Positions 1-64,000 of a DNA stretch of 64,000 nt are shown piece after piece. Below the pieces are notes generated by a model. That model saw only the letters and a program-made list of their open reading frames with translations, ran no database searches and was not told the origin of the DNA. Numbering within the stretch: the stretch's first letter is position 1; every line of letters begins with the position of its first letter. A program made the translations under genes and the position numbers. Source of the stretch: Methylomonas sp. Its GTDB lineage: Bacteria; Pseudomonadota; Gammaproteobacteria; Methylococcales; Methylomonadaceae. The stretch spans positions 28,917-92,916 of the forward strand of contig PESC01000012.1 of assembly GCA_002929135.1 (NCBI GenBank). The letters are read 5' to 3'.

Positions 1-123
1 CCGGTGCTCAACCTGGGATTGCCCGACTACTTCGTCGAACAGGGCAGCCGTGAGCAGCTTCTAAGCCTGGTTGGCCTCGATACAAACGGTATCGTCGAAG
101 CGATTGAGGGATTTTGTGCTTGA
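1..123 (+). CDS. dxs: 1-deoxy-D-xylulose-5-phosphate synthase, C-terminal end (truncated by window start)
   Basis: Open frame from base 1 reads [40 protein letters not shown], typical Dxs C-terminus. Confidence 0.85.
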
Positions 124-151
124 TTGCAGCACAACCAAGCGTCACCGGCTT

Positions 152-175
152 AATTCTCCCGAGCGGGAGAACGGC
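152..175. terminator. Hairpin (ttctcccgagcgggagaa) between convergent dxs and DUF2066 genes
   Basis: Palindrome ttctccc-gagc-gggagaa; weak T-tract, so function is tentative. Confidence 0.4.
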
Positions 176-212
176 ATTGGGGAGTAGGGGAGCTGTGCTG
201 TCTTTATGAGCG

Positions 213-1034
213 TTAGTCCGAGGCAGCCTGAGGCTTCACGCCGTAATACGCCGACAACACGTCATAAGCTCCCTGAACTCCGGCCTTGATCGTGGCCGTC
301 ATCGATTGGCAAGCACTATTCCACTGCTTGATCTTGCCGTCGAAATAAAACGCCCATTCACCTTGCCAGCACTGGTCTTTTCGCGCCAGATGCCCGGCCA
401 TGACTGATGGCACCTCATAACGAGCCGACACCGACAGCAACTGCCGGGCGTCGGCTCCCAGCACGTCGTTGACCGATATGCGCTGCCTTTCTTCCAGATC
501 CAGCATGGGGAATATCAGCGGTACGCCCTTGATTTTCGACGCCAGCGTCAGCGCGCTTTCGACATCCGGCATCGAGTCCGGGTCGTAGAATTGCCGTTCG
601 CCCGTGTCCTGATCGACCACCAGCCAAAGCAGGGTTTTTGGGCGTATGTCACCCCAGATGCCGACTTGAGCGTTGCGCATGACATCCATCAGCTTCTGTT
701 CATCGAATTCAACGCGAAGCAGACGGACATCGCTCTCAGTGTATTGGTCGGGCGAGATCAAGGAATACTGGAACTGCTTGACGTAATACGGAGCGTTGTT
801 GAGCACATCCTGCACGGCCTTGATTTTCGAGATGTCCTCGGCCACCAGTACGCGATTCAAAACGGCATACAAGGCCTGTTTGATGGCTAGTTCGCGGTCG
901 GCAGGGGACGGGCTGTTGGCAACCAGTTCGATTTCGTACAGGCCTTCGACTTCGGCGGCGTGCGATAACGGCATATCGAGCAGGAGCGCGATGAACGCTA
1001 ACACAATGTTTCGTTTCCAGCTTGCAGGGTTCAT
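213..1034 (-). CDS. DUF2066 domain-containing exported protein
   Basis: ORF 213..1142; start chosen at MNPASWKRNIVLAFIALLL (signal-peptide-like); divergent from purM, a common context for DUF2066. Confidence 0.75.
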   Translation of the reverse strand: MNPASWKRNIVLAFIALLLDMPLSHAAEVEGLYEIELVANSPSPADRELAIKQALYAVLNRVLVAEDISKIKAVQDVLNNAPYYVKQFQYSLISPDQYTESDVRLLRVEFDEQKLMDVMRNAQVGIWGDIRPKTLLWLVVDQDTGERQFYDPDSMPDVESALTLASKIKGVPLIFPMLDLEERQRISVNDVLGADARQLLSVSARYEVPSVMAGHLARKDQCWQGEWAFYFDGKIKQWNSACQSMTATIKAGVQGAYDVLSAYYGVKPQAASD

Positions 1035-1189
1035 TGACATCCGGCGGTAGTTTGGGTGGCTCATAGTTTGACCCTCGCCTTGGCGTTTTCTCGCAAAGAC
1101 AAGGGATTCCTGGCTAAGGCGGGGAGGCTGAGCGGTTGCCATAGTACAATATCGGGTATTTGCGATTTTACTTTAACGAGGATTTTTCA

Positions 1190-2236
1190 TTGAGTACGCA
1201 ACCGTCGGAACGCATGAATTACAAGAGTGCTGGCGTCGATATCGACGCGGGTAATGCATTGGTCGACCGCATCAAACCGATTGCGGCCAAAACCCGAACC
1301 GCAGGCGTCATGGCTGGCTTGGGTGGTTTCGGTTCATTGTTCGAATTGCCGCTGGATCGCTATGACAATCCGGTACTGGTATCCGGCACCGATGGGGTCG
1401 GTACCAAGCTCAAGCTGGCTGCGGAACTCGATATTCACGACACCATCGGCATCGATCTTGTTGCCATGTGCGTCAACGACATCGTCGTGCAAGGTGCCGA
1501 GCCTTTGTTTTTTCTGGATTATTTCGCCACCGGCAAGCTTCATGTCGACACCGCTGCCGCCGTCATCGCCGGTATAGGGCAAGGCTGCGAACAGGCGGGC
1601 GCGGCCTTGGTGGGTGGTGAAACAGCGGAGATGCCCGGCATGTACCAAGCGGGGGATTACGATTTGGCCGGTTTTTGCGTCGGCATCGTCGAGAAAAACC
1701 GCATCATCGACGGTAGCAACGTCAAGGTTGGCGACACGTTGATTGGCATCGCGTCGTCCGGCCCGCACTCCAACGGTTATTCGCTGATACGTAAAATCGT
1801 TGAACGCAGCGGCGCCAGCTTGAGCGATGCCTTCAATGGCAAGACACTGGGTGAAATCCTGCTGACGCCCACTCGAATTTATGTCAAGCCGCTGCTGAAT
1901 TTACTCGCACAGGTCGATGTACACGCCATGGCGCATATCACGGGCGGTGGCATCACCGAAAATCTGCCCAGGGTGTTGCCCGAAAGTTTGAGTGCAAGCA
2001 TCGATTTGTCATCATGGCAATTGCCCGATGTATTCATCTGGTTGCAGCAACAGGGCAATGTGTTGCGCGATGACATGCTGATGACCTTCAATTGCGGTAT
2101 AGGCATGATCGTCTGCGTGGCTGCCGAAGATGCGGAGCGAACCCTGCAAATTCTGGCGGAACACGGCGAAACCGCAGTCACCATCGGTGGAATCGTTGAG
2201 CGCAATGGCGGTGCGCGTGTGGTTTATTTGCCTTAA
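1190..2236 (+). CDS. purM: Phosphoribosylformylglycinamidine cyclo-ligase
   Basis: [17 protein letters not shown]..., [25 protein letters not shown] motifs; TTG start at 1190 preceded by aacgagga, or ATG at 1214. Confidence 0.95.
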
Positions 2237-2255
2237 ATAACCCGGTTGCCAGTAT

Positions 2256-2786
2256 TCAGCCGCCTATTCCTGACGTTTTGCGTCGCTTGTTTTTGACGCG
2301 GCGGATGTCGAGTTTGCGGCCTGCGAGGGTGGTTTCGCTCAGTAGTTGAAAAATGTCGGACGGCATGCCTTCGGGCAAGTCCACCAGCGTGTAATTTTCC
2401 CGAATATCGACATGCTGGAGGCGTTTACGTTCGACGCCTGCTTCATCGACCAGAACGGTAATCAGGGTATCGCGGTCGATGTGATGAATCCTGCCGACAT
2501 CGAGGCGATAACGAACGTTAGAGCGAGGTAACGACGAAGCCGGGGTTAGCTCGGCGACCGGTTGCTCGTGCTTGTTGCTGCGGGGTTTGGCGTCGACGAG
2601 ATGCGGCTGGCTCAGGTAAAGCAGCGCAGCAGCGCAATCGGCAGGGTCGAGGGCGAGCGCCTGGCTGGCCTGAAGAATCAGTTGGCGATGCGTGTCGAGA
2701 TTTTCTTCAGCAAAGACGCGCTGCAAGCGTTGTTTGATTTTTTCGAATTTGCGCGAATGAAAATTCACCCCATGCAATTCTGTCAT
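2256..2786 (-). CDS. Stand-alone DbpA-type RNA-binding domain protein (no helicase core)
   Basis: VRYRLDVGRIHHIDRDTLITVLVDEAGVERKRLQHVDIRENYTLVDLPEGMPSDIFQLLSETTLAGRKLDIRRV resembles the C-terminal RNA-binding domain of DeaD/DbpA helicases. Confidence 0.65.
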   Translation of the reverse strand: MTELHGVNFHSRKFEKIKQRLQRVFAEENLDTHRQLILQASQALALDPADCAAALLYLSQPHLVDAKPRSNKHEQPVAELTPASSLPRSNVRYRLDVGRIHHIDRDTLITVLVDEAGVERKRLQHVDIRENYTLVDLPEGMPSDIFQLLSETTLAGRKLDIRRVKNKRRKTSGIGG

Positions 2787-4084
2787 AACCGATCCTGGTC
2801 GATTTCGACATAAGCCTCATCACGTAAACGCCGCAGCCAGAGTTCGGTTTCTTCTTCGATTTTGCGTTTACGAATTTCGTCGCGGATTTTGTCTTTGCGG
2901 AATTGCTCGCTGTCATCCTGGGTTTGCCGTTCCTGCACCTGAATGATGTGCCAGCCGAACTGGGTTTGCACCGGTTGGCTGATTTCGTTGAGAGCCAGCC
3001 GGTTCATGGCCTCTTCGAACGGCGGCACCAAGGCGCCCGGCCCTACCCAATCGAGCGAACCGCCGTTGATGGCCGAGCCTTTGTCATCGGAGTGCGAACG
3101 CGCCATGCTGGCAAAATCATCGCCATCCACGATCCGTTCCCGCAAGGCCAGCAGGCGTTTTTGCGCTTCCTCGTCATCCACCAGTTCGTTGGTTTTGATC
3201 AAAATGTGGCGCACTCTGGATTTGGTGACGATGTGTTGAGAGCCGCCCTCGGTTTCCAGTATTTTGATGATGTGGAAGCCGCTGGGGCTGCGTATCGGAT
3301 CGGATACGTCGCCTTGGGCCATGGTGGGAACGATGTCGGCAAACAGCGAGGGCATCTGGCTTGGTGTGCGCCAGCCCAGATCGCCGCCTTTCAGGGCGTG
3401 GTCGTCGCCTGACATGCTGATGGCAGTCTGGCGGAAATCCTTGCCGCTGCGCAGTTCGGCGACTACGTGTTCGGCGGTTTCGTGGGCCTTCTGGATGGCG
3501 TTCGACGCGGCGCCAGACGGTACGGAAATCAGGATGTGGCCAACGTGATATTTCGACAGGGCTGCGTCACCGGCTTTGCTCTGGGTTTCGAGGTAATGCG
3601 CCACTTCGGCGTCGGTGACCTTGACGCGGGCGCCGATTTCGCGCCCCCGAAGCTGGTTGATGATGATTTCGTTGCGCAGGTTGTCTTCGAAGGCTTTGTA
3701 GTCCATGCCCTGATTGCTTAACTCATCTTTGAAAGCCTCTACCGACATATTGTTGCGCCCGGCGATTTCGGCTACCGAATTGCGCAGGGTTTCATCGCTG
3801 ACCTGAATGCCGGAACGGGCAGCCATCTGGCGCTGCAATTTGTCAACGATCATGCGCTCCAATACCTGCTTACGCAGGACGAATTCCGGCGGCATCATGG
3901 TGTTGTTGCCACGTAGCTTATTGGCGATGAGTGCGGTTTCCCGTGCCAGTTCGGATTCCAGAATCACATCGTCTTCAACGGTGGCCACGATGCGATCCAG
4001 CGTTTGTGACAGCGCCTGGGCACCATGCAGCGCCAGTAACAGCCAGATCAGAATACTCAGTGGCTTTGATTTGATCATAGTCAT
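2783..4084 (-). CDS. surA: Periplasmic peptidyl-prolyl isomerase SurA
   Basis: Signal peptide, LDRIVATVEDDVILESEL N-terminus, two parvulin domains; directly downstream of lptD. Confidence 0.95.
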   Translation of the reverse strand: MTMIKSKPLSILIWLLLALHGAQALSQTLDRIVATVEDDVILESELARETALIANKLRGNNTMMPPEFVLRKQVLERMIVDKLQRQMAARSGIQVSDETLRNSVAEIAGRNNMSVEAFKDELSNQGMDYKAFEDNLRNEIIINQLRGREIGARVKVTDAEVAHYLETQSKAGDAALSKYHVGHILISVPSGAASNAIQKAHETAEHVVAELRSGKDFRQTAISMSGDDHALKGGDLGWRTPSQMPSLFADIVPTMAQGDVSDPIRSPSGFHIIKILETEGGSQHIVTKSRVRHILIKTNELVDDEEAQKRLLALRERIVDGDDFASMARSHSDDKGSAINGGSLDWVGPGALVPPFEEAMNRLALNEISQPVQTQFGWHIIQVQERQTQDDSEQFRKDKIRDEIRKRKIEEETELWLRRLRDEAYVEIDQDRL

Positions 4085-4090
4085 GATGGA

Positions 4091-6991
4091 TCAGTGGTCG
4101 TCGAAATCGGTAGCTGGCCTGTAGCCGTTGAGGTTGCGTTGCAGGAACTGGTCGACCTTGTCGCCGAAACCGGTCAGGCCTTTCAGTTCCAGTTGCACGA
4201 AGAAGGCGGTTTCCGGTTGGGCATCGGGTGCGAAGAAGTTGGGGTTGAGCGCACCATTGATGAAACGACGGCCAATCACGCGCAAGCGCCAGCAACAGGT
4301 TTCCCGTTCCAGTCCGATGAAGCTTTCGGTGGTTTTGCTGAAATTGAGCGAGTATTGCCAGCGTCCCAAGCCATACCAGCCTGCGAGCAAGGGCCAGCGG
4401 AACGAGACATCGGTTTGCGAGATGGAGGTCGATAGCGCGGTCGGGCTGTCGAGTGGCGTACTGTCGCGAAAGCGGTAGCCAATGTCGAAAATCTGGTTGG
4501 GCTGATTGCGAAACTTCAACACTGCCATGCCGCGATTGATCGCATCGTGCTCTGGATCCCACTGGGCACCGGCCTGATACGACAGATGCCGCGTCAGTTG
4601 CCCGCTGAATTCGCTGATGAAGTGCGATACCTTGCTGGTGTGGTTTGGTGTATCGATCGATCGGGGGTTGTTTCTGTCGAACAAATCAACGGTCCTGTCC
4701 TGGAAATACACGATCTGACCCAGGCTGACCCGCAAGGGTTCCAAGCCGGTGGCTGCGTTGCGCAGGCTGGAGCTGGCCGCCAGTGTGATCTGGTTGGCGT
4801 CGGTGATTCTGTCCATGCCGCTGAAAACATTGGGCCGGAACAGGCTGAAATAGTTGGTATCGAATGCGGCAGTGTCGAAAACCGGAATATGGCTTTGATC
4901 CTTGCGCGGTATGTAAAGGTAAAACGCACGCGGCTCTAGGCTGTGAATGTACGGTGAACCACCAACCGAGGTTTCTCGCTCTAGGGTGACGCCGCTGTCG
5001 ACCGAGAAAATCGGCAGGAAACGACTGATGCTGTCGGGCTGTCCAGCGACTAAATGATTACTCAACTGATACTGGGTGTAGTGGCCGGTGAGTTTGGGGA
5101 TGACAAAACCGGCGGTCGCTTCCAACGGCATGCTGATCGACGGCGCGATGTTGATGCGTTGTCCATTGACCAGCGTGGTGTGCTGGAAATGCGAGAACTG
5201 GTTGTCCAGTGCCACAGCCAGTGGCATGTTGTCGAATTCATGGCCCAGGTTCAGCGCTACCCGTGGCAGCAGGGCGTAGGGCATGGAGGCATCGTCGATG
5301 GTTTTATCCACCGACTGGAAGTAGTGCATGCCGGCAGAAAACAGCATGTTGGGCCGGTTGTAGTTCATGAAGGCCGTGCTGGGCAGGAAACGGTCGGTCT
5401 GAAAGCCGAGGGCGTTGTTCAAATCGTTGAAATATTCCTTGTCCGACACATAATTCAGGTTGGTGTTGGTGTGCAGATGCTCGCTGAAGGTACTGATGTC
5501 ACGAAAGCTGGCGGCATAACGGCTGTCGTTCCTGAGTTGGTCGTAAGGCAGCAGTTCGGCGTTGAACGCGCCTTGTGATGTTTCCGTCAGGTAACGAAAC
5601 CGGTTGCGCAACATGCCGCCCCGCTGAGCCATGTAACGCGCGGTGATGGTGGTGTCGAAGTTGGGGGCGATGTTCCAGTAGAACGGCAGCGCTAGCTCGA
5701 GGCCGTTACGCTGGGTGTTGCCCCAGGTGGGTGTCAGAAAGCCGCTCAGGCGACGATTGTCGACCGGGAAGGAGATGTAGGGCGTGTAAAACACGGGTAC
5801 ACCCTTGAATTCCATCCAGGCGCCTTTGGCCGACCCTTGGCCGGATTCCCGGTTAATTTTGATGCGCGAGGCATGCATGATCCAGTCCTGATTGCCCGGT
5901 GGACAACTGGTGAAGGTGGCATCGTGATAACGCGACAGGGTTTTACTGTCGCGATAAACCGTATCGGCGGTACCGCGCATGGGGGCCGCAGGCAGAATGA
6001 ATTGGGCACTTCTCAAACGGGCTTCGTCTCTGCCCAGGCTGAGTGATACCGATTCAGCCGATATGGCCAGTTGATTTTCGCTGTAAATGACATTGCCCTG
6101 GGCGTCCAGCGTGTCGGCTACCGTGTCGTAGCTGGCCTTGTCCGCCAGCAGATGCTGGTCGGCACGCCGCAGATTGACGTTGCCGGCAAAGCTCATGATT
6201 TCACCGTCGAACATTTCGGAGAAATCGGCGTAGACATTGGTTGTTGCGTCGTCGCGCACCTCTTTTGGCGTCATTTGAGGCCTTGGTTTTCTGCTCGCCC
6301 AGTTGGAACAACTCTGCCAAGGGTCGTGGTCGAATTCCGAGCGCAACACTTCGAAGACTCGTTCCTGGCGGTGATTGAACGTAGGTGTCAACCAAAAAGT
6401 GCTGGGCACGGAGTCCGCCATGATTTGCGCTTCGCCTTTAGGGTCTGGCCCGACGAGATTACAGTTCCATTGGGTTTTCTCATCGCCCGCTTTGCAGGTC
6501 CAGCCGGTATTTTTGACCGCCGCCTGTGGCATCGCGGCGGGAGCTGTGATTTTTTCAACCACGGGCTGCTGGTTTTCCGCCATCCTGACCCGTATTTTCT
6601 GTCTGTCTGCGGACCTGCCGCCTTCGGGGACTTCGGCGACCTGCGGTGTTGCTTGAGGTGTTGGCGGTGTGGTGGTTGGTTTTACAGGCTGTGTCGCTGG
6701 TGACGCCGGTGCTTGTGCTGTCGCGGGCGCTGGTGTTGTGGCCGTGCCGGGTTGGGGTTGCTGTGAGCGAGTTTGTGGTTGTGGCGGTGGTGTTTGTGCT
6801 TGAGCCTGGGGGGATTGGCTTGGGTTCAGGCAAGTCCATTCGCCATTTTTGCCTTGCTCGCAATTCCATGTCGCATTGTTTGCGGCAAGCGCCAGTTCGG
6901 TGAACGATATCAGCGCCAGGCAGGTGGCATAGGCGCTAAATTTCATGGCGGAGCAGGCCGTTGAGCTGACTAAACGACGGGTTTGGCGCAT
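4091..6991 (-). CDS. lptD: LPS-assembly protein LptD
   Basis: OstA-like N-domain (YADFSEMFDGEIMSFAGNVNLRRADQHLLADKASYD), beta-barrel, C-terminal RYQYSLNFSKTTESFIGLERETCCWRLRVIGRR; adjacent to surA. Confidence 0.95.
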   Translation of the reverse strand: MRQTRRLVSSTACSAMKFSAYATCLALISFTELALAANNATWNCEQGKNGEWTCLNPSQSPQAQAQTPPPQPQTRSQQPQPGTATTPAPATAQAPASPATQPVKPTTTPPTPQATPQVAEVPEGGRSADRQKIRVRMAENQQPVVEKITAPAAMPQAAVKNTGWTCKAGDEKTQWNCNLVGPDPKGEAQIMADSVPSTFWLTPTFNHRQERVFEVLRSEFDHDPWQSCSNWASRKPRPQMTPKEVRDDATTNVYADFSEMFDGEIMSFAGNVNLRRADQHLLADKASYDTVADTLDAQGNVIYSENQLAISAESVSLSLGRDEARLRSAQFILPAAPMRGTADTVYRDSKTLSRYHDATFTSCPPGNQDWIMHASRIKINRESGQGSAKGAWMEFKGVPVFYTPYISFPVDNRRLSGFLTPTWGNTQRNGLELALPFYWNIAPNFDTTITARYMAQRGGMLRNRFRYLTETSQGAFNAELLPYDQLRNDSRYAASFRDISTFSEHLHTNTNLNYVSDKEYFNDLNNALGFQTDRFLPSTAFMNYNRPNMLFSAGMHYFQSVDKTIDDASMPYALLPRVALNLGHEFDNMPLAVALDNQFSHFQHTTLVNGQRINIAPSISMPLEATAGFVIPKLTGHYTQYQLSNHLVAGQPDSISRFLPIFSVDSGVTLERETSVGGSPYIHSLEPRAFYLYIPRKDQSHIPVFDTAAFDTNYFSLFRPNVFSGMDRITDANQITLAASSSLRNAATGLEPLRVSLGQIVYFQDRTVDLFDRNNPRSIDTPNHTSKVSHFISEFSGQLTRHLSYQAGAQWDPEHDAINRGMAVLKFRNQPNQIFDIGYRFRDSTPLDSPTALSTSISQTDVSFRWPLLAGWYGLGRWQYSLNFSKTTESFIGLERETCCWRLRVIGRRFINGALNPNFFAPDAQPETAFFVQLELKGLTGFGDKVDQFLQRNLNGYRPATDFDDH

Positions 6992-7085
6992 ACGACGTTA
7001 TTTCCAACCATATCCATTAGTGCAAGGGAAATCGAATAAAATGGCGGGCATTTTACCTTAAGCCAGCTTTTCAAATTAACAAATA

Positions 7086-8087
7086 ATGTATTTGCCTGAC
7101 TCAGATCGCCGCGCCGCTGCGCTTATCGATTGGTTGCAAACCGATCTTGGATTGCCTGTTCAGACGCTGGAACCTGCCTCCAGCGACGCCAGCTTTCGGC
7201 GTTATTTTCGGGTGGGCCTTGACGATGGCTTTCGCATCGTCATGGATGCGCCGCCCGACAGGGAAAATATCCGTCCGTTCGTTCGTATCGCCAGCCATCT
7301 GAAACAGGTCGGTATCAATACGCCGACGATATACGCCGAAAACAGCGACGACGGTTTCTTGTTGTTGGAAGATTTCGGCTCCGATGTGTTTCTGGATTGC
7401 CTGAACGATAACAACGCTGAGGCGCTGTATCGTCAGGCGCTTGCCTGTCTGCTGCAATTGCAAACCACATTGACGCCATCGAGCTGCCCGCTTCCGGTTT
7501 ACGACGACGCCTTGTTGCAGCGCGAGCTGGATATTTTTTACGACTGGTTTCTGGAAAAGCTGCTGGGTATCGTCATGCCGGATGCGATGCGTCGTGAGCT
7601 GGATCGCGGCCTGATCGAATCGGCACTGGAACAGCCTCGGGTATTCGTGCATCGGGATTTCCACAGTCGCAACCTGATGGTTGTGACCGATAACATGCTG
7701 GGCGTCATTGATTTTCAGGATGCCGTCATCGGGCCGATCAGTTATGACCTGGTTTCGTTGTTGCGTGATTGCTACGTTGCCTGGCCTAGCGAACGAGTAG
7801 CTAAATGGCGTTCGCAGCATTATCAGAGCCTCGTCGATGCCGGTCTTTTGGCGGTTACTGCCCCCGTGTTCGATCGCTGGTTCGACTGGATGGGTTTACA
7901 GCGCCACCTCAAAGCCATCGGCATTTTTGCCCGCCTGCATTTGCGCGACGACAAATCAAGTTATCTTGCCGACATTCCCAGAACCTTGGCTTATGTCAAC
8001 CAGGTTTGCGCGGCCTATCCGGCTTTGGAAGAAGTTCATGGCTTCCTGCGTCGCCAGATTTTGCCGGTTTACCAGGCCAGCCTGTGA
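7086..8087 (+). CDS. amgK: Aminoglycoside phosphotransferase-family sugar kinase, AmgK-like (MurNAc/GlcNAc anomeric kinase)
   Basis: FVHRDFHSRNLM and GVIDFQDAVIGPISYDLVSLLRD motifs; followed by murU with 4-bp GTGA overlap. Confidence 0.85.
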   Translation: MYLPDSDRRAAALIDWLQTDLGLPVQTLEPASSDASFRRYFRVGLDDGFRIVMDAPPDRENIRPFVRIASHLKQVGINTPTIYAENSDDGFLLLEDFGSDVFLDCLNDNNAEALYRQALACLLQLQTTLTPSSCPLPVYDDALLQRELDIFYDWFLEKLLGIVMPDAMRRELDRGLIESALEQPRVFVHRDFHSRNLMVVTDNMLGVIDFQDAVIGPISYDLVSLLRDCYVAWPSERVAKWRSQHYQSLVDAGLLAVTAPVFDRWFDWMGLQRHLKAIGIFARLHLRDDKSSYLADIPRTLAYVNQVCAAYPALEEVHGFLRRQILPVYQASL

Positions 8088-8749
8088 AAGCCATGATACT
8101 GGCGGCCGGTCGTGGTGAACGCATGCGGCCCTTGACCGACGTCACCCCCAAGCCGTTACTGAAAGTTGGCGGCAAAGCCTTGATCGAATACAGCCTAGAG
8201 AATCTTGCTGACGCAGGTTTCTGCGATGTGATTGTCAACATTGCCTATCTTGGCTGGCAAATCCGCGAATTCTGTGGGGATGGCAGTCGATGGGATTTGT
8301 CGATCCAATACTCGGACGAAGGCGAATCGGCACTGGAAACCGCCGGCGGCATTGTCAAAGCATTACCCATGCTGAGTGCCCAAGCCTTTCTCGTCATCAA
8401 TGCCGATGTGATTTGCGATTATCCGCTGGCGCATTTGCGCAATGTCGAATTCGATCTGGCCCATCTGGTGATGATACATAATCCGCCCCATCATCCGGCC
8501 GGTGATTTCAGTCTGGATACCGACGGGCAGCTTGGCCAAGGCGGCGAGCGATCACTGACATTCAGCGGCATTGGTCTTTATCGTCCGGCGATGTTCGACG
8601 GTATTGCCGTCAAGCCGCTCAAGCTGCGACCGGTTCTCGATCGCGCCATAGCTCAAAAGCGGGTGTCGGGCGAATGTTACGACGGCGTGTGGCTGGATGT
8701 GGGAACGCCGCAGCGCTTGCAGTCGCTGGCAACGGGCATGAAGCTGTGA
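8084..8749 (+). CDS. murU: N-acetylmuramate-1-phosphate uridylyltransferase MurU-like
   Basis: MILAAGRGERMRPLTDVTPKPLLKVGGKALIEYSLE nucleotidyltransferase signature; GTG 8084 overlaps amgK stop. Confidence 0.85.
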   Translation: MKAMILAAGRGERMRPLTDVTPKPLLKVGGKALIEYSLENLADAGFCDVIVNIAYLGWQIREFCGDGSRWDLSIQYSDEGESALETAGGIVKALPMLSAQAFLVINADVICDYPLAHLRNVEFDLAHLVMIHNPPHHPAGDFSLDTDGQLGQGGERSLTFSGIGLYRPAMFDGIAVKPLKLRPVLDRAIAQKRVSGECYDGVWLDVGTPQRLQSLATGMKL

Positions 8750-9111
8750 TGATTGGGCGAGGCACGCAGAGCGTGCTAGGCACTACGCATATTGCAGCCT
8801 GTTAGAATTGCAATGGTAGAGAAACATCAGGAGAGCAGGAATGACCGATGAAGAACTCAAAACGCTGGTGTTCCCAAATTTACCGCAACTGCAAACAGTA
8901 CGGCGCCCTCGCATCCTTCCACATCCATGACGACGCCAGGGAAGCCACCTTGCTTTCGTACTGCAACGCAGCGGCAACGTGTTACACACGCAAAGCGGCG
9001 AACACCTGACGGTGCTTTAAAGCATCGGGCCAGCATTAGCCACCATGAAAAACTTGCAACGAATCGGTTTATTTGGATTTTCTGCCGTTTTCGACGTAAT
9101 CGCCCCCAAAA

Positions 9112-10104
9112 TTGAAGAGGTATACATTGGACAAGCACGAAGCTGTATCAAAATCAACCGGATACGAAGCCGGTTGGGAAAAGGATGTTCTGGAGCGCTT
9201 GGCGTTTGCCGCGATCAACGAACAAAAAACCGCGCGGCGCTGGGGCATTTTTTTCAAAATGCTGACATTTGCCTATCTGGCAGTTATTTTGTGGATCATC
9301 GCTTTGCCCACCATCGAGAGCGATATGGTCGCCAACAAACCCCATATTGCCGTCATCGACGTGAAAGGCATGATTGCAGAAGGCGAATCAGCCAACGCGG
9401 AAGTCATGATTCAGGGCTTGCGCAATGCCGTGAAAGATAAAAACACCAAAGGCATCGTTTTGAACATCAATTCGCCGGGCGGAAGTGCGGTACAAGCGGC
9501 CTATGTCTACGACGAAATCCGCAGGCAGAAGCAAAAACGTCCCGATTTACCGATTTACGCCGTGGTTGGCGACATCTGCGCCTCGGGTGGCTATTACATC
9601 GCCGCAGCCAGCGACAAAATTTTCGTCAGTCCCGCCAGCATCATCGGCTCGATCGGCGCCGTGATGAACAGCTTCGGTTTTGCTCAGGCGCTGGAAAAGC
9701 TTGGTGTCGAACGTCGTACGCTGGCCGCCGGTGAACACAAAGCCATGCTCGATCCCTTCGCGCCGCTCAAACCGCAGGAAGCCGAGCACATGCAGACGAT
9801 GCTGAACCAGGTTCATCAGCAATTCATCAATGCCGTCAAACAAGGTCGTGGCGACCGCCTGAAGCAATCGCCCGAGCTGTTCTCTGGCCTGGTCTGGTCG
9901 GGCGAAGCCAGTATCGATATGGGATTAGCGGACGGTTTTGGCAGCGTTGATTCGGTGGCTCGTGAAGTAGTCGGTGTTGACGAAAAAATCAATTTCACCC
10001 CGAAAGAGCGATTACTCGACCGTTTAGCAGGGCGCGTTGGTACCGCTTTTGCCGGTGTGCTGGCTATGGTGGCCAAAAATATCAGTCACGAGCTATCTTT
10101 TTGA
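9112..10104 (+). CDS. sppA: S49-family signal peptide peptidase
   Basis: [25 protein letters not shown]..., [30 protein letters not shown] catalytic motifs; one N-terminal TM. Confidence 0.9.
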
Positions 10105-10201
10105 CGCTGCAGAGTGCGCTTTGCTAGAATCCGCAGCATTTTGGCGTCTTCGTTCCCTTTCCCGATTTTTTGTTGTTCACTCTCACCCTGGAGAAAACCC
10201 T

Positions 10202-11215
10202 ATGGCAATTAAAGTTGCAATCAACGGTTATGGTCGTATTGGTCGTAATGTCATGCGCGCCCTGTATGAATCCGGTCGCACTCATGAAATTCAAGTCGTT
10301 GCCATCAACGACCTGGGTGACTCGAAAACCAATGCCCATCTGACTAAATACGACACCGTCCATGGAAAATTCCCATTCGATGTGTCGGTAGATGGTGACT
10401 ACATCATCATCAACGGCGACAAAATACGGGTATTCGCCGAACGCGACCCGGCAAAACTGCCCTGGGCTGAACTGGGCGTCGACGTGGTGCACGAGTGTAC
10501 CGGCTTTTTCACCAGCAAAGCCAAAGCCTCTGCCCACATCACGGCAGGTGCGAAAAAAGTCATCATTTCCGCGCCCGGTGGCAACGATGTCGACGCTACC
10601 ATCGTCTACGGTGTCAACCATCACACCCTGAAAGCTTCTGACACGGTCATTTCCAATGCCTCCTGCACCACCAACTGCCTGGCACCACTGGTCAAGCCGC
10701 TGATGGATACCATCGGTGTCGAACATGGCTTGATGACCACCATCCACGCCTACACCAACGACCAGGTTCTAACCGACGTCTATCACAGCGATCTGCGTCG
10801 CGCCCGGTCGGCCACCCAGTCGATGATTCCAACCAAGACCGGTGCCGCAGCGGCGGTGGGTCTGGTTTTGCCGGAGATGATGGGCAAACTGGATGGTTTC
10901 GCAATGCGGGTGCCGACCATCAACGTATCTGTGGTCGATCTCTGCTTCCAGGCCTCGCGCAATACCAGCAAGGACGAAATCGACAGTATTCTGAAAAGCG
11001 CCGCCAACGGTGCGCTGAAAGGCATCCTGGCAGTCAATGACGAACCTTTGGTTTCCATGGACTTCAACCACGATCCGCATTCGTCGATTTACGAATCGTC
11101 GCTGACCAAAGTGACGGCGGGCAATTTCGTCAAGGTGTTGTCCTGGTATGACAACGAGTGGGGCTTTTCCAACCGCATGCTCGACACCACCGTTGCTTTA
11201 TTCAACGCAAACTAA
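10202..11215 (+). CDS. gap: Glyceraldehyde-3-phosphate dehydrogenase, type I
   Basis: [42 protein letters not shown] active site; ATG 10202. Confidence 0.97.
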
Positions 11216-11224
11216 AGGAATTTC

Positions 11225-12658
11225 ATGCTGTTACGTAGAACCAAAATCCTGGTGACGCTGGGTCCCTCGACCGACAAACCTGGCGTACTCGAGGATTTGT
11301 TCCGGGCCGGGATCGACGTCGTCCGACTCAATTTCTCGCATGGCTCGGCGCAGGATCATATCGATCGCGCCAACCGTGTGCGTGCCCTGAGCAAGATAAC
11401 CGGTCGTCGGGTCGGTATTCTTGCCGACCTGCAAGGGCCTAAAATCCGCATCGAACGCTTCAAGGACAGCAAAGTCTGGCTGGAGGAAGGCCAGAATTTT
11501 TCCCTGGACATCAATCTGGGCAAACATGATGGCGACAACACCCAAGTCGGCATCAGCTACGAACCCCTGGCGCGTGAAGTCAAGCCGGGTACCCGTTTGC
11601 TGCTGGATGACGGTCGTGTGGTGCTTGACGTGGTCAATGTCGAGAATTGCACGCGGATTAATACCAAAGTTGTCGTCGGTGGTGATTTGTCCAACAACAA
11701 GGGCATCAATCTGCTGGGTGGTGGCTTGTCGGCGGCGGCCCTGACCGAAAAAGACAAGGAAGACATCAAAACCATTGCCCAAATCGCTGCCGATTATGTG
11801 GCGGTTTCATTCCCGCGTACCGCAGAGGATATGCACGAAGCCCGTCGTTTGCTGAACGAGGCCGGTTCCTGTGCCGGCATTGTCGCCAAGGTAGAACGGG
11901 CAGAGGCCATGGATGTGATCGACGACATCATCCGGGCATCCGATGCCATCATGGTTGCCCGAGGTGATCTGGGTGTGGAAATCGGCGATGCCAACCTGCC
12001 GGCCGCGCAGAAATACCTCATCAAACGTTCGCGCGAACTTAACCGGGCAGTCATCACCGCGACGCAGATGATGGAATCGATGATCGAAAACCCGATTCCA
12101 ACTCGTGCAGAAGTCTTCGATGTTGCCAATGCTATTGTCGATGGTACCGATGCCATCATGCTGTCTGCCGAAACTGCAACCGGCAAACACCCGATCAAGA
12201 CGGTGGAAGCCATCGTTCGCATCTGCGTCGAAACCGAGAAGCAACCCAGTGTGACCCATTCGCATCACCGCATGACAGACAGCTTTTCGGCGATCGATGA
12301 AGCCATCGCCATGTCGGCGATGTACTTGGCCAACCACACCAAGATCAGCGGCGTGGCGTCACTGACTGAATCCGGCTCCACACCGCTGTGGATGTCGAGA
12401 ATCAATTCCAACATCCCGATCTTTGCATTCAGCAGCCATCATAAAACCCTCGGACGGGTAACACTGTATCGTGGTGTATTCCCGGTTCCGTTCAGCCGTG
12501 AATCCATGGAAAAGGCCGAAGTCAACCAGGCCATCATCGAGAAACTGCGCCGTCGTGGTGTCGTGTTCAAAGGCGACACCTACATCATCACTAAAGGTGA
12601 CGCAACCGGTACGCAAGGCGGCACCAATTCGTTGAAAGTCGTTACTGTCAACGACTGA
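11225..12658 (+). CDS. pyk: Pyruvate kinase
   Basis: RRTKILVTLGPSTDKPG, MVARGDLGVEIG, AVITATQMMESMIENPIPTRAEVFDVANAIVDGTDA. Confidence 0.97.
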   Translation: MLLRRTKILVTLGPSTDKPGVLEDLFRAGIDVVRLNFSHGSAQDHIDRANRVRALSKITGRRVGILADLQGPKIRIERFKDSKVWLEEGQNFSLDINLGKHDGDNTQVGISYEPLAREVKPGTRLLLDDGRVVLDVVNVENCTRINTKVVVGGDLSNNKGINLLGGGLSAAALTEKDKEDIKTIAQIAADYVAVSFPRTAEDMHEARRLLNEAGSCAGIVAKVERAEAMDVIDDIIRASDAIMVARGDLGVEIGDANLPAAQKYLIKRSRELNRAVITATQMMESMIENPIPTRAEVFDVANAIVDGTDAIMLSAETATGKHPIKTVEAIVRICVETEKQPSVTHSHHRMTDSFSAIDEAIAMSAMYLANHTKISGVASLTESGSTPLWMSRINSNIPIFAFSSHHKTLGRVTLYRGVFPVPFSRESMEKAEVNQAIIEKLRRRGVVFKGDTYIITKGDATGTQGGTNSLKVVTVND

Positions 12659-12681
12659 CAACCGTTTCGTGTCTTTTCAGA

Positions 12682-12718
12682 CGCGGCGATCCGGTGTTGC
12701 ACCGGCGCCGCGTTTTTT
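12682..12718 (+). terminator. Rho-independent terminator of gap-pyk
   Basis: cgcggcgatccggtgttgcaccggcgccgcgtttttt stem-loop plus T-run. Confidence 0.85.
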
Positions 12719-12767
12719 GTTTCAGGGCGCTACGGATGTCTGGGCGAGCTGAATCAGAAACTGTGTT

Positions 12768-13484
12768 TCACGCTGCATCCATTTTGTAGCCGAAGCCACG
12801 GACGGTCTTGATGAGTTTGATCTCATGGTCATCGTCGATCTTGCGGCGTAGCTGGCGAATGTAAACATCGACGACATTGGTCAACGGGTCGGCGCTATAG
12901 CCCCAAACCTGTTCCAGTATCCGCGTCCGACTCAGTACCCTGCCGGGTGCGCGCATGAAACATTCGAGCAGGGCAAATTCCTTGGGCGTGAGTTCGATGC
13001 TAACCGAGCCGCGGTTTACCTGATGCGTCTCACCGTTCAAGGTCAGATCGGCGATTTTCAATTCCTTGCTGGCGAGATTGCTTTCCCCTCCGCCGCGCCG
13101 ACGCATCAAGGCCTCGATCCGGGCCGTTAGCTCCTCGAAGGAAAATGGCTTGGTCATGTAATCGTCAGCCCCGGCGCGCAGACCGGCGACTTTGTCCAGC
13201 ACGGCATCCATCGCCGTCAGCATGAGTATCGGGGTATCGACACCGCGCTGGCGCAAGGTTTCGCATACATTGCGGCCATTCATGTCGGGCAGGCCCAAAT
13301 CCAGCACGATGACACCGAAGCGATCTTTCTGTGCCAGTGTCAGCGCATCCTGCCCGCAGTTTGCAACCTCGACGTTATAGCCGTCGGCCTTGAGTCCGCG
13401 ACGGATGAAATCGACGATGCGGCCATCGTCTTCAACCAGCAAAATTTGCTGGTTGGGCATATCGTTATTCGAATAGTTGCTCAT
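12768..13484 (-). CDS. OmpR/PhoP-type response regulator
   Basis: Receiver domain (LLVEDDGRIVDFIRRGLKADGY, VLDLGLPDMNG, LMLTAMD, DYMTKPF) plus winged helix (LTPKEFALLECFMRAPGRVLSRTRILEQVWGY). Confidence 0.93.
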   Translation of the reverse strand: MSNYSNNDMPNQQILLVEDDGRIVDFIRRGLKADGYNVEVANCGQDALTLAQKDRFGVIVLDLGLPDMNGRNVCETLRQRGVDTPILMLTAMDAVLDKVAGLRAGADDYMTKPFSFEELTARIEALMRRRGGGESNLASKELKIADLTLNGETHQVNRGSVSIELTPKEFALLECFMRAPGRVLSRTRILEQVWGYSADPLTNVVDVYIRQLRRKIDDDHEIKLIKTVRGFGYKMDAA

Positions 13485-13640
13485 TGTCTTGCTTTCCTGG
13501 GATGACGCAGTCTGCGGACTGGAACATGAACCAGCGGATGTTGAATCAATTCACCGAAGGCACGACAGCCAACGACATGTCGGTGAGCCCGGTTCAGTGT
13601 AACCTGTTTCAGCATCGTGTTGCCTGATTCGGCCAGTGTT

Positions 13641-16600
13641 CTATCGCCGCCACCAACGCATACCCCACTGCTTGCAGTCGTCCAGACAGGTGAACGCCAC
13701 CGGAATCACCAGCAGGCTGAGCAAGGTCGATGTCACCAGGCCGCCAATCACCGCAATCGCCATCGGACTGCGGAACGAGGCATCGGCATCGCCGGTACCT
13801 AGGGCCACCGGTAACATGCCGGCGCCCATGGCGATCGTCGTCATCACGATGGGTCGCGCCCGCTTGTGGCAGGCATCGAGCAAGGCGTCGATACGGTTCA
13901 TGCCCTGGTCGCGGCGGGCGACGATGGCGTATTCGACCAGCAGAATCGAGTTCTTGGTCGCAATACCCATCAACATCACCAGACCGATCAGCGATGGCAT
14001 CGAAAACGCCTTGCCGGTCAGCAGCAAGGCAACGAAACCGCCGCCGAACGCCAGCGGCAAGGCCGCCAGAATGGTAATCGGTTGCAGGAAATCCTTGAAC
14101 AGCACCACCAGCACGATGAAGATGCACAACACGCCGGTCAGCATCGCCAGGCCGAAGCTGCTGAACAGCTCCTGCATCATTTCGGCATCGCCGATATTGA
14201 TTTGCCGCACCCCGGCGGGCAGATGGGCAATGCTGGGCAGTTTTTGCACGGTGGCGGTGACATCACCCAACGGCAGGCTGGCCAGTTCGATTTCGAAATT
14301 GACGTTGCGGGCGCGGTCGTAGCGATCGATCAGCGCCGGGCCGCTGGACAACGACAATTCCGCCACCTGACCCACCCGCACACTGCCGACGCCAGGCTTT
14401 ACCGACGGCACCGTCAGGCGCTCCAGCACGGCCAGGTCGCGGCGGCCATCGCTGGCCAGCTTCACCCTTATCGGCACCTGACGCTGGGTCAGATTCATTT
14501 TCGACAGCGACCAGTCGTAATCGCCTATCGTGGCAATGCGCAAGGTTTCGGCCAGGGCTTCGGTGGTTACGCCCAGATCGGCCATGCGGGCAAAATCCGG
14601 GCGCACGGCAATCTCGGGCCGCACCAGCGCGGCGCTGGAGGCAATCGTGCCCAAACCGGCAATGGTTCGCAGATCGCGCTCCACGGCGCGGGCTGCGCTG
14701 CTCAGGATTTGCGGGTCATCGCCGCTCAATACCAGCACGTATTTTTCACCGGACGCACCCAAGCCAACCTTGGTGCGTACACCGGGTAGTTGCTGTAACG
14801 CCTCATGAATCTGGCGTTCGATGACCTGCTTGCGCACGGGACGATCACGGCGATTTGCCAAGGTAATGGTCAAAGTTGCCTTGCGTACTTCGCCGCCAGC
14901 CGATACAGGCGCCATTGGATCGTTGCCCGCGCTGCCCGCGCCTATGGTGGTGTAAATGGTTTCGACATGGGGCAAATCGGCGATGAGTTGCCGCGCCGTT
15001 TCTGCCGTCTGCACGGTCTGGCTCAGCGTCGCACCCGGCGGCAGTTCGACGAAGACCTGGGTTTGCGGATTGTCGTCGGCGGGTATGAAGCCTGTTGGCA
15101 GCAGCGGAATCAGCAACAGCGAGCCGACGAAAAACACCGCCGCGCCAGCGATGGTGGCCAGGCGATGATGCAGACACCAAGCAGCTGTCCGCAGATAGTG
15201 GCGCATGACCGCGCCATCGTCGGCTGGCGGATGCGGCGACGCCTTCAGCAGATAGGCACACATCATCGGTGTCAGCATCCGCGCCACCACCAGCGATGCC
15301 ATCACTGCCAGCGCCGCCGTCCAGCCGAATTGCTTGAAAAACCGCCCGGCGACACCGCTCATGAAGGCGGTCGGCAGAAATACCGCCACCAAAGACAACG
15401 TGGTTGCCACCACCGCCAGGCCGATTTCATCGGCGGCATCCATCGCCGCCCGGTATGCCGATTTACCCATGCCGAGGTGGCGGACGATGTTTTCGACCTC
15501 GACGATGGCATCGTCGACCAGAATACCGATCACTAGCGACAAGGCCAGCAGGGTGACGACGTTCAACGAGAAGCCGAAATAGTCCATGCCCCAGAATGCC
15601 GGAATCACCGACAACGGCAATGCCACCGCAGAAATGGCCGTGGCGCGCATATCGCGCAGAAACAGCCAGACCACCAGCACGGCCAGCAAACCACCCTCGT
15701 ACAGCATGGCCATAGAGCCTTGAAATTCCTCGGCGACCGGGGTGACGAAATCGAAGGCTGCGCTGAATTCGATATCGGGTTGGCGGGCTTGCAGTTCGGC
15801 CAGCGCGGTTCTGACCTCGGCACCCACCGTCACTTCACTGGCGCCACGGCTGCGGGTGACTTCGAAACCCACCACCGGCTGGCCGTCGAGGAAGGCGGCG
15901 GCGCGGGGTTCGGCTACGGTGTCTTCGACCTGGGCCACCTGATCCAGCCGGATACGCCGACCATCGGGCAAACTCAGTTGCAATGTGCGCAGCGCATGGG
16001 CCGACGCAACGTTGGCCAGTGTGCGCACAGGCTGTTCGCCGCTGCCAATATCCGTTCGGCCCCCGGCGCTCTCGCGCTGTACTGCCCGCAGTTGCCGGGA
16101 AATCTCGGCAGCGGAGGCGCCGAGTGCTTGCAGCTTGACCGGATCGAGCGCGACGCTCACTTCTCGGCTGACACCGCCGACCCGCGTCACGGCACCGACA
16201 CCAGCGATTGCCAGCAGGCGTTTGGTGAGCGTGTCGTCGACAAACCACGACAAGGCTTCGTCGTCGCGGCGGGGCGAGCGCACGGCGAAGGCCAGAATCG
16301 GTGAACCGGCCAGGTCGAGCTTGGTGACGGTTGGATCGCGCAGATCACCGGGCAAATCGGCACGTACTCTGGCGACGGCGGAACGCACGTCGTCCACAGC
16401 TTCCTGCACTGGCTTTTCCAGACGGAACTGCACGGTGAGGCTGACACTGCCGTCCTGTATCTTGGTGAGGATGTGTTTCAAGCCCTGCAAGGTGGCCAGC
16501 GAATTTTCGATTTTGCGCGCCACGTCGGTTTCCAGTTGCGCGGGTGATGCGCCCGGCAGCGAGGCGTTGACGGTAACGGTGGGCAGTTCCAGGTCGGGGA

Positions 16601-16724
16601 AATTCTGGATTTTCATGCTCTTGAAGCTGAGGATGCCGCCAAAACTCAGCAACACGAACAGCATCAGGGCCGGAATGGGATTGCGTATGCACCAACTGGA
16701 AACATTCATGGTGGAAACATTCAT
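13641..16724 (-). CDS. RND efflux transporter permease (AcrB/MexF-like)
   Basis: 1027 aa; FPDLELPTVTVNASLPGASPAQLETDVARKIENSL; GILVDDAIVEVENI TM4 motif. Confidence 0.95.
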   Translation of the reverse strand: MNVSTMNVSSWCIRNPIPALMLFVLLSFGGILSFKSMKIQNFPDLELPTVTVNASLPGASPAQLETDVARKIENSLATLQGLKHILTKIQDGSVSLTVQFRLEKPVQEAVDDVRSAVARVRADLPGDLRDPTVTKLDLAGSPILAFAVRSPRRDDEALSWFVDDTLTKRLLAIAGVGAVTRVGGVSREVSVALDPVKLQALGASAAEISRQLRAVQRESAGGRTDIGSGEQPVRTLANVASAHALRTLQLSLPDGRRIRLDQVAQVEDTVAEPRAAAFLDGQPVVGFEVTRSRGASEVTVGAEVRTALAELQARQPDIEFSAAFDFVTPVAEEFQGSMAMLYEGGLLAVLVVWLFLRDMRATAISAVALPLSVIPAFWGMDYFGFSLNVVTLLALSLVIGILVDDAIVEVENIVRHLGMGKSAYRAAMDAADEIGLAVVATTLSLVAVFLPTAFMSGVAGRFFKQFGWTAALAVMASLVVARMLTPMMCAYLLKASPHPPADDGAVMRHYLRTAAWCLHHRLATIAGAAVFFVGSLLLIPLLPTGFIPADDNPQTQVFVELPPGATLSQTVQTAETARQLIADLPHVETIYTTIGAGSAGNDPMAPVSAGGEVRKATLTITLANRRDRPVRKQVIERQIHEALQQLPGVRTKVGLGASGEKYVLVLSGDDPQILSSAARAVERDLRTIAGLGTIASSAALVRPEIAVRPDFARMADLGVTTEALAETLRIATIGDYDWSLSKMNLTQRQVPIRVKLASDGRRDLAVLERLTVPSVKPGVGSVRVGQVAELSLSSGPALIDRYDRARNVNFEIELASLPLGDVTATVQKLPSIAHLPAGVRQINIGDAEMMQELFSSFGLAMLTGVLCIFIVLVVLFKDFLQPITILAALPLAFGGGFVALLLTGKAFSMPSLIGLVMLMGIATKNSILLVEYAIVARRDQGMNRIDALLDACHKRARPIVMTTIAMGAGMLPVALGTGDADASFRSPMAIAVIGGLVTSTLLSLLVIPVAFTCLDDCKQWGMRWWRR

Positions 16725-17830
16725 GGCGCAACCACCCGGACGTTGTCGCCATCGGTCAGGAACGATGCGCCACTGGCTACCAGCACGTCGTCGGCGGTCA
16801 GGCCGGACAACACTTCCACGCGGTCACCCGCGTGGCGTCCCAACTGCACCTTGATTTGTTCGACGCTGGCCAGATCGGTCTGCTGTTGTTTCAGGCGGAA
16901 GACATAACTGAAGCCTTCGCGCAGCGTCAGGGCCTCTTGCGGTACGGTCAGGGCCGGGCTGCTGCTCAGGCGAAACTCGCCACGGGCGAACATGCCCGCG
17001 CGAAATCCCTGTTGTGCGGCATTCGGCACATCGACATAAACCACGCCATTACGGCTTTGTGGATCGATCGTGGGCGCCAGCATTCGCACTCTGCCGCTGA
17101 TCTGGCCTACATCCGGCACGCTCACCCAAACCTCGATATCCGGTTTTAACCTGGGCATTTCGTCGGCAGTGACATCCGCCCGCCATTCCAGACGGTTTTG
17201 CCGAATCAGACGAAACAGTTCCTCGCCCTTGTTGGCGACGGCACCCAGCGTGGCGCTGCGCGATGAGATGACACCGTCATCGCTGGCGATGACATGGGTG
17301 TATTTCAGCCGCAGCCGTTGGCCGTCGAGCTGCGCCTTGGCCGATTGCAGCCGGGCTGCGGCGGTTCTGGCTTTGGTCAGGAATTGATCCACCTGCTGGG
17401 CGCTCAGGGCACCGGCGCCTGAGATCCGCGTGGCGCGATCGGCATCGGTTTGGGCTTCGGCAAGGTTGGCCTCGGCTTCGGCGACGATGGCGCGGCTATG
17501 GGCGATGTCGGCCTGCACACTTTCATCGTTGAAGGTGGCCAGTACCTGGCCTTGCTTGACACTTTCGCCAACCTGCACGTTGACGGCACTCAAGCGCAAG
17601 TCGCCGATTTCCGCACCGATCACCGCCTCCTGCCAAGCGGCGATCGAGCCGTTGGCGGCCAGCGTGACCGGCAGGTCGCGGGTGTCTGGCCGCACCGTTG
17701 CCACGCTGAGCGCGGGGTTGATCGTCGTCGTGGTCGCTTCCGATGGGGTTGGCGACTTGACCTGCATCAGGCTAAGCCCGACGACGATTATCAGGGCAGT
17801 GATGAGGGCGAGGGTTTTGCCTTGAGTCAT
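16721..17830 (-). CDS. RND efflux periplasmic adaptor subunit
   Basis: Membrane-fusion-protein architecture; 4-bp overlap with permease gene. Confidence 0.92.
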   Translation of the reverse strand: MTQGKTLALITALIIVVGLSLMQVKSPTPSEATTTTINPALSVATVRPDTRDLPVTLAANGSIAAWQEAVIGAEIGDLRLSAVNVQVGESVKQGQVLATFNDESVQADIAHSRAIVAEAEANLAEAQTDADRATRISGAGALSAQQVDQFLTKARTAAARLQSAKAQLDGQRLRLKYTHVIASDDGVISSRSATLGAVANKGEELFRLIRQNRLEWRADVTADEMPRLKPDIEVWVSVPDVGQISGRVRMLAPTIDPQSRNGVVYVDVPNAAQQGFRAGMFARGEFRLSSSPALTVPQEALTLREGFSYVFRLKQQQTDLASVEQIKVQLGRHAGDRVEVLSGLTADDVLVASGASFLTDGDNVRVVAP

Positions 17831-17839
17831 GAAGCGTCT

Positions 17840-18895
17840 CTACTTTGGGTTTGTTGGGTTTGTCGGGGCCGGAAAGTGGGCAAGTTGAGCAAGTGCGGTT
17901 TGCAATCTCGACCAGTCGGCTTCGTTACCGGGCAGGCCGAAGCGTATGCTTTGCGGGCGATCAAACGATCGGGTCAGTATGCCTTGCCGGGCCAGCGCCT
18001 CATGCAGCCAGATTGCCCGCTCGCTGTGTAGCCATTGAAACAGCGTACAGCCACCGCTGGCTGGCTGGCCGCAATCGCGCAGCAAGGCTTCCAGTCGCTG
18101 GCCGCTGTGTTGCAGAGCTTGCGCTGCTTGTCGTTGCCAGGGCAGATCGGCCAGTGCCAGCGCCGCCACATGCCGCGCCGGGCGACTGATGCTCCAGGGG
18201 CCTAGTGTTTCACGCAAGCTGTGCAGCAGTGGCGGTTCGGCGCTGACGAAACCGACGCGAATGCCCGCCAGGCCAAAAAACTTGCCGATCGAGCGCAACA
18301 CGATCAGGCCGGGACGGGTCGGCAACGGACACAGGCTGTGGTCGTGGGCAATGGCGTCGATAAAGGCTTCATCGACGATCAACCAGCCACCGTGCTCCGC
18401 CAGACGAGTATGCCAGGCCAGCAGGCGTTGTGCTGGCCACAATCGGCCGGTCGGGTTGTTCGGATTGATGAGAATCAACACATCGAGCCTGGCTATTGCC
18501 TCATCGATCATCGCCTCGGTGAGTTCGATTACGTCATGACCGGTCTTGCGCCAGGCGGCGGCATGTTCGGCATAGGCCGGGTGCAACACGCCAACGCGGC
18601 TGCGTGGCCTGAGTGCAGGCAGGGTTTGAATCGCGGCCTGCGAACCGGCTACGGCCAGCAGGTTGGTATTGGCGTAATAAGCTTGCGCGGCGGTCAGCAG
18701 TTCGTCATCGTCATCCGGCAAGCGTTGCCAGCAATCGGCGGGTAATGCGGGCACCGGCCAGCCGTTGGGGTTGATGCCGGTCGAAAGATCCAGCCAGCAT
18801 TCGGGGGGGATTCCATACTGTCGTGCTGCCGCCAGCAGGCGGCCTCCGTGTTCGAGCAAATCCAGAGTCTCCGTGTCGGGCGTAGTGGCTGTCAT
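17840..18895 (-). CDS. cobD: L-threonine-O-3-phosphate decarboxylase (CobD/CobC-type aminotransferase fold)
   Basis: EHGGRLLAAARQYGIPPECWLDLSTGINPNGWP; NPNNPTGR; SIGKFFGLAGIRVGF. Start placed at MTATTPD because upstream ORF extension encodes an intergenic repeat. Confidence 0.85.
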   Translation of the reverse strand: MTATTPDTETLDLLEHGGRLLAAARQYGIPPECWLDLSTGINPNGWPVPALPADCWQRLPDDDDELLTAAQAYYANTNLLAVAGSQAAIQTLPALRPRSRVGVLHPAYAEHAAAWRKTGHDVIELTEAMIDEAIARLDVLILINPNNPTGRLWPAQRLLAWHTRLAEHGGWLIVDEAFIDAIAHDHSLCPLPTRPGLIVLRSIGKFFGLAGIRVGFVSAEPPLLHSLRETLGPWSISRPARHVAALALADLPWQRQAAQALQHSGQRLEALLRDCGQPASGGCTLFQWLHSERAIWLHEALARQGILTRSFDRPQSIRFGLPGNEADWSRLQTALAQLAHFPAPTNPTNPK

Positions 18896-18952
18896 GAAGC
18901 GGGTGCATCGCTCTGGAAAATGGAAGACAGCTTCGCGGGAGCGACGACTTTC

Positions 18953-19064
18953 CTGGTTCCACGGTTTCCCGTGGGAATCCATGCTGGGCGAGCATGAAGA
19001 TCATGTTCGCGTCCGGTATGCATTCCCACGCGGAGCGTGGGAACGAGAAAAGCAGAATTACAAT
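18953..19064 (+). repeat. Dispersed palindromic intergenic repeat, copy A
   Basis: ctggttccacggtttcccgtgggaatcca...cgcgtccggtatgcattcccacgcggagcgtgggaacgagaaaagcagaattacaat; reverse-complement homologue at 44533-44647. Confidence 0.75.
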
Positions 19065-19077
19065 CTATGGCGAAATG

Positions 19078-19812
19078 CTATGCAGCAACCACGGCTTGCA
19101 GCAGTTTTAGTGCGCGGGCCATGCCGATCTGCAAATTCTTTTCGATTTCCGCCATGGTGATCTCACCATCGACGATACCGGCTGCCCAGTTGGCAACTAC
19201 AGAAATGTTGGCGTAGGCCATGCCCAGCTCACGCGCCAGTGCGGCTTCCGGCATGCCGGTCATGCCGACCAGGTCGCAACCGTCGCGTTTCAGGCGGCGG
19301 ATTTCGGCGATGGTTTCCAGCCTAGGGCCTTGGGTGCAGCCATAGGTGGCGGTTTCGACGAGGTTGAAATCCAGCCCCTGCGCGGCGGCGATGATGCGTT
19401 GGCGCAAGGCGGGAGTGTAGGGTTCGGTGAAGTCGATGTGGGTGACGTGTTCCAGCGCGTCGGCGAAGAACGTATGTTCCCGGCCATAGCTGTAATCGAT
19501 GATCTGGTCGGGTATGGCGATTTGCGCCGGCGCCATGGCCTCGGTAATGCCGCCCACCGCCGCAACGCCGATGATGTCGGTTGCGCCCAGGTGTTTCAGA
19601 CCCCAGATGTTGGCGCGGTAATTGAGCTTGTGCGGCGGCAAGCGATGCGGGTTGCCGTGCCGTGCCAGGAAAATCAGGCGCTGGCCGTTCAATTCGCCGA
19701 TGACATACGGCGCCGACGGTTCGCCATACGGCGTGGCAAGGCATTGTTCGCCGCTGAGGGTCAGTTCACTGATTTGATTCAGGCCGGTGCCGCCGATGAT
19801 GGCCAGTGTCAT
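19078..19812 (-). CDS. S-methyl-5'-thioinosine phosphorylase (MTAP family)
   Basis: MTLAIIGGTGLNQISEL, RHGNPHRLPPHKLNYRANIWGLK, GMTGMPEAALARELGMAYA; next to hpt and nagZ. Confidence 0.85.
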   Translation of the reverse strand: MTLAIIGGTGLNQISELTLSGEQCLATPYGEPSAPYVIGELNGQRLIFLARHGNPHRLPPHKLNYRANIWGLKHLGATDIIGVAAVGGITEAMAPAQIAIPDQIIDYSYGREHTFFADALEHVTHIDFTEPYTPALRQRIIAAAQGLDFNLVETATYGCTQGPRLETIAEIRRLKRDGCDLVGMTGMPEAALARELGMAYANISVVANWAAGIVDGEITMAEIEKNLQIGMARALKLLQAVVAA

Positions 19813-20369
19813 GAGGTTTCCTTGCAGGCATAAATGCCTGCCGCGTTGCGCAGGTAGTTTTTGTAGTCCATGCCGTAACCGAACAGGTAATGGTTTTCTA
19901 CTGGCAAGCCGACGAAATCGGCGGCGATGGGCTTGGCGTGTTCCAGCATCTTGTCGAGCAGGACAGCGGTATAGACCGATGCCGCGCCTTGCGCCTTGCA
20001 CCAGTCGACGATGGCTTTCAGGGTGTGGCCTTCATCGAGGATGTCGTCGACGATCAGAAGGTTGCGGTCTTGCAACGGTGTCGTCGGCTGGAACAGCCAG
20101 TGGATGTCTTGCCCCGTGGTACTGCCGCGATAGCGCGAGGCGTGCAGGCTGTCGAGCATCAAAGGAAAACTCAGGCGCGGCAGCAACTGGCCAGCCACGA
20201 TGATGCCGCCGTTGATGACGCACAGCACCAGCGGGTTGGCATCGGCCAGGCGCTCGTTGATGGCGCAAGCCATGCGATCGAGTGCGGTGTTGACCTGATT
20301 CTGGTCGTAGAGCAAACGGGCGGTTTGCGCAACCTGGTCGATTTCCTCAAGGTTGATTTTGTCAAGCAT
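19809..20369 (-). CDS. hpt: Hypoxanthine-guanine phosphoribosyltransferase
   Basis: VLCVINGGIIVAGQLLPRL, LLIVDDILDEGHTLKAI PRPP motif; start MLDKINLEE at 20369. Confidence 0.9.
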   Translation of the reverse strand: MLDKINLEEIDQVAQTARLLYDQNQVNTALDRMACAINERLADANPLVLCVINGGIIVAGQLLPRLSFPLMLDSLHASRYRGSTTGQDIHWLFQPTTPLQDRNLLIVDDILDEGHTLKAIVDWCKAQGAASVYTAVLLDKMLEHAKPIAADFVGLPVENHYLFGYGMDYKNYLRNAAGIYACKETS

Positions 20370-21378
20370 GGCTGTCGTGAAGTTGTTGAATGTGGTTGGC
20401 AATGCGTTGCCAGTCGTCTGAAGCCAGCAAGTCCTGGCGATCGAAGCGGGCCTTGCCCAGCATGTTGGCCAGGCGGCGCTGGCGATGGTTGGCGGGCTTG
20501 CGCGGCAATTGCTCCAGCACTTGTTCGGCAGCCTGCGGGTGGTTGCAAACCAGCAGCATGTCGCAACCAGCTTCCTGCGCGGCCAGGGCGCGATCGAGGT
20601 AGCCGCCGACACAGGCGGCGCCTGCCATGCTGAGGTCGTCGCTGAAAATGGCACCGTCAAAGCCTAGTTCCCGGCGCAGTATGTCTTGCAACCAGACGCC
20701 GGAAAATCCGGCGGGCAGATCATCGACCGCCGGGTAAACCACATGCGCGGGCATGACGGCTTCCAGGCCATCGGCTATCAAGGTTTTGAACGGCAGTAAA
20801 TCCTGGGTGCGAATGTCGTCCAGGCTGCGCTCGTCGATCGGCAGTGTCAGGTGCGAATCCAGCGCCACCGCGCCATGGCCGGGGAAATGCTTGCCGGTTG
20901 CCGCCATGCCTGCCCGGCGCATGCCTTGGGCGAAAGCCGCAGCCAGGCGGGCGGCGGTCGGGCTGTCTTGCGAAAACGAGCGATCACCGATGATTTCGCT
21001 GACACCGCAATCGACATCCAGCACCGGCGCAAAGCTGAAATCGACATCGACCGTGCGCAATTCTGCCGCCATCAGCCAGCCGGCGTCTTCGGCAAGGCCG
21101 GGTTGTTCGGCATAGGCCGCAGCAGGCGGCAACCGGGTAAAGCCATGCTGGAAACGTTGAACGCGCCCACCTTCCTGATCGACTGCGATCAAAATATCGC
21201 CTTGTCGGGTTTTGCGGATGGCTTCGATCAAAGCTTGAACTTGTGCCGGATCGTGGAAATTGCGGGCGAACAGAATCAGGGCGCCGGTGTTGGGATGGCG
21301 GATTTTTTCCTTGTCCAGGGCGGATAATTCATGACCCTGAATGTCGATCATGACCGGGCCGATTGTGGGGGTTCTCAT
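20362..21378 (-). CDS. nagZ: Beta-N-acetylhexosaminidase NagZ
   Basis: GPVMIDIQGHELSALDKEKIRHP..., VDQEGGRVQR, KHFPGHG, FSDDLSM. Confidence 0.95.
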   Translation of the reverse strand: MRTPTIGPVMIDIQGHELSALDKEKIRHPNTGALILFARNFHDPAQVQALIEAIRKTRQGDILIAVDQEGGRVQRFQHGFTRLPPAAAYAEQPGLAEDAGWLMAAELRTVDVDFSFAPVLDVDCGVSEIIGDRSFSQDSPTAARLAAAFAQGMRRAGMAATGKHFPGHGAVALDSHLTLPIDERSLDDIRTQDLLPFKTLIADGLEAVMPAHVVYPAVDDLPAGFSGVWLQDILRRELGFDGAIFSDDLSMAGAACVGGYLDRALAAQEAGCDMLLVCNHPQAAEQVLEQLPRKPANHRQRRLANMLGKARFDRQDLLASDDWQRIANHIQQLHDSHA

Positions 21379-21518
21379 GAGTGCTAAAAACAGAAAATCG
21401 AATATATTTGGTGTTTCATAAGTTCCTGGCTGAGACGGCTCTGAGCTAGACTGTGCAAGAACTTATGGGAAAAAACAATACTGCCAAAAGTTGTCAATCC
21501 ATTATATGAGGAATCATC

Positions 21519-21923
21519 GTGCGAAACGTCGTTATGTTGCTTGCCCTGCTGATGTTACCGGTTACCGTCTGGGCCAATTCCGAGAAAAAGGCTGATGAAA
21601 GCGCCGGGCCTGTTTTGGAATATGTCGAAATGAGTCCCAAGTTCACGGTCAATCTGGCGGAGCCGAAAAAATACCTGTTGCTGAATGTGCAATTGCTGGT
21701 CGAAGGTGCCGAGCATGTCGAAAAAGTCAAAAAACACATGCCGGTGCTGCGCCATGAAATGATCATGATGCTGAGCGGCATGCATGCGGCTGACCTGCAA
21801 ACCATGGAACAACGCGAAGCTTTGCGTCTGAAAACCAAACAGCTGATGACCGATTTGCTGACCAAACTCCAGAACAGCGATGGTTTTCGCGACGTGTTCT
21901 TTTCCGAGTTCCTGGTGAATTGA
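21519..21923 (+). CDS. FliL-like protein with N-terminal signal/anchor
   Basis: YVEMSPKFTVNLAEPKKYLLLNVQLLVEGAEHVEKVKKHMPVLRHEMIMMLSG...LTKLQNSDGFRDVFFSEFLVN resembles the FliL domain. Confidence 0.75.
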   Translation: MRNVVMLLALLMLPVTVWANSEKKADESAGPVLEYVEMSPKFTVNLAEPKKYLLLNVQLLVEGAEHVEKVKKHMPVLRHEMIMMLSGMHAADLQTMEQREALRLKTKQLMTDLLTKLQNSDGFRDVFFSEFLVN

Positions 21924-21944
21924 ACGGTTCTGGGTGAATGACCG

Positions 21945-21985
21945 CGTTCGTTCCTGCGGTTTCCGTGGGAGCGAACGGCCTGACT
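21945..21985 (+). terminator. Hairpin downstream of the FliL-like gene
   Basis: cgttcgttcc-tgcggtttccgt-gggagcgaacg imperfect stem; no strong T-tract. Confidence 0.35.
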
Positions 21986-22103
21986 TACCGCCGTACAGAT
22001 TTTCGTTTTGAATGAAATCGGTCTTTTTCGAAACCGATAATTCTGCTTAAATGCCGCGCTGGCCGTCGGGCCTACTTGTCCGTAACTTCTGCCCCTGATC
22101 GCT

Positions 22104-23390
22104 GTGTCGAAACTCAAGTCCAGTCTGCTTTCGCTCGTTGTCTTGCTTCTTTTCTGCCAATCGACCTATGCCCGTTATGCGGCCATCGTGGTCGATGTCG
22201 AAACGGGGCGCGTGGTTCATGAGGTTGAATCCACCCATCGCTGGTACCCTGCCTCGCTGACTAAAGTCATGACGGTTTACATGACGTTGGTGGCCATCGA
22301 GTCGGGGCATTTGCAACTCGATGACATGCTGACGGTATCGCGTCATGCCGCATTGCAACCCAATTCAAAACTGGGGTTGGTACAGGGGCAGCGCATCAGC
22401 GTCGAAAACGCCATCAAGGCGGTGACGACGCGCTCTGCCAACGATGCCGCCGTGGTACTGGCCGAACGTCTGGGCGGCACGGAAGGCAATTTCGCCGCGA
22501 TGATGACCCGGCAGGCACACAGCCTGGGCATGTACAACAGCGCATTCCGCAATGCCAGCGGTTTGCCGGATGAAGGCCAGATCAGCAGCGCCCGCGACCT
22601 GGCTGTGTTGTCCACGGCCTTGATTCGCAACTTTCCCCGGCATTACCACTATTTCTCGCTGACCGAATTTGCCTACAAGGGCCGCGTGTTGCCCAACACC
22701 AATAAGATTCTGAAAACCTACCCTGATGCCGACGGCTTGAAAACCGGGTTTACCTGTGGTTCCGGTTACAACCTGATTGCATCGGCAAAGCGTAACGGTC
22801 ATCGCCTGGTTGCGGTGCTGTTGGGGGGGCACAGCAGCGCCGAACGGTTCAACCAGATGGGTAATCTGCTCGATCTGGGATTCGAAAAAACCGCTGCTGG
22901 CAATCTGGGTGTGCCGTTGGTTCAGTTGCACGACAATAATGTCGAACCGCCGCCGTTTCAGTTGGCGTTCAATCGCTGCGCCGGCAGCGCCGAGCAAATG
23001 GGTGCCGACATTGATCATGGCGAGCGCCATGCCGCCATCCACATCAAGCCGGATCACCCTGGCCCACGTCTGCAACAGGTGGCGGTCAAGCCTGCCAAAC
23101 ATCGCCCCCCCCCCACCCGATCAAGCCGAGCCAGCAAGCACACCGGTGACAAATGGGCGGTCATGCTCGGCGACCAGACCCGCAAAGTGGATGCCGACGC
23201 CAAGCTGAGCCAGACTCGTCGGCACCTCGGGGTGCTGGCCAAAACCGGACAACCCCGCGTTGTCGGCCATAAAGTCAAGGGCAAACAGGTGTGGCGCACC
23301 TTGTGGACCGGATTGGCACAATCCGAAGCCAGCAGTTTCTGCAAGAAGCTGCGCACCAAAAATCAGGATTGCACCGTCTTGCCGGGTTGA
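22104..23390 (+). CDS. D-alanyl-D-alanine carboxypeptidase (S11) with C-terminal SPOR-like domain
   Basis: YPASLTKVMTVYMT (SxxK), RSANDA (SxN), LKTGFTCGSGYN (KTG); C-terminal WAVMLGDQ...GKQVWRTLWTGLAQSEASSFCKKLRTKNQDCTVL is SPOR-like. Confidence 0.9.
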   Translation: MSKLKSSLLSLVVLLLFCQSTYARYAAIVVDVETGRVVHEVESTHRWYPASLTKVMTVYMTLVAIESGHLQLDDMLTVSRHAALQPNSKLGLVQGQRISVENAIKAVTTRSANDAAVVLAERLGGTEGNFAAMMTRQAHSLGMYNSAFRNASGLPDEGQISSARDLAVLSTALIRNFPRHYHYFSLTEFAYKGRVLPNTNKILKTYPDADGLKTGFTCGSGYNLIASAKRNGHRLVAVLLGGHSSAERFNQMGNLLDLGFEKTAAGNLGVPLVQLHDNNVEPPPFQLAFNRCAGSAEQMGADIDHGERHAAIHIKPDHPGPRLQQVAVKPAKHRPPPTRSSRASKHTGDKWAVMLGDQTRKVDADAKLSQTRRHLGVLAKTGQPRVVGHKVKGKQVWRTLWTGLAQSEASSFCKKLRTKNQDCTVLPG

Positions 23391-23412
23391 TGCGGCTGAC
23401 AGCGCTTGGCTG

Positions 23413-23619
23413 TCAGTAATGTGGTGGCCGCTCGGCCACGATCTCGACGTCCTGTTTGGCCAGTGCCAGACTTTTGATTTTTTCGTTCAATACCTTGCAG
23501 GTTTCCTCAAGTTTTCCCAGTTGTTTTTGCTGCTTGGCAACGACTACGTTCAAGGCCTGGATCAGGTCTTCCTGGTAGGCCAGTTTGATTTCCAGTTCGA
23601 TGATGCGGTTTTCGGTCAT
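23413..23619 (-). CDS. slyX: SlyX family protein
   Basis: MTENRIIELEIKLAYQEDLIQALNVVVAKQQKQLGKLEETCKVL...RPPHY. Confidence 0.88.
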   Translation of the reverse strand: MTENRIIELEIKLAYQEDLIQALNVVVAKQQKQLGKLEETCKVLNEKIKSLALAKQDVEIVAERPPHY

Positions 23620-23745
23620 GAATTCGCCTTGGATTTGCTTGCTTGCGTGATTTAACAAAACCGTACGTTGACGGGATTTTGAGGCGAATGCGCCGGAAAA
23701 ACCGGGCTATGATAGCGCCGGAACCCATTTTTGCGAGGTGTAGCG

Positions 23746-24048
23746 ATGGCAACGATCACAGACCCGGTCATAGGTCGCTGGTACAAAGACTTCGAAAACG
23801 ATTTGACATTCACGGTGGTGGCGCTCGAAGGCGATAACGAATCGATAGCCGTGCAATACGCCAACGGCGACCTCGGCGAGTACGACAACGAGACCTGGTA
23901 TGCCTCGACCTTTGATTACATCGAAGATCCGGACGATTGGAGTGCGCCGTTCGACGATCTCGAAACCGATGATCTGGGGCATTCCGACCCCGACCGCCAC
24001 GTCCGCCCCGATCAGGATGGCATGGACTTATCGAATTTTTTGGACTGA
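23746..24048 (+). CDS. Small conserved acidic protein (DUF6763-like)
   Basis: MATITDPVIGRWYKDFENDLTFTVVALEGDNESIAVQYANGDLGEYDNETWY. Confidence 0.65.
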   Translation: MATITDPVIGRWYKDFENDLTFTVVALEGDNESIAVQYANGDLGEYDNETWYASTFDYIEDPDDWSAPFDDLETDDLGHSDPDRHVRPDQDGMDLSNFLD

Positions 24049-24058
24049 GTTATATTTT

Positions 24059-24907
24059 ATGAAAATGACGCCACAACAATTCCTGGATTGGGAATCGAAA
24101 AGCATCACCTTGCTGGCCATGTCCGGCGCGGGGAAAACCACATTGTCGAACAAGCTGCCCAAAGACAAGTGGTTTCATTATTCCGGCGATTACCGCATCG
24201 GCACCAAGTATCTGGAAGAACCCATACTCGACAACATCAAACAGCAAGCCATGGGCGTGCCGTTTCTGCGCGATTTATTCAAATCGGATTCGATCTACAT
24301 TTGCAGCAACATCACGGTCGACAATCTGGCGCCGGTGGCCAGTTTTCTGGGCAAGATCGGCGATCCGGCACAAGGCGGGCTGACGCTGGCGGAGTTCAAA
24401 CGTCGCCAATGGCTGCACCGCCAGGCCGAGATCGCGGCGATGAATGACGTGCCCGAGTTCATCCACAAGGCCGAGGATATTTACGGCTACAAACATTTCA
24501 TCAACGATGCCGGTGGCAGCGTCTGCGAGCTGGATTGCCCCGAGGTGATCGAAACCCTGGCCCGCCATACGCTGATCGTTTACATCAAGATTCCCCCCAA
24601 CCTGGAACAAACTCTTATCGATCGTGCCCGCAAGGAACCCAAACCTTTGTATTACCGACCGGAATTCGTCGATGAAAAACTGGCGAATTTCATGCGGGAA
24701 CGTGGCTACTCATCAACTGACCAGATTGCCCCCGACGATTTCGTCGCCTGGGTATTTCCCGAGCTGTTTAGGGCCAGAGTGCCGCGCTACGAGGCCATCG
24801 CGGCGCAACACGGTTACATCATCGACGGCGACGCCGCTGCGCGGGTGCAAAACGAAGCCCAATTCATTCAACTGATTGCCGACGCCATTGCCCGGCAAAC
24901 GTCTTGA
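24059..24907 (+). CDS. P-loop ATPase/kinase-like protein
   Basis: ITLLAMSGAGKTTLSNKLPKDKWFHYSGDYRIGTKYL Walker A; starts just after the DUF6763-like gene. Confidence 0.75.
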   Translation: MKMTPQQFLDWESKSITLLAMSGAGKTTLSNKLPKDKWFHYSGDYRIGTKYLEEPILDNIKQQAMGVPFLRDLFKSDSIYICSNITVDNLAPVASFLGKIGDPAQGGLTLAEFKRRQWLHRQAEIAAMNDVPEFIHKAEDIYGYKHFINDAGGSVCELDCPEVIETLARHTLIVYIKIPPNLEQTLIDRARKEPKPLYYRPEFVDEKLANFMRERGYSSTDQIAPDDFVAWVFPELFRARVPRYEAIAAQHGYIIDGDAAARVQNEAQFIQLIADAIARQTS

Positions 24908-24920
24908 CCGGGCGGTATCG

Positions 24921-25985
24921 ATGCCCTTAGTTGCTCATACCGATTTACCCACGTTTTCCCGCCTGAAAGACGAAGGCGAAGATGTTTTGTCACAGAAGCG
25001 CGCCAGTCAGCAGTCGATCCGCGAATTGCACATCGGTTTGCTGAACATCATGCCCGATGCCGCGCTGGAAGCCACCGAACGCCAGTTCTTCCGCCTGGTC
25101 GGCGCCTGTAACCAGATAGCCCAGTTTCACGTTCACCCGTTCACCATAGCGGGCATGGAGCGCGGCGAAGTCGCGCAAGCCCACATCGATCGATACTACG
25201 AGCCATTCGAACAAATCCGCCGCGAAGGTCTCGATGCCTTGATCATCAGCGGTGCCAACGTCACCCACGACCACCTGCAAGACGAAGCCTTCTGGCCACC
25301 GTTGATCGAGGTATTCGATTGGGCCAGGCTGAATGTCACCTCGACGCTGTGTTCGTGTCTGGCCACCCATGCTTTTATTCAACATTATTATGGTGTCGAG
25401 CGTACACGGCTGCCCGCCAAGCGTTGGGGCGTGTTTTCCCACAAAGTAGTCGACCGTCTGCACCCGCTGGTTGCCGAAACCAATAGCCGTTTCGACGTGC
25501 CGCACTCGCGTTTCAATGAAGTGTTTCAGGCCGACATGGAAAAACACGGTTTGCGAGTTCTGGTGGCTTCGGAAGACGCCGGTGTGCATCTGGCGGTGAG
25601 TCCCGACGGCTTCAGAATCGTGTTTTTCCAGGGCCATCCGGAATACGACGACATCAGTTTGCTGAAGGAATACAAGCGCGAAGTCATGCGTTTTCATAAT
25701 GGCGAACGCGATGACTACCCGCCGTTTCCCGAGCACTACTTCGATAGCGCCTGCCAAGGACTGCTGAACCATTATGCCGACGAAGTCAAAGCCGCCAGGG
25801 CAGGGCGTCTACCGCTGCCAGCCATGCCAGAGGCAGACATCCTGCCGCATCTCGACATCACCTGGCGCGATTCCGCCAAAGCTGTGTTCAACAACTGGCT
25901 GGGTAAGATTTACCAGATCACCAACGAAGATCGCCGTCTGCCGTTCATGGATAATGTCGACCCAGACAACCCGCTGGGGCTTTGA
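24921..25985 (+). CDS. metA: Homoserine O-succinyltransferase (MetA/MetAS family)
   Basis: LHIGLLNIMPDAALEATERQFFRLVGACNQ; STLCSCLATHAFIQHYYG; FQGHPEYDDISLLKEYKREV. Confidence 0.92.
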   Translation: MPLVAHTDLPTFSRLKDEGEDVLSQKRASQQSIRELHIGLLNIMPDAALEATERQFFRLVGACNQIAQFHVHPFTIAGMERGEVAQAHIDRYYEPFEQIRREGLDALIISGANVTHDHLQDEAFWPPLIEVFDWARLNVTSTLCSCLATHAFIQHYYGVERTRLPAKRWGVFSHKVVDRLHPLVAETNSRFDVPHSRFNEVFQADMEKHGLRVLVASEDAGVHLAVSPDGFRIVFFQGHPEYDDISLLKEYKREVMRFHNGERDDYPPFPEHYFDSACQGLLNHYADEVKAARAGRLPLPAMPEADILPHLDITWRDSAKAVFNNWLGKIYQITNEDRRLPFMDNVDPDNPLGL

Positions 25986-26450
25986 ATGCACACGTTTTTT
26001 CTCAGCCAGGCCATTGCGCTGGCGACAGCTAACGTCGCCGACGGCGGCGGGCCGTTCGGAGCGCTGATTGTCAGGGATGGCAAAGTGATTGCCGCCAGCG
26101 GCAACCGGGTTACGGCTCGGCTCGACCCGACCGCCCACGCCGAAATCATGGCCATACGCGCGGCGTGCCAAGTCTTGCAGGATTTTCAGTTGACCGATTG
26201 CGTGCTTTACAGCAGTTGCGAACCCTGCCCGATGTGTCTGGGAGCGATTTACTGGTCGCGGCTGCGCGAGGTCTATTTCGCCTGCAACCGCTTCGACGCC
26301 GCCAAGGCCGGGTTTGACGATGGTTTCATCTACGACGAAATCCCTCTGGCCCCGGAGCATAGAAAAATTGCCATGCACGGCCTGAACATCGCCGATGCCT
26401 TGTCGCCGTTCCAGGCCTGGTACCAGCTTGGCGATAAAACGCCTTATTGA
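25986..26450 (+). CDS. Nucleoside (guanine/cytidine-type) deaminase
   Basis: HAEIMAIRAA...PCPMCLGAIYW zinc-binding deaminase motifs. Confidence 0.9.
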   Translation: MHTFFLSQAIALATANVADGGGPFGALIVRDGKVIAASGNRVTARLDPTAHAEIMAIRAACQVLQDFQLTDCVLYSSCEPCPMCLGAIYWSRLREVYFACNRFDAAKAGFDDGFIYDEIPLAPEHRKIAMHGLNIADALSPFQAWYQLGDKTPY

Positions 26451-26499
26451 GGAAAGCGTTGGGGATTGCCGTCTTGTTGCAATGTTTACCGTGCCGAAT

Positions 26500-26710
26500 C
26501 AGACATGTAGCACTGGCAAACAGCAGCGCTACGGGGTGGGGGAGCTGACCGAGGGCATGATTAAGCAGTATCTGGAGCATCATTTCGAGCCGGATTTGGT
26601 AGCGACTTCAAGGTGGAATCTTAGACGCGACGTTCAGCCGTCACGTATCCGGTCTTTCAGACCGTTACTCAAACCCACCGGCTTTAGCCGGTGGTCGTTT
26701 AGTTGCTCTC
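26500..26710 (+). mobile_element. Degraded IS200/IS605-like remnant (tnpA 3' end plus terminal hairpin)
   Basis: VGELTEGMIKQYLEHHFEP then frameshifted DFKVES resembles IS200-type TnpA C-terminus; followed by perfect hairpin ccaccggct-tt-agccggtgg (26675-26694). Confidence 0.55.
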
Positions 26711-26769
26711 TACATGGACAAGACTTCTACTTGCCTTTATCGAATCGAACATCTACCATGCGCCCCTCT

Positions 26770-26958
26770 TTCTGGTGGCCGAGTCGTGACGACTCGACTT
26801 AAACAGGAAGTCGGTGCGGCGCTGTGCCAACAGTGCCCATGCCGACGCTGCCCCCGCAACGGTAGATAAGTCAAGAACGGTGAACACGCCACTGTGCATT
26901 TGCATGGGAAGGCCACCGCTTCCGGCCACAAGCCGCTTATAAGTCCGGAGACTGGCCC
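26770..26958 (+). promoter_or_regulatory. Cobalamin (AdoCbl) riboswitch upstream of btuB
   Basis: gacgctgcccccgcaacggtagataag; gccactgtgcatttgcatgggaaggc; aagtccggagactggcccg match the conserved B12-box core elements. Confidence 0.93.
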
Positions 26959-27084
26959 GAAAGATCATCCAGGACAGCGGTGGGCTGTTGCCGGGAGGGT
27001 CGTCGCCCGTCTTCGTCTTTTCTCGTCATCCTCATTCTGCTGTCGCCAATCAACCCTTGATGCGCGGTGGGCGCAGAGGACAGC

Positions 27085-28929
27085 ATGCAGAGTTATTCAT
27101 CAAAACCATTTTTCGTGGCAGGGGCCTTGATTGCCTTGCCGATTGTTCCGACGTTCAGTCACGCCAGCAGCGATAAATTGCCCGAAACCGTCGTCACCGC
27201 CACGCGCAGTGACGCGGCACGTAACGAGCTGGCAACGGCAACGACGGTGTTCACCCGCGACGACATCGTCAAACGCCAGGTCAGAACTTTGCCGGAGTTG
27301 TTGAAAATGGCGCCCGGTGTCGATGTGGTCGAGCAGGGCGGCTATGGCAAGGCCACCAGTATTTTCATGCGTGGAACCAATTCCGACCATATCCTGGTGC
27401 TGATCGACGGTATCCGCGCCGGTTCGGTGACCACCGGCACGACCGCGTTTCAATTCATCCCCATCGACCAGATCGAACGGGTAGAAATCGTGCGTGGTCC
27501 CAATTCTGCCTTGTATGGCACGGAAGCCATCGGCGGTGTCATCCAGATTTTCACCCGCAAGGCGGCACAAACCGACCAGCCGACGCTGACATTCGAAACC
27601 GGCGGCGGCTCCTACGATACCTTTACCAACGCGGGCAGCGTCAGCGGTCGGTGGGGCAATAGCTGGTACGCTCTGGGTGCTTCGCATCTGAACAGCCAGG
27701 GTATCAATGCGCGGCAACCCACGACCGGATTTTTTGGTGTCGACCATCCCGACCGCGACGGTTTTCACAACACCGGCATCAGTGCCCGCGCCGGGCATCG
27801 TTTCGACAACGACGCTGAAATCGAAGCTTTTTTCACCCGGTCATTCGGCAAGACCGAATTCGACGGCAACCCCAACAAAACCGATTTCGTCAATCAAACG
27901 GTCGGCACGTCGCTGGCTTTCGATGTGCTCGATCACTGGCGATCCAGTCTGCGTTTCGGCCAAACCGAGGACTTGGGCGATAATTTTCGTCCCGATGGCG
28001 GCTTTTTCAGCCAGTTTGATACCACGCGCTGGACGGCGTCCTGGCTGAACGACATTGCGCTGGGCAACGATCATCGTGTGACTTGGGGCAGCGATTACCG
28101 GGTGGATGAAGTGCAAAGCACGACGCGCTACGTGGAAACTTCGCGTTACGATGTCGGCGTATTCGGCCAATGGCACGGACGATTGCTGGAGCAGCATTTC
28201 ATCAATGCCGCCTTGCGCTGGGATGAAAATCAGGCGTTTGGCGACAGCGTTACCGGCAACATCGGCTGGCGTTTCAACTGGCATCACGGCCTGAGCGCAT
28301 TCGCCAGCTTCGGCAATGCCTTCAAGGCACCGACCTTCAACCAGTTGTATTTTCCGGGCTTTGGCAACCCTGATCTGCAAGCCGAAACCTCGAATAGCGT
28401 CGAAGCAGGTGTCGGTGGCAGTCATGACTGGGCAAATTGGCAGGTCAGGGCGTATCAAACCCGGATTGATGATTTGATCGTGTTTACCTCGCAAGGCGGC
28501 GTGTTCAGTGCGTTCAACATCGGCAAAGCGCAGATCAACGGTATCGAAGGCGAAATTTCATCAGAATTTTTGGGCTGGCGTCATGCCTTGAACATGAATC
28601 TGATCGATCCGCAAGACCGCATCAGTAACCGCCGGTTGCCGCGCCGCGCGGCGCAGACGCTGTCGTATGATGTGTCGCGTTCGTTCGGTGATTTCGACAT
28701 CGGCGGCCATGTACTGGCGCAAGGTTCGCGTTACGAACACGATTTCAGTGGCAATACCACTGAGGTCGATGGCTTTGCCACCGTAGACTTGCGTACTGCC
28801 TGGCACATCGACAAGCACTGGACGCTGAGCGGCAAGCTCAACAACTTGCTGGACAAGACGTATCAAACCGCCAATACCTACAACAACTTTGGCCGCAATT
28901 TCTTTTTCACCATTCATTACAGCAACTGA
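27085..28929 (+). CDS. btuB: TonB-dependent vitamin B12 receptor BtuB
   Basis: LPETVVTATRSDAARNELATATTVFTRDDI, plug motif IFMRGTNSDHILVLIDGIRAGS, VEIVRGPNSALYGTEAIGGVIQIFT; downstream of B12 riboswitch. Confidence 0.93.
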   Translation: MQSYSSKPFFVAGALIALPIVPTFSHASSDKLPETVVTATRSDAARNELATATTVFTRDDIVKRQVRTLPELLKMAPGVDVVEQGGYGKATSIFMRGTNSDHILVLIDGIRAGSVTTGTTAFQFIPIDQIERVEIVRGPNSALYGTEAIGGVIQIFTRKAAQTDQPTLTFETGGGSYDTFTNAGSVSGRWGNSWYALGASHLNSQGINARQPTTGFFGVDHPDRDGFHNTGISARAGHRFDNDAEIEAFFTRSFGKTEFDGNPNKTDFVNQTVGTSLAFDVLDHWRSSLRFGQTEDLGDNFRPDGGFFSQFDTTRWTASWLNDIALGNDHRVTWGSDYRVDEVQSTTRYVETSRYDVGVFGQWHGRLLEQHFINAALRWDENQAFGDSVTGNIGWRFNWHHGLSAFASFGNAFKAPTFNQLYFPGFGNPDLQAETSNSVEAGVGGSHDWANWQVRAYQTRIDDLIVFTSQGGVFSAFNIGKAQINGIEGEISSEFLGWRHALNMNLIDPQDRISNRRLPRRAAQTLSYDVSRSFGDFDIGGHVLAQGSRYEHDFSGNTTEVDGFATVDLRTAWHIDKHWTLSGKLNNLLDKTYQTANTYNNFGRNFFFTIHYSN

Positions 28930-28946
28930 CACACGGGAGACCTCGC

Positions 28947-29519
28947 ATGAAACTGTCCATTTCTACTGTTCAACCCGGAGCCGTCGCGCTGATGGCGCTG
29001 ATGACCGCCACCCGCTTTCATCATTTCGGCACGGCCTACGCCTTGCCGGATGCCTCGCTGGCGATTTTCTTTCTGGCCGGTTTGTGGCTGGGCGGGCGCT
29101 ATCTGTTTGCCTTGTTGCTGCTATTGGCCGGGCTGATCGATTATTTGGCCATCAGTCAATTCGGCGTCAGTGATTTTTGCGTGTCTGCCGCTTATGTTTT
29201 CCTGGTTCCAGCCTATGCCGCAATGTGGTTCGCTGGCCTTTGGTGCCGTCGCTTCAACGGTTTGTCGACGTCATCGCTGGTTCAGCGGGTTGCAGCGCTC
29301 GGCCTATCGACATCGCTGGCGTTTCTGCTGTCCAACGGCAGCTTTTATTGGCTGTCGGGCCGGTTTGCCGAAACGTCGTGGTCAGGATACATCGACCATG
29401 CGGCCGACTATTTTCTGTCTTACCTGGGCCAGAATCTGATCTGGGGCGTGACACTGTTCGCGCTGGTGACGGCAGGACTATGGCTGCTGGCACTGAGAAC
29501 CGGGCGGCAAGCGGCCTGA
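28947..29519 (+). CDS. Uncharacterised multi-TM membrane protein in B12-riboswitch operon
   Basis: 190 aa, several hydrophobic helices; between btuB and cbiB on the same strand. Confidence 0.8.
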   Translation: MKLSISTVQPGAVALMALMTATRFHHFGTAYALPDASLAIFFLAGLWLGGRYLFALLLLLAGLIDYLAISQFGVSDFCVSAAYVFLVPAYAAMWFAGLWCRRFNGLSTSSLVQRVAALGLSTSLAFLLSNGSFYWLSGRFAETSWSGYIDHAADYFLSYLGQNLIWGVTLFALVTAGLWLLALRTGRQAA

Positions 29520-29547
29520 TGACGGCTGGCGCACGGGGCAGGGCGGC

Positions 29548-30465
29548 ATGACGCTGACACTGACGCTTATCTCCGCGCTTTTGCTCGATTACTGGCTGGG
29601 TGAGCCGCCCAATTGCCGTCACCCGTTGGTGGCTTATGGTCGTTTCGTGCGATTTATCGAACGACACTGGCGCAATGGCGCAGGGTCGCCGCGCCGACAA
29701 AAAGCCGCCGGTTCGATAGCGGTTTTGCTTGCGCTTTTACCGGCGTTGCCGTTGGTATTGCTGACGCCGGGGGCGAGTGTCGTCGATGACGTTTGTTCGG
29801 CGATCGTGCTGTATGTCTGCATCGCCCCGCGCAGTCTGCGTCAACATGCCAGAGCGGTTGACGATGCCTTGCGCAGCGCCGACATCGATCTGGCCCGGCA
29901 GCGCGTGGCGGCTATCGTCAGCCGTGATACCGGGGCGATGGACGCCGATGCCATCCGCCGGGCCACTATCGAAACGGTACTGGAAAACGGAGCAGACGCA
30001 CTCTTCGCTGCGCTGTTCTGGTTCATCATCGCCGGGCCGTTCGGCGCGGTGCTTTACCGCTTGAGCAACACACTGGATGCGATGTGGGGCTATCGCGACG
30101 AACGTTACCGGCATTTCGGCTGGGCGGCTGCGCGTTGGGATGACGTGCTGAACGGGTTGCCCGCGCGGTTGACGGCAACCAGTTACGCACTGCTGGGCAA
30201 TACGGCCCAGGCGTTTGCCGCGTGGCGTCAACAGGCCGGTTTACTGGACAGTCCGAATGCCGGGCCGGTGATGACGGCGGGTGCCGGGGCGCTCGGTCTG
30301 AAACTGGGCGGGCCTGCCATCTACCATGGCCAAATCAAACACAAGCCCTGGTTTGGTGGCCAGGCCACACCCACCCGTCGCGACATCGCCCGCGCCTGTC
30401 GTCTGGTTAATCACACAATGGTGCTTTGGCTGCTGACGATAGCCGTGCTTGAATTCTGGCTTTGA
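29548..30465 (+). CDS. cbiB: Adenosylcobinamide-phosphate synthase (CbiB/CobD)
   Basis: LLDYWLGEPPNCRHPLVAYGR; TIETVLENGADALFAALFWFIIAGPFGAVLYRLSNTLDAMWGYRDERY. Confidence 0.93.
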   Translation: MTLTLTLISALLLDYWLGEPPNCRHPLVAYGRFVRFIERHWRNGAGSPRRQKAAGSIAVLLALLPALPLVLLTPGASVVDDVCSAIVLYVCIAPRSLRQHARAVDDALRSADIDLARQRVAAIVSRDTGAMDADAIRRATIETVLENGADALFAALFWFIIAGPFGAVLYRLSNTLDAMWGYRDERYRHFGWAAARWDDVLNGLPARLTATSYALLGNTAQAFAAWRQQAGLLDSPNAGPVMTAGAGALGLKLGGPAIYHGQIKHKPWFGGQATPTRRDIARACRLVNHTMVLWLLTIAVLEFWL

Positions 30466-30531
30466 TCGCGCAGAAAACGGCTTTGCAACGGCTACGAACG
30501 GTTGATTGACAGTCCAGCTTCCCAGGAAGCT

Positions 30532-30720
30532 TCATGGTTCTGGGCGATGGGATTCCAGCAGATGTTCCAGTTCGAACTCACAGCCGCCGCAGCCGGACAA
30601 GGCGCCGGTGATGCGGGAGATGCGGTCAAGGTCGGCAACGCCCTGATCTATGAGTTTGACGACCTCCAGCCTTGTGGTGCCACTACAGCCGCAGATGATG
30701 TCGTTGGTTTCGTTGTTCAT
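30532..30720 (-). CDS. BFD-like [2Fe-2S]-binding protein
   Basis: 62 aa with CxC-x31-CxxC (ICGCS...SGCGGCE), as in bacterioferritin-associated ferredoxin. Confidence 0.8.
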   Translation of the reverse strand: MNNETNDIICGCSGTTRLEVVKLIDQGVADLDRISRITGALSGCGGCEFELEHLLESHRPEP

Positions 30721-30785
30721 GAAAAAACATGCGGATCAGAATGAATGCCGTAAAACATCGAAATCGTCGGCACGAAAAATCCTGC

Positions 30786-31763
30786 CTACAAAAACAAACC
30801 ATCAATCGGTGACGATGCCGACGCAAAGCGTTTGCGCGGCATGCGTCCGGCCAAAAAGGCTTCGCGACCGGCTTCGATGGCTTTTCTCATGGCCGATGCC
30901 ATCAGCACCGGATTTTTTGCATCGGCAATGGCGGTGTTCATCAACACGCCGTCGCAACCCAGCTCCATGGCAATTGCTGCGTCGGAGGCGGTACCGACAC
31001 CGGCATCGACCAGAATGGGCACGTTGGCGTTTTCGACGATGGTCAGGATGTTGTAAGGGTTGCGGATGCCCAGGCCGGAGCCGATCGGTGCCGCCAGCGG
31101 CATGACCGCGATGCAGCCGATGTCTTCCAGACGTTTGGCGGCGATGGGGTCGTCGTTGGTGTACACCATGACGTCGAAGCCGTCTTTGACCAGCAATTCC
31201 GCTGCAACGAAGGTTTCGGCCACATCGGGAAACAGGGTGAGCGGGTCGGCCAGCACTTCCAGCTTGACCAGTTTGTGGCCGCTCAGCAGTTCCCGCGCCA
31301 AGCGACAAGTGCGCACGGCGTCTTCAGCGCTGTAACAACCGGCGGTGTTGGGCAGGATGGTGTAGTGGTCGGGCGAGATGACATCCAGCAGATTGGCTTC
31401 GCCGGGGTTCTGGCCGATATTGGTGCGGCGAATGGCGACGGTGACGATTTCGGCACCGCTGGCGGCGATGGCGTCGCGGGTTTCGGCCATGTCCTTGTAT
31501 TTGCCGGTGCCGACCAGCAGGCGCGAACGGTAGCGTTTGCCCGCCAGCACGAAGCTGTCATCCTCGCCGCCGCCGATGGCGTGGACGATTTCCAAGCGGT
31601 CGCCGTCTTGTAATGCCTGGCTGGCGTATTCGGTGAATGGCACGATGTTCAGGTTCAGTTCGACGGCAATGCGCTTGCCGCTCAGGTTCAGATCGGCGAG
31701 GACGTCGGCAATGCTGATGACATCGCCGTATTCGCGGCTATCGCCATTGACTTGTATTTTCAT
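30786..31763 (-). CDS. thiG: ThiS-ThiG fusion (sulfur carrier plus thiazole synthase)
   Basis: N-terminal ~66 aa [12 protein letters not shown]...VHAIGGG (ThiS, GG end) fused to ThiG ([15 protein letters not shown]...VAIRRTNIG...[28 protein letters not shown]). Confidence 0.9.
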
Positions 31764-31766
31764 GAC

Positions 31767-32858
31767 TTAAACTCGGCTTTCGGTTTCGACGGTGCGGCGT
31801 TGTTGTACGGCCGCCGCAAGAGTGTTCAATAGTTCGATGCTGTCGTCCCAGCCCAGACAGGCATCGGTGATGCTTTGGCCGTAGGCCAGTGGTTTACCGC
31901 TTTCGACATTTTGCCTGCCGGCCACCAGATGGCTTTCGACCATGGCACCGATGATGCGGGTGTCGCCACCGGCGATTTGTTGGGCCACGTCGTCGGCTAC
32001 CAGCATTTGGCGCTGACACTGCTTCAGGCTGTTGGCGTGACTGAAATCGATCATGATGCGGGGGCGCAAAGCGGCTTCTTTCAGGCTTTCGGCCACCATT
32101 TCCACGCTGACCGCATCGTAATTGGGTTTGTCGTTGCCGCCGCGCAGAATGATGTGGGCGTCTTCATTGCCCTTCGATGAGAAAATTGCGGTATGACCGG
32201 CTTTGGTCACCGACAGGAAGTGGTGCGGATTCATCGCAGCACCAATGGCGTCGATGGCAATCTGCACGCCGCCGTCGGTGGCGTTCTTGAATCCCACCGG
32301 GCAAGACAGGCCGGATGCCAGTTCGCGGTGCACCTGGCTTTCGGTCGTGCGTGCGCCGATCGCACCCCAGGCAATCAGGTCGGCCACGTATTGTGGCGTG
32401 ATGAGATCGAGATATTCTGTGGCTGCCGGTACGCCCAGCTTGTTGATGTCCAGCAACACCTGACGCGCCATGCGCAAGCCCTTGTTGATGTCGAAGCTGC
32501 CGTTCAGGTCCGGGTCGTTGATCAGGCCTTTCCAACCCACGGTGGTGCGCGGTTTTTCGAAATACACCCGCATGACGATCATCAACTCATTTTTGAGTTG
32601 TCCGGCAACGGCGCTCAACCGACTGGCGTAATCGACGGCGGCTCGGGTATCGTGGATCGAACACGGGCCGATGATGACCAGGAGGCGATCGTCGGTGCCG
32701 CTGAGTATGTTGTGTATTGCCGCGCGGGCACCGAGTATGGTTTTCGCGGCGGATTCCGTTATGGGAATTTCCTCGTGCACCTGAATGGGTGGCACCACCT
32801 CCTTGGTTTCGCAAATTCTTAAATCATCGGTGTTATAGTTGGCTTGCATCATGAGCAA
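31767..32858 (-). CDS. aroG: 3-deoxy-7-phosphoheptulonate synthase (class I, AroFGH)
   Basis: IGPCSIHDTRAAVDYASRL; MRVYFEKPRTTVGWKGLINDPDLNGSFDINKGLR; MIDFSHANS. Confidence 0.95.
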   Translation of the reverse strand: MLMMQANYNTDDLRICETKEVVPPIQVHEEIPITESAAKTILGARAAIHNILSGTDDRLLVIIGPCSIHDTRAAVDYASRLSAVAGQLKNELMIVMRVYFEKPRTTVGWKGLINDPDLNGSFDINKGLRMARQVLLDINKLGVPAATEYLDLITPQYVADLIAWGAIGARTTESQVHRELASGLSCPVGFKNATDGGVQIAIDAIGAAMNPHHFLSVTKAGHTAIFSSKGNEDAHIILRGGNDKPNYDAVSVEMVAESLKEAALRPRIMIDFSHANSLKQCQRQMLVADDVAQQIAGGDTRIIGAMVESHLVAGRQNVESGKPLAYGQSITDACLGWDDSIELLNTLAAAVQQRRTVETESRV

Positions 32859-32930
32859 TCGATTGTTTTGATATGAAAACGAATCGGTATTTTAACCCTT
32901 GCGCTGCGGGCGTTACAAAGAAAGCTGACC

Positions 32931-33725
32931 ATGTCTGAAGCCAAAATTCTTAAACGCTGTCTTAGTGTCTGTATCGCCCAAGCTTTTCAGTTTGCGCCGT
33001 TACGGGAAAAGCTGCTCGATACCCAGCGTACCCAAGGCGTTCGCGATGCCCTGGTGATCGATTACAAACAGGGTTGCGCCGTGGTGTTTTCCTATGGCGT
33101 GGTGGTTTACTGGCAAGTCGCACTCGACGACAGGCAGGCTTTGCAGAGTGTGTTGCGCGATTTCGCCATCAATCCCGATGCCGAGCCGCAGGAAGATCAC
33201 TTCAGCTACGAAACCGGTTGCGAATTCGACCGTATTCAGCACGACCACATCGAATTGCAATCGGGCGATGTCAAGGTGTTGCTGGCGCTATCTCATGCCA
33301 TGGCACAGTCGATAAAGCTGGCGGCATTCGAGAATCAGGCCATAGACACCATACGTACCACCGCCCATCTGCCGCAAACACTGGCACGCGAAGGTGCCAT
33401 CAAGCTCAACCGTACAGAAACCGCCCGGATTCGAGGCCAGTTGTTCCTGACCAAAAGCGACATCATCCTCAATTACGACCTGCTCGATACCCCGGAGTTT
33501 TTCTGGGATCACCCGGAATACCAGGCCATGTACGCCATGGCAGCCAATTACCTGGAAATTCAGCCGCGCACCACCGTGCTGTCGAAAAAGCTGGAAACCA
33601 TCCACGAATTGCTGGAAGTCCTGGCCGATGAGCAAAAACACCAGCATTCATCGGCGCTGGAATGGATCATCATCTGGCTGATTGCGGTCGAGGTCGTGAT
33701 GTCGCTGTTGGACAAAATGTTCTGA
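32931..33725 (+). CDS. RMD1/YagE (DUF155) family protein
   Basis: VVFSYGVVVYWQVALDD... and C-terminal TPEFFWDHPEYQAMYAMAANYLEIQPRTTVLSKKLETIHELLEVLADEQKHQHSSALEWIIIWLIAVEV. Confidence 0.85.
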   Translation: MSEAKILKRCLSVCIAQAFQFAPLREKLLDTQRTQGVRDALVIDYKQGCAVVFSYGVVVYWQVALDDRQALQSVLRDFAINPDAEPQEDHFSYETGCEFDRIQHDHIELQSGDVKVLLALSHAMAQSIKLAAFENQAIDTIRTTAHLPQTLAREGAIKLNRTETARIRGQLFLTKSDIILNYDLLDTPEFFWDHPEYQAMYAMAANYLEIQPRTTVLSKKLETIHELLEVLADEQKHQHSSALEWIIIWLIAVEVVMSLLDKMF

Positions 33726-33959
33726 GACGCCGTTTAAAAAATCCGTCATTCCCAGCAGGTTCGCAGGCACGAAAAAACGCACGATGCCCCCAGTCTGTCG
33801 GCAAACGACTACGGCGAAACGCAACCACAGCCCTGTCTGCGCCATGCCATTGCCGAGCGCGATTTCTTCAAACATCCGACCGAACGGCGGTGCATCCGCT
33901 ATACGACGTCACGGATTCATGGATTTTTTAAGCGTGCAGTTCCCCCAAGGAGATTTTCC

Positions 33960-35642
33960 ATGCCGTTCGAACCATGGCTATTGATAGCTGTTTTTGTCAT
34001 CAACCTGGCGTTATCGATAGCATTGCTGTTTTTGCTGTTGCGACAAAGCAGCAAAATTGCCGACTTGCAAACTCGGCTCGATGCGAATCAAGGCAGCGAC
34101 GAGCGGATGGAACGCAGCATCCGTGGCGAAATGGCCACCAATCGCCAGGAAATCAGCACAACCTTGCGGCAAAACCGCGAGGAATTGGGTGGGGCCATCG
34201 AACGGCAAAGTCAGTCACTGAATAGCGCTAACGAACAGTCGCGTCAAATGCTGGAAGAAAAGCTCGGAGCTTTCCAGCAGGAGCACCGCAACCAGTCGGA
34301 AGAGTTGCGCAAATTGGTGGATGACAAACTCAATCTGGCGCAACAGGACGCCCGTCAGGGGCGTGGCGAAATGGCGGACAGCCTGAAACGGTTTGGCGAC
34401 AGCCAAAAAGAGCAGATGGAGAGTCTGGGCGGCTTGTTGAAAAATCAGATCGAAACCTTCACTAGCCAATTGGCTTTGCAGTTATCGGCGTTTACCCAGA
34501 ACAACAGCGAAAGCCTGGCCAAAATCAGCACGGTGCTGGAAGAGCGTCTGAATCAGGCGTTGCACGATGCCCGCCAGGGCCGCAACGAACAGGCCGAGGG
34601 TCTGCAACGCTTCGGCGAACAGATAACCGGGCAATTGCATCAACTGATGCAGCGTAACAGCGAAGGTCTGGAAACCTTGCGCCAGGCCGTGGAAGCCAAA
34701 TTGAGCCACATCCAGGCCGACAATAACCAGAAGCTGGAACAAATGCGGCAAACCGTGGATGAAAAGCTGCATAACACGCTGGAGCAACGCCTGGGTGAAT
34801 CGTTCAAACGGGTCAGCGAGCATCTGGAACAGGTGCATAAAGGCCTGGGTGAAATGCGCACACTGGCATCCGGTGTCGGCGATCTCAAAAAGGTTTTGAG
34901 CAATGTAAAAATCCGTGGCACCTGGGGTGAGGTGCAACTGGACGGCATACTCGACCAGATTTTGAGCCAGGAGCAATACGCCAAAAACGTTTCGACCCGC
35001 CCGGGCAGCAGTGAGCGGGTGGAGTTTGCGATCAAACTGCCAGGCCGGGATGCGACCGACCAGCCCGTATGGCTGCCCATCGATGCCAAATTTCCGCTGG
35101 AAGATTATCAAAAGCTGGTCGAAGCCCAGGAAGCGGCCAACCTGCCTGTCATGGAAGAGGCTTCGAAAGCCCTGGAAAACCGCATCAAGGCCGAAGCAAA
35201 AGCGATTCGCGACAAATACATCGAGCCACCCCACACCACGGATTTCGGTCTGCTGTTTTTGCCCATCGAAGGACTGTATGCCGAAGTGATACGCAGACCG
35301 GGCTTGTTCGATCATTTACAGCGCGAATATCGAGTGACCGTGGTAAGCCCCACCACGCTGTCGGCCATTTTGAACAGCTTGCAGATGGGCTTCAGAACCC
35401 TGGCCATCGAAAAACGCTCCAGCGAGGTATGGATGGTGTTGGGGGCGGTAAAAACCGAATTTGGCAAGTTTGGTGAGGTGCTGGCCAAAACCAAGAAAAA
35501 ACTCGATGAGGCCAGAAACACCATCGAATCTGCAGAAGTCAGGACACGGGCGATCGACCGCCACTTGCGCCATGTCGAAGCACTGCCTGCCGACGAAAGC
35601 AACCCTTTGCAGTTGCCGACGTTTTTTGAGGCTGAGCAATAA
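33960..35642 (+). CDS. rmuC: DNA recombination protein RmuC
   Basis: Coiled coil then KKVLSNVKIRGTWGEVQLDGILDQILSQEQYAKNV...LPIDAKFPLEDYQKL. Confidence 0.93.
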   Translation: MPFEPWLLIAVFVINLALSIALLFLLLRQSSKIADLQTRLDANQGSDERMERSIRGEMATNRQEISTTLRQNREELGGAIERQSQSLNSANEQSRQMLEEKLGAFQQEHRNQSEELRKLVDDKLNLAQQDARQGRGEMADSLKRFGDSQKEQMESLGGLLKNQIETFTSQLALQLSAFTQNNSESLAKISTVLEERLNQALHDARQGRNEQAEGLQRFGEQITGQLHQLMQRNSEGLETLRQAVEAKLSHIQADNNQKLEQMRQTVDEKLHNTLEQRLGESFKRVSEHLEQVHKGLGEMRTLASGVGDLKKVLSNVKIRGTWGEVQLDGILDQILSQEQYAKNVSTRPGSSERVEFAIKLPGRDATDQPVWLPIDAKFPLEDYQKLVEAQEAANLPVMEEASKALENRIKAEAKAIRDKYIEPPHTTDFGLLFLPIEGLYAEVIRRPGLFDHLQREYRVTVVSPTTLSAILNSLQMGFRTLAIEKRSSEVWMVLGAVKTEFGKFGEVLAKTKKKLDEARNTIESAEVRTRAIDRHLRHVEALPADESNPLQLPTFFEAEQ

Positions 35643-35835
35643 AAGTATATTGATGGCCGGGAATGGCTTACGCCGCAAAGTCATGTCGACATGCACGTTG
35701 AGATTGGGGGGTAGCCGTCGCGCAGGGCACGGTGGTGTTGCTTCAGAGCGTCGGGGTTCATGTGGGCAGGTCTATCTTTGTCAGCCTTTGTCGAGGACGA
35801 AGGCTCGGTGGCTTAGTTGGGTCTCGGAGTGTTGT

Positions 35836-36225
35836 TTATTTAGTAATCATCTCGTTGGGGATTTCCTGTGCCCACGGGTTGATGTCGCCGTAGTGCTTGT
35901 GTATGTGGCCGTCCACAGTCCGAAACAGCAGGCGCGCTGTAGCATTTTCCACCGAGTTGTCGTACAGGCAGGCCCGAACGGTTTCAAAAGCGAGGCTGCG
36001 TCCTTCGCGCAAGCAGGCTTCGCGGATGGTGGCCGCATGTAATGCGGCCTGCTGTACTGACTCCAACTTGTTCCAGTCGTCAAATTTGTCGCGGGCAATG
36101 AAATCGGGATTGACATACTCGCAGCCGCCCATCCATTCGTGACGCAACAACTGCTCGGTGATCGACGTCTTGCCCGCGCCATTGGGGCCAGCAACGACAA
36201 TCAAACGTGGTTGGGCTTCACTCAT
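35836..36225 (-). pseudogene. Zeta-toxin-like P-loop kinase with internal in-frame deletion
   Basis: LIVVAGPNGAGKTSITEQLLRHEW...SLAFETV joined to YDNSVENATARLLFRTVDGHIHKHYGDINPWA; the central part of the family appears to be missing. Confidence 0.7.
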
Positions 36226-36404
36226 GATGAAATTTGCCGCTCCTGAACGGCGGTGATTTCGACGCGCAAGCGCGCCATCAGCTCGTCGTGCGCCAGTGCC
36301 GCCTTGCGTTGTGCCTCTGCCGCAACTGCTGCCATCAGGCTGGCCAGTTGCTCGTCGCTGGGTTCGTGTTCAATGTCGTTCAAATCAAAGTGCTCAACAT
36401 GCAT
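36222..36404 (-). CDS. Small putative partner/antitoxin-like protein upstream of the zeta-like gene
   Basis: 60 aa MHVEHFDLNDIEHEPSDEQLASLMAAVAAEAQRKAALAHDELMARL...; 4-bp overlap with the kinase ORF. Confidence 0.6.
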   Translation of the reverse strand: MHVEHFDLNDIEHEPSDEQLASLMAAVAAEAQRKAALAHDELMARLRVEITAVQERQISS

Positions 36405-36666
36405 CGTTTTTTCCTCAGGTTCGTATCAATCAACACACCGTGGTGGTTATAAAGATCGGCGGTTAATGGTGGTAGTTCTATGGGGTTTATGGCACGATTT
36501 GCCTTGACGTCATTTTTGGTTTTTGGTCTTAAAACAGCCAGAATCACATCTTTTTATGGCGAAACCTCCTACATAAATCAAATGGTTGTTCCGTTTGTTC
36601 AACTCGGAAACTTTAGCTGCAACAAAACTTACCTGAATCACAAATAATTAAAATAAGGAGCTGCGC

Positions 36667-37245
36667 ATGAAAAAAATACTCAATTACACCTTGATCGGTA
36701 CGCTGGCCTTGATTCCAGCGGTGGTGATTCTGGAAATTGTGTTGTTCGTCAAGGATCGCCTGGCGGATTTGTTTCAGTTCGTCTACGGCTATTCCGACAA
36801 TTATCTGGTGACGTTTCTGTTGTTCGCCACCAGTTTTGCCATGATTACCTACATTGGCCATCGCATCAGTCTGGGCCGTTTTTCCATCATTGCCGCGTTC
36901 GAGAAACTGATCGAACGCATCCCGCTGCTGAGTACGATTTATCGGGTCACCAAAAAACTGGTGCACATGATCGCCGGTCATCAGCTGCAAGAGCCACGGG
37001 AAGTGGTTTACGTCGAATACCCCAAAGAAGGTCTGTGGGTGCCGGCCTACGTGACCAACAAGATCGAAGACCGTTACGTCTTGTTCGTGCCAACCTCGCC
37101 CAACCCCACCTCCGGCTTTGCCCTGATCGTGCATGAATCGAAAACGATACGTTCGAACATGAGTATCGAGCAAGTCACCAGCTTCATCATCAGCGTGGGC
37201 GCCGACTACGAAAAATTGACGGAAGCCACGCAACTGCCCAAATAG
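36667..37245 (+). CDS. DUF502 family membrane protein
   Basis: LIPAVVILEIVLFVKDRL...IPLLSTIYRVTKKLVHMIAG...FVPTSPNPTSGFALIV. Confidence 0.85.
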   Translation: MKKILNYTLIGTLALIPAVVILEIVLFVKDRLADLFQFVYGYSDNYLVTFLLFATSFAMITYIGHRISLGRFSIIAAFEKLIERIPLLSTIYRVTKKLVHMIAGHQLQEPREVVYVEYPKEGLWVPAYVTNKIEDRYVLFVPTSPNPTSGFALIVHESKTIRSNMSIEQVTSFIISVGADYEKLTEATQLPK

Positions 37246-37246
37246 C

Positions 37247-37744
37247 ATGGATGACACCATACGCCAGCTTGCCGCAGCACTTGGCCAGCAACTCAAAATC
37301 CGGGGATTGCAATTAGCCCTGGCCGAATCTTGCACCGGTGGCGGCATTGCGCAAGCCGTTACCGACATCGCCGGTTGTTCCGACTGGTTCGACCGGGGCT
37401 TCGTCACCTACAGCAATGCCTCGAAAATCGAATTACTGGGCGTCAGTGCCGATACGCTGGCGCGTTTTGGTGCCGTCAGTCGGGAAACCGCGCTGGCAAT
37501 GGTGGCCGGGGCGCTGAACCGTAGCGTTGCCGATCTGGCCATCGCCGTCACCGGCATCGCCGGGCCGGACGGTGGTACACCTGCAAAACCGGTTGGCACC
37601 GTGTTCATCGCCTGGCAACGGCGTGGCGACGATGGTTGTTGCCTGAAGTGCCAATTCGACGGCGATCGTCACGCCGTTCGCGAACAGACGATACAGTACG
37701 CCCTGCATCACGCCATCGCTTTCCTCCTGCAAACCCCAGCTTGA
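37247..37744 (+). CDS. pncC: CinA-family nicotinamide-nucleotide amidohydrolase
   Basis: LALAESCTGGGIAQAVTDIAGCSDWFDRGFVTYSNASKIELLGV; AVTGIAGPDGGTPAKPVGTVFIAW. Confidence 0.92.
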   Translation: MDDTIRQLAAALGQQLKIRGLQLALAESCTGGGIAQAVTDIAGCSDWFDRGFVTYSNASKIELLGVSADTLARFGAVSRETALAMVAGALNRSVADLAIAVTGIAGPDGGTPAKPVGTVFIAWQRRGDDGCCLKCQFDGDRHAVREQTIQYALHHAIAFLLQTPA

Positions 37745-37821
37745 CGCACGGTTTTTCTCTCGGACAGCCGCCAGGCAAGATGCGCTAAAATGCCGCCCTG
37801 TCTCGTTTTGTGGGGGGCGCT

Positions 37822-38619
37822 ATGTTGAACACGCCATTCAAAAAAACGCTGCTTGCGGTCACCTTGTGTTTGATCGCAAGCGCTTGTGCCACCAGTCCGA
37901 CTGGTCGCACCCAGTTTCTTTACCTGCCGGATAACCAGCTCGATCAAATGGGCTTGCAGGCCTTTCAAACCATGAAAAGCCAAACTCCCGTCAGCCGCGA
38001 TCCGCGTCACAACAGTTTTGTGCAGTGCGTGGCGCAGGCCATCATCATGCAGGTGGGCGGGCAATGGGAGGTTGTGGTGTTCGCTGACGAATCGCTGAAT
38101 GCCTTCGCCCTGCCCGGCAACAGGATAGGCGTGCATTCCGGTCTGGTGGAACTGGTGGACAATCAGGATCAACTGGCTGCCGTGATCGGCCATGAGGTTG
38201 GCCATGTTTTGGCGCGGCACAGCAATGAACGCATGTCGCAGAAAACCGCCCTCAGCGCAGGTTTGTCGCTGGTGCAGGCCGTCACTCAGCCGCAAACCGC
38301 AATGGGTCAGGCTGGCTTGGCGGCATTGGGTCTGGGTGCGCAATTCGGTGTTTTACTGCCGTACAGCCGGGTGCATGAAGTCGAAGCCGACACCATAGGC
38401 CTGGATTTGATGGCGCGTGCCGGTTTCGATCCGCGTCAAAGCCTCGTCCTGTGGCAAAAAATGGAGCGTGCGGCACAAGGCGGACAGCCGATCGAATTGT
38501 TGTCGACCCACCCATCGCACGGCAGCCGCGTCGACAATCTGAATCAGAACATGAACAAGGCGTTGCAACAGCAGCAGCAAGCCTGGAGCGCAGGCAAGCA
38601 ACCCAATTGCATCAAATAG
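37822..38619 (+). CDS. M48-family metallopeptidase lipoprotein (LoiP/YcaL-like)
   Basis: Lipobox-like IASACAT; VIGHEVGHVLARHSNER (HExxH). Confidence 0.9.
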   Translation: MLNTPFKKTLLAVTLCLIASACATSPTGRTQFLYLPDNQLDQMGLQAFQTMKSQTPVSRDPRHNSFVQCVAQAIIMQVGGQWEVVVFADESLNAFALPGNRIGVHSGLVELVDNQDQLAAVIGHEVGHVLARHSNERMSQKTALSAGLSLVQAVTQPQTAMGQAGLAALGLGAQFGVLLPYSRVHEVEADTIGLDLMARAGFDPRQSLVLWQKMERAAQGGQPIELLSTHPSHGSRVDNLNQNMNKALQQQQQAWSAGKQPNCIK

Positions 38620-38633
38620 TTGCGTCAAAATAG

Positions 38634-39836
38634 ATGAATCCACAGTTACAGCTATTGCATCCATACCCGTTCGAAAAACTGGCAAGCCTCAAAAGCGGCG
38701 TCACGCCAGCGGGTGACAACCCCCACATTGCCTTGTCGATTGGCGAACCCAAACACCCGACACCGCACTTCATTCAGGAAGCCTTGCTGCGCCATTTGCA
38801 CGGGCTGACGCTGTACCCCACCACCAAAGGCTTGGCGGAATTGCGGCAAACCATGGCCGACTGGGCTTGCCGCCGCTTTGCCATTCCAGCAGGCGGCATC
38901 GATGGCGAAACCCAGGTGTTGCCGGTCAATGGTACGCGCGAGGCGTTGTTTTCCTTCGTGCAAGCCGTGATCAATCCGGCTGAAAGACCGGTGGTCATCA
39001 TGCCCAACCCGTTTTACCAGATTTACGAAGGCGCAGCCCTGCTGGCCGGTGCCGAGCCGTATTATCTGAACACCAGCGCAGCCAATGGCTATTTGCCGGA
39101 TTTCGATAGTGTGTCGGAAACCCTCTGGCGACGCTGTCAATTGCTGTTCATCTGCTCGCCCGGCAACCCGACCGGTGCCGTCATCAGCCAGGCCGAACAT
39201 GAAAAACTCATGGCGCTGGCGGAAAAATACGACTTCGTCATCGCCTCCGACGAGTGCTACACCGAACTTTACGACGACGAAGCCCAGCCGCCGCAAGGCT
39301 TGCTACAAAGTGCTTACGCGGCGGGCAACACCGCATTCGAACGCTGCGTGATTTTCCAGAGCCTGTCGAAACGCTCCAACGCGCCGGGTTTGCGCTCCGG
39401 CTTTGTCGCAGGCGATGCCAGCGTGTTGAAAGGCTATTTCAACTACCGCACCTATCACGGTTGCCCGATGCCGGTGCCGACGCAACATGCCAGCATCGCC
39501 GCCTGGAGCGATGAGGAGCACGTCAGGCGTAACCGCCAGCTTTACCGCGACAAATTCACCGCTGTCATCGACATTCTGCAAAGCGTCTGTCCCATCGAGC
39601 GGCCAGCGGCCAGTTTTTACCTTTGGCTGAAAACCCCGATTGCCGACACCGACTTTGCCCGGCAACTGTACGCGCAACAAAACGTCACGGTATTGCCCGG
39701 CAGCTATCTGTCACGCGACAGTGCGGGCATCAATCCCGGTGCAAACCATGTGCGCATTGCGCTGGTCGCGCCTATCGAAGAATGCGTCGAAGCGGCGCGA
39801 CGCATCAAAACTTTTCTGCAACAAAGTACCGCGTAG
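38634..39836 (+). CDS. dapC: Succinyldiaminopimelate transaminase
   Basis: MNPQLQLLHPYPFEKLASLKSGVTPAGDNPHIALSIGEPKHPTPHFI; FQSLSKRSNAPGLRSGFVAGD; adjacent to dapD. Confidence 0.92.
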   Translation: MNPQLQLLHPYPFEKLASLKSGVTPAGDNPHIALSIGEPKHPTPHFIQEALLRHLHGLTLYPTTKGLAELRQTMADWACRRFAIPAGGIDGETQVLPVNGTREALFSFVQAVINPAERPVVIMPNPFYQIYEGAALLAGAEPYYLNTSAANGYLPDFDSVSETLWRRCQLLFICSPGNPTGAVISQAEHEKLMALAEKYDFVIASDECYTELYDDEAQPPQGLLQSAYAAGNTAFERCVIFQSLSKRSNAPGLRSGFVAGDASVLKGYFNYRTYHGCPMPVPTQHASIAAWSDEEHVRRNRQLYRDKFTAVIDILQSVCPIERPAASFYLWLKTPIADTDFARQLYAQQNVTVLPGSYLSRDSAGINPGANHVRIALVAPIEECVEAARRIKTFLQQSTA

Positions 39837-39939
39837 GCTGCGTTGAACCCGAGTGAAGTGCATCAGCCACCAGGCCGATGCGCTTTTTCGTGTCGGCCAA
39901 TCCTGCATCCTTCCATCCTTAAAAAATCAACGAAATACC

Positions 39940-40758
39940 ATGTCGAATCTGGAAACCATCATCACCGAAGCCTTTGAAAATCGCGCCGATATCAGCCCAT
40001 CCACCGTCTCTGCCGACGTGCGCGATGCAGTCAACCAGGCTTTGAGCTTGCTCGACCGGGGCGAACTGCGGGTTGCCGAGAAAAAAGACGGCGACTGGGT
40101 CACCCATCAGTGGCTGAAAAAAGCCGTGCTGTTGTCGTTCCGCATCAACGAAAACAAGGTTATCGAAAGTGGCGATGTGCGCTATTACGACAAGGTGCCC
40201 ACCAAATTCGGCCAGTACAGCGAGGCCGATTTTGCCAAAGCCGGGGTGCGTGTGGTGCCGAATGCGGTGGCGCGTTACGGTTCCTACGTTGCGCCGGGTG
40301 CGATTCTGATGCCGTCTTACGTCAACATTGGTGCTTACGTCGATAGCGGCACCATGGTCGACACCTGGGTCACCGTCGGCTCCTGCGCGCAAATCGGCAA
40401 GAACGTGCATTTGTCCGGCGGCGTCGGCATCGGCGGCGTACTGGAACCACTGCAAGCCAACCCGACCATCATCGGCGACAACTGTTTCATCGGTGCCCGC
40501 TCGGAAATCGTCGAAGGCGTGATCGTCGAAGACAACTGCGTGGTGTCGATGGGGGTTTACATAGGCCAGAGCACCAAGATATTCAATCGCATGACCGGCG
40601 AAGTGACTTATGGCCGCATTCCGGCGGGTTCCGTCGTCGTCTCCGGCAACCTGCCGTCGAAAGACGGCAGCCACAGCCTGTACTGCGCGGTCATCATCAA
40701 ACAGGTGGACGAAAAAACCCGCAGCAAGACCGGCATCAATGAACTGCTGAGGGATTGA
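39940..40758 (+). CDS. dapD: 2,3,4,5-tetrahydropyridine-2,6-dicarboxylate N-succinyltransferase
   Basis: Left-handed beta-helix repeats; [50 protein letters not shown]. Confidence 0.95.
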
Positions 40759-40897
40759 TTACGGCGCAGGAAATCCTCATCCCCGGCCCTTATCCTGCTG
40801 AGGAGGGCAGGGCAGGGTAGGGTGGAAAGGCAAAAAAACAGAGGACAGTCCAATCATTGCGCCAGTCCGTAGTCCGTGGATGAGGTAAACAACGCGC

Positions 40898-40925
40898 ACC
40901 GCATCAATCGCGATTGATGCGGTTT
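40898..40925 (+). terminator. Perfect palindrome with T-tract
   Basis: a-ccgcatcaatcgcgattgatgcgg-tttt, 24-bp perfect dyad. Confidence 0.6.
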
Positions 40926-41086
40926 TCAGATGGGTTAAATCAGGAGGCTATTTAGCGCCAGTTCCATAGTTGCCTCAGCGATTGCATCCATTACAATCCG
41001 CCCCGGAGATAGCAAAACTATCCCCGTCTGGTTCATCCCCATCATGAGCCAGGTGTTTTTTCACTCCATCATCTGCAAGGTGTCCA

Positions 41087-41665
41087 ATGAGCAAACTACT
41101 GAACGAAGTACTCCTGGCCAATCGTGGTTATGTCGCCAGTTTCGACAAAGGTGAACTGCCGATGCCGCCGGCTCGCCGATTCGCCATCCTCACCTGCATG
41201 GATGCCCGGCTGGATCCAGCCAAGTTCGCCGGTCTTGCCGAAGGCGATGCCCACGTCATCCGCAATGCCGGTGGCCGTGCCAGTGATGACGCCATTCGCT
41301 CGCTGGTCATTTCCTACAAACTGTTGGGTACGAAAGAATGGTTTGTGATTCACCACACCGATTGCGGTATGGAAACCTTCACCAACGACATCATGGGCGA
41401 CTTGCTGGCCAGCAGCCTGAAAACCGCCAGCGTCGATGCCTCGGGCTGGCACGACAGTGGTGAAGGCCCGGGCTGCACAGACGGTAAATTCATCAACTGG
41501 CTGACCATCAAAAATCACACCGATGCCTTGGTCGATGACGTCAGCCGCATCAAAAACCACCCGTTGGTTCCTGACGAGATTCCGGTTTACGGTTACATCT
41601 ACGATGTTAGAACCGGTAGCCTGATTGACTTGCCGGAAGCTGCCGAAGCAGGACGCGCGCACTGA
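41087..41665 (+). CDS. Beta-class carbonic anhydrase
   Basis: [13 protein letters not shown]...[37 protein letters not shown]. Confidence 0.93.
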
Positions 41666-41677
41666 CATTCTTCTTCG

Positions 41678-41706
41678 CCGGGTCAGGCAATCGCCTGACC
41701 CGGTTT
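41678..41706. terminator. Bidirectional hairpin between convergent genes
   Basis: ccgggtcaggc-aatc-gcctgacccggttt. Confidence 0.7.
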
Positions 41707-42635
41707 CAAATCCTGTTTGCCCAGCGGCGATAAAGTAGATACGTTGTTATGGCCATCACCATCCAGACACTGACCAACGGCCCGACGACGCCATCATAGT
41801 GGCTCACCAGAAACAGATAAGAGGATGCAGGATCGACGTCGAACAGCGACTTGCTGAATTTGATCTGCCAGACCCAGCCGGTATGGCAACCGATGCACAG
41901 CGCCAGGCTGCCGGGCACGGTGGCCCGGATCACGCCCAGAAACAGGCCTACACAAATTAAGGCTATCAGTGCCGTGGTAATTTCGGGATTGAGCAAATTG
42001 GCAAAGGCTTCCTGCATCAGCATGAAACCGCTCAAAGGATGTATGTCGTCGCCACTCAATGTGCTTTGGCTATCAAGAAAGTGCAGGATGCCGTAGTAAA
42101 ACGAACTGGCCAGCACGGCCACCACGGTATTGATGCGCGATTGCAGGCCGCTGAACAATATCCCTCTGAAAATGGGTTCTTCCGCCAGTGAAATCAGCAA
42201 GGCCAGAAGAAAACCGCCCACCAGCTTGCCTAGCAGCCAGTCCCACGTCCAGATTCTCGACGCATCGACGATATGCACACCGGCAAGATACAAAACCACC
42301 ATGACCGGCAGCAGACTCAGCAACCCCAGCGCCAATCCCTGACCGAACTGCCGCAGCATCGTGCGGCGCACGGCGAATCCGAGATCGGCAGCCTTCAAGC
42401 CCAGCCCGTGCATCAACGGCACGATGCTGAGCACCAGCAACAGTTTGCCCAGCTTGCTGATGACTTTTTCCAGCGGCCAAGCCTGATCGGCCGCCAGCCA
42501 TAGCCAATACCCCGCAACACAAGCCAGCGTGGCGGCGGCAATCAGCACCAGGAATGGGACGAGCAGGTAGAGCAGATAACGGAACATCAAGGGTAGTGGG
42601 GGCATCGACAGGCACGGGATATGGCTGCTGGACAT
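41706..42635 (-). CDS. CPBP-family intramembrane metalloprotease
   Basis: LAEEPIFRGILFSGL (EExxxR), FYYGILH; the longest ORF start (42680) falls inside a repeat, so a downstream start (MSSSHIP or later) is preferred. Confidence 0.82.
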   Translation of the reverse strand: MSSSHIPCLSMPPLPLMFRYLLYLLVPFLVLIAAATLACVAGYWLWLAADQAWPLEKVISKLGKLLLVLSIVPLMHGLGLKAADLGFAVRRTMLRQFGQGLALGLLSLLPVMVVLYLAGVHIVDASRIWTWDWLLGKLVGGFLLALLISLAEEPIFRGILFSGLQSRINTVVAVLASSFYYGILHFLDSQSTLSGDDIHPLSGFMLMQEAFANLLNPEITTALIALICVGLFLGVIRATVPGSLALCIGCHTGWVWQIKFSKSLFDVDPASSYLFLVSHYDGVVGPLVSVWMVMAITTYLLYRRWANRI

Positions 42636-42661
42636 TGCCGTGGCAGCAATGGACTGTTGTT

Positions 42662-42764
42662 TATAGCGGTTGCACTGCAAATTTCGGCACCGCTAATCCT
42701 CGCCCTTAGGGAGAGGGCAGGGTGAGGGTGTCAACAAACCGAAATTTGAAGTGCAATTGCGATA
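42662..42764. mobile_element. MITE-like inverted-repeat element 2
   Basis: IR ttgcactgcaaatttcgg (42670-42687) / ccgaaatttgaagtgcaa (42739-42756) around core ctcgcccttagggagagggcagggtgaggg. Confidence 0.6.
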
Positions 42765-42781
42765 CTTGAAAAAAATCGTCG

Positions 42782-43117
42782 TCACGCCGGGCCATCGGCC
42801 AGCCAAACCCGATCGTTTTCCAGCTTGACCGCAAAGGTACGAATATCTTCATAGGCCGGTGCGCACTTGACTGCACCGGTCTTGACGCAAAACCGGGCGC
42901 CATGGCGTGGGCAAACGATATCATTGCCTTCGAGTACACCACTGGCAATCTCGGCACCGTCATGACTGCATACGTCTTCAATGGCGTAGAACTCGTCGCC
43001 TATTCTGAAAACGGCAACAGGGTAGCCATCGACCTCCGCCAACACATGTTCGCCGTCGGCAATCGCCGACGTAGCTGCCACATCGATCCAGTCTGTCATA
43101 TCGTTCGCCAATGTCAT
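42782..43117 (-). CDS. Rieske-type [2Fe-2S] ferredoxin
   Basis: CSHDGAEIASGVLEGNDIVCPRHGARF (CxH...CxxH). Confidence 0.9.
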   Translation of the reverse strand: MTLANDMTDWIDVAATSAIADGEHVLAEVDGYPVAVFRIGDEFYAIEDVCSHDGAEIASGVLEGNDIVCPRHGARFCVKTGAVKCAPAYEDIRTFAVKLENDRVWLADGPA

Positions 43118-43140
43118 TGCTTCAGGTTATGTCGTTGATT

Positions 43141-43944
43141 TTATTTCAAATACACATCGTATCGCAGCAGTGTGCCTTGATAGCTTTCGCTGGGCTTGCC
43201 GCCCAACGGTTCGGCATGATCCGGGCTTTTGACCACCACCCGTCGTGCTGTCGCCGCCCATGCGGCTTCGAACAAGGCCTGACGGTCGAGATCGTCGCCA
43301 AGCAGGTCGCGCAGCAGGGCCATGGATTTGCGCGTGGCCGCCGATGACTTGCGTTTGGCCGGAAACATGGGGTCGAGATAAATGCAGTCGGGTTTTTCAC
43401 CCAGACCAGCCAATAATTCGATGGCATTGCCGACCAAAAGCTGGGGCACTCTCAGTTCACGGCGCAGTACCCAATTTTTTTGCGCCAGACGCGCCAGCCC
43501 GTCTTCGATCAACGCCGCCATGACCGGCGAACGCTCGATGCAGGTTACAGCATAACCCATGCGAAACAGCGCCAGGCCGTCCTGTGCCCAACCTGCCGTG
43601 GCATCGACGATGCTATGGCTTTTCCTGCCAACTGCTTGCGCCAGCACGTTTTTTTTGGGGGCAGGGTAGGAGGCTTGTTCGCCGGGGCGCGGGTCGATGT
43701 CGACCGTCAAACCGCCTTTTTTCAGGGTTTGCCGATCCAGTAATTTCAGGCAACCGTCACGATAGGCCAGGAACAATTCGCAAGCACTGGCGGCAGCTTG
43801 GTCGTCATCGAGTAAAGCGCTGCCCAGTTGTTGAGCCAAAGCGTGCGAACGGATGTCGCTGGCGATGACGGCAAGCCGGGGGTTGCAGCAATGCCGGGTT
43901 TCGACGATTGCATCGGACTGGCCGTCCTGGTGTAGCGCAGTCAC
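43141..43944 (-). CDS. rsmJ: 16S rRNA (guanine1516-N2)-methyltransferase RsmJ
   Basis: IVDATAGWAQDGLALFRMGYAVTCIERSPVMAALIEDGL; YLDPMFPAKRKSSAATRKSMALLRDLLG; GTG 43944 overlaps sufU stop. Confidence 0.9.
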   Translation of the reverse strand: MTALHQDGQSDAIVETRHCCNPRLAVIASDIRSHALAQQLGSALLDDDQAAASACELFLAYRDGCLKLLDRQTLKKGGLTVDIDPRPGEQASYPAPKKNVLAQAVGRKSHSIVDATAGWAQDGLALFRMGYAVTCIERSPVMAALIEDGLARLAQKNWVLRRELRVPQLLVGNAIELLAGLGEKPDCIYLDPMFPAKRKSSAATRKSMALLRDLLGDDLDRQALFEAAWAATARRVVVKSPDHAEPLGGKPSESYQGTLLRYDVYLK

Positions 43945-44393
43945 TCGGTGGAAACCGCGTCCTGCTGATTTTTCAGGGCAGCATCCAGTGTATGCCAGGC
44001 CAGTGTTGCGCATTTGACCCGGGCCGGATATTCGCGCACCCCGGCCAGCACCGCCAGTTTGCCGATGGCTTGCAGATCGATGTTTTCAGTCTTGCCGGTG
44101 GTCATTTCGTGGAATTGCTGGAACAAGGTCGTAGCCTCGGCCTCGCTCTTGCCTTTGATGATTTCGGTCATCAACGACACCGAAGCCGTGGAAATGGCAC
44201 AACCCGAACCTTGGAAACTGGCATCCTGGATTACATGGTCGTCGATTTTCAAAAACAAGGTCACTTTGTCGCCACACAAAGGGTTGAAACCATCGACGCG
44301 CCGGTTGGCGTCGTCCATGGTTCGGAAATTACGCGGGCTGCGGTTGTGGTCGAAGATAACCTCTTGGTAGAGGTCGCGAAGTTCGTCAAACAT
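43941..44393 (-). CDS. sufU: SufU/IscU-like Fe-S scaffold protein
   Basis: LYQEVIFDHNRSPRNF...NPLCGDKV...FQGSGCAISTASVSLMTEIIKGK...RVKCATLAWHTLDAAL. Confidence 0.92.
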   Translation of the reverse strand: MFDELRDLYQEVIFDHNRSPRNFRTMDDANRRVDGFNPLCGDKVTLFLKIDDHVIQDASFQGSGCAISTASVSLMTEIIKGKSEAEATTLFQQFHEMTTGKTENIDLQAIGKLAVLAGVREYPARVKCATLAWHTLDAALKNQQDAVSTE

Positions 44394-44532
44394 GCTCGTT
44401 GTGAATAAAAAATGAAAAAATGGCGCGATGGGTCGGCAAATCTACCATCAAAATTTGCCGCTACATAATGGATTGAGCAGTAATGAATTGAACAGCCATG
44501 GACTGAACGGCAACGTCTGGTCAATAAAGGCC

Positions 44533-44647
44533 TGCAATTCTACTTTTTTCTCGTTCCCACGCGCAGCAAAGGAACGCATACGGACGCGGCATGGGAGAAA
44601 GTCGTGGAGCAGCCGAATGGGTTCCCACGGAAACCGTGGGAACCAGA
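44533..44647 (-). repeat. Dispersed palindromic intergenic repeat, copy B (inverted relative to copy A)
   Basis: Reverse complement ctggttcccacggtttccgtgggaacccat...gcgtccgtatgcgttcc...gcgcgtgggaacgagaaaaaagtagaattgca aligns with copy A. Confidence 0.75.
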
Positions 44648-44656
44648 AACCAAATC

Positions 44657-47600
44657 CTACACCGCTTTTTGCGGCTTCTTGCGCCAGAGGCCGCCGGTCG
44701 AATAACAGCCCCAGCCCCAGCGCAGCCAGTCCAGCAGCGCAATCGCCATCCACAGCGACCAACCCAGCATCAACAAACGGTAAACCGTCATCGGCACTGA
44801 AACGATGGTTGCCGTTGGCAGGCGGGCTTCGGCTCTGTCCTGATACCAATTCAGGTCAAAGGCATGCGACTGGTTGCCGGTGATCTGCATGTCGGGCTGG
44901 CCCAGCAGGCCTTGCTGTACCGCCGCAAACAGCAGCAGCAAGGCCGTCAGCGTCAGAACTCCCAAGCCGATCTGCGCCAGATTGAAGTGGCGCTCGTACT
45001 CGATCACCTGCTGCTTGCGCAGTCCTAACGCCAGCAGCCAGGCGACGACGAGGCCACCCAGTACGCCGATTTGGCTCAGGCCAACCAGCAATAACAGCCA
45101 TTGCCGGGTTTTGAGTGGTGTGACCGGGATGCGGCTCAAACCCAGCGACAGCAACACCAGCACTACCAGCAGGCCCCAGATCAGCGCGGCAGGCCCGAAG
45201 TGGGGGCCTAGCGTAAACAAGACCCAACGGTCGTCGCCCAGCACAGCCTTGATGTGGTTGTTGACGCTGGTGGTGCCCAGTTCGACTGCGGGCGTGGTGA
45301 ACAGCGGCGTCAATGCCTCGGCTTGCTGCCAGTCCAGCTTGATATGCTGCGCACCCGGGCGCACCGGTACATCGACGGTGTTGCCGCTCTGCCGCACGGG
45401 TTGGCTGACACCATCGATGCTCACCGTCTGCAACACCGCATCGTCGGGCAATACAACGACATGGCGATCGCCTTTGGAGCTGCGCAGCATCAGATTCAGC
45501 GTTACCTGTTGCGAGCGTTTGCCAGGGTGTACGACGAGTTCGCTGCGATCGATGGTCAAGGTCGGGCCAGCCACGGCCTCCGGCCTCGATAGGTGCAGCA
45601 GTAATTGTTCGCCCGGCCAGGGCCGCCATTCCGGCAGCCAGATGCCTTGTGCATCCTGATGATGCACGACCGGCAGGCCTTCGCTTTCCACATGCCAGAC
45701 CGGGCCGACATCCAGCCGCCAGACCTCATGCCAATCGGCGTGCTCAGGGCTGTGCAGCGTGATGAGCTCCCGCTGCTCCAGACGGGATTGCCAGCTTAGT
45801 TCGGTCTGGCCCGCTGCCAGGCTGACGATAACCTTGTCGCCCTTGAGCCGTATGCCGGGTGTAGTGACGGCTTCGCCAGCCAGCAGTGGCAGTTCCAGCG
45901 TCACAGCGGTGTCGTTACCGGCCATGCGTACCACTTGGGTGGCAATTTGCCAGTCCAGACCCAGTTGCAGAGTACGGATGACTTGCACGAAGGCGGGCAT
46001 GGCGCTGGCTTGCAGCGATGCGCGATCATGGGCGATCAAGGGCTGGCGACGAACCAGCTCAAGCTGCGGCCCGGCCCGGCCCTGTTCGAATACGCCGCCC
46101 ACATCCCAGCCATCGGCCTGTGCCTGGGTGTACCCCGGTGCCAGTGGCAGCGGTAAGGTCAGCTTGTCGGCAACGGCATGACGGCCTGTCATCACCACCC
46201 GATGCACACCGGCAGCCAGTGCCAACCACAAGCCGTCATCGTCATGCCGACGCAAGGTCGACGACGGTTTGCCATCGACTTCGACACGCTGCGGCAGCCA
46301 TTGCGCCCATGCCACCGGCAGCGGCACAGCAACCGTCTGGCGGGCGTGGATTTCCAGAGTCAGTGTGAGCGTTTCGGCCTGGGCATCGACATCGAGCCGG
46401 GCCAGATGTGCACAGCTTGGCAGGCAGTCGGGCGCTGTCGTCAATCGCTGTTTCAACTGTTCCAGCAAGGCTTGGTCGGGAAAGTCGGCGTTGGCATCCG
46501 GGCTGGATGTCAGCAGCCAGGGCAGTAGCAGACACAAGCTCAACAGCGGGCGTGACAGCCGCCAACGCGCGTTCAGCAAATCCAGCAGCCGCAACGCCAA
46601 AAGTGCCGTAACCAAGGCCTGCAATACATGCAGCAGCGCGCTAGCAAACGGTGGCAGATACCACAGACGTACACTTTGTCCGGCATCGACTCTGCCGTTC
46701 CAGCGCAGTTCGACGCGCTGCCACTGCCATTGCGGCAGGCCGGGGCCGGTTTGCAGGCTGGCGTCGGGGTCGATGCGGTCGAAGTGGGTAGCGCCGGGGC
46801 TGGCGGGCGCTGCGGCATCGTCGTAAGGACTTGCCAGCTTGCCCGCTGTTTGCGGTGCCAGGTATTCGGCTTGCTCCCGCATCTGTATCGCGGGTGCCGC
46901 CATGTCTTCGACAGTCTCGCCGGCTGCCGCTTGGTCATAGGCTGTCGTGACGGGTTGCCAGGGGCGTTCGAGTTGCGGATACAGTGCCAGGCGGAACTGC
47001 CCGATCATGAACGGCACGGTAATCAGAATCAGCAGCAGCCCGCACAGGTTGCGATAAATCCGGCACCAGCGGGCGAAGCGGTTGTCGGGCAAGACGCGCA
47101 GAAGTGCCAGTGCGGCAAGCAGATTGAGCCAGACCCAGCGCGGCGCGTCGGCTTCGTGCCAGATCAAGCTCAGGCCAACCAGCGCCAGCAAGCCCCAGGG
47201 CAGCGACCACAGCCGCGAGATGGCCAGCGCGGCAATCAACACCAGGAACAAATCCAGCAGCGTCCAGCGTGTCAGCCAGGTGTCGGGCTGATTGTCGACG
47301 CCGGAAACCGCCAGCAACCGCCAGCCGGGTGGGATGTTGAGCACGGCCTCGGCCTGACGAAAACCATGCTGCCAGCCGACGGCATTCAGCCTGCCAATGT
47401 CGTGTTCGATGCGGCTGTCGGCCTGAAGCTGAATCTGGCCCAATCTGACCTCCACGCCTTGCTGCCCCGATGCCAGCCGGGTGATCAGTTGATTACGCCC
47501 GGACAACACCACCTGGCCCAGCAACAATTCGGGCTGCGCATTCAAGCGCCAGCCCTGCGTCATGCGGCCATCGATACGGTCGCTGACGCTATAACCGCCG

Positions 47601-48676
47601 CCGTCGAAATCCAGCCACAAAGTGCGGTGTAGCTTGAGCTGATTGGGTTCTGGGTCGGGGTCGCCGCGACGGATGACGCGAAACGTCATGCTCTGACCGT
47701 TTTCAATGCGGTAGGCGGGCAGTTGCTGCCATTCCACCGGCATGTTGGTCTGGCTGGGGTCTATGCTGGCCAGATTTTCGATTTCGACCAGCCTGAGTGC
47801 GGGCATGGCCTGAAACGCCCAGATTTCAGCGACAGGCCAAATGTCGCTTGTGACGGTAAACGGCAGTGAGCTAACAGGAGTGTCGTGGCGAGCGGTAAGG
47901 TCGATGATCCAGCGTCCGGGCCGGAGCTGAACCCGCAAACGTCCGTCGGTATCGAGCCGCGCAGGCAATGCGCTGTCCAGCCTCACGGCCACCAAACCAG
48001 GCAGCATGGCATGAGGCAAATCGATTTCACGGGCGCTGCCCGAGGCTTGCAGTTCGATGCGGGTGATGATCCGCATCGGCGTATCGTCGATCACCTGACG
48101 AAACACTTGAATGGCCAGACTGTCGTGAGCATCGCCAGCGGGCATCGCGTGTGCCACCGCCAGCCAGACCTCGCCGCGTTCGATGCGCGGATGCAAAACG
48201 TCGTGGCCATCGATGCTGAGACTGATCAGCCCGGTTTCGGCTGGCAGCGCCAGACTTTTCGGTAGGCCATCCCATTGGAAAACGCCGCTGATGCGGTGGT
48301 GACCGGCGGACAGATACAGCGACGGCTGGCCGTCGTGCGGTGTTACCGTGGCGGCGTTCTGATCGACCCTGACTTGTTGCGGCCAGTGATCGTGATTGCC
48401 CGGCAGCGGCAACCAGCCGTCTCGGTACAGTGTCCAGTCGGATTCGAAGCGACCGCCCTGTTTTGTCAGCACCAGTTGCAACGGCCCGGACCAGCGGCAC
48501 TGGCGCTGGGCGGCATCCTGGAACAGGAACGGGCACGAGGCCGTGGTGTCGTCGTGCATCACCCAGGCTGCCCAAGGCTTGAGGACATCGGGAACGCTGT
48601 TGAGATCGACGGCGCGGCTGATGAGAGGTACGGCAAGCAATGCCAACAGAATGAAAGTGCGCAACCCTTGTGTCAT
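44657..48676 (-). CDS. Very large (1339 aa) exported/inner-membrane protein of unknown function
   Basis: Signal peptide, long beta-rich periplasmic-like regions, multiple TM segments mid-protein and at the C-terminus; no recognised family. Confidence 0.85.
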   Translation of the reverse strand: MTQGLRTFILLALLAVPLISRAVDLNSVPDVLKPWAAWVMHDDTTASCPFLFQDAAQRQCRWSGPLQLVLTKQGGRFESDWTLYRDGWLPLPGNHDHWPQQVRVDQNAATVTPHDGQPSLYLSAGHHRISGVFQWDGLPKSLALPAETGLISLSIDGHDVLHPRIERGEVWLAVAHAMPAGDAHDSLAIQVFRQVIDDTPMRIITRIELQASGSAREIDLPHAMLPGLVAVRLDSALPARLDTDGRLRVQLRPGRWIIDLTARHDTPVSSLPFTVTSDIWPVAEIWAFQAMPALRLVEIENLASIDPSQTNMPVEWQQLPAYRIENGQSMTFRVIRRGDPDPEPNQLKLHRTLWLDFDGGGYSVSDRIDGRMTQGWRLNAQPELLLGQVVLSGRNQLITRLASGQQGVEVRLGQIQLQADSRIEHDIGRLNAVGWQHGFRQAEAVLNIPPGWRLLAVSGVDNQPDTWLTRWTLLDLFLVLIAALAISRLWSLPWGLLALVGLSLIWHEADAPRWVWLNLLAALALLRVLPDNRFARWCRIYRNLCGLLLILITVPFMIGQFRLALYPQLERPWQPVTTAYDQAAAGETVEDMAAPAIQMREQAEYLAPQTAGKLASPYDDAAAPASPGATHFDRIDPDASLQTGPGLPQWQWQRVELRWNGRVDAGQSVRLWYLPPFASALLHVLQALVTALLALRLLDLLNARWRLSRPLLSLCLLLPWLLTSSPDANADFPDQALLEQLKQRLTTAPDCLPSCAHLARLDVDAQAETLTLTLEIHARQTVAVPLPVAWAQWLPQRVEVDGKPSSTLRRHDDDGLWLALAAGVHRVVMTGRHAVADKLTLPLPLAPGYTQAQADGWDVGGVFEQGRAGPQLELVRRQPLIAHDRASLQASAMPAFVQVIRTLQLGLDWQIATQVVRMAGNDTAVTLELPLLAGEAVTTPGIRLKGDKVIVSLAAGQTELSWQSRLEQRELITLHSPEHADWHEVWRLDVGPVWHVESEGLPVVHHQDAQGIWLPEWRPWPGEQLLLHLSRPEAVAGPTLTIDRSELVVHPGKRSQQVTLNLMLRSSKGDRHVVVLPDDAVLQTVSIDGVSQPVRQSGNTVDVPVRPGAQHIKLDWQQAEALTPLFTTPAVELGTTSVNNHIKAVLGDDRWVLFTLGPHFGPAALIWGLLVVLVLLSLGLSRIPVTPLKTRQWLLLLVGLSQIGVLGGLVVAWLLALGLRKQQVIEYERHFNLAQIGLGVLTLTALLLLFAAVQQGLLGQPDMQITGNQSHAFDLNWYQDRAEARLPTATIVSVPMTVYRLLMLGWSLWMAIALLDWLRWGWGCYSTGGLWRKKPQKAV

Positions 48677-48888
48677 GTCGATATCTCTTGTGTGTTGTTG
48701 TATCCAAATTCGGCAGAAGAGCGCTAACGATGTTGCCGATGAGTTAATAGTTGGCCAACTTAGGTAATGCTGATGTCATCATCGGTTGACAATGGCGGAT
48801 GACGGGCCGATTGCCGATACACTAGAATGGCCACTGCACACGACAAGCCTGTCACCATTGAAATTTCGCCCATTTTCAGCAGACTAAG

Positions 48889-49007
48889 GATTCGGTCATA
48901 AATAACATCGCTGTCTATCGGCCTCACCCCAACCCTCTCCCGAAGGGGAGAGCGAAGCGAGGGGGGGCGAAGCCGAGGATAATGTGGATGTTATTTATGA
49001 CCGAATC
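48889..49007. mobile_element. MITE-like element 1, 119 bp, perfect 21-bp terminal inverted repeats, flanking CTAAG direct repeats
   Basis: gattcggtcataaataacatc (48889-48909) / gatgttatttatgaccgaatc (48987-49007); ctaag at 48884-48888 and 49008-49012; internal ctctcccgaaggggagag hairpin. Confidence 0.85.
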
Positions 49008-49096
49008 CTAAGTGCTCGAAAAGCCGGTATTCGATGGCTTAACATTAAACCTGAAACATGACGCGCCACATCAACCACGCTGGGAGAGATAGAACC

Positions 49097-50392
49097 ATGG
49101 CTGACAATTACATATCCTTGACCAAGGATGATTCATCGCAAGCGCAGCAACTGCCGATTCTGTCGGGTACTTTGGGGCCTTCTGTCATCGATATTCGCGC
49201 ACTGTACGCCCAGACGGGCCACTTTACCTACGACCCCGGCTTCACATCGACGGCCAGTTGCAGTTCCAAAATCACCTTTATCGACGGCGATGCCGGCATA
49301 TTGCTGTATCGCGGTTATCCGATCGAACAACTGGCGGAAAAATGCGACTTCCCTGAAGTGTGTTATCTGCTGCTCAACGGCGAGCTGCCGAATGGGGCGC
49401 AAATGCAGGAGTTCGTCACCCTGACCAGCCAGCACGTCATGGTGCATGAGCAATTGACCCGGTTTTACAGTGGCTTCCGCCGGGATGCGCATCCGATGGC
49501 GGTATTGGTTGGCGTGGTTGGCGCCTTGTCGGCGTTTTATCACGATGTGATGGACATCACCCGCAAGGAAGACCGCTACCTCTCCGCCATTCGGCTGATC
49601 GCCAAAATGCCGAGCATCGTCGCGATGTGTCACAAATACAGCACGGGTATGCCGTTCATCTATCCGAAACGCAAGCTGGGCTACGTCGAGAACTTCATGC
49701 GCATGATGCACGGCGATCCGTGCGACGATTATCAAGCCAATCCGGTACTGGCGCGCGCCCTGGATCGCATCCTGATCCTGCATGCCGATCATGAACAAAA
49801 TGCCTCGACCTCGACTGTGCGTCTGGCCGGTTCCAGCGGTGCCAATCCCTATGCCTGCGTGGCGGCCGGTATTGCTTGCCTGTGGGGCGCTGCACATGGC
49901 GGTGCCAACGAGGCGGTGTTGAACATGCTGGAAGAAATCGGCGACGTATCGCGCATTGGCGAGTACGTTGCCAAAGCCAAGGACAAAAACGACCCCTTCC
50001 GTTTGATGGGCTTTGGTCATCGTGTCTACAAAAACTACGATCCGCGTGCCCGGCTGATGCGCCAGACCTGTCACGAAGTGCTGGATGAGCTGAACCTCCA
50101 CGATGATCGCTTGTTCAAGCTGGCGATGGAGCTGGAACGCATCGCACTGGAAGACCCGTACTTCATCGAGAAGAAGCTTTACCCCAACGTTGACTTTTAC
50201 TCCGGCATCGTATTGCGGGCACTGGGCATTCCAACCGAAATGTTCACCGCGATTTTCGCCCTGGCGCGTTCAGTGGGCTGGATTGCGCAATGGGACGAAA
50301 TGATCGCTGACCCCGAACTGAAAATTGGCCGCCCACGCCAGTTGTACCGGGGCGTGGCTATGCGCGACGTCAAACCCGTTTTTGCGCGGTAA
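49097..50392 (+). CDS. gltA: Citrate synthase (type II-like)
   Basis: [96 protein letters not shown]. Confidence 0.96.
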
Positions 50393-50400
50393 TTTGCCAT

Positions 50401-50430
50401 TCAGGGCTGACGCTGCCTGCCAGCCCTGAA
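50401..50430. terminator. Hairpin between convergent gltA and DUF1624 genes
   Basis: tcagggctg-acgctgcctgc-cagccctga. Confidence 0.5.
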
Positions 50431-50442
50431 TACACCGGGCTT

Positions 50443-51618
50443 TTACAGATAATTCAACCAGCGCCAGTGCGGCTTGGTGGTTTTCAAGGTTTCGAACCAC
50501 CGGCACAGCGGATACAGCATCAGTACCACCAGCAGCCACATCAGATACACAAACGGCAGGCCGGAACCGTAATCCTTCGGTATATCCGGCGACCAGATGC
50601 CACCGCCCAGCAGTGCCGACACCGGGCCGCCGTCGATGGCCGCCACCAACAAGGCCAGCAGGTGTATCAAGTACAGATGAATCAGGTAAAAGAACAGCGG
50701 CGTGCGGCCAAACAGGCGCAACACGCCGAAACGCGGCACTGGATGGCGCTCCAGCCAAGCCAGAACCGTCAGCGCCGGTCCCAGTGTCATCAGCAAATAC
50801 AGCAACGATGGCGGGTATTTGTGGCAATTGATGAATGACAGCAGCGTGAACACCGGCTCGGGATAGGTTTTCCACGGCGCTGGATCGCCGTAGACATTGC
50901 TGAAACGCAGCACGATGAAAGCGGCGATCAAGCCGCCTGCCATCCAGAACAAACGCCCAGGCTGGCGCCACTGGTTTTGCGTCATCAGATGACCAAAGCC
51001 ATACCCCAGCGCCATGACACCAACCCAGGGAATCAGCGGGTAATACGGGTTTATCAGCCAATGTTCGCTCAGCACCACATCGTCGCCGGTATGGAGCACC
51101 GCCCACAACGGGCCGAACCATCCCAGTTCATCCGGCCTGATACCGTCGAAAGCATTGTGGCCGAGTGTCGTCACCGCGCCGAATGCCACGACCCAGCGCA
51201 GCGGCAACCTGATCAAACCGGCCAGCGCTATCATCGACCAACCAATCGCCCACAACACACCACCGTCGAGCTGACGAAAGTCGTTGCGAAAATTCCACGC
51301 CCAGGCTTCGACCGTCAGCGTCAGTACCAGCAGAATCAGGCCACGCTTGGCCAGAAACCGGCTGAGCGGCGCATCGGATCCGCGTTGCGAGGCCCACAAA
51401 AACGCGCTGGTGCCCGCCAGAAACACGAATACCGGTGCGCAGACATGGGTGATCCACCGCGTCAGAAACAAGGCCACTGTGGTTTGATCGAGATCGGTGG
51501 GTTTGAAATGGGCAGCGCTGAAAAAAACGCGGGTATGATCCAGAGTCATGATGATCATGACCAGACCCCGCAAAATGTCTATGGACCACAAGCGTCCGGC
51601 GGATACAGGCGTATTCAA
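50443..51618 (-). CDS. DUF1624 / heparan-alpha-glucosaminide N-acetyltransferase-like membrane protein
   Basis: RLWSIDILRGLVMIIMTLDHTRVFFSAAHFKPTDLDQTT...; multiple TMs. Confidence 0.85.
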   Translation of the reverse strand: MNTPVSAGRLWSIDILRGLVMIIMTLDHTRVFFSAAHFKPTDLDQTTVALFLTRWITHVCAPVFVFLAGTSAFLWASQRGSDAPLSRFLAKRGLILLVLTLTVEAWAWNFRNDFRQLDGGVLWAIGWSMIALAGLIRLPLRWVVAFGAVTTLGHNAFDGIRPDELGWFGPLWAVLHTGDDVVLSEHWLINPYYPLIPWVGVMALGYGFGHLMTQNQWRQPGRLFWMAGGLIAAFIVLRFSNVYGDPAPWKTYPEPVFTLLSFINCHKYPPSLLYLLMTLGPALTVLAWLERHPVPRFGVLRLFGRTPLFFYLIHLYLIHLLALLVAAIDGGPVSALLGGGIWSPDIPKDYGSGLPFVYLMWLLVVLMLYPLCRWFETLKTTKPHWRWLNYL

Positions 51619-51759
51619 GGCAGTAGAACCCCCAAAAATGAGTGAAAAATCATCGGCGTCTTTTTCTGCCCGACAACCTGAGTCGGGCGCATGGGCAACT
51701 GATTTATAATGGCCGATCGTTCCTTACGACACACTACCATCCAACACACTACAACGAAA

Positions 51760-52680
51760 ATGCACGTTTTAGAACCCGGCAAGGACTACCGAGACCTGTG
51801 CCTGCGCTCCGGCGGCGATCTTGACCCAGCCCGGTTGCAAGCCGATGCGGTAAGGCATTACGACGACTGTTACAACGACTACCTGTTCGCCTGGAGCAAC
51901 CGCGACAACCTGGCCTTGCACTACGGCTACTGGGACGACACCAGCGCTTACAAGCAACATCAGGCGCTGTTGAACAAAAATCAGGCGTTGTACGACAAGG
52001 CTGGCATTCAACCGACCGACCATGTGCTCGATGCCGGTTGCGGCATTGGCGGCAGTTCGATCTGGATGGCCAAGCACCATGGCAACCGGGTTACCGGCAT
52101 CACCATCAGCAGCAGACAGGCCGGTCATGCGGCACGCCATGCCAGGCGGCACGGCGTGGCTGCGAACGTGGATTTTCAGGTTGCCGATTTCTGCGCGACC
52201 GCATTCGACGCCGCATCGTTCGATGTCGTCTGGGCGCTGGAAAGCTCGTGTCACGCCTTGAACAAGGCCGACTTTCTGAAGGAAGCCTGGCGTCTACTGC
52301 GCCCCGGTGGTCGCATCGTGGTATGCGACGGATTTTTACTGAAACGCGAATTCGACGACGACCAATGGCAAGCCGTCGTCACCTGTCTTAACGGCTGGGC
52401 AGTGCCGAATCTGTGTTCGCGTGACGAATTCAATGGCCTGCTGACACAGCAAGGCTTTGACGCCATCGTCTGTCACGACATCACCGCACAGACATGGTCA
52501 TCGGTGCAGCACATGTACAAGGTCGCCAGGCGTCTCAAATCCGTGCAAACCATCAGTCAGTGGCTGGGCTTGCGCAGCCCGGCACAAACGGCCAATTACC
52601 TCGTGGGCCTGGCGCAATACCGTTTATTTACCGAAAACCTCACCGAGTACTGCATTTTTACCGCACGTAAATCAGGCTGA
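51760..52680 (+). CDS. Class I SAM-dependent methyltransferase (tocopherol/cyclopropane-type)
   Basis: VLDAGCGIGGSSIWMAKHHGNRVTGITISSRQ; VVWALESSCHALNKADFLKEAWRLLRPGGRIVVCDGF. Confidence 0.88.
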   Translation: MHVLEPGKDYRDLCLRSGGDLDPARLQADAVRHYDDCYNDYLFAWSNRDNLALHYGYWDDTSAYKQHQALLNKNQALYDKAGIQPTDHVLDAGCGIGGSSIWMAKHHGNRVTGITISSRQAGHAARHARRHGVAANVDFQVADFCATAFDAASFDVVWALESSCHALNKADFLKEAWRLLRPGGRIVVCDGFLLKREFDDDQWQAVVTCLNGWAVPNLCSRDEFNGLLTQQGFDAIVCHDITAQTWSSVQHMYKVARRLKSVQTISQWLGLRSPAQTANYLVGLAQYRLFTENLTEYCIFTARKSG

Positions 52681-52695
52681 CAATGGTCGGCTAAT

Positions 52696-53133
52696 GTGAA
52701 CGCAATGAAACAAATTCACGGTCTCGACACAGTATCCCGCAGTCATTGTGGCCTGCTCAGCCCGCCGGTCATCGCCAACTTGCTCATAGACGACCTGGCA
52801 GGCGGTTATTGCGAAATTTATGGCGACCAGGACGGCCAGCGCATCCTGCTGACCAAACTCGATTTGCTGCCGACAACACTGGCTTACGACCCCTTTGACC
52901 GTCGGTTGTCGTGGTCGGTCGCTGGCCCGATCTTGCGCAACGACTGCGTGCCACTGACTTACAAAATGCAAGGCAAACAGTTCGCCATCACAGGCCGCTG
53001 CTCGGTTATCCCCAAAGTCTGCGGCGTCGATCTTTACTTGCATCGTAGCTACACCGGCATTATCGGCGACACCGTGCGCCAACGATTCACCGTATCGACC
53101 AAAGAACTGGCAACACTGTGCAAACCACTGTAA
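52696..53133 (+). CDS. Hypothetical protein downstream of the methyltransferase
   Basis: 145-aa ORF, same strand, small gap; no recognised family. Confidence 0.6.
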   Translation: MNAMKQIHGLDTVSRSHCGLLSPPVIANLLIDDLAGGYCEIYGDQDGQRILLTKLDLLPTTLAYDPFDRRLSWSVAGPILRNDCVPLTYKMQGKQFAITGRCSVIPKVCGVDLYLHRSYTGIIGDTVRQRFTVSTKELATLCKPL

Positions 53134-53201
53134 TCGAACGATATTCCAAAACAAAAATAGTGCAACGTACAGCCACGTTATTCGATAGAATGGCCTCACT
53201 T

Positions 53202-53580
53202 GGGGGCGACATGGCTTCGACGTGGGTAGCAAAACCTCAGGTGCATGCCGAGCACAGTACCGCTCGTAAAACCTACTGAAAAAAAGTATTCGCAAACGAC
53301 GAAAACTACTCAGTGGCTATCGCAGCTTAAAACCTGCACCACTTCTCTGACCAAGCGTACTTATGCACTTGGAGTCCTTTCGGGGGCGTTCAGGGATCAT
53401 ATTACATAAGATCGCGTCTAGGCTTGGTTCGGAGCCAAAAGCGTTAAACCCAATCGAAATCGCAGTTGTCAGTCTTGGCCTGTCGGGTAGGCAACTGTTA
53501 AATCAAAAGCACAGGATAAGCATGTAGAGCTTGTGGCGGAGTGCTTGCGGACGCGGGTTCAATTCCCGCCGCCTCCACCA
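53202..53580 (+). ncRNA. ssrA: tmRNA; proteolysis tag ANDENYSVAIAA
   Basis: gggggcgacatggcttcgacg 5' end; tag gcaaacgacgaaaactactcagtggctatcgcagcttaa (53292-53330); 3' gcgggttcaattcccgccgcctccacca. Confidence 0.96.
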
Positions 53581-53589
53581 AAACCCAAA

Positions 53590-53620
53590 ATCCCAACCCT
53601 TATCGGTTGGGATTTTTTTT
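53590..53620 (+). terminator. ssrA rho-independent terminator
   Basis: atcccaaccct-tatc-ggttgggat followed by T-run. Confidence 0.85.
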
Positions 53621-53841
53621 GCCCAGAGCGCCAGTGTTGGCGCGGTTTCCGGCCTTGGCCTCTTGAGCACGCCCCTCCCGAATTTGCCGTTTCCGGTGCA
53701 CCTTCCGCCGTTTTTCTCTCTCTGTTCTCTGCCGCCCTCTTGAGCATTCAAGGCCCGGTGTCGTGTGTTGGCGCGGGTTTGCGGTCCGTCGGTTTGCTTC
53801 TTCGCTTGCTCTGGCGGGTACGACCGAGACAGCGAAAAGCA

Positions 53842-53865
53842 CAAAAAAACCGCCCGGAGGCGGCG
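53842..53865 (-). terminator. Terminator of recombinase operon (minus strand)
   Basis: minus strand cgccgcctccgggcggttttttt. Confidence 0.8.
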
Positions 53866-53884
53866 TGTCGGCGCGGAGCGGATG

Positions 53885-54364
53885 TCAGCGCGAGCCTGCC
53901 ACCAGCGCCTCACGTTGCGCCAGCCACGACGCCGACAACTTGCCGCGCAGCAACTGGCTGACGCCCACCTCAAGGTGTCCCAAGGCGATGGCTTCTATCA
54001 AATCGGGGGCCAGTTGCGCCAATCGGCTCATCTTGCTGGCTTGGCCGAGGTCGATGCCTTCGGCCGACGCGATTTCGGTCATGGAACTGAACCGTCCCTC
54101 GTCCAGCAGGCGCTGCCAGTGGTGTGCGAGACCGAGCGCCCGCATCAAGGGGGTGTCCTGGCTGATTTCGCGCACCTGTTGCTCGCGGCGGGCTTCGTCC
54201 AGAAATTCCTGTGGCGCATCCAATGGCGTGATGACCTGCTTCTTCAGACCCCGACGCACCAGCGTCCAAGGCAGGAAGGTTTCCATCTGCACGCCGCCAG
54301 CGGGCAGCGGTGTTTGATACGTCACCGGATCACCCTTGGCATGCCCACGGTGTTTTTTGCTCAT
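53885..54364 (-). CDS. Recombinase-associated HTH-like protein, paralog 2
   Basis: METFLPWTLVRRGLKKQVI...MRALGLAHHWQRLLDEGRFSSMTEIASAEGIDLGQASKMSRLAQLAPDLIEAI; ATGA overlap with preceding gene. Confidence 0.8.
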   Translation of the reverse strand: MSKKHRGHAKGDPVTYQTPLPAGGVQMETFLPWTLVRRGLKKQVITPLDAPQEFLDEARREQQVREISQDTPLMRALGLAHHWQRLLDEGRFSSMTEIASAEGIDLGQASKMSRLAQLAPDLIEAIALGHLEVGVSQLLRGKLSASWLAQREALVAGSR

Positions 54365-54732
54365 ACGTCCTCCTCGAAGCTGGCTACGAGCTGGCGCTGT
54401 GCGTGCCAATCGACCATCAGGCGGTTTCGTTGGAACCACATCAGTGTCAGCCGCCGTGGCTGTTTGCCCACCAGGAACTGTTCGATGATGTCGGGGGCCA
54501 GCAGTGTCAGGCGCAGCAGTTCGTTGACCACCGAGTGGTGCAGTTTTTCGGCGCGGGCGATGGCGGCACCGCTTTGCATTGCCCCAGTGTCCAACAGGTG
54601 TTGCCAGTAAAAGGCGCGGGACAGCCCGTCGATCAGCGTGACGTCGTGGACGCTGCGCTCGTCGGTGACCACGCGCTGGACGCCCCGACGACGAAACGTC
54701 AGGGGCACGAAGGTTTCCATCGGATCGTCCAT
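54361..54732 (-). CDS. Recombinase-associated HTH-like protein, paralog 1
   Basis: METFVPLTFRRRGVQRVVT...IDGLSRAFYWQHLLDTGAMQSGAAIARAEKLHHSVVNELLRLTLLAPDIIEQF; similar to paralog 2. Confidence 0.8.
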   Translation of the reverse strand: MDDPMETFVPLTFRRRGVQRVVTDERSVHDVTLIDGLSRAFYWQHLLDTGAMQSGAAIARAEKLHHSVVNELLRLTLLAPDIIEQFLVGKQPRRLTLMWFQRNRLMVDWHAQRQLVASFEEDV

Positions 54733-56120
54733 CAGGCTTCCACCTCGAGCAGCTCGGCACCGATGCTGTCAGGGGCGAATTCCTCGATCACCGCGTTCCA
54801 GCCGATCTCGCGCCATTTCACCTTGATGCCCTGCACCTCGCCCGCATGGACGAGGTCGATGCGTTCGATCATCAGGTTGGCGATGCGATGGCGCTCGACC
54901 GGGAACAACTGATCCCACACGTTGTTGAGCCGTCCCATCGCCATTACCGTGGCGGCCTCGTCGATCTGCGCACCATTGCGTTGGATATGCCGCACCACCG
55001 ATGCGACCGACTCCGGGCTGGTCAGCACCGTGCGGATCTGGGCCACCACTGCTCCCTCGATCTCCGACGCTGGCAGGCGCTCGTAATTCTTGCCCGGTGC
55101 GCCGAAGCGGTTTTCCGATTTGGATACGTAGTAGTGATACTTGCGCCCGTTCTTGCGCGAATAGGTCGGGTACATCCGTTCGCCCGACGGCGCGTACAGT
55201 AGGCCGCGCAGCAAGGCATCGGTGCGCGACCGGATTTTGGTTTCCACCGCACGCCCATGAGAATCCTTGGCCAGCACCTCGTGGACGCGGCCCCAAAGGC
55301 CGGGGTCGATGATGGCAGCATGGACGCCGGGGAACCATTTGCCCTTGTGGGATATTTCGCCGAGGAAGATGCGGTTGCGCAGGATTTTGTGCAGATATTT
55401 CTTATCGATCTGAGCACCCTTGCGCATCTGGCCATCCTGCGTTGTCCACGCCTTGGTGGTGATGCCTTCGGCGGTCAGGTTGGCGGCGATCTTTGTCGGT
55501 GAGCCTATGGTGAGCATTTCCTCGAAAATACGCCGCACCACCGCTGCCTCGGTTTCATTGATGACCAGCAGGCGGTTCTCGACGTCGTATCCCAAGGTGG
55601 GCACTCCGCCCATCCACATGCCTTTGCGCTTGGCCGCCGCAATCTTGTCGCGGATGCGCTCGCCGGTGACCTCGCGTTCGAACTGGGCGAAAGACAGCAG
55701 CACGTTCAGCATCAGCCGCCCCATCGAGGTGGTGGTATTGAACTGCTGTGTGACCGACACGAACGACACGCCGTGGCGTTCGAACACCTCGACCATCTTG
55801 GAGAAGTCGGCCAGGCTGCGCGTCAGACGGTCGATCTTATAGACCACCACGATGTCGATCTGGCCGCGCCCGATGTCGACCATCAGGCGTTTCAGCCCAG
55901 GCCGATCCGTGTTGCCGCCGGAGAAGCCGGGGTCGTCGTAGTCGTCGGCCACCGGAATCCAGCCCTCGGCGCGCTGGCTGGCGACGTAGGCGTGGCCCGC
56001 CTCCTTCTGCGCATCGATGGAGTTGAATTCCTGATCAAGGCGCTCATCCGACGACACCCGGCAATAGACCGCGCAGCGTTTGCGCGCTTTGGGAGAGGCA
56101 ATCTGGCTGGCGTCGCTCAT
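54732..56120 (-). CDS. Serine recombinase (resolvase/invertase family, with recombinase domain)
   Basis: CAVYCRVSSDERLDQEFNSIDAQKEAG; VVYKIDRLTRSLADFSKMVEVFERHGVSFVSVTQQFNTTTSMGRLMLNVLLSFAQFEREVTGERIRDKI. Confidence 0.93.
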   Translation of the reverse strand: MSDASQIASPKARKRCAVYCRVSSDERLDQEFNSIDAQKEAGHAYVASQRAEGWIPVADDYDDPGFSGGNTDRPGLKRLMVDIGRGQIDIVVVYKIDRLTRSLADFSKMVEVFERHGVSFVSVTQQFNTTTSMGRLMLNVLLSFAQFEREVTGERIRDKIAAAKRKGMWMGGVPTLGYDVENRLLVINETEAAVVRRIFEEMLTIGSPTKIAANLTAEGITTKAWTTQDGQMRKGAQIDKKYLHKILRNRIFLGEISHKGKWFPGVHAAIIDPGLWGRVHEVLAKDSHGRAVETKIRSRTDALLRGLLYAPSGERMYPTYSRKNGRKYHYYVSKSENRFGAPGKNYERLPASEIEGAVVAQIRTVLTSPESVASVVRHIQRNGAQIDEAATVMAMGRLNNVWDQLFPVERHRIANLMIERIDLVHAGEVQGIKVKWREIGWNAVIEEFAPDSIGAELLEVEA

Positions 56121-56572
56121 TGCGCACCTGCCTTGCCGTTCAGGCCGAAGAACAGTGGCCCCGACCAGTGCGTGCCGGTGATTTGCCGGGCCACGGCGGT
56201 CAGACTCTTGAAGGTGCTGCCCTCGTACTCGAACAGGCCATCGGCGGTGACCACCACCTTGTGCTCACGCTCGCCCCATTCGCGCAGCAGGACGGTACCG
56301 GGCGCGAAGTTGATGTCGCGTGGCCGCGCCCGCAGCTTGATCTTGGAATGCTTGGCACCGATGGCTTCCAGCCGCTGACAGGTGTTGTTCGACAGACCGC
56401 CGAAGGCCTCCTCCTGCATCTTGTAGGCGATGCGCGATTCGATGAAGGCACGATTGGGGTTGATAGGGCGGCTGCTGAAATACCGATCCCACACCGGCCA
56501 CAGTTCGGCGATGGGCAGGCTGGATAGCTCCGCGATCTGCGCGGCGACGGATGCTTGTTTTTCGTTCATCAC
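56117..56572 (-). CDS. DUF2924-like protein
   Basis: IAELSSLPIAELWPVWDRYFSSRPINPNRAFIESRIAYKMQEEAFGGLS; ATGA overlap with recombinase gene. Confidence 0.85.
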   Translation of the reverse strand: MMNEKQASVAAQIAELSSLPIAELWPVWDRYFSSRPINPNRAFIESRIAYKMQEEAFGGLSNNTCQRLEAIGAKHSKIKLRARPRDINFAPGTVLLREWGEREHKVVVTADGLFEYEGSTFKSLTAVARQITGTHWSGPLFFGLNGKAGAQ

Positions 56573-56760
56573 AACTTCTCCTGTTGATAGGGGGTTGTAT
56601 GAACGCGCTGGTCGGGCAGGAAGCCAAGGCCAACTTCTCTCTGTTTTGGCGCTTCTGCGACAGCGGTGCGGACGATGGCGGCCGCAAGGATGGCAGTGAT
56701 TTCACCAGCGCGGGCACTGGCGGACATCTCCGAGGGAGATGCAAGTTCGAGGTTCTTCAT
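56569..56760 (-). CDS. Small ORF at head of recombinase operon
   Basis: MKNLELASPSEMSASARAGEITAILAAAIVRTAVAEAPKQREVG...; end overlaps DUF2924-like start. Confidence 0.6.
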   Translation of the reverse strand: MKNLELASPSEMSASARAGEITAILAAAIVRTAVAEAPKQREVGLGFLPDQRVHTTPYQQEKL

Positions 56761-56848
56761 GACGGCTCCGAGGAATTGCAACCGTCATGGATAGTGAGCC
56801 TGATCTTCCGAAGCGGATGGCAATTCCGGGTAATCGAGCCAGTTTCGC

Positions 56849-56866
56849 GTTAACTAAACAGTTGAC
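56849..56866. promoter_or_regulatory. Candidate operator dyad in divergent promoter region
   Basis: gttaact-aaac-agttgac near-perfect dyad; related half-site gttaact at 58073-58079. Confidence 0.45.
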
Positions 56867-56926
56867 GAGCTTGAGGCGGAGCAGTACGATCACTCCATTA
56901 ACCAATCACGCAATTAGGAAACACCA

Positions 56927-57205
56927 ATGCCTTTCGGAGCCTTCATTCGCAAGCAGCGCGAAGAGAAGAACATCCAGATGAACGAGTTTGCGCGTCAGCT
57001 CGAGATTTCACCTGCCTACTGGTCACGTATCGAGCGCGATATGGAAAAACCGCCCAAGGATGAACTGATACGCAAGGCAGCCGAGATTCTGGGTATCGAT
57101 CCGGACGACGCCTTCGTTGAGGCCAGCCGTCTGCCGCCCGACATGCGCGAGGATGTGGGTAACGTTGTGCGGATGTACCGCCGGGAAGCAACGGAGAAGA
57201 AGTGA
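56927..57205 (+). CDS. XRE-family transcriptional regulator
   Basis: FGAFIRKQREEKNIQMNEFARQLEISPAYWSRIERDMEKPPKDELIRKAAEILGI. Confidence 0.9.
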   Translation: MPFGAFIRKQREEKNIQMNEFARQLEISPAYWSRIERDMEKPPKDELIRKAAEILGIDPDDAFVEASRLPPDMREDVGNVVRMYRREATEKK

Positions 57206-58018
57206 ATGCCGGTTTTGACCCTCGACTACCGGCATTGCGACCGCAAGCGCCCCAAATTCATCAAGCACGTTGAAATCGAAGGCCTCGCCACGCAGGCTCG
57301 CCAACAACTGGTGGCGGGCGGTGTGGATGCCATTGCTTTCGACACGCTGCGCCAGATCGACCGCCTAAAGATCAACGGCATCGACTTCGCGCTCGAAGTC
57401 AGTACCGAGAGTGAGGTGCATGACGAGCAAGGCAACCACGTCTTCGGCATTTGCGAGTACGACCCCGGTGTCCCGGACACCGCAATGGTATGCGTCTCAC
57501 CCATCGGCGAAAAACTCAGCGGACTGTTGGCACTCAGCACGCTGGCCCACGAACTGGGCCATGCGGTGTTTGATGCGCCGGGCTGGATCATGGATGGCAG
57601 CAAAGGGCCTGGGCTGTTCGACGCCTTTGAACCGTGTGGGCAGCGCGCCTACCGCACCACGACGCCTGACAGCGAACATTTGGCGAAATCACCAACCGCC
57701 GGTAAGGCTGCCCAGACCTCGGACGTGCATTTCGCAGAACTGCGCGCCAATGAGTTCATGGGCTCCCTGCTGGTGCCGCGCCATCTGTTGAGCGCTGCCG
57801 CAGAGGAGCTTGCCCCGCAATACAACGTCAGCCTCCACCGTGGCCCTTCGCTCGATCCAGAGATCCCCGGCATCAGCCTGCATCTCACCGCCACCGACGT
57901 GGTCGATATGGAATTTCTGGAGAAAGCACTGGCCACGCGTTTTGGCGTCAACCCGCGTTTTGTGCAGGTGCGCCTACAGCGCTACGGCTTGATCCGACCG
58001 GAGGCCGTCTTGCGCTGA
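57206..58018 (+). CDS. ImmA/IrrE-family metallo-endopeptidase
   Basis: LAHELGHAVFDAP (HExxH); ELRANEFMGSLLVPRHLL; directly abuts the XRE gene. Confidence 0.9.
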   Translation: MPVLTLDYRHCDRKRPKFIKHVEIEGLATQARQQLVAGGVDAIAFDTLRQIDRLKINGIDFALEVSTESEVHDEQGNHVFGICEYDPGVPDTAMVCVSPIGEKLSGLLALSTLAHELGHAVFDAPGWIMDGSKGPGLFDAFEPCGQRAYRTTTPDSEHLAKSPTAGKAAQTSDVHFAELRANEFMGSLLVPRHLLSAAAEELAPQYNVSLHRGPSLDPEIPGISLHLTATDVVDMEFLEKALATRFGVNPRFVQVRLQRYGLIRPEAVLR

Positions 58019-58037
58019 TCATTTATCCATCCCGCCT

Positions 58038-58063
58038 CGCCGACTCCGCGTCGGCATTTTTTG
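58038..58063 (+). terminator. Terminator after XRE-ImmA
   Basis: gccgac-tccgc-gtcggc-atttttt. Confidence 0.7.
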
Positions 58064-58117
58064 AATCCCGAAGTTAACTGTTCGCGCAATCGCGCACTTT
58101 GTTGAAGGAGTTTGCCT

Positions 58118-59542
58118 ATGCCTACCGGTCACACCGCCGCCGCTCAGCAGGAGAAAGTGGTCAATCAGCAATCATCCGCAAAACGCGTGCGCGAGCAGCG
58201 GTCAGATGATGGCCCCACCATCTTGCCCGGCATGGAGTATTTCGTCGATCTGCTGCGCAAGGTCAAGCACCCGGCGCTGGTGGTGCGCCTGCTCGAACGG
58301 GCCAGCGGCGATGCACTGCCGGAACTGCAGGCATTGGCTGATGCCGCCAAGGGCAAATTGCCGGTCGAGTCCCGTCAGGCGTTCTTCCATTGCGTGGCCA
58401 AGCTGGATGCCGCCATCCGCCAGCGCCTCGAGGATGTCGTCGAGCGGGTGCTGCTGCTCGGCGATGACTACGGCGCGCAGGCAGTTCAGTCGGTGCTCGA
58501 TGAGCGGCGTGAAGACGATGCTGCCGTGCTCGAAGCGCCCAGCGATCGCCACAGCCGCGCACTGCATCTGTGCATCCTGCAGGAATTCCCCGAAGCCGGT
58601 GTTCGCCGCGAAGCCCGGTTGGATCAGGCCGAGCATGAACAGGTGATGCACCGCCAGTGGAAAAGCGACCATTTCTCCAGCCACTACCTTGGCCCCAAAG
58701 GCGTGGAACCACAGAAAGTCGACGGCGTCCAGGAAACGCTGCGTACACGGATTGCCGAGCTGTTCCCGCATGTGCCGAAGGAACAAATCCTGATCGAGCA
58801 ATTTGTGCGGCACGGCCTGTCACATGCACGGCATGACGAGGACGCCGATGCAGACGGCGAATCTCTGACACAGTTGCATACCCTGTGCGCCACCTTCAAT
58901 GGTTCAACCGCGCATTACCGGCAGGTGGAAGATGGCCAAGTGGTCGATCACGAGGAGCCTGCAGCCATGTCGGCGCGCTTTTCATGGGAGCCGACCACCG
59001 GGGCGCTGACCGTGTTCTGCGAAAACCGTGAAGCGCGGCGCGAACTTGCCACCATATTCCGTGATGTGGTGCTGGCGCATGAAGGCACGATTGATGACAT
59101 GCCGATTCGCCAGTTCGATTTGTTCGGGTTCTCAACCTCGGCAATGCTCAAACGGCTGGAACAGGATCGCATCGCCGATATCGACAGCATCTCTATCCTG
59201 CAGATCAAGGTGGCCAAGCCCTTTGAGCAGCAGCTGGAACTGGGTGGAAAACCCGTTGCCCGGCAACTGGCAAGCAAGATGGAGATCACCCGCGACCGGC
59301 GCGACGGTCGCAACATCTATCAGGTCGCCTACGAGGATTACAGCGCCGAGGATCTGAGCCAGTACGCGCTGGTGCAGGTGAAGCTGGTGATGCGCATGGC
59401 CAAGCAGCCTCACCGCAAGGCACACAACGTCGCCGTGCAGATCACCGCCCCCAACGGGCTGAATGACAAGAGCAAAACAGAGGACGACCGCAAACGCGTG
59501 CTGGAGCAACTGATCCGCATCGGCGTTCTGAGCGAATTCTGA
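58118..59542 (+). CDS. Uncharacterised 475-aa element-encoded protein
   Basis: Long ORF, RBS aaggag before ATG 58118; no recognised domain. Confidence 0.8.
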   Translation: MPTGHTAAAQQEKVVNQQSSAKRVREQRSDDGPTILPGMEYFVDLLRKVKHPALVVRLLERASGDALPELQALADAAKGKLPVESRQAFFHCVAKLDAAIRQRLEDVVERVLLLGDDYGAQAVQSVLDERREDDAAVLEAPSDRHSRALHLCILQEFPEAGVRREARLDQAEHEQVMHRQWKSDHFSSHYLGPKGVEPQKVDGVQETLRTRIAELFPHVPKEQILIEQFVRHGLSHARHDEDADADGESLTQLHTLCATFNGSTAHYRQVEDGQVVDHEEPAAMSARFSWEPTTGALTVFCENREARRELATIFRDVVLAHEGTIDDMPIRQFDLFGFSTSAMLKRLEQDRIADIDSISILQIKVAKPFEQQLELGGKPVARQLASKMEITRDRRDGRNIYQVAYEDYSAEDLSQYALVQVKLVMRMAKQPHRKAHNVAVQITAPNGLNDKSKTEDDRKRVLEQLIRIGVLSEF

Positions 59543-59556
59543 GGGAGAAGCCGACG

Positions 59557-60486
59557 ATGTCACTCTATCTGCGCTTCTTCGCATCCATCGACAGGCTGCC
59601 GAGCCTGGATACCCCAGTGCTGGTCACAACGCTCGGACGTGAATGGTCTCAGTTCCTGCAACGGGGCTGGGTCACCGACGAGGGGCATCTCACGCATGTG
59701 ATGGCCCCGTTCCTCGACTCCGAATGCGAGGTCGAAATCGAGGCCGATCCGGATGCGGGTTGCTATCGCTATCGCAGTCCGCTGAACGGTCGCACTGTCG
59801 TGCAGCCGCTGAGCGAGATCGCGCTGTGCGGTATCCAGATCGAACCATGGCTGGCCGATCTGGCATTACTGATCGGCATCGAGGATCGGCGGCGCGCCAG
59901 TCGCCCATGTCGCACGCCGCATCATCTTTGGCATCTGGGAGATTTGCGCGTCGCTGGGACGCATGATTTTGCCCCGGTGTTTGTCGGGCGGGCATGGGCA
60001 CGTGCGCCAGATGCCGATACATCTTCTGTTCTGGCCGACTCGGTGTGGCCACGCAGTGGCGTGGTTTTGCAGGCATGCCGAACGCATGCCGTGTTGCCGC
60101 GTGACCATGTGATCCGGGCGCTCGACGAGTTCGTTCGCGTGGACGGCGGGCAAGACGTTTTTGATGCGAGCGCATTCGACAGGGTGCTGCACGGTTATGT
60201 CACGCCCAGTGGTGCGCCGGAGCCGGTGGAGTTCTTCCAGGGTAATCGACTGAAGCTGCCTCACTTTCCCGAATCGCGCGAGCTGTCGGCGGAGCGGGCC
60301 AAGATCATCAAGCAGATGTGGAGTGCCGACGGGAAGGCCGCACCTGAGGTGTCCTGGGCCGAGGTCAACAGGATCGCCAACACCGGCTACCAGTCCTTCG
60401 ACTATGCCTTCGGTGGCAAGGCCGAGCGCGAGGACGTTATCGACCTGGTCAAGCGCGGCAAATACCGGATACGACGCAACCCATAA
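59557..60486 (+). CDS. Uncharacterised 309-aa element-encoded protein
   Basis: Long ORF, RBS gagggag, 14-bp gap from preceding gene. Confidence 0.78.
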   Translation: MSLYLRFFASIDRLPSLDTPVLVTTLGREWSQFLQRGWVTDEGHLTHVMAPFLDSECEVEIEADPDAGCYRYRSPLNGRTVVQPLSEIALCGIQIEPWLADLALLIGIEDRRRASRPCRTPHHLWHLGDLRVAGTHDFAPVFVGRAWARAPDADTSSVLADSVWPRSGVVLQACRTHAVLPRDHVIRALDEFVRVDGGQDVFDASAFDRVLHGYVTPSGAPEPVEFFQGNRLKLPHFPESRELSAERAKIIKQMWSADGKAAPEVSWAEVNRIANTGYQSFDYAFGGKAEREDVIDLVKRGKYRIRRNP

Positions 60487-60571
60487 ATCCGCCCATAAAT
60501 CGAACCAGACACGGGCCATAAACCCGTGCGGAGACTTCGATGTGCCCATTTCATCTAGGAGGCACATCGAA

Positions 60572-60835
60572 ATGCAAACTCAAGTTCCAGTAACCCAAAC
60601 CGGCCGGGATTCATTCCGGCCCAACCCCGGCGGTGCCGTGTGCATCGCCCTCGACGAAAACGAGCTCGCCATCCGCTGGGGGCTCTCCGTCAAGACCCTG
60701 CGCCGCTGGCGTCAGGAACAGCTCGGGCCGATCTACTGCAAGCTCGGTCGCCGCGTCACCTACCTCCTGCACGAAATCGAAGCCTTCGAGCGGCGCGTCT
60801 CGCGTTACTCCAGCTTCACTCGTGCGTACCAGTGA
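60572..60835 (+). CDS. AlpA/excisionase-like helix-turn-helix protein
   Basis: LDENELAIRWGLSVKTLRRWRQEQLGPIYCKLGRRVTYLLHEIEAFERR. Confidence 0.8.
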   Translation: MQTQVPVTQTGRDSFRPNPGGAVCIALDENELAIRWGLSVKTLRRWRQEQLGPIYCKLGRRVTYLLHEIEAFERRVSRYSSFTRAYQ

Positions 60836-60846
60836 GGAGGACGACC

Positions 60847-61323
60847 ATGAGCGATCTGACCATCTTCCCCGCCGACATCGCCGAGATGTCCGTCAGCCAA
60901 CTGGCCGCACTGCCGCCCGCGCAGAAAGCCGAGATCGACAAGAACCTCGACGCGGCCATCGACTGGCTCAAGAAGGCCCGCACCAAGTTCGATGCGGCGC
61001 TGGATCAGTGCTACGGCGAGCAGGCCCGCGCCGCGCTGCGTGAATCCGGCCGCGATTTCGGCACCGCCCACATCAGCGATGGCCCGCTGCATCTGAAGTT
61101 CGAGCTGCCCAAGAAGGTCAGCTGGAGCCAGCAGCAACTGGCCGAAATCGCCGAGCGCATCGTGGCTTCTGGCGAGAAGGTCGAGGGCTACCTCGACATC
61201 AAGTTGTCCGTCTCCGAGTCCCGCTACACGAACTGGCCCCCGGCGCTGCAACAGCAGTTCGCAGCCGCTCGCACGGTGGATTCCGGCAAGCCGTCTTTCA
61301 CCCTTTCCCTCGATTCGGAGTAA
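60847..61323 (+). CDS. Hypothetical phage-like protein
   Basis: 159-aa ORF MSDLTIFPADIAEMSVSQLAALPPAQKAEIDKNLDAAIDWLKKARTKFDAAL in tightly packed plus-strand operon. Confidence 0.72.
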   Translation: MSDLTIFPADIAEMSVSQLAALPPAQKAEIDKNLDAAIDWLKKARTKFDAALDQCYGEQARAALRESGRDFGTAHISDGPLHLKFELPKKVSWSQQQLAEIAERIVASGEKVEGYLDIKLSVSESRYTNWPPALQQQFAAARTVDSGKPSFTLSLDSE

Positions 61324-62090
61324 TGGCCATGAGTGCAATCATTCCATTTCAGTTCGAAGCACATGCCGTGCGTGTCCAGGTCGATGGTGCTGGCCTGCCG
61401 TGGTTCAACGTCAGCGACGTTTGCGATGCGTTGGAGATGGGCAATCCGTCTCAGGCGATCAAGTCCCATGTCGATGGCGATGATCTCCAGAAATTGGAGG
61501 TCATCGACAACCTCGGGCGCACGCAGCGCGCCAACCACGTCAATGAATCTGGCCTCTATGCACTGATTCTCGGCAGCACCAAGGATGCCGCCAAGCGTTT
61601 CAAGCGTTGGGTCACCAGCGAGGTGCTGCCTGCGATCCGCAAGACCGGCAGCTACGCCGTCCCCGGCGCACTGGCGGCCTTGCCCGCGCCGACCCACGAC
61701 CGCGTGGCCGCGATTCTGCTGATCGGCGAGGCAGTGGCGAAGGTGCCGGGTGTGAAGCCGGGCATCGCGGCGGCAGCAACCTTGACCTGCATTCAGGAGA
61801 ACACCGGCATCACTACCGAGGTGTTGCGGCGCGCACTGCCATCGGCCAATGAGCCGATCTGCGCGCTCAACGCTACCCAGCTCGGCAAGTTGCTCAACCG
61901 CTCGGCCAAGGCCACGAACCAGTCACTGGCATCGCACGGTTTCCAGTTCCGTAATGACCGCGACGAATGGGAACTGACCGAGGCCGGTGAAGCGTGGGCC
62001 GAGGCCATGCCGTACTCGCGAAATGGTCACAGCGGCTATCAGATCCTCTGGAATCCCGCCGTCGCCGAGCAGTTGAAGGAGGTGGCGTGA
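61323..62090 (+). CDS. BRO-N domain antirepressor-like protein
   Basis: VQVDGAGLPWFNVSDVCDALEMGNPSQAIKSHVD...NESGLYALILGSTKDAAKRFKRWVTSEVLPAIRKTGSY. Confidence 0.9.
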   Translation: MAMSAIIPFQFEAHAVRVQVDGAGLPWFNVSDVCDALEMGNPSQAIKSHVDGDDLQKLEVIDNLGRTQRANHVNESGLYALILGSTKDAAKRFKRWVTSEVLPAIRKTGSYAVPGALAALPAPTHDRVAAILLIGEAVAKVPGVKPGIAAAATLTCIQENTGITTEVLRRALPSANEPICALNATQLGKLLNRSAKATNQSLASHGFQFRNDRDEWELTEAGEAWAEAMPYSRNGHSGYQILWNPAVAEQLKEVA

Positions 62091-62929
62091 TGTCACTTCC
62101 AATCATCTCTGCCCAACAGCGACTTGCTGAACGCAAGGGCGTGAAGCTGCTGATGCTGGGCAAATCCGGCATCGGCAAGACCACCCGGCTCAAAGACCTC
62201 GACCCGGCCACCACCTTGTTCCTCGACATCGAGGCGGGTGACCTCGCCGTGGCCGACTGGCCGGGCGACACCATCCGTCCGGCATCGTGGCCAGAGAGCC
62301 GCGACTTCTTCGTGTTTCTCGCGGGCCCGGACAAGTCGCTGCCGCCGGAGAGCGCGTTCTCGCAGGCGCACTACGACCACGTCATCGAGAAGTTTGGCGA
62401 CCCGACGCAGCTCGACCGCTATCAGACCTTCTTCCTCGACTCGATCACGCAACTGTCCCGGCAGTGCTTCGCGTGGTGCAAGACGCAACCCGGTGCCACC
62501 AGCGACCGCTCCGGCAAACCAGATCTGCGCGCTGCCTATGGCCTGCTCGGCCAGGAAATGATCGGCGCACTGACCCACTTGCAGCACGCCCGGGGCAAGA
62601 ACGTGGTGTTCGTCGCCATCCTCGACGAGCGGCTCGATGACTACAACCGCAAGGTATTCGTGCCACAGATCGAAGGCAGCAAGACCAGTCTGGAGCTGCC
62701 CGGCATCGTCGACGAGGTCGTGACGCTGGCCGAGATCAAGGCGGACGACGGCAGCGCTTACCGCGCCTTCGTCACACACACCGTCAATCCCTACGGCTTC
62801 CCGGCCAAAGACCGCAGCGGTCGTCTCGACCTGCTGGAGCCGCCGCATCTCGGCGCGCTGATCGCCAAGTGCGCGGGCACATCCACCACGCCCGCCAGCG
62901 CCGCCGCACACATCGAATCTCAGGAGTAA
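62090..62929 (+). CDS. Phage-type P-loop ATPase (Sak4-like)
   Basis: VKLLMLGKSGIGKTTRLKDLDPATTLFLDIEAGDLAV; TGATG overlap with BRO-N gene. Confidence 0.78.
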   Translation: MSLPIISAQQRLAERKGVKLLMLGKSGIGKTTRLKDLDPATTLFLDIEAGDLAVADWPGDTIRPASWPESRDFFVFLAGPDKSLPPESAFSQAHYDHVIEKFGDPTQLDRYQTFFLDSITQLSRQCFAWCKTQPGATSDRSGKPDLRAAYGLLGQEMIGALTHLQHARGKNVVFVAILDERLDDYNRKVFVPQIEGSKTSLELPGIVDEVVTLAEIKADDGSAYRAFVTHTVNPYGFPAKDRSGRLDLLEPPHLGALIAKCAGTSTTPASAAAHIESQE

Positions 62930-62934
62930 TCGCC

Positions 62935-63567
62935 ATGACCACCAACAACTGGAATGACTTCAACGACGCCGAATCACAGCAGTCCGGCTTCGAACTGATC
63001 CCCAAGGGCACCGCCGTCCCGGTACGCATGACCCTCAAGCCCGGCGGTTATGACGATCCGTCGCAGGGCTGGGGCGGCGGTTACGCCACCGAATCCTTCG
63101 ACACGGGCTCTATCTACCTCGCCGCCGAATTCGTGGTTACCGCTGGCGATCATGCCAAACGCAAGATGTGGAGCAACATCGGCCTGCACTCCCCCAAGGG
63201 GCCGACCTGGGGGCAGATGGGGCGCAGCTTCCTTCGCGCCGCGCTCAACAGCGCCCGCAACGTCAACCCGCAGGACAACAGCCCGCAGGCCGCCGCCGCC
63301 CGCCGCATCCAGGGCTTTCACGAACTGGACGGTCTGGAGTTCCTGGCCCGCGTGGACATCGAGAAGGACGCCAAGGGCCAAGACCGCAACGTGGTCAAGC
63401 TGGCGGTCGAACCCGATCACCCCGACTACGCCAAGTTGATGGGCGTGCCCACCAAGAGTAGCTCTGGCGGTGGCACCTCCGGCGCGCCAGCACAGGCAGC
63501 CCCTGCGTATCAGGCATCCACCCCTCAACGCGCACCCGTGACGGGCAAACCGTCATGGGCTCAGTAA
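62935..63567 (+). CDS. Phage ssDNA-binding-like protein
   Basis: MTTNNWNDFNDAESQQSGFELIPKGTAVPVRMTLKPGGYDDPSQGWGGGYAT...; flexible Ser/Gly/Pro C-terminus. Confidence 0.6.
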   Translation: MTTNNWNDFNDAESQQSGFELIPKGTAVPVRMTLKPGGYDDPSQGWGGGYATESFDTGSIYLAAEFVVTAGDHAKRKMWSNIGLHSPKGPTWGQMGRSFLRAALNSARNVNPQDNSPQAAAARRIQGFHELDGLEFLARVDIEKDAKGQDRNVVKLAVEPDHPDYAKLMGVPTKSSSGGGTSGAPAQAAPAYQASTPQRAPVTGKPSWAQ

Positions 63568-63576
63568 GGGGGGCGA

Positions 63577-64000
63577 ATGAAATGCTGGGTCTGCAAACGA
63601 CAGGCCCGGGGATTCGGCCACACCGACAACCGTCACGGTGTCGGCCATCCCCGGCGATATCCCATCGACTGGGTGTTCTGCTCGCGGCGTTGCCAGAACG
63701 CGTTTCACGCGCTGTACGGCAACTGGCTGCGGGTCAAGGAAGGCCGCACCGACACCAAGGAGGTCGCCATGATCGATCCATCTGATGTCGAGCTGTCTGC
63801 GATGAAGCGGTGCCTCAAGGCCTTCGGCGAGGCGGCGGGCGAGATCGGCTTTACCAAACCGCTGGGCGACTACTCCGAAGCCGAGGCGCTGCAGGTCATC
63901 GATGCCATCGTCACCTGCTGGACGGACGCGATGGTCGCGCACCACGAGGCGAGCAAGTACCCGCCGGTACGCGGCATGACGCCCACGGCCGATCCGCTGA
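63577..64000 (+). CDS. DUF6511-like zinc-binding phage protein (truncated by window end)
   Basis: MKCWVCKRQARGFGHTDNRHGVGHPRRYPIDWVFCSRRCQNAFHALYGNW (CxxC...CxxxC); open to base 64000, hence absent from ORF track. Confidence 0.7.
   Translation, partial: MKCWVCKRQARGFGHTDNRHGVGHPRRYPIDWVFCSRRCQNAFHALYGNWLRVKEGRTDTKEVAMIDPSDVELSAMKRCLKAFGEAAGEIGFTKPLGDYSEAEALQVIDAIVTCWTDAMVAHHEASKYPPVRGMTPTADPL

Follow-up and report, generated by a model that had tools for sequence, protein, structure and literature searches.

A miniature inverted-repeat element with ISAzo13-type ends in the probable 5' leader of the citrate synthase gene gltA of a Methylomonas genome

Overview

The short inverted-repeat element just upstream of gltA in the Methylomonas genome analysed here is very probably a miniature inverted-repeat transposable element (MITE) whose ends belong to the insertion sequence (IS) family ISAzo13, and which most likely lies as a transcribed hairpin in the gltA 5' leader, apparently without having brought a new promoter. 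A preliminary description of this DNA had proposed a non-autonomous transposable element. This reading is borne out by dispersed copies, terminal inverted repeats (TIRs), 3-bp target site duplications (TSDs) and an IS with matching ends in relatives, and it is further supported by the absence of the element from orthologous gltA loci and by the exact empty site of a related element. The MITE family is real, new and related to ISAzo13, and it is ordinary in kind; literature searches on the core sequences, on MITEs in Methylomonas and on ISAzo13 in combination with MITEs yielded no description of such elements.

Structure and boundaries of the element

The MITE occupies positions 48888-49008 of the window (the whole 64,000-nucleotide stretch of DNA that was analysed). 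It is 121 bp long, runs from GGATT to AATCC and ends in 22-bp TIRs (GGATTYGGTCATAAATAACATC), as delimited by the sequence itself, a repeat finder and comparison with other copies. The left TIR (GGATTCGGTCATAAATAACATC) lies at 48888-48909 on the plus strand and the right TIR, its exact reverse complement, at 48987-49008 on the minus strand, both being recovered by the repeat finder and by an end-pattern search. The element had been described as a 119-bp unit flanked by CTAAG and ending 84 bp ahead of gltA; such a unit is present, but its boundaries had to be corrected from the other copies. The 21-bp inverted repeats reported for it are exact (GATTCGGTCATAAATAACATC at 48889-48909 on the plus strand and 48987-49007 on the minus strand, with zero mismatches), and this inverted match was obtained in none of 100 shuffles. 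The repeat finder lengthens the arms to 27 nt (48883-48909 and 48987-49013, 96% complementary). CTAAG does stand on both sides (48884-48888 and 49008-49012), but not as a 5-bp duplication: the flanks of other copies show that it consists of a 3-bp TSD, TAA, at 48885-48887 on the left and 49009-49011 on the right, with the C and G lying outside the duplication.

The palindromic core of the MITE (CCTCACCCCAACCCTCTCCC...GGGAGAGCGAAGCGAGG...GCGAAGCCGAGG, 48922-48980) is related to free-standing repeats elsewhere in the genome. It contains, as first described, the central hairpin CTCTCCC-GAAG-GGGAGAG (48935-48952, plus strand), which is evident from both the sequence and the fold. The MITE strand folds with a predicted energy of -76.4 kcal/mol (z = -10.2 against shuffles), and the fold of the whole gltA leader has a z of -6.4. 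An Rfam search returned nothing beyond one chance match below threshold.

Copies and target preference

The genome that carries the element is a draft of the genus Methylomonas (2.57 Mb in 63 contigs, 96% complete). A 129-bp query retrieved from it five more full-length copies that are 76-91% identical to the one at gltA, as well as half copies and numerous matches confined to the core. The six full-length copies, including the one at gltA, measure 117-121 bp apart from one of 99 bp, and are accompanied by decayed pieces. An end-pattern search of the same genome allowing up to three mismatches gave 22 TIR matches, against 0 for a control pattern; the TIR search suggested at the outset found other copies both in this genome and in relatives. 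An exact scan for the 22-bp TIR in genomic and viral contig collections gave no match, the ends in relatives being off by 1-3 bases.

Identical 3-bp flanks are present at all six full-length copies (TAA, TTA, TAA, TTA, TTG and TTA) and at 49 of 62 distinct MITE insertions across loci, nearly all of them TWA. The target consensus over these 49 insertions is ACTWAGT, and 16 have exactly CTWAG, which indicates that the two extra bases reflect a target preference; judged from these flanks, the outer C and G are part of a preferred palindromic target, (A)CTWAG(T). Some insertions regenerate a stop codon: among 50 TAA-facing flanks, 7 (L008, L028, L091, L103, L112, L201 and L242) have a long open frame that terminates at the duplicated TAA, compared with 3 of 100 for the other frames.

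Position within the probable gltA leader

The gltA gene (49097-50392, plus strand) encodes a citrate synthase of 431 aa (PF00285, TIGR01798), with a good ribosome-binding site at the start codon at 49097: GGGAGAG (49082-49088, plus strand) lies 8 nt before the start, and a GGAG-type site is conserved in orthologues. Several orthologues share a layout in which GTTRACAATG is followed, after 28-29 nt, by AATAGAAT approximately 50-60 nt ahead of the start codon. In the window, the corresponding GTTGACAATG block is located at 48785-48794 (plus strand), while TAGAAT at 48823-48828 (plus strand), a consensus match conserved as AATAGAAT in most orthologues of the genus, is the putative -10 box of the ancestral gltA promoter, an assignment made by homology only.

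TAGAAT forms the -10 part of the sole consensus sigma-70-like match in the region, and the same scan gave no promoter match within or after the MITE. The earlier suggestion that the MITE may supply the gltA promoter is not supported, as the only such match lies upstream of the MITE and its TAGAAT is conserved at orthologues. Because the conserved box precedes the insertion, the MITE most likely lies inside the transcribed 5' leader, between the promoter and the gltA start codon. The MITE ends (49008) 88 bp before the start codon, with the ribosome-binding site about 70 nt downstream of that end. Even with the MITE subtracted, about 146 nt of leader separate the -10 box from the start codon, whereas relatives have about 50-60 nt there. 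The remaining segments (48829-48884 and 49012-49081) thus leave a leader some 85-95 nt longer than in relatives, which implies that another change has also lengthened the region. Elsewhere, the same genome has a further citrate synthase gene (G000:C32:14050-15312) with 58% identity to gltA; two such genes are present in most genomes of the genus.

The proposed course of events begins with an ISAzo13-type transposase that would have recognised both 22-bp ends in trans. Insertion would then have taken place in the TAA of a CTAAG target with duplication of 3 bp; the resulting structure is directly visible, and the mobilisation in trans is the presumed part. The landing site would be the gltA 5' leader, 3' of the conserved promoter, so that a long hairpin, its stem exceeding 30 bp, would be expected near the 5' end of the gltA mRNA. 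The consequence is expected to be neutral to modest, with the hairpin acting as a candidate RNase III substrate or changing leader stability. The predicted fold of the MITE RNA suits RNase III cutting, and cleavage of the TIR stem would be the most plausible molecular effect. The MITE apparently brings in no new promoter; any effect on gltA would be post-transcriptional or neutral.

This possible activity is analogous to that of the Correia elements of Neisseria, which are likewise short, carry TIRs and often lie just upstream of genes, and whose transcripts fold and can be cut by RNase III at the TIRs (PMC10969869). The TIR and core sequences of the two are unrelated, however, and Correia elements provide outward promoters, none of which was detected in the MITE. 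Co-option of the MITE for gltA regulation, whether by an outward-facing end that supplies or boosts a promoter or by the hairpin serving as a regulated attenuator or processing site, would agree with its site just ahead of a central metabolic gene, with the very stable RNA hairpin and with the promoters or RNase III sites that other MITEs supply (PMC10969869). It is nevertheless considered improbable, as the MITE has neither a sigma-70-like site in or after it nor a terminator-like U tract, the conserved -10 box lies upstream, and the insertion is known from one genome only, which leaves selection without support from conservation.

Relationship to ISAzo13

The ISAzo13 family comprises prokaryotic relatives of the eukaryotic Zator elements. 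The full-length IS sought for the MITE was found in relatives in the form of ISAzo13-family elements with near-matching ends: pairs of nearly identical ends 1.3-1.5 kb apart bracket a transposase of this family, which matches the profile NF033519 with 414 bits (cut-off 200) and also PF07592. The IS ends, such as GGATTCCGTCAAAAATAACTTC or GGATACGGTAATAAATAACTTC, deviate from the end consensus of the MITE family at 3 of 22 bases; the best of them differ from the ends of the gltA MITE itself at about three positions (approximately 19 of 22 matching). Independent IS copies share the same end consensus, GGAT...AAATAAC.TC, and are flanked by TAA or TTA on nearly all sides, the two sides being equal in most (TAA/TAA or TTA/TTA). 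This is in line with the 3-bp TSDs reported for ISAzo13 elements (PMC10045372). The MITE thus has in common with these IS the 22-bp end consensus and the 3-bp TWA duplication, whereas at 121 bp and without a transposase it shares nothing but the ends, as is typical of a type II MITE.

ISAzo13 transposases were present inside the examined IS-length elements with such ends in several genera, including Methylomonas, Methylobacter and Polaromonas. One of them, from a related genome of the same genus (G015), is 100% identical to a transposase on NZ_LUUI01000168.1 (Methylomonas lenta R-45370). Several ISAzo13 copies (L217, L222, L226, L235 and L236) have unequal flanks, TTA at one end and TAA at the other, which may result from recombination between copies. 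At three loci (L109, 324-1554; L110, 584-1790; L173, 1489-2695), the transposase is split over two overlapping frames, and their overlap contains a conserved GTCCGAAAAAAAAGG run, an arrangement that suggests frameshifting or transcriptional slippage.

The draft genome that contains the gltA MITE (96% complete) gave no match to the PF07592 transposase profile; the mobilising enzyme there must therefore be inferred or has been lost. Possibly the local MITE copies are stranded by now; alternatively, the IS may be missing only from the draft assembly. An autonomous partner in the same genome is not a strictly defining criterion, since partners can be lost. An IS fragment behind one local copy (L010/L041, G000:C17:59545-59944) was considered as an autonomous parent and rejected, because its left end also occurs alone, without a MITE end, at two other places (G000:C42 and C51); this copy has been broken by an unrelated IS that inserted into it, and the contig end falls within that IS.

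TNA duplications of 3 bp are likewise known from the IS1031 group of IS5. A parent from such a family with a 3-bp TNA target, instead of ISAzo13, would account for the duplications, and the genome itself lacks a parent; it is very unlikely, however, given that the examined IS-length elements between such ends hold ISAzo13 transposases in several genera.

Mobility and the empty site

Insertion accompanied by a 3-bp duplication is demonstrated directly by a related element of 258 bp in another methanotroph genus (L198 in genome G118, flanked by TTA/TTA), the same flanks of which are joined at a single TTA in two other genomes (G146 and G061). The gltA MITE is absent from every orthologous gltA upstream region read in the genus; the nearest relatives reach at most 90% protein identity, and their leaders have diverged too far for an exact empty site to be delimited. 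The empty-site comparison called for in the preliminary description therefore succeeded for the related element, and at gltA it yielded absence at diverged orthologues. A non-mobile nature, with the sequence being a REP/BIME-type repeat, a terminator or another long palindrome between genes, would fit the many free-standing occurrences of the core (CCTCACCCC...GGGAGAG), yet it is extremely unlikely and is contradicted by the perfect TIRs, the TSDs at all six full-length copies, the ends in common with ISAzo13 and the exact empty site of the relative.

Distribution and interchangeable cores

Of 301 genomes in the order, 29 contain the MITE end when up to two mismatches are allowed, and each of five near-complete genomes from a single other genus has 29-64 end matches (both strands together). 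All-against-all BLAST grouped the 52 elements read with identical 3-bp flanks into ten core clusters, an approximate number since two small clusters are single elements, one of these being short. The ends are near-invariant at GGAT, G8, AAATAAC and TC, and the cores cannot be aligned between clusters. Most cores are palindromic repeats, and the core of the gltA MITE also occurs alone many times in its own genome. Six MITEs (L090, L093, L112, L190, L198 and L280) illustrate the same ends around differing palindromic cores, for example CCCCCTTTGAAAAAGGGGGATCGAGG, CCGTTCGTCCTGAGCTTGTCGAAGG, GTTCCCATGCTCCGCGTGGGAA and AGACCTACGAGGTTTT.

In type II prokaryotic MITEs, such as the QMITEs of Coxiella and Chunjie of Geobacter (PMC10969869), the ends are likewise retained while the core is not, and decayed copies also resemble palindromic repeats. 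What differs here is that one set of ends surrounds about ten unrelated palindromic cores within a single bacterial order. It can tentatively be proposed, as a rather unlikely but consequential extension, that numerous unrelated palindromic repeats (about ten core types within this order, at least one of them also free-standing in the same genome) have been mobilised by a single set of ISAzo13-type ends and that capture of palindromes by ISAzo13 is a general route of their spread.

Significance

For ISAzo13, a little-studied IS family, these results add a large number of methanotroph MITEs as partners, together with a clear target rule for ISAzo13-type MITEs (ACTWAGT, with TWA duplicated). The gltA leader offers a natural test case for the effect of a long transcribed hairpin on a central metabolic gene. 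Furthermore, the combination of common ends and interchangeable palindromic cores is relevant to how common intergenic hairpin repeats spread; if capture by ISAzo13 is indeed such a route, it would carry these repeats from one bacterial genome to another and into gene leaders, that of gltA among them.
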